Position numbers and translations under genes: made by a program
DNA from: Butyriboletus loyo
Lineage: Eukaryota > Basidiomycota > Agaricomycetes > Boletales > Boletaceae
Assembly: GCA_038093515.1 (NCBI GenBank)
Contig: JBBPSI010000372.1
Location: 1 to 18,212, forward strand
DNA length: 18,212 nucleotides
Direction of reading: 5' to 3'
Notes under the pieces: model-generated
Told to the model about the DNA's origin: nothing
What the model saw: the letters and a program-made list of their open reading frames with translations, nothing else
Databases searched by the model: none
Part shown: positions 1-18,212 of the stretch, piece after piece
Numbering within the stretch: the stretch's first letter is position 1
Layout: every line of letters starts with the position of its first letter

Positions 1-313
1 AGCTTCCATTGTAGTCTTCTGGTGAGCCTATCTTGAGCTCTGTCGGTTTGTATGTCGACATTCTAGGGTTTCTAAAGCTGATGGGTGAAGGACTGGGTAT
101 GGGAGAAGGCGGTTCGGAAGGAGAAGAGGGGGATTGTGGAATAAAGAGGTCGGAGAAGGATTTAGAAATTTCTTGTGTGGTCCCTTCATTTGATTCTTCA
201 TCTGTAAGGTGGACGTCTGTTTCTATCTCCGATTCGGCTGATTCAGGGGGTTCTGGTTCAGGGTCCGAGGTGATAATGGGAGGTGGGGTTCTAGGGTGGA
301 GGTGAGTGGGTTT
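1..313 (-). pseudogene. gag: Gag-like N-terminal fragment of the gypsy element
   Basis: The frame is open from just after a stop at 316-314 down to the window edge. It begins with a Pro/Ser/Glu-rich acidic stretch of about 80 residues, then a Met at 61-59 and the string TELKIGSPEDYNGS. A short basic lead into a K.G.PE.Y.GS motif is how many fungal Ty3/gypsy Gag proteins enter the capsid-like domain. Upstream, another minus frame (474-223) is also Pro/Ser-rich and starts inside the LTR, so there may be a one-base frameshift near 300-315, or the Met at 61 may be the start. Gag would form the particle shell around the element RNA. Only the N-terminus is visible, so the call depends on one motif. 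Confidence 0.5.
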
Positions 314-402
314 TCAGGATGAGGAAGGACCGGTGAAGGGTTTCTTTGGGTAGGGTTGAATGGTGTGGGTAGGACCACAATGATGGTGGTTGTTCTTTGA
401 GA

Positions 403-414
403 TAAGCTAGATCT
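403..414 (-). promoter_or_regulatory. putative primer-binding site of self-priming type
   Basis: Minus strand AGATCTAGCTTA, starting 2 nt after the LTR end at 417. I could not match it to a common tRNA 3' end, whereas it pairs perfectly over 12 nt with the predicted first 12 nt of the element RNA. In Tf1/sushi elements the first ~11 nt of the RNA anneal to such a site and are cleaved off to prime reverse transcription. Location and partner both fit that scheme. Confidence 0.55.
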
Positions 415-594
415 TTTGTTACGCTTGGACTGGGTAAGTATGAGTATAGACTTGGATGTAGTTCTGGGACTCAAGAGTTCTTCTAGACATTAAGTCTAAC
501 CTTCAAGATGAAGGATTTATCTGGTGTTCTGATTGAAGGAAAATGACTCACTACTAGAGATGAGAGGACAAGGATATTGATTGTGATTCCAAGT

Positions 595-606
595 AGATCT
601 AGCTTA
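595..606 (-). promoter_or_regulatory. predicted transcript 5' end (R start), self-primer sequence
   Basis: Minus strand TAAGCTAGATCT. It is the exact 12-nt complement of the segment just inside the LTR (403-414) and sits where the RNA should start. It also forms one side of an imperfect hairpin: TCTAGCT at 598-604 pairs with AGCTAGA at 618-624 on the plus strand. Confidence 0.55.
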
Positions 607-632
607 GAGTACAACGTAGCTAGACCTCATCA

Positions 633-639
633 TATTATA
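633..639 (-). promoter_or_regulatory. TATA-like box of the gypsy LTR
   Basis: TATAATA on the minus strand lies about 7 nt past the conserved core that also precedes TATAAAAG in the solo LTR at 9402. The predicted transcript start at 606 is 33 nt downstream, a normal TATA-to-start spacing. The position is inferred from spacing and conservation, not from transcript data. Confidence 0.5.
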
Positions 640-910
640 GTACAGGAGAATGTGCACAGACCAAGGATAGAAAAGGGAAGATGGCTATCATACAATATAG
701 AGGAGAATTGCCATTGGGCGAAGAGAAGTTGTATGATAGAAGGTCATGGAATATTCCATGGGACTACCTTAAAGAGAAGTGATAGATCGAGAGTTGGATC
801 TTGCTATCTATGAAGAAGAAGAAGGATATTCCAAGTTGAGTTGGCTAAGGGATAAGCTATTGTGAGATATGCTTAAGTATAGAAGAAATGAATGAATTGT
901 AACAACATGA

Positions 911-2330
911 ATAGAGAACTACTGCCCCATAATGCTCCTAAACATGAACTACAAACTTATGATCAAAATCCTGGCATCCCAACTGGCGTCCCATGTGAAC
1001 AACCTTCTACACCTGGACCAAACTGGATTTGTCCTGAAACAATCTATCTTTGACCACATCTGACTCACCAAAACAATGTGCAGCTATGGTGATTACATGG
1101 AAGAGAACAGGGCAATCATCACTCTCAACCAAGAGAAAGCCTATGATAAAATTCACCACAACTACCTCATTATCACACTACAAACATTCCAACTACCAGC
1201 ATTGTTCATAAACACAGTCCAATCCCTATACTCCAACACATACACACAAGTAGCAATAAACAGTGTCCTCAGGAGTCCTACCAAGTAATCAGAGGGGTAT
1301 GACAAGGTGACCCCTTATCCTGCCTGCTTTTTAACCTGGTAATTGAACCTCTTGCAGCTTCAGTACAGAACTCAACAGACCTAGCTGGCTTCTCCATCCC
1401 CAGCACCCCATCAGAAATCCTGATTAATTTATATGCCAATGACACAACAATATTCCTATCAGAATCAGACAAATATGACACCCTGGAGCTCCTCCTCCTA
1501 TAGTGGTGCTGCACATTGGGCGCAAAATTCAACATCAAGAAAACAGAAGTAATCCCCATAGGATCCATACAATACTGAAACCACATTATAACCTCACAAA
1601 AACTACACCTGGATGACCAACTGCTAGTAGAAGAAATCAAAATTGTACACAATGACCATGCTGTCCAGTGTCTAGGCACATGGATAGGCAACCAACTAGA
1701 CAATGCACAACCATGGACACCTATCATCAACAAAATAAGCAATGCTCTCAACCATTGGGGCCAATCAAACCCTACACTTGATGCCAAATGACTCATTGTC
1801 CAGATGACAATTGGAAGCATGACCCAGTTCCTAACAAAAGCCCAAGGCATGCCAAAATCCATACTATCCACACTAATGAAACTGACAAGGAACTTTATAT
1901 GGAACAAAAACAAATCCTCACCAATCAGCCTCAAAAGACTACAATGCCCCAGAATGGAAGGAGAATTTGACCTCCTAGACCTCAATGCCTGAAACCTAGC
2001 CATTGATGTCTCCTGGTTCAGGGCATATCTGGACATGTCTCATGAATGACCAACATGGACATTTGCCACCAACACAATTATAAACTGCATCAAACCTACT
2101 GGCATACAGCACTCCCTGGACATCAACATCTTCCTCACCACAATACGCCTCACTACCCATGCATGAAGCCAAATGGGAAAGAGAATCCCAAATTGTATAA
2201 CAGTGCTCTTCACAACAGCAAAAAAGACCAATCTATGACTCCACCCAATCAAACTTTCACAGAAAGTAAAAAAGCAAATGCCTGCATGGTACCATGTTGG
2301 CATACCACTGAAACTCTATGCAAGTAAAAA
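911..2330 (+). pseudogene. LINE reverse transcriptase domain and connector (broken)
   Basis: Readable in pieces through stops and frameshifts. ENYCPIMLLNMNYK starts at 914, LDQTGFVLKQSIFDHI follows near 1015, and NQEKAYDKIHHNYL near 1130 corresponds to the first catalytic block. QGDPLSCLLFNL begins at 1303 directly after a TGA (1300-1302) where Arg is usual. The active-site box reads YAND (1432-1443) instead of the usual F/YADD, so one metal-binding Asp is lost. KTEVIPIGS follows near 1540, then FIWNKNKSS and the thumb/connector region to about 2330, with further TGA codons at 1790, 1990 and 2047. The family enzyme makes cDNA at a nicked target site; this copy cannot. Confidence 0.85.
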
Positions 2331-2399
2331 AGCAGAATGCTTAAGAAACAAACACAAAACACATACAATCTGCAATATACTGAGAGTAGCTGACTAACT

Positions 2400-3480
2400 T
2401 AACTGCCACAACTCAGATCACAACCCATGTCCAGACTGCCCTTGCAGGTGCTGCTGCTGCAACTTCAGCAGGGGATGTAAAAACCCCCACAGCTGCACAG
2501 CCATCACATATGGAATTGTGGGCAGCTTACCACCCAAATTTGACCCATACATGAAGCTCAACAAGGATGACCTGACACTAATCCACCAAAGAAAAGAGGG
2601 GAACACAAGAGCTACAAATAACACAGGTAATGCAATCCTATTTGACCCATCAGTTACAACTAAACACCACCTGAGCGAGTGCTTCAGAATCTTTTCAGAT
2701 GCCATGCAAAACACAGAGGAGCCTGCATACCATCTACAACACCACTGCCCTGGAGGACTCCCAACCCCCCCAATAACAGTCTATACTGATGGATCCTGCA
2801 CTAACAACGGGAAAAAAGATGCCACCTGCAGAGGTGGAGTCTGGTTCAGTGACCATCACACCCAAATCATGTGATCAGAACCTCTGGACCCCACCAGTCA
2901 AACCAAACTGGCAAACTAATAGTGGTTCTTGTTGTCCTTCAACTAGTGAACCCCCTAACCCCATTGATATGTGTAATAGACTCATGCTATGTCCTAGACA
3001 GACTAACCAAATACCTGAAAAACTGGGAAGACCAAGGCTGGATCACCCATGAAAACAAAGCATAGCCCCAAGTGATGGCCTACCACCTCTGCCACCGGGC
3101 AGCCTCCACACACTTCAGATGGATAAAAGGCCACTCTGGAAACAAAGGAAATGAAGAGGCAGACTGCCTGGCATCTGAAGGCACAAGAAAACCCAACCCA
3201 GACAACATCGATGCTATAATACCCACAAACTTTGCCCTCTCTGGGGCCAAACTATGCACAGTCACCCAAGCAACTGCTTACTGGAGTATCACCTTCTTAC
3301 AAAGCAAACCACTGCCCTCACCCATTACTCACAACCTCAAATTAACCCAACTTGCAATCCAAGAACACACCTCCCACCTTGAAACAGACACCACAATATG
3401 GAAAAATATCCATCACCCAGATATACAATGGCCCACACAAACCTTCCTGTATAGGGCGATGAACAACTCACTTTGAATCG
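2400..3480 (+). pseudogene. LINE linker and RNase H domain (broken)
   Basis: A Cys-rich stretch near 2425-2465 is followed by a linker frame 2518-2874. The RNase H domain starts with ITVYTDGSC, its first Asp codon at 2788-2790. After several stops and a frameshift it continues as ICVIDSCYVLDRL near 2965 (second Asp) and KYLKNWEDQGWI. The end is RWIKGHSGNKGNEEADCLA, Asp codon at 3162-3164, an excellent match to the final catalytic block. The frame then stays open to a TGA at 3474-3476. RNase H degrades the RNA strand of the cDNA hybrid. Key residues are mostly kept but the reading frame is not. Confidence 0.85.
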
Positions 3481-4270
3481 GGAATTTTTGGTCCCACATC
3501 CCTAACCTCCAAGCCCATGCAAGTTGCACCCACTGTGATGCCCCAAACAAATCCCTCGACCATATACTACTCCATTTCCATAACCTCAAATCCACCACTG
3601 TCTGGAACCTGGTCCAATGGATCTGGCCCCCATGCCTCAGAGAGTGGAAGATCCCTTCTATCAGTCTCCTCCTTGGGTGTGGATTAATTGCCATTATATA
3701 ACCACAAACCACCCATTCTCATGTGCTCAATGCCCAGGCAAGACTACAATGGATTTTACTATCTGAATCAGCACACTTAATTTGGTTGCTCCAATGTGAG
3801 CATGTTGTAGAAAGGGTGCATGTGAGGGTGTACTGAAGATACTCACTAATTGGTTGTTAGAGGCTTGCTGGTGTGCATGTCACAGTGTAAGAACAAGATT
3901 GATTAGAACTCAGATAAGCTGAGTTCGAAGTACATATATGGTCTGACTACACATGTTATGTAATCAGTATATTATATAATTCTAATATACATTCAATACA
4001 CATCATCCAGAACCTAACCCTAAACACCCAGACCATCAAAACCTGCTGGCTTAATCACATAAACACACACCTACACATAGACCGACAACAAGCAAAGTCC
4101 TGACACAAACCCAAACTAAAACAACAAGTACATGATATCTGGCTACCCCTCATATTGAACAGATCTAACCTTCCCCAAGACTGGGTCACAAATGTTGAGG
4201 TTTTAGTGGGTATTACACTGCCCAGACCCTCTGCTGACACTGAGGCCACATGACAGCTCATGGAGTCCCA
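3477..4270 (+). pseudogene. LINE C-terminal region, interrupted
   Basis: After the TGA at 3474 the frame continues as GNFWSHIPN, CTHCDAPNKSLDHILLHF (a Cys/His arrangement resembling the zinc-knuckle-like C-terminal motif of fungal LINEs) and LSESAHLIWLLQCEH up to about 3802. Readable LINE protein resumes after 4000 with CWLNHINTHLHIDRQQAKS, LPQDWVTNVEVLVGITL and ends near MESHTPYY. The 198 bp between have no LINE character. The continuity on both sides identifies the insertion. No function can remain. Confidence 0.7.
3803..4000. repeat. LTR-like insertion in the LINE (198 bp)
   Basis: This segment separates two parts of one LINE protein. It starts TGTTGTAG and ends TTCAATACA, so it has TG...CA ends, and its second half is AT-rich with TATATTATATAA. 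The size and ends suit a small copia-type solo LTR. The flanking five bases (GAGCA and CATCA) agree at only 3 of 5 positions, so no clean target duplication is seen. It could instead be a MITE-like or other insert. Confidence 0.4.
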
Positions 4271-4294
4271 CACCCCCTACTATTGTAGGGGGTG
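4271..4294. repeat. perfect 10-bp stem, 4-nt loop hairpin at the LINE 3' end
   Basis: CACCCCCTAC at 4271-4280 and GTAGGGGGTG at 4285-4294 are exact inverted copies around TATT. It lies a few codons after the last readable LINE protein. A smaller exact hairpin (GGTTAC/GTAACC) follows at about 4319-4334. It could be a 3' RNA structure recognised by the LINE enzyme; that role is inference. Confidence 0.6.
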
Positions 4295-4428
4295 CATAAA
4301 AGCATTTTTCCTCAGACCGGTTACTAGTGTAACCACCTTAGCATTTGTGTAGGACTAGTCTAGGCAGTTGCTACATAATGATATCCACACTTATCTAAAA
4401 CAAAATAAACCACAAATTGTCAGACAGT
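4295..4428. other. short unassigned stretch before the solo LTR
   Basis: No coding signal. Because the solo LTR duplicated ACAGT, this stretch originally ran straight on into 4943. It may therefore belong either to LINE 3' sequence or to the far end of the copia LTR; the boundary cannot be placed. Confidence 0.4.
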
Positions 4429-4937
4429 TGTAACGATAGCAATGCATGGTCGAATGCCAGTACGAATACAACGCCACAAGCGGTCCACTACAGTTGCAGC
4501 TCTACACAAAGAACTGGCAAGTATGAACTAGGAGTCTTAGCTTAATCCTCAACTGTTGCCAGCGAATAGACAAGTGGTTAAAACTAGGGAATCCTAGTCT
4601 AACCACGAGCCTTTATATATTGTACAGAAGTGCGCACAGACCATGCTGTGCGTGAGATGAACTACTATACATGGATAGACTAAAGAAGAGAAGCGCAATG
4701 GTGATTAACCACACAAGGCACGGGGATCATAAAGAAGAGAAGTAAAATGGAGATTAAATACATGTGTTGTGACGTCATAGAGTCTAGGCCTGGTCTAGGC
4801 CATGACATCATATGCTTAGTCAGCAAGAGATCACATGTAAGTTCCCACGATCATGTGTGCTATGTCACGTGACCTTTGAAAGTGAAAACAACTAAGTCCG
4901 AAGTGAAAATGTTCGAATAAATGTTATGATTATAACA
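4429..4937 (-). repeat. solo LTR A, gypsy type (509 bp) with perfect 5-bp target duplication
   Basis: Ends TGTAACGATAG...GATTATAACA on the plus strand, flanked by ACAGT at 4424-4428 and ACAGT at 4938-4942. It is an inverted relative of the solo LTR at 9083-9579 across its whole length. Shared blocks include GTGCGCACAGACCA (4630), TGACGTCA (4770-4777) and GTCACGTGAC (4864-4873). The minus orientation is inferred from a conserved TATAAAG box (RC of 4611-4617) downstream of those sites. No internal element sequence remains, as after LTR-LTR recombination. Confidence 0.88.
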
Positions 4938-4942
4938 ACAGT

Positions 4943-5452
4943 GGAGATAAGGTCATGTTTATTACATAATACCTGCTTTACCACATTTGTCCAAACTACA
5001 TCTTCAATTTTGTTTTGACACTTGCTGAGCAGAAAAAGCTCATCATCACTTTTAGTTCTCAAATGTTTGATAGAGCATGTCACAGGGAAGCAACTCAATA
5101 GTATAAGAACTAGGACATGGGGTAAGCTCTCAATGCAATGGGGTAGAAGCATTGTGATAATGGTATGTACCTCGAACACATGGTTAGCTACAGATAAGTG
5201 TAGGTAAGCATGAGAATAGATAAAATGAAAAGACAACAGATAAACCTCTCAATGTAATAGAGTAGAAGCATTGAGAGATGTGATAGAGGGAATGGATGTA
5301 TATATATATGATTACTTGAATGTCAATGAGAAAAGTCCGAAAATATGAAAATGAATATATTTGTATGTCCATTGTGTTCCAACACTCCTCCTCAATGGCA
5401 CAAGAGAAAGAAAGAAAAGGGAAAAAAAAGAAAGAAACTTTCTTGCTTAACA
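4943..5452 (-). repeat. copia 3' LTR remnant
   Basis: Two start points are possible on the minus strand: TGTTAAGC at 5452 directly after AAGGAGGAG, or TGTTGGAAC at 5384 directly after GAGGAGGAG. The second looks more like common copia LTR starts, and the first overlaps the pol stop codon. The stretch is AT-rich with a TATATATATA run near 5300 and an internal partial duplication (5127-5157 and 5246-5276). The far end was displaced by solo LTR A. Confidence 0.55.
5127..5276. repeat. partial direct duplication within the copia LTR
   Basis: A segment of about 31 bp beginning CTCTCAATG and containing GTAGAAGCATTG occurs at 5127 and again at 5246, 119 bp apart, with a few mismatches. It is probably an old tandem duplication. 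Confidence 0.6.
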
Positions 5453-6440
5453 CTCCTCCTTGCGGTGAGAATTGGTCAAACCCATCAGGGCACAGAGCTT
5501 AACAAAAGTAGGCCTGGGAAGCACCTTAGTGAAGGTGTCAGTGATATTGTCATGGGATCAAACATAGTGTAGCTTGACACAAGAGAGACAGACATTATGT
5601 TATATATGATGGTAGTGAGTATCAATGTGTTTGGCCCATGCATGAAAGGTAGGATCCTCCATCAGAACAATTGCACCACAATTATCACAGAGTAGTGGTG
5701 TCGCAGTGGATTGAACATGGCTGATAGATGAGAGTAAAGCATGCAGCCATAGAAGTTCCTGGGAAGCTTCACTTGCTACAATGTACTCAGCTTCGCAAGT
5801 CAAGAGTGCAACAACTCATTGTTGCCTAGCTGCCCAAGTGATCAGACCACTGCCAAGGGAGAAACAGTATCTGCTGACAGAATGATGGGTGTCCATGCAC
5901 ATAGTGTAGTCAGAATCCAGGTACCTGAGAAGTTGAGTAGGATGATCACCACCCAGTGTCAAAGACATGGTATGAGTTCCCTTGAGATAGTGGATGATGT
6001 GCTTTGCAGCTTCTCAGTGGACATGACAGTAGCAATCCAGGTAATGGCACAGTTGCTGAACAGCATAAGCAATATCAGGCCAGGTGCCAATTGTGAGATA
6101 CATCAGAGAGCCAACAAGAGAGCAATAAGGTGTTCAAGCAAAAAACTTGGGGTCAGAGGGGGAGTCATCACTGGGGACATGAGAGAGACCTAAACCAGCG
6201 TCCATGGGTGTGTTGACTGGGAAGGCATCTGTCAAGCCAAATTGAGAAATGACATGGTTGATCAGAGCAGTTTGTGACAGTGAAACAGTGCGTGCTTGTT
6301 GATCACATGATAATGCTATACCAACATAGAAATGAGCATCACCAATGAGGAAGAAATCATCGACATGAATCACAACAATAACCATCTGGCCATTCTGCTT
6401 GAAAAAATAGACACAGTATTTGCATTCAAGATGAGTGAAT
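5447..6440 (-). pseudogene. pol: copia pol: end of RT and RNase H (broken)
   Basis: Reading down the minus strand, THLECKYCVYFFKQNGQ and VIVVIHVDDFFLIGD give the RT YVDD-type box as IHVDD. The next residues are AHFYVGIALSCDQQ, so about 40-50 residues usual between them are missing. Then come QFGLTDAFPVNTPMD, WPDIAYAVQQLCHYLDC, EAAKHIIHYLKGT and YCFSLGSGLITWAARQQ. The RNase H block TCEAEYIVASEASQELLWL follows, then LLCDNCGAIVLMEDPTFH, AKHIDTHYHH, and in another frame DNITDTFTKVLPRP ending LMGLTNSHRKEEC-stop. Several stops and at least two frameshifts make it dead. The matches to copia RT/RNase H are strong. Confidence 0.9.
5453..5461 (-). promoter_or_regulatory. polypurine tract of the copia element
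   Basis: AAGGAGGAG on the minus strand, directly before TGTTAAG. It overlaps the last pol codons (K-E-E-C-stop). A near-copy, GAGGAGGAG, lies at 5385-5393 before TGTTGGAAC, so the primer for plus-strand synthesis may have been either. Confidence 0.5.
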
Positions 6441-6588
6441 TTTCAGAATTGGAGAAGTCCGAGCAGGCACACTGAGGGCAATGAAGGATGCAAGGATGAA
6501 CTGATCAGTGAGTCTTTCCACTGATCAGTTCACCCTTGCATCCTTCATTGCCCTCAGTGCACCTGCTCAGACTTCTCCAATTCTGAAA
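6441..6588. repeat. foldback: 70-bp inverted repeat with 8-nt loop
   Basis: The arms 6441-6510 and 6519-6588 are inverted copies differing at about 4 of 70 positions, around the loop AGTCTTTC. Each arm contains CTGATCAG and GGCAATGAAGGATGCAAG. No convincing direct repeat flanks it. The left edge coincides with the last readable copia RT sequence, and the right edge with unassigned DNA. A transcript would fold into a long near-perfect hairpin. It may be a MITE-like foldback element, a small-RNA hairpin locus, or a scar of palindromic breakage. Confidence 0.9.
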
Positions 6589-7137
6589 GGTTATGAGCCC
6601 TGCTAGAGGCTTTTAATCTAAAACATCTGTCACATGCAATAATGTTTCCAGCCCTGCAGAATGAGAGTGCTATTGCTCTTGGTTTACTATGGGTACTCGC
6701 ATTTTTGAGTCTCATTCTAGCTTCCATCTGCAATGTATCAAACATTATGTTCTTTAGTATGCTTTGGTTGTTAGCTGATTCATTCATCATGCTTTTGTGC
6801 TTTGTTTCTAAGGATCAGGATTTTACACTCCAATGGCATTCACAAACTCACCATCATGCCTTGCAAATTAGATTGACTTCTCACCTGAGTCCTTCTAACT
6901 TACAAGAGGTTAGTGAATATTCTAGGCCATCTCAAAGAGTTGAGCACCATTGTCATCACTCCTCTTCCTACTTTCCTGCACCAACCAATGTCTGTTCTTG
7001 TACTCCTTCTCCACCACCTCCTTACATTTGTTGTCACCCACACACTCCAAATAACTCTGTTGAAATCAATCATCTTGATCTCAATAATATCTTTGGACTA
7101 GCATGTTGACACTCTCATCCTCCACACTGACAAAACA
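6589..7137. other. unassigned stretch, no supported gene
   Basis: A 155-residue plus frame from 6642 has a hydrophobic first part that mirrors a charged minus-strand frame (6790-6554), so either may be a shadow; neither resembles a known family. From about 6990 a Pro-rich and Asn-rich plus reading (ICCHPHTPNNSVEINHLD) may be the degraded start of the pseudogene that follows. No promoter or repeat was identified. Confidence 0.35.
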
Positions 7138-8870
7138 ATGTCTTCATACACCGACAAAACAACCTCTCAAACAACCTCTCTGACATACCCACTGTCAGAG
7201 AGGCTGCAGAGCCTGGTCCAATTGCAGGACCCTCTTCTGCTTGTCATGGGACCCAACCCATTCTACCTCCCTGGCTATGTAATGCTTCCACCAGCCAACC
7301 ACCTTCCTATGGGATTGTCATTGCTGCCAACCGCAGAATCAATCGCCTTCCTGAAGGTGTTATCATTATTCCCCAGCCTGATGGAACTAATGACATTGTC
7401 AGTCATCAAGCTGGAACTGGAGTTCCTGGAGTTCCTACTTAAGAAAGAGGAAGAGGTAGACACCAATGACCTCAATGAGGTAACAGAACTGAACTGGGTC
7501 TTTGATTACTCAGTTGCAGATCTCTCCAAGGAATTCACTCACTGACTTGCTTCTGAATGCTGGATTTGAACCTTGGAGGTTGGACCTCTCAAACCCATCG
7601 ACTGGATCAATGAAGACAGTGTCCATCACTGCAAAAATGTGTACAACATTCGGTCCCACTCTTTCCTTAACAAATCCCTCCATTCCATCTTTGAGAACAC
7701 AGGTTTTCCTCTCATCTCACCTTTCTACAAAACAACCCCTGATGTTCTCCTTCACAATCATAGGTTTGAAATTTTCTGTCACTTGCATTATCCCTTCCTC
7801 AGGGAAATGCAAGAATGCCTTGCCAGTTTCTATGATCAGTTGTCTCCCTTTCAAGGTCATGACAAGAACATGCTCTGGAACACACCTCTTGCAGTGCAAG
7901 ACCCAGAACTGATTAATCACTGATATTTTTCAGTTAACAATCATGGGCACATGAAAGCCTATGATTCTTCCAGGCAACCTGTGGAATTCTTCGAAGTCAA
8001 TAAAGAACATTTTGGAAACTGGGACGTACCGACATGATGGAGGTGGAATGAGATACAGGATCAAATTTGGAGAGAGAAGTTCCACCAACTCAGCCCTTTC
8101 TTCCAAAAGAATGGCCTTGAAATCAACACTTCAAATCTTTTGTTTAGGTTTGCTCACAAACTCACTGCAGAGCAGCAAGACATTGCTGATGACCTATCCC
8201 ACAATGTCTGACACTTACAATGAGATATTGGATGACTCCAGATGGATCTTGCAAACCATCAAGAAGCAGATCACAGCAATCATTGTGAATACTGGGAGAT
8301 TGGAGTTGGAGTTGAAAAATGATGAAGAAGTTAAACTCCTTCAGAACAGCAAGTTCTGGGATGACTTTCACCTCCTCATCATGAACATGGACCTAGCCAG
8401 CTTCAAGCCACATGGGACCTTATGGTCATCAGTCCTATCAGGACCACTGTACATCAGAGATGTCAGGCTAAAGCACAGTCCACTCCTTTTTAGAAATTTA
8501 CTTACCTTTCTTCACATGTATACAATTCCAGAGAATTACAAATATGTTCTCCTACCATATGGACAAGTTTCTCCTTCTCTTTACATTTCGCACTCTGATT
8601 TCAATGTAAAGTTCTTGAGTGGAAAAATCTATAATCCACACTGGTTTCCTAATCTGAATTTAAAGTGATATGTGCTGCTTCAGCACCTCTATCTGCTCTT
8701 CCTTATAGGATTCCTGAGAACATGTGATTGAAGGAAGTAATGTTCTAGATTTGGGTCATGGAGGAGAGTCTAACGACTTAGGAGAAGATTTTCAGTATGA
8801 CGAACACAGATATTTGGTGCAAGAAACACCACAACCGGGTATATCAGAACCTTCAGAACCATCTCTGTTA
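7138..8870 (+). pseudogene. decayed unknown protein gene
   Basis: Protein-like segments follow one another on the plus strand with frameshifts and stops. They are EAAEPGPIAGPSSACHG near 7210, LPEGVIIIPQPDGTNDIVSH near 7345, then VGPLKPIDWINEDSVHHCKN to PELINH (7576-7923). HMKAYDSSRQPVEFFEVNKE follows near 7950, QIWREKFHQLSPFFQKNGLE near 8065 and FAHKLTAEQQDIADDL near 8150. The longest open piece runs to 8668, and an acidic tail (ESNDLGEDFQYDEHRYLVQE) reaches 8870 at the Tc1 edge. The AGPSS motif is common in mushroom proteins. I do not recognise a family or catalytic motif. It could be host, or an unusual transposon gene; it appears non-functional. Confidence 0.45.
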
Positions 8871-8872
8871 TA

Positions 8873-9592
8873 CAGTGAGTGAAAAAACCCTTGCAATGTT
8901 TCACTATTTTGCACTAGATGCCATGTAGCACCTGATGGTGTAGGAATCCCACTTAGCATTGGTGAGGTGGGTGCTAGCACTGCCTCTTGGCTACAAATAG
9001 GTCACTGGGTCATGTGATGTGGCCATGTGGCTGTGGAGATATGTCTATTCTAAAACAGGTATACCATTGCAAGGGTTTATTCTGTTATAATCGTATCTCT
9101 TATAACCATCTTTTGCATTCGGACTTCGTCATATTTCTCTTTCAAAGGTCACGTGACTTCACGCACGTGATCGTGGGATTATACATGTGACCATAGGCTG
9201 ACTAAGCATATGATGTCATGGTCCAGACTGGCCCAGACTCTATGACGTCACGCCTCATGTATTTAATCTCCGTTTACTTCTCTTCTTGTTGATCGCCGTC
9301 GACTTCTATTTCCCATCATCGTCGACCTGTGACTCACTTCATATATACTTGTATAGTAACTAGTCTCACGCACTGCTTGGTCTGTGCGCATTCTCTTGTA
9401 ATATAAAAGGGCTCGTGGTTGCAGCTAGGATTCCCTAGCTTTAACCACTTGTCTTATTCGCTGGCAACAGTTGAGAGATTAAGGCCTGAGCTATCCTCAT
9501 TATACCTCGCCAGTTATTGTGTATAGCTGCAACAGTTGCGGAACCCCGTGTGACTTGATAACATCGTTGTCTCGTAACATATTCACTTTCAG
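8873..9592. repeat. 5' terminal module of Tc1-A with internal inverted repeat, split by solo LTR B
   Basis: The outer segment GTGAAAAAACCCTTGCAATG (8878-8897) recurs inverted at the inner side as CATTGCAAGGGTTTATTCAC, which is itself interrupted by the LTR: 9065-9082 then 9585-9586. Agreement is 19 of 20. Without the LTR and one target copy the module is about 218 bp, the same size as in element B. Confidence 0.7.
9083..9579 (+). repeat. solo LTR B, gypsy type (497 bp) with perfect 5-bp target duplication
   Basis: TGTTATAATCG...CTCGTAACA, flanked by TATTC at 9078-9082 and TATTC at 9580-9584. Promoter-like order on the plus strand is GTCACGTGAC (9148-9157), a second CACGTG (9164-9169), TGACGTCA (9243-9250), the core CTTGGTCTGTGCGCATTCTC (9376-9395) and TATAAAAG (9402). 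A small hairpin AGCTAGG/CCTAGCT (9423-9440) follows where the RNA should start. It is the inverted partner of solo LTR A, and its core matches the left-edge gypsy LTR. It inserted into the inner inverted repeat of the Tc1-A end. Confidence 0.92.
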
Positions 9593-9726
9593 CCTCAATA
9601 GTGGAATCTCAGTCAAATGAAAGGATAATTGTGTTTGTTTGGTCCTACAAACAAAGATACACATATAAACATTATGTCTGAGTTGGAAAAAGTTCACATG
9701 CTTCTTTCTTCCCAACTTCTACCACC

Positions 9727-10743
9727 ATGAGATCTATCACCTCTACCCAAACGAATACCATCTTGACCATGCTTGATTCTGGTCATTCTGCTTGCTCCAT
9801 TGCCTCCACCACTGGTCTTCATACTTCCACCATCTCTAGGCTTTGTTACAAGGAGTGTTCTACTCTGAAAAAGAACACTGGAGGTTGTCCATCCAAGCTC
9901 TCCCCTGCCAATATCTGCCATGCCATCCATCTCATCTCTACTCACAAGGCAGAAAATGCTGTCCAAGTGACCAAAGCTCTCACAAATATTATCAACCAAC
10001 CCCTCAACCCCAACACATATGCCAGCACTTGAAAAAACCTGGTATAAAGGCTGTGGTCAAGCAAAAATGACCTATCCTCTCTGCCAGGCATTTCAAGGCA
10101 AGAGTAGACTTAGCCTATGCTTACAAGGATTGGACTCTGGAAGACTGGAAGAGGGTAGTATGGTCTGATGAGACTATAATAAATCACCTAGGGTCAGATG
10201 GATGCAAATGGATGTGGAGAAAGCCAGGAGAAAGGCTCAGTGGTAGACTAGTGGAGGGGACACTTGGGTTTTGGAGGAGGTTCTGTGATGATGTGGGGCT
10301 GTACAAGTTGGTAAAAAGCTGGGTATGCCACCAAGATTGATGGTAGGATGGATGGGGACCTATATCTCTAAATTTTGAAGAACAAACTTCAAGATTCCCT
10401 TCAGTATTATGGTCTCAATCCATCTGGTACCATCTTCCAACAAGACAATGACCACAAGCATACTTGCAAGAAGGTCAAGGGATGGCTAGATGAATAGGAA
10501 TTTAGTACTATGATATGGCCAGCACAGTCTCCTGGTCTTAACCCAATAGAACATGCCTGGGGTTACCTCAAGAAAAGACTTGCAGAGTATGAATACCCCT
10601 CCAAGGGAACACTGGAGTTGTGAGAGAGAATTTAGATAAAGTGGAACAAGATACTAGTTGTAGAGTATCAGAAGTTGATTGAAAGCATATCTAGAAGGGT
10701 TCAGGCAGTGCTCAAGGCCAAGGGAGGGTATACCAAGTACTGA
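9727..10743 (+). pseudogene. Tc1-like DD34E transposase (broken)
   Basis: The N-terminal helix-turn-helix region is intact (residues about 10-45, with ACSIASTTGLHTSTISRL), then GGCPSKLSPANICHAI. A frameshift near 10030 is followed by KDWTLEDWKRVVWSDETIIN (first catalytic Asp near 10165), GSDGCKWMWRKPGERL and GGGSVMMWGC. The second Asp is in GTIFQQDNDHKHT and the Glu in WPAQSPGLNPIEHAWGYLKK, 34 residues apart with one stop between. It ends AVLKAKGGYTKY-stop (10741-10743). The catalytic triad is still readable but stops and frameshifts prevent a full protein. The enzyme would cut and paste the element at TA sites. Confidence 0.9.
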
Positions 10744-10773
10744 TATCTTTTGACTTTACAACAATTCAACTAT

Positions 10774-12574
10774 CTAGTATTTGGTATAAGTTCCCTTGGC
10801 CTTGATAACTGATTCAACTCTTCTATGCATGCTTTCTATCCATTTGTGACACTGTTCCATATAAATATTTCCCCACTCTACCACCACCCTTTTCCATAAT
10901 TGATGAACTCCTGTAGGAGCACTATTATATGCTAAGAGACATCTTTTGAGGTGATTCCAAGTGTGTTCAATGGAGTTGAGGTCTGGAGATTGTGCAGGCC
11001 AATCCAGAAGCTTGATTCCTTGCTCCTCAAACCAATTCTGGGCTCTTTTGGAGGTATGTTTGGGATCATTATTCTGCTCAAAAATAATATCATGTTGAGA
11101 AATTCCAGATTTCTCCATGTGTTATAGCAATTCTTCCTCTAGAATTTACACATACTGTTCACCATCCATCCTTCCCTCAACCTCACTTAAAGCCCCCACT
11201 CCATTAAGCTCTATACCATCAGGAAATTTACTCCAAACTTGACTGCACCTGTAACCTCTCTGGCAGTTAGGCCCTTTCTCTTCTTTTTCCACACATATAC
11301 TCCTGTTCACCTGAACCAATTCTATTTATTTTGGTCTTATCTGACCAAATAATCCTCTTCCAGTCCTTATTGATACTTGAGAGCAAAGGCAAATCATCTT
11401 TTTCTAGGGCCAATTGGAAGAAGACATTTCTTCTTCTTTATCACAGCCTTTAAATGCACCCTCCTTGAGGTCTTTTCTCACTGTATGTGAGGGGATTGGA
11501 GGTTCAATGATGGACTTGATGAAATTTGTAGCCTGGACTGCATTTTTGGCCTTGCCAGTAATGATTTGCTAGACAATAGCACATTTGTTGATAGGAGTAA
11601 GCTTAGAAGGACAGCCAGCATGTGTTATGCTGGTGTGCGAAACAACTAGCAGCGAGCGCTTGAATAGGGGCTCGAGCCTAATCGGGAAGATGCCGACTCA
11701 CATAGATGACACTATCGGGCTTCTGCAGAGCAAGTGTCAGCGAGATGTCATGTGGTGGCGACCAGATGAGATCGAGCAGGCTCTTATCGGCTCTATCAGC
11801 AGAGATGGGTATAAGCTAGATTGCTAGGCACTTGGTAGATGCATAGAATTAGCTAGGGAAGTCGTACTATGCTAAGTACACTGGTATATATACTAATAGA
11901 TATTGTGCACAGACTGAGCTGTGCGTGGCAGTGAGGGCAAGGGGTTATGAGTTGACTCAAGTCATAACGGCGAATGGAGAAGCAGCAAAGTGCCGGTAAC
12001 GAGGGAGCAAAGTGGCGACATTATCAACGAATGAGAAGAGCTGAAGGTGAAGTGACAATGTCCACAAGGTGGGGCCCACAGGGCAAAGGGGACACGAACA
12101 GCGGAGACCTTGGATATGGGTCTTGGCGTGCTAGTCAAGGACACATCGTAATCTAGTCACGTGATAAACCAAATGTCATTGGATAAAGAATAAGAGGACA
12201 CAACAGCTCAGCTGTGGGTCTGGCCCGATGGGGCAATGACATAGGGGCTATCTCAGTGTTGCAATACTGAGACTTGCGGAATGACTGGGGAAGTGGATGA
12301 CGTCCACTGGGCGACTAGGGAGTGGGTGATGGGTGGCATTAGCAGATGGTGGGGGCGGCAGGGACATGTGAGCGTGGGAAAATGAGTGGCGGGGTACGCT
12401 TAGGGGTAAAATTGTAACAGCATGAAGCTTCTCCTTGTTAGGTTGGATCTCTTGGAGTACTCTAGCCACAGTAGACTTCCCTAGGCCAGTCTGGGAGGCA
12501 ATCTTCCTAGTTGAAAGGCCAAGAGAGGAGAAAGAGATAATATTTTGTCTTAGAGAGGTGGAAATGGATTTCAT
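10774..12574 (-). pseudogene. Tc1-like DD34E transposase (interrupted, catalytic Asp changed)
   Basis: The N-terminal part (12574-12420) holds a helix-turn-helix with LSTRKIASQTGLGKSTVARV. The reading breaks at the LTR and resumes at 11617 as GCPSKLTPINKC. Taking out the LTR and one target copy leaves the frame unbroken across the joint (EKLHAGCPSKL), so the insertion hit an open gene. Further on there are stops and frameshifts. IIWSDKTKINRIGS (near 11345) keeps the first Asp but has Lys where Glu is usual. The second block reads FEQNNDPKHTS, with Asn in place of the catalytic Asp. The Glu in SPDLNSIEHTWNHLKR is kept, 34 residues on. The last 114 residues (11118-10774) are open. Confidence 0.88.
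11623..12419 (-). repeat. solo LTR C, gypsy type (797 bp) with perfect 5-bp target duplication
   Basis: TGTTATGCTGG...AAATTGTAACA on the plus strand, flanked by GCATG at 11618-11622 and GCATG at 12420-12424. It is longer than LTRs A and B, but keeps the same order of landmarks as LTR A: GTGCACAGAC (11905-11914) with GCTGTGCGTGG after it, and GTCACGTGAT (12156-12165). A TATATATA box lies at 11885-11892. It is rich in CpG, unlike the Tc1 it interrupts. It is probably a related but distinct gypsy family. The 80-residue frame 11585-11827 inside it has no family resemblance and is taken as chance. Confidence 0.9.
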
Positions 12575-12720
12575 GGTGATGGTGAGAAAATGAACATAAG
12601 AGGATGGGGTTTATATATGTTGGGTGACACTCAGTTACATAAAGGTGACATAATATGACCCTTGATGGATGTATGTAATGATATTACAGCATCTAGGGTC
12701 TAATATATGTGATCAAAACC
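12425..12720. other. Tc1-B transposase start and 5' leader
   Basis: Holds the first codons of the Tc1-B transposase (ATG at 12574-12572, minus) and about 145 bp of AT-rich leader up to the foldback module. No other gene is seen. Confidence 0.6.
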
Positions 12721-12935
12721 TAAAGTCAAACAACTGTCTGCATGACCTGTCATTTTAAAATAGTTGACATTCCATCAAACCTTATCCATATTATCTGATT
12801 CCTGGGCCAATAGAAGGCCAAGGGTGGGTGCCCTATTTCATACACCCACCACCTAGGGTTAGAATCAGGGGTTATTGCATTGAGTGATATTTAATGTAAA
12901 ACATGCAAACATGCAGATAGTTTTTTGAGCCACTG
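12721..12935. repeat. 5' terminal module of Tc1-B with internal inverted repeat
   Basis: Read inward from 12935 (minus), the outer segment TCAAAAAACTATCTGCATG reappears inverted at the inner edge, where the plus strand reads GTCAAACAACTGTCTGCATG (12725-12744). The whole 215 bp is present again, in the other orientation, at 18000-18212 with scattered differences. Confidence 0.85.
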
Positions 12936-12945
12936 TATATTGAAT

Positions 12946-15687
12946 ATGTTGTGGTTGATGTTGGACTTGATCTCTGAGCAAGGAGGGATGAGTGAGAAGT
13001 ACATATTGTTTATTTCGACAGACTCACTTGTTTCTTTCCAACAGATGCTTGCTGTGGTGGTGAGCCTCTTGGAGAAAAGGCTTGGTATGTGTTTCACGGA
13101 CGTGGAGTGGGATGCGGAATACATTCAAAAGGCGATGACAATGTTGATGAATCGGTGCATTTCAGAGAGGTTGAAAGATGAAGCTGACTTATACCTGACT
13201 GAGTGCATGCAGCGGTTGGAGGACGTGACAGTGGTGATAGAGGCAATCAACAACGAGTTGAGGGATGGGATCGATGCAACATTTGTGCAGCACATGGACA
13301 TTGGGGAGATGTGGAAGTATGTGGGGAGTTCCGCAAAGCCATGGAGGGATGGGCATGCACTGTATGTGATGGAGGTGGTGGAATTGTTCAGAAAGATCAG
13401 CGAGATGATGACAGGAGATGGCCAACTGGAAGAGTTGCCAAACTCTGCGGTGTTGAAGAGGGTGTGGATGGACTGCACCTCAAAGGCAAAGCTGGTTCTG
13501 TCAAAGAAGGCAGTGGCAGAAGAGCCACAATTCTTACCTTTCATGTTGGCATTGGTGTGGATGGCACTGTCGAGACAGTTCAATAGAGTGCCGATGGTGC
13601 TGGTGGAGGTACATTTCCTCATGTTAAAATTGAGGTGTTTATGATGCTAACCATTCTTTCAGATATCATGTTGATTCAGCCCTCTCATGTACAATCACAA
13701 GATCGTTGGTGGTATGTGGAAGATAGGATCCACAACTGCAGAGATGGTGCACACGCTGTCATGTCACCCCAACCTCCAAAAACCCTTCGTGACACTCGGT
13801 ATTTGATCGGTGAGTGTCTGTCATCATCATTTCAGATGGTTTGGGTGATAGTAGAGAACTTCACTGTGCTCTTGCACATGGAACAGGAGATGGCAGAGGT
13901 GGGAATGCCAGACCACCCCAAGTCAGCCAAAGTGGTAAAGGAGTTTATGATTCTGGAAGGAGATGGCAAGGTCATGAAACAGTGGAAGGACAGTGATGCG
14001 ACAGCAGTGGTGAGGGGGCTGATGGACATGGACAGTGAGTGTTGTCCTTGTGTTTGAAGTCTGACATTCACAAGCTCTCGCTTCTCACACAAGTATACTT
14101 CCTGCAAAAGGAACTTAACATGGAGGTCATGGTGATGGATGAGATGATCAAGGCCATGATCAAGAAGAAGATGCAGGCGAATGTTGCTCACTCTGCCCCA
14201 TCTTGGTTGGACTTGTGGCTCCACAAGCTACACATATTGAAGCAGTTGAAGGGACTTTACAGGACCTCCAGATTGCTGGATTTTCATACCATGCCGTGGA
14301 AGAGGACATGTGGATCGAGCAAATCATGCTCCAGAAAGGAAACCATTGGCGCCACCATTGCTGAATACTGCAGCATCATGCAGTATCAGGTCGCTCTCCT
14401 ACAAAAGGATAGATCTGCCTCTGGATTGATACAGTTGGTTCTAAAGTCTGTCATCTCATTCACCATCAAGGATGACAAAGGAAGGCCTGCTCTGCCTGGT
14501 GACAGAGATCCCACTTCGAGAAAGCTACTGTGGCTGGACAAAATCAAATTCAACACTGTCTTCTCCAGTGCTCTCATGTTCAACATCATTGAGGAGAATT
14601 TGAGCATGATCAGGGCTCTTTCACACAAGCATGACAAAGATGCTATCAACAAAGTGGTCACTGCCCTCAAATCATGTCCTGCCAGTTGGAGAGTCAAAGG
14701 AATGTACAGATCTAACAACACGACCTCCTCAGACCACAGTGATGACAATGACAACAACAACAACAGCAAGATACTCTCTGGTGTCATCCCCAAAATCTCA
14801 CAGGCAATTTCCGCAATCGCCAAGGTTGGTCTTATGAACATATCTTGTTCCTTTGGATGCTCTGATCTCTGTATTCACAGATGTATGTACACAACGCATT
14901 CAAACGTCATGAGAAGGACATCGACCCAGACACCGATGTCAGCAAGGACAGGATGAAGCTGGAGGACGTCCTCAACATTGAATTCCTCCACGACAGCAAG
15001 AGTGAAGATGTCGTGATGCAGGATGCTGATGCACAATCAGAAGGACCGACTCCAGCCCAAGCTCCTTGCCCTCCCCCTGCTGTCCAGAAGACCAAGTTTG
15101 CCCATCTATTCTCTGCCTCTCAAATGGTGGTGATACTCGCAAGTCTCAAACAGACAGTTAAGACTTCCGCCCATGCCTCCTCTTCCAACCTAGCTGCTGT
15201 CCTGCCAATCCTAACTGAAGATATCCCCTCCCCTCCACATGCTTCAGCAATGCAGTCCACAATCGAAGACATCAAGATTGAGGACACCCTTCCATTGAGT
15301 GCCATCACCAATGTCTTCTCATTGCAGTGGGATATGAGAGACGTCTTGATAGAAGAACTAACCCAGCCAGTGGATGAAGAAATGCAGGATCAAGGTTTGT
15401 CTTCACCCACTATTTTGCCACATTTCAGCACAACATCGCATTGTGGTACATTCTTGGTCCATCTCTGTACCTCCACATCCATTTATGCCACATCTCAACA
15501 TATCGTTGCATTGCAGTACATTCTTTGTCTATATGTACCCCTCTCCCCATTTTTGTTTTGCTGCATCTAGACATCACATTGTGTTGCAGTAAATCATGCA
15601 TATCTGTACCTCTCCTTCTCCTCCTCTTCTATTTCATTTTCAGAGACTAACCCCAGTTTCCTTTTTAAAAACAGCCTTCGGAAATGA
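12946..15687 (+). CDS. gene A: unrecognised spliced gene, probably damaged
   Basis: A long helical, Met/Glu-rich frame runs from the Tc1 edge (in-frame ATGs 12946, 12958, 12988, 13045) to about 13609, including LGMCFTDVEWDAEYIQKAM and MWKYVGSSAKPWRDGHALYV. The part 13610-13834 is unclear: a GT...AG pair (13610-13661) breaks the frame, so a frameshift or wrong junction is likely. From 13836 the gene reads well: exon to 14034, intron 14035-14093, exon to 14824, intron 14825-14880, exon to 15394, intron 15395-15643, each joint in phase. Next comes ETNPSFLFKNSLRK and a TGA at 15685-15687. Acidic, Asp/Asn- and Ala/Pro-rich parts lie near 14730-14770 and 15030-15090. No domain, signal peptide or membrane segment is recognised. 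The 5' part may be cut off by Tc1-B. Confidence 0.5.
15419..15630. repeat. degenerate tandem repeat, three units of about 70 bp, within an intron
   Basis: Units start near 15419, 15485 and 15560. Each has the order GC(C/T)(A/G)CAT...CA...TTGCA or TTGTGG, GTACATTC or a variant, then TGTACC and a pyrimidine-rich end. Several lines of the repeat contain GT and CAG, so it may have grown by duplicating intron sequence. It lengthens intron 15395-15643 to 249 bp against the usual 53-75 bp here. Confidence 0.6.
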
Positions 15688-16307
15688 TGTTTCTGTCGAC
15701 AGTGAGTTTTGCTTTTCTTTTCTTTCATTTGACTTGACTTGTCACCCTCTTCTTGACAAGAAATTACCAAGAACTTTGGTAATCTTCATGCTCACGAACT
15801 TCCTGTGAAGCGTGTCATGCATCATCGTATGTTTCCTATATCTCATTTTTATCCACATCTGGCTCTCACCCTCACTCACTCTCTGTTAGAGAAATCTCAT
15901 GCTCCCACTCCTCCCACTCCTCCCCCTCACAATCCTATCCCCCAGCCTGACCATCCCATCACCTGCTCGAAGGGTAAGGCCAGGGCTATTGATCTGCCTC
16001 ATTTGAATATTGCGAGCAACAAGCGTGACTCTGCTCAGTCCGTTAACATAGACCATGTCTCTCATAAGTTGTTCATGTCCTTCTCTTTTTCAAAGTTCAT
16101 CTTTTCCTAGCCCAATGCAAATGCGATGCTAAGCATCAATGGGTCCAATCAGGATCCAATAAATATTTTCCAGTTCTTGCTCCTGCCGCTGCCTCTTCTT
16201 CCTCTCGCTGCCCCACAGTACACATTGTCAACAACCCTTCCATGGACAATTCTGCATCCAAGGTAGATGACATGAATATTGCCATGTTGGCCTTCAGTCA
16301 GCTGTGA
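15644..16307 (+). pseudogene. downstream exons of gene A or a second damaged gene
   Basis: After a T/A homopolymer (about 15662-15671) a new frame reads TAFGNDVSVD. It splices in phase over intron 15702-15760 to give KITKNFGNLHAHELPVKRV, then over intron 15827-15889 into a Pro-rich exon with ITCSKGKARAIDLPHLNIAS up to about 16067. A later segment (16112-16307) reads KCDAKHQWVQSGSNKYFPVL and PTVHIVNNPSMDNSASK, ending at TGA 16305-16307, but I could not join it in phase. The simplest explanation is that these are gene A exons beyond a one-base indel in the homopolymer that now creates the TGA at 15685. GKARAID-like strings are common in Agaricomycete proteins; function unknown. Confidence 0.45.
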
Positions 16308-16675
16308 TGCACTGTGTAGTTTACAATGTATTCATCCCCCCTCCCTGTACATTTCAAGTTGCGCAATGCAAATTTGTTTCTCTTTTGTTTTTATTGTTGG
16401 AATTCCTCCCCATCTGAGTTCCTTGTTCCCTCTCATGGAGATGCTCTAACCTTGCTTCTCTCCTCCACCGACATCTCTTTTTCAGAGTCATCTGAGTCCA
16501 TCAATTTTCAATACATTTATCACCTATCCTCTGCTCTGTCCAGAGACCCCTTGTCCAAGTTCTAGACCCTCCTTGGCCATTCTGTTGGTCACACACTTCA
16601 CAATCTCTTTTTCTGACATTTGTTACACAGAACTTGTCTGAACCTCATCTCATCCAATATCTCGTTACAGAAAAC
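16308..16675. other. interval upstream of gene B
   Basis: Pyrimidine-rich, with several possible acceptor sites. A frame at 16401-16564 (HGDALTLLLSSTDISFSESS) looks protein-like and may be a lost exon. It may also hold the gene B promoter; no clear TATA box is seen. Confidence 0.35.
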
Positions 16676-17981
16676 ATGTCTCACAGTCCTCACACATCCT
16701 CACCTATTGAGTGAGTCATCTCTCTTTCTCTTTCTATTTTCCCCCACTCAAACTATCCTCCATAGGCTCTCCAATTCTGATGCTTCTACATACATTTCTG
16801 ACTTCAACCAAGAGGGCATCCATCTTCCCAAAGTTGATCATGTCATTTAACATGGTCCTCATCCAGACCACGACGCTCCCTTCGACCTCGCCCATGTTCC
16901 TCAGCATCTTCAGGAGGATGACCATTACCCACAGAATCTCATTGACGACGCCGTCATGCGTACCATCCGTCCAGACTTGGAACATGCCTTCGAGGACGAC
17001 TTCAAGTCCTCTCCCATATCAAGACTATATCTATCAAAGCTCAAAAGCCATTTCATCAACAAGCAGCATCGACTCGCCATCAACCACCTTTCTTCTCGCT
17101 CCTCTCTGGTCATCAACAACAACTTCCTGCTCCACACAGACGACGATCACCTCGTCCCTTCCATCGACGCTCACTTCGTCGATGCCATCCTCTATCTAGG
17201 TGATCGTCTCGGTCTCGACGCACTCCTCCCTTCCCCTGCAGTCCAGCACGACCATACCTGGCACCTCAACCTATCATTTTCGAAGATGTTCAAGCTCTGG
17301 TCTGGATCTGTTACCTCCCTCCCATTCTCTACTACAGGACGCATGATCAACATCGGGTCCCGTGCTCAAGAAGAAATCTGGCTTGCATTTGCTTCCAATT
17401 CCCTCGTCGACCAGCCAGACGCCCCCCCTGACATGTCCCCCCTCACTACCTCCACCTCCACCTCTGCCTTGTCATCGGACCATGCACACATGGTCGTCAT
17501 GTTCATCGCCTTTCTCCTCGCTACAATGAATTACCATGACATATACTGCAACAATCGATACCCCAACCCCATCTCATCTCAATCCGTCGCACATGTCACA
17601 GACATCCTGTAAGTATATATGTCCTAGTCTACATATCTAGTTCCTCATGCTGACCCTGCTCCTACCCCCCCACACCCCCAGAGGCAGGCTGGATGAACGA
17701 AATCGCTCCATGGAACTCACTCTTCCACAGCTTCGCCAACTTCATTCACTCGTCATCACCCATTGGCATGACTGGGTCGCTGCTGCACCAAGATCATGGA
17801 AGTCTGATGGATTTCTCACACAGAACTCCCCTGTCGCCCTCACCATACGCTTTGGACAAAATCAGCCCATATTCGTGTCGCCTCATCCCCAACATGCCCG
17901 ACAAGAGGAGAACACTTGGGACAATGACCGTGATCTCACGCACGTCCGTCTCATCTCGATCTCTATAGCCCACCATATCCT
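16676..17981 (+). CDS. gene B: unrecognised three-exon gene, partial, one in-frame TAA
   Basis: The ATG at 16676 opens MSHSPHTSSPIE. Intron 16711-16765 (GTGAGT...ATAG, 55 bp) splices in phase to exon 16766-17608. Intron 17609-17681 (GTAAGT...CCAG, 73 bp) leads in phase to exon 17682-17981, followed by a GTAAGT donor at 17982. The only break is TAA at 16848-16850 (codon 40), after which the same frame is open for over 750 bp, so a CAA-to-TAA change is likely; otherwise the start is a later ATG such as 16956. Recognisable strings are PDLEHAFEDDFKSS, LYLGDRLGLDALL, FATMNYHDIYCNN-like (actual LLATMNYHDIYCNN) and ITHWHDWVAAAPRSW. There is a Ser/Thr-rich linker near 17445-17475. No known family or catalytic motif is recognised. 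CpG is common here, unlike in the transposon remains. The gene continues beyond the Tc1 insertion in its third intron. Confidence 0.6.
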
Positions 17982-17999
17982 GTAAGTGATTTCTATATA

Positions 18000-18212
18000 C
18001 AGTTGCTCAAAAAACTGTCTGCATGTTTGCATGTTTTACATTAAATATCACTCAACACAATAACCCCTGATCCTAACCCTAGGTGGTGGGTGTATGAAAT
18101 AAGGTACACACCCTTGGCCTTCTATTGACCCAGGAATCAGGTAATATGGATAAGGCTGAATGGAATGTCAGCTATTTTAAAATGACAGGTCATGTGGACA
18201 GTTGTTTGACTT
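18000..18212. mobile_element. Tc1-like element C, outer end (partial, runs off right edge)
   Basis: Starts CAGTTGCTCAAAAAACTG at 18000 with TA at 17998-17999. It matches the inverted 12721-12935 module over its full length to the window end, including the inner inverted segment (GACAGTTGTTTGACTT). It lies 18 bp past the donor of the third intron of gene B. Whether a transposase or only a short non-autonomous copy follows is outside the window. Confidence 0.85.

Follow-up and report, generated by a model that had tools for sequence, protein, structure and literature searches.

Self-priming of reverse transcription is established for the retrotransposon Tf1 and has been inferred for Tj1, Tosmo/Tcry, Tcn1, and plant elements of the Tcn1 clade (PMC4600332, PMC7175516, PMC10085805, PMC6317226, in the portions of these papers available). 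Tf1 RNA pairs with the primer-binding site (PBS) through its first 11 nt and is cut between nt 11 and 12 (PMC7175516, available portion), and a leader folded into three duplexes, termed a "pretzel", has been published for fission-yeast elements (PMC10085805, available portion). Self-priming has also been proposed for Tcn1 of Cryptococcus, while Tcn2-5 perhaps use other mechanisms (PMC7175516). For the plant element SM-Tcn1, the accessible text of PMC2864245 reports neither a tRNA nor a self-priming signal, and the accessible text of PMC5445492 says of priming only the name of Tf1's mechanism. The priming terms looked for were absent from both PMC3248453, which surveys LTR elements of fungi, and a paper on Laccaria transposons (PMC3411680).

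The window (the whole stretch of 18,212 nt analysed here) carries what we identify as the 5' end of an LTR retrotransposon of the chromodomain Ty3/gypsy type, comprising its LTR, its PBS, and the next 402 nt; it is referred to below as family A. The copy is a fragment that runs off the contig, with one LTR on the contig and no pol. Its features are as follows.

904-417, minus strand: 5' LTR (TGTTAC...GTAACA; 488 nt) of the family A element, supported by alignment with 30 related LTR copies and by a complete copy on contig C14
639-633, minus strand: TATA-like box TATAATA, at LTR positions 266-272, invariant in 30/30 aligned LTRs
617-627, minus strand: U3 arm AGGTCTAGCTA, nearly identical to the PBS and in inverted orientation to the primer, with which it is predicted to form a 10-bp hairpin containing one G-U pair
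606-595 (11-nt core 605-595), minus strand: putative self-primer segment TAAGCTAGATCT, within the LTR
416-415, minus strand: spacer AA between LTR end and PBS, its 2-nt length common to families A, B, C, and D
414-403 (11-nt core 414-404), minus strand: PBS AGATCTAGCTTA, in the internal region
1-416, minus strand: start of the internal region of the family A element, cut by the contig start

On the minus strand, the PBS at 414-403 and the LTR segment at 606-595 are exact 12-nt complements, and 33 nt separate the start of the TATA-like box (639) from position 606. Both the complementarity and the TATA distance had been reported in the sequence-only reading of this DNA and are borne out by the letters of the window. 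The same reading placed the PBS 2 nt inside the 5' LTR, which needs correction: it lies 2 nt beyond the 3' end of the LTR, in the internal region. Over the 416 internal nt, identity is 91% and 89% to two full family A copies and 84% to a third.

Elsewhere in the window there is a 222-nt inverted repeat (12723-12944 and 17991-18212; 92% complementary, with 5046 nt between the arms) that reaches the contig end, and a 70-nt inverted repeat with an 8-nt loop (6441-6588; 94% complementary). Short ORFs at 9727-11118 and 12248-12574 look like pieces of Tc1/mariner-type transposases.

Our preferred reading, to which we assign a probability of roughly 0.88, is that the window element would start reverse transcription with its own RNA 5' end, in the manner demonstrated by experiment for Tf1 and without a tRNA. 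From the complementarity, its position, and the covariation described below, we infer an RNA start, a cleavage, and a priming step. The transcript would start at the A of the primer segment, probably at 605, and so begin AAGCUAGAUCU; its 5' end would fold back and anneal to the PBS, which lies 2 nt past the LTR, the RNase H of the element would cut after about nt 11, and the cleaved 5' fragment would prime minus-strand DNA synthesis. The system of families A to D (see below) would then be a further case of the known Tf1-type self-priming.

Tf1 of Schizosaccharomyces pombe resembles our element in being of the chromodomain Ty3/gypsy type, in having a PBS next to the 5' LTR that is complementary to the 5' 11 nt of the RNA (here the probable ones), and in its U5-IR stem, of which a possible counterpart is predicted here. 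It differs in that the RNA start and RNase H cut are here inferred from sequence, that pairing spans 10 nt in families B and D, and that the U3 of families A and C contains an additional, inverted copy. Tj1 (S. japonicus) and Tosmo/Tcry (fission yeasts) are similar in that their self-primer was likewise inferred from LTR/PBS complementarity or leader folding, and Tj1 shares the 5-bp target duplication. Their hosts are ascomycetes, however, and a "pretzel" of three duplexes is reported for them, whereas here one flanking duplex is partly supported. Tcn1 of Cryptococcus shares, going by its description, a basidiomycete host and proposed self-priming.

The assignment to the chromodomain type draws on other copies of family A. 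The copy on contig C185 (L041) gave matches to RVP_2, RVT_1, RNase H, Integrase_H2C2, rve (below its cut-off), SH3_Tf2-1, and Chromo, that is, the Ty3/gypsy domain order with a C-terminal chromodomain, in a coding region of three open pieces with stops between them. A complete copy on C14 has LTRs that are 97.4% identical, TG...CA termini, and a 5-bp target duplication (ATGTG). Most of the best 120 matches to the protease-RT piece lacked a species name; those that had one came from Pisolithus, Coniferiporia, and Phellinidium, together with one frog record. The top species-named matches were Pisolithus tinctorius proteins (51% and 47% identity), and we accordingly take the host for a basidiomycete. 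An open frame of 1199 aa on C198 (L044) was considered as family A pol and is instead assigned to family B, because it is mostly 42-56% identical to the pol found beside family A LTRs and at least 92% identical to other nested copies. The chromovirus load of this genome is heavy (413 first-look RNase H candidates and 396 for SH3_Tf2-1, 150 of each scored), with a good number of the candidates in open frames near 1200 aa.

The arrangement recurs across family A. The 12-mer occurs 79 times in the 30.3 Mb genome, versus 4 times for its reversed control, and in 12 places two matches face each other 191-193 nt apart (the other 55 matches enter as a count only); because of these 12 places, we regard the PBS/LTR arrangement as a property of the family. 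PBS sites at ≤3 mismatches numbered 15, versus 1 for the control. Pairing was counted in copies in which both the LTR segment and the PBS were present, with ≤2 mismatches allowed in each; for one element, a row (L054) had drawn the LTR segment from the 3' LTR, and the element was counted via its proper 5' LTR (L055). All 11 core positions pair in 11 of the 12 distinct copies, and 10 positions pair in the remaining one. The twelfth pair is kept in 11/12 copies and lost in the copy on C206, where both partners are changed. Among 30 family A LTR copies (L009-L038), which were gathered by whole-LTR similarity and not by the 12-mer, the first T of the 12-mer is C in 3, and the next 11 positions show one change in 330 cells. 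Since the twelfth position varies while the 11 core positions barely change, and since the C206 copy has lost the twelfth pair and no other, the primer is more likely to be 11 nt starting with A than 12 nt. The sequence-only reading had proposed a 12-nt primer; its 12 nt of complementarity stand, and its primer length gives way to 11 nt on account of the variable twelfth position.

Conservation of the primer within family A was itself considered as evidence and downgraded to weak, as it is unremarkable after CpG columns are removed. Variation in the family A LTRs is concentrated at CpG (mean minor fraction of 0.29 in 68 columns vs. 0.038 in 420 columns), as if from cytosine methylation or a RIP-like process. 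In the non-CpG columns, 41/410 windows were as well conserved as the primer, and 81 as well as the U3 arm. A family A copy on C215, in which similarity begins at LTR position 294, was considered as a possible swap of U3 at the start of the RNA. Among the sequences analysed, the part upstream of that position matched only itself and a 24-nt piece, and the copy is therefore treated as a truncated LTR and unused as evidence.

To compare families, we scanned 62 sequences, some of them overlapping, for a TAACA end with a segment after it that shows complementarity to the preceding 60-420 nt, a requirement that makes families without complementarity beside TAACA invisible to the scan. From 654 anchors, 20 contexts were recovered. 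Four families account for 18 of these, all with a spacer of exactly 2; the remaining 2 are one place with a long inverted repeat and spacer 0 and were dropped. A direct-match control of the scan gave 14 contexts, of which 7 are the family A U3 arm and 7 are artefacts with anchors in the first 60 nt. The LTRs of families A and C were recognized from an LTR pair and that of family D by the scan only, while the LTR end of family B was read from the sequence, as the family B pair is truncated where the retrieved stretch ends.

Thus, one genome contains four different complementary LTR/PBS pairs: AAGCTAGATCT / AGATCTAGCTT in family A, ATCTAGTTCT / AGAACTAGAT in family B, AGCTTTAACCA / TGGTTAAAGCT in family C, and AGCTAATTCT / AGAATTAGCT in family D. 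Outside family A the complementarity is 10-11 nt long, being 10 nt, not 11, in B and D. With ≤2 mismatches allowed to each motif, pairing was full at every position in 11/12 copies of A, 7/7 of B, 7/8 of C, and 2/2 of D; from this tally we left out 11/18 rows under B and 1/3 under D, which are family A copies picked up by loose matching. Each of the four primer segments begins with an A, located 32-36 nt downstream of the TATA start (one copy per family). Genome-wide, PBSs with an LTR end numbered 916 for the C type at ≤2 mismatches (control 26) and 306 for the B/D type (control 23); mixed B/D forms, which the latter pattern allowed, were absent among the places listed, the first of the 306.

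Covariation was also detected within family C, which comprises two subfamilies with AGC or AGT in the LTR and, correspondingly, GCT or ACT in the PBS (a compensated C-T / G-A difference). Both subfamilies are represented by solo LTRs in the window.

4429-4937, minus strand: solo LTR of family C, of the subfamily with AGTTTTAACCA (4585-4575), target duplication ACTGT
9083-9579, plus strand: solo LTR of family C, of the subfamily with AGCTTTAACCA (9437-9447), target duplication TATTC

A pattern permitting all four combinations of LTR and PBS letters, which left out decayed copies, matched 103 places. Letters were examined for the first 35 of these, and all 35 were concordant (18 C:G, 17 T:A, 0 discordant). 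Six family C copies were fetched separately; 5 pair fully and 1 (L067) has a single mismatch. With two copies excepted, the subfamilies also differ in length, so that the covariation within family C probably represents one or few independent events.

The sequence-only reading had named covariation between the two segments as a check of its interpretation. That check gave four different complementary pairs in four families together with the concordance within family C. These results, in combination with a chromodomain Ty3/gypsy polyprotein in other copies of family A, lend good, if inferential, support to the self-priming interpretation that the earlier reading had offered.

We considered whether a tRNA of the cell, either whole or as an internal fragment, acts as the primer, with the LTR complementarity incidental. 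The PBS of family C begins with TGG, like an ordinary tRNA-type PBS, but those of families A, B, and D do not. When a T-arm-plus-acceptor pattern ending in the family C 11-mer was used to look for a corresponding tRNA 3' end, it had 0 matches genome-wide. No tRNA fit emerged from this search, which covered family C. A tRNA primer would furthermore leave the four complementary pairs and the compensated subfamily difference unexplained, and we regard it as very unlikely.

It could also be argued that the pairing is real and selected, but for a long-range RNA structure (e.g., for packaging or translation control), and that something else is the primer. What the sequences show is base pairing, and several leader structures are possible, both of which would be compatible with such a role. 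Nonetheless, a PBS located 2 nt beyond the LTR, a segment whose initial A falls close to where the RNA should start, and the precedent published for Tf1/sushi elements fit priming, which makes a purely structural role improbable. As to chance, or a side effect of short palindromes (AGATCT, AGCT, CTAG) in the LTR, the 12-mer does contain palindromic pieces and a third related copy is present in U3. Set against this, the probability of finding a 12-nt PBS complement anywhere in the 488-nt LTR with a spacer of 0-5 is ~1.7e-4 for one element (assuming equal base frequencies), and three further, different pairs occur at the same place with covariation between families. We consider a chance origin to be negligible.

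We also folded the leaders of the copies. Pairing between the 5' end and the PBS was predicted at 0.93-0.97 in 9 copies and at 0.80-0.95 with all but the two segments shuffled. Because shuffling the rest preserves such values, the folding adds little and reflects the duplex itself only. A possible stem like the U5-IR may be formed in the window by two segments.

588-593, minus strand: CTTGGA, just after the primer, candidate strand of a U5-IR-like stem (0.020 of shuffles as good, 25-nt target)
424-429, minus strand: TCCAAG, close to the LTR end and preceding it, predicted to pair with 588-593 in this stem

When the 25 nt after the primer were compared with the 25 nt before the PBS, ≤0.043 of shuffles (uncorrected) were as good in 4/5 copies of A, 2/2 of B, and 2/2 of D; the stem was unsupported in the fifth A copy (0.58) and lacking in both C copies (0.29, 0.26). 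When the target for the flank before the PBS was the entire LTR interior, 0/11 copies reached ≤0.05 of shuffles. For the flank downstream of the PBS, which would form the second "pretzel" duplex, 2/11 did so (uncorrected), and this second duplex is not supported. A three-duplex "pretzel" leader in families A to D would thus be at best half supported by these predictions.

An additional feature of families A and C is an inverted copy of the primer in U3. In family A this arm (AGATCTAGCTA, LTR positions 278-288) lies just upstream of the primer and is kept in the 30 LTRs save for 3 single changes. A hairpin of at least 10 bp between arm and primer was predicted in 9/12 family A 5'-LTR contexts; it was weaker or missing in L004, L051, and L053. 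A comparable arm, containing a triplet that is left unpaired, occurs in family C (e.g., the LTR of L042), where arm and primer covary. The two inner arm/primer pairs that vary freely in family C are both kept in 15/15 haplotypes (G-C in 14 and A-T in 1 for one pair; A-T in 9 and G-C in 6 for the other), and the triplet varies; the haplotype search pattern fixed most other arm/primer positions. Predicted pairing of the primer upstream in U3-R was 0.80-0.91 in A (3 copies) and C (2 copies) and 0.02-0.11 in B (2 copies) and D (2 copies). In families B and D, different short palindromes (weak ones in B) occupy the interval from TATA to the RNA start, and a promoter or 3'-end role for the arm is therefore also possible. 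In the U3 of family B (L035, L045, L051, L056, L058, L061), a palindrome AAAGAC..GTCTTT overlaps the end of the TATA box; it shows an apparent compensated change to AAAGGC..GCCTTT in L035 and L051, is broken in L044, and has weak fold scores.

As the arm would lie in U3, it would be absent from the RNA 5' end and present beside the 3' copy of R. The RNA would then contain these 11 nt two times. The speculative reading we prefer for the arm of families A and C, possible though in our view rather doubtful, is that it locks the primer copy at the 3' end in a hairpin and leaves the 5' copy free to reach the PBS. Such a 3' hairpin would keep the PBS from capturing, and RNase H from cutting, the 3' copy that is needed for strand transfer. 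No description of a U3 arm opposite a self-primer turned up among the open-access search results listed or in the papers cited above. If true, masking by the arm would answer how a self-priming RNA that carries the primer sequence at both ends avoids the wrong one.

The four different primer/PBS pairs constitute a natural covariation test. With Tf1-type self-priming as the reading we favour for families A to D, a rare priming mechanism that was worked out in fission yeast would be extended to several families of one basidiomycete-like genome.
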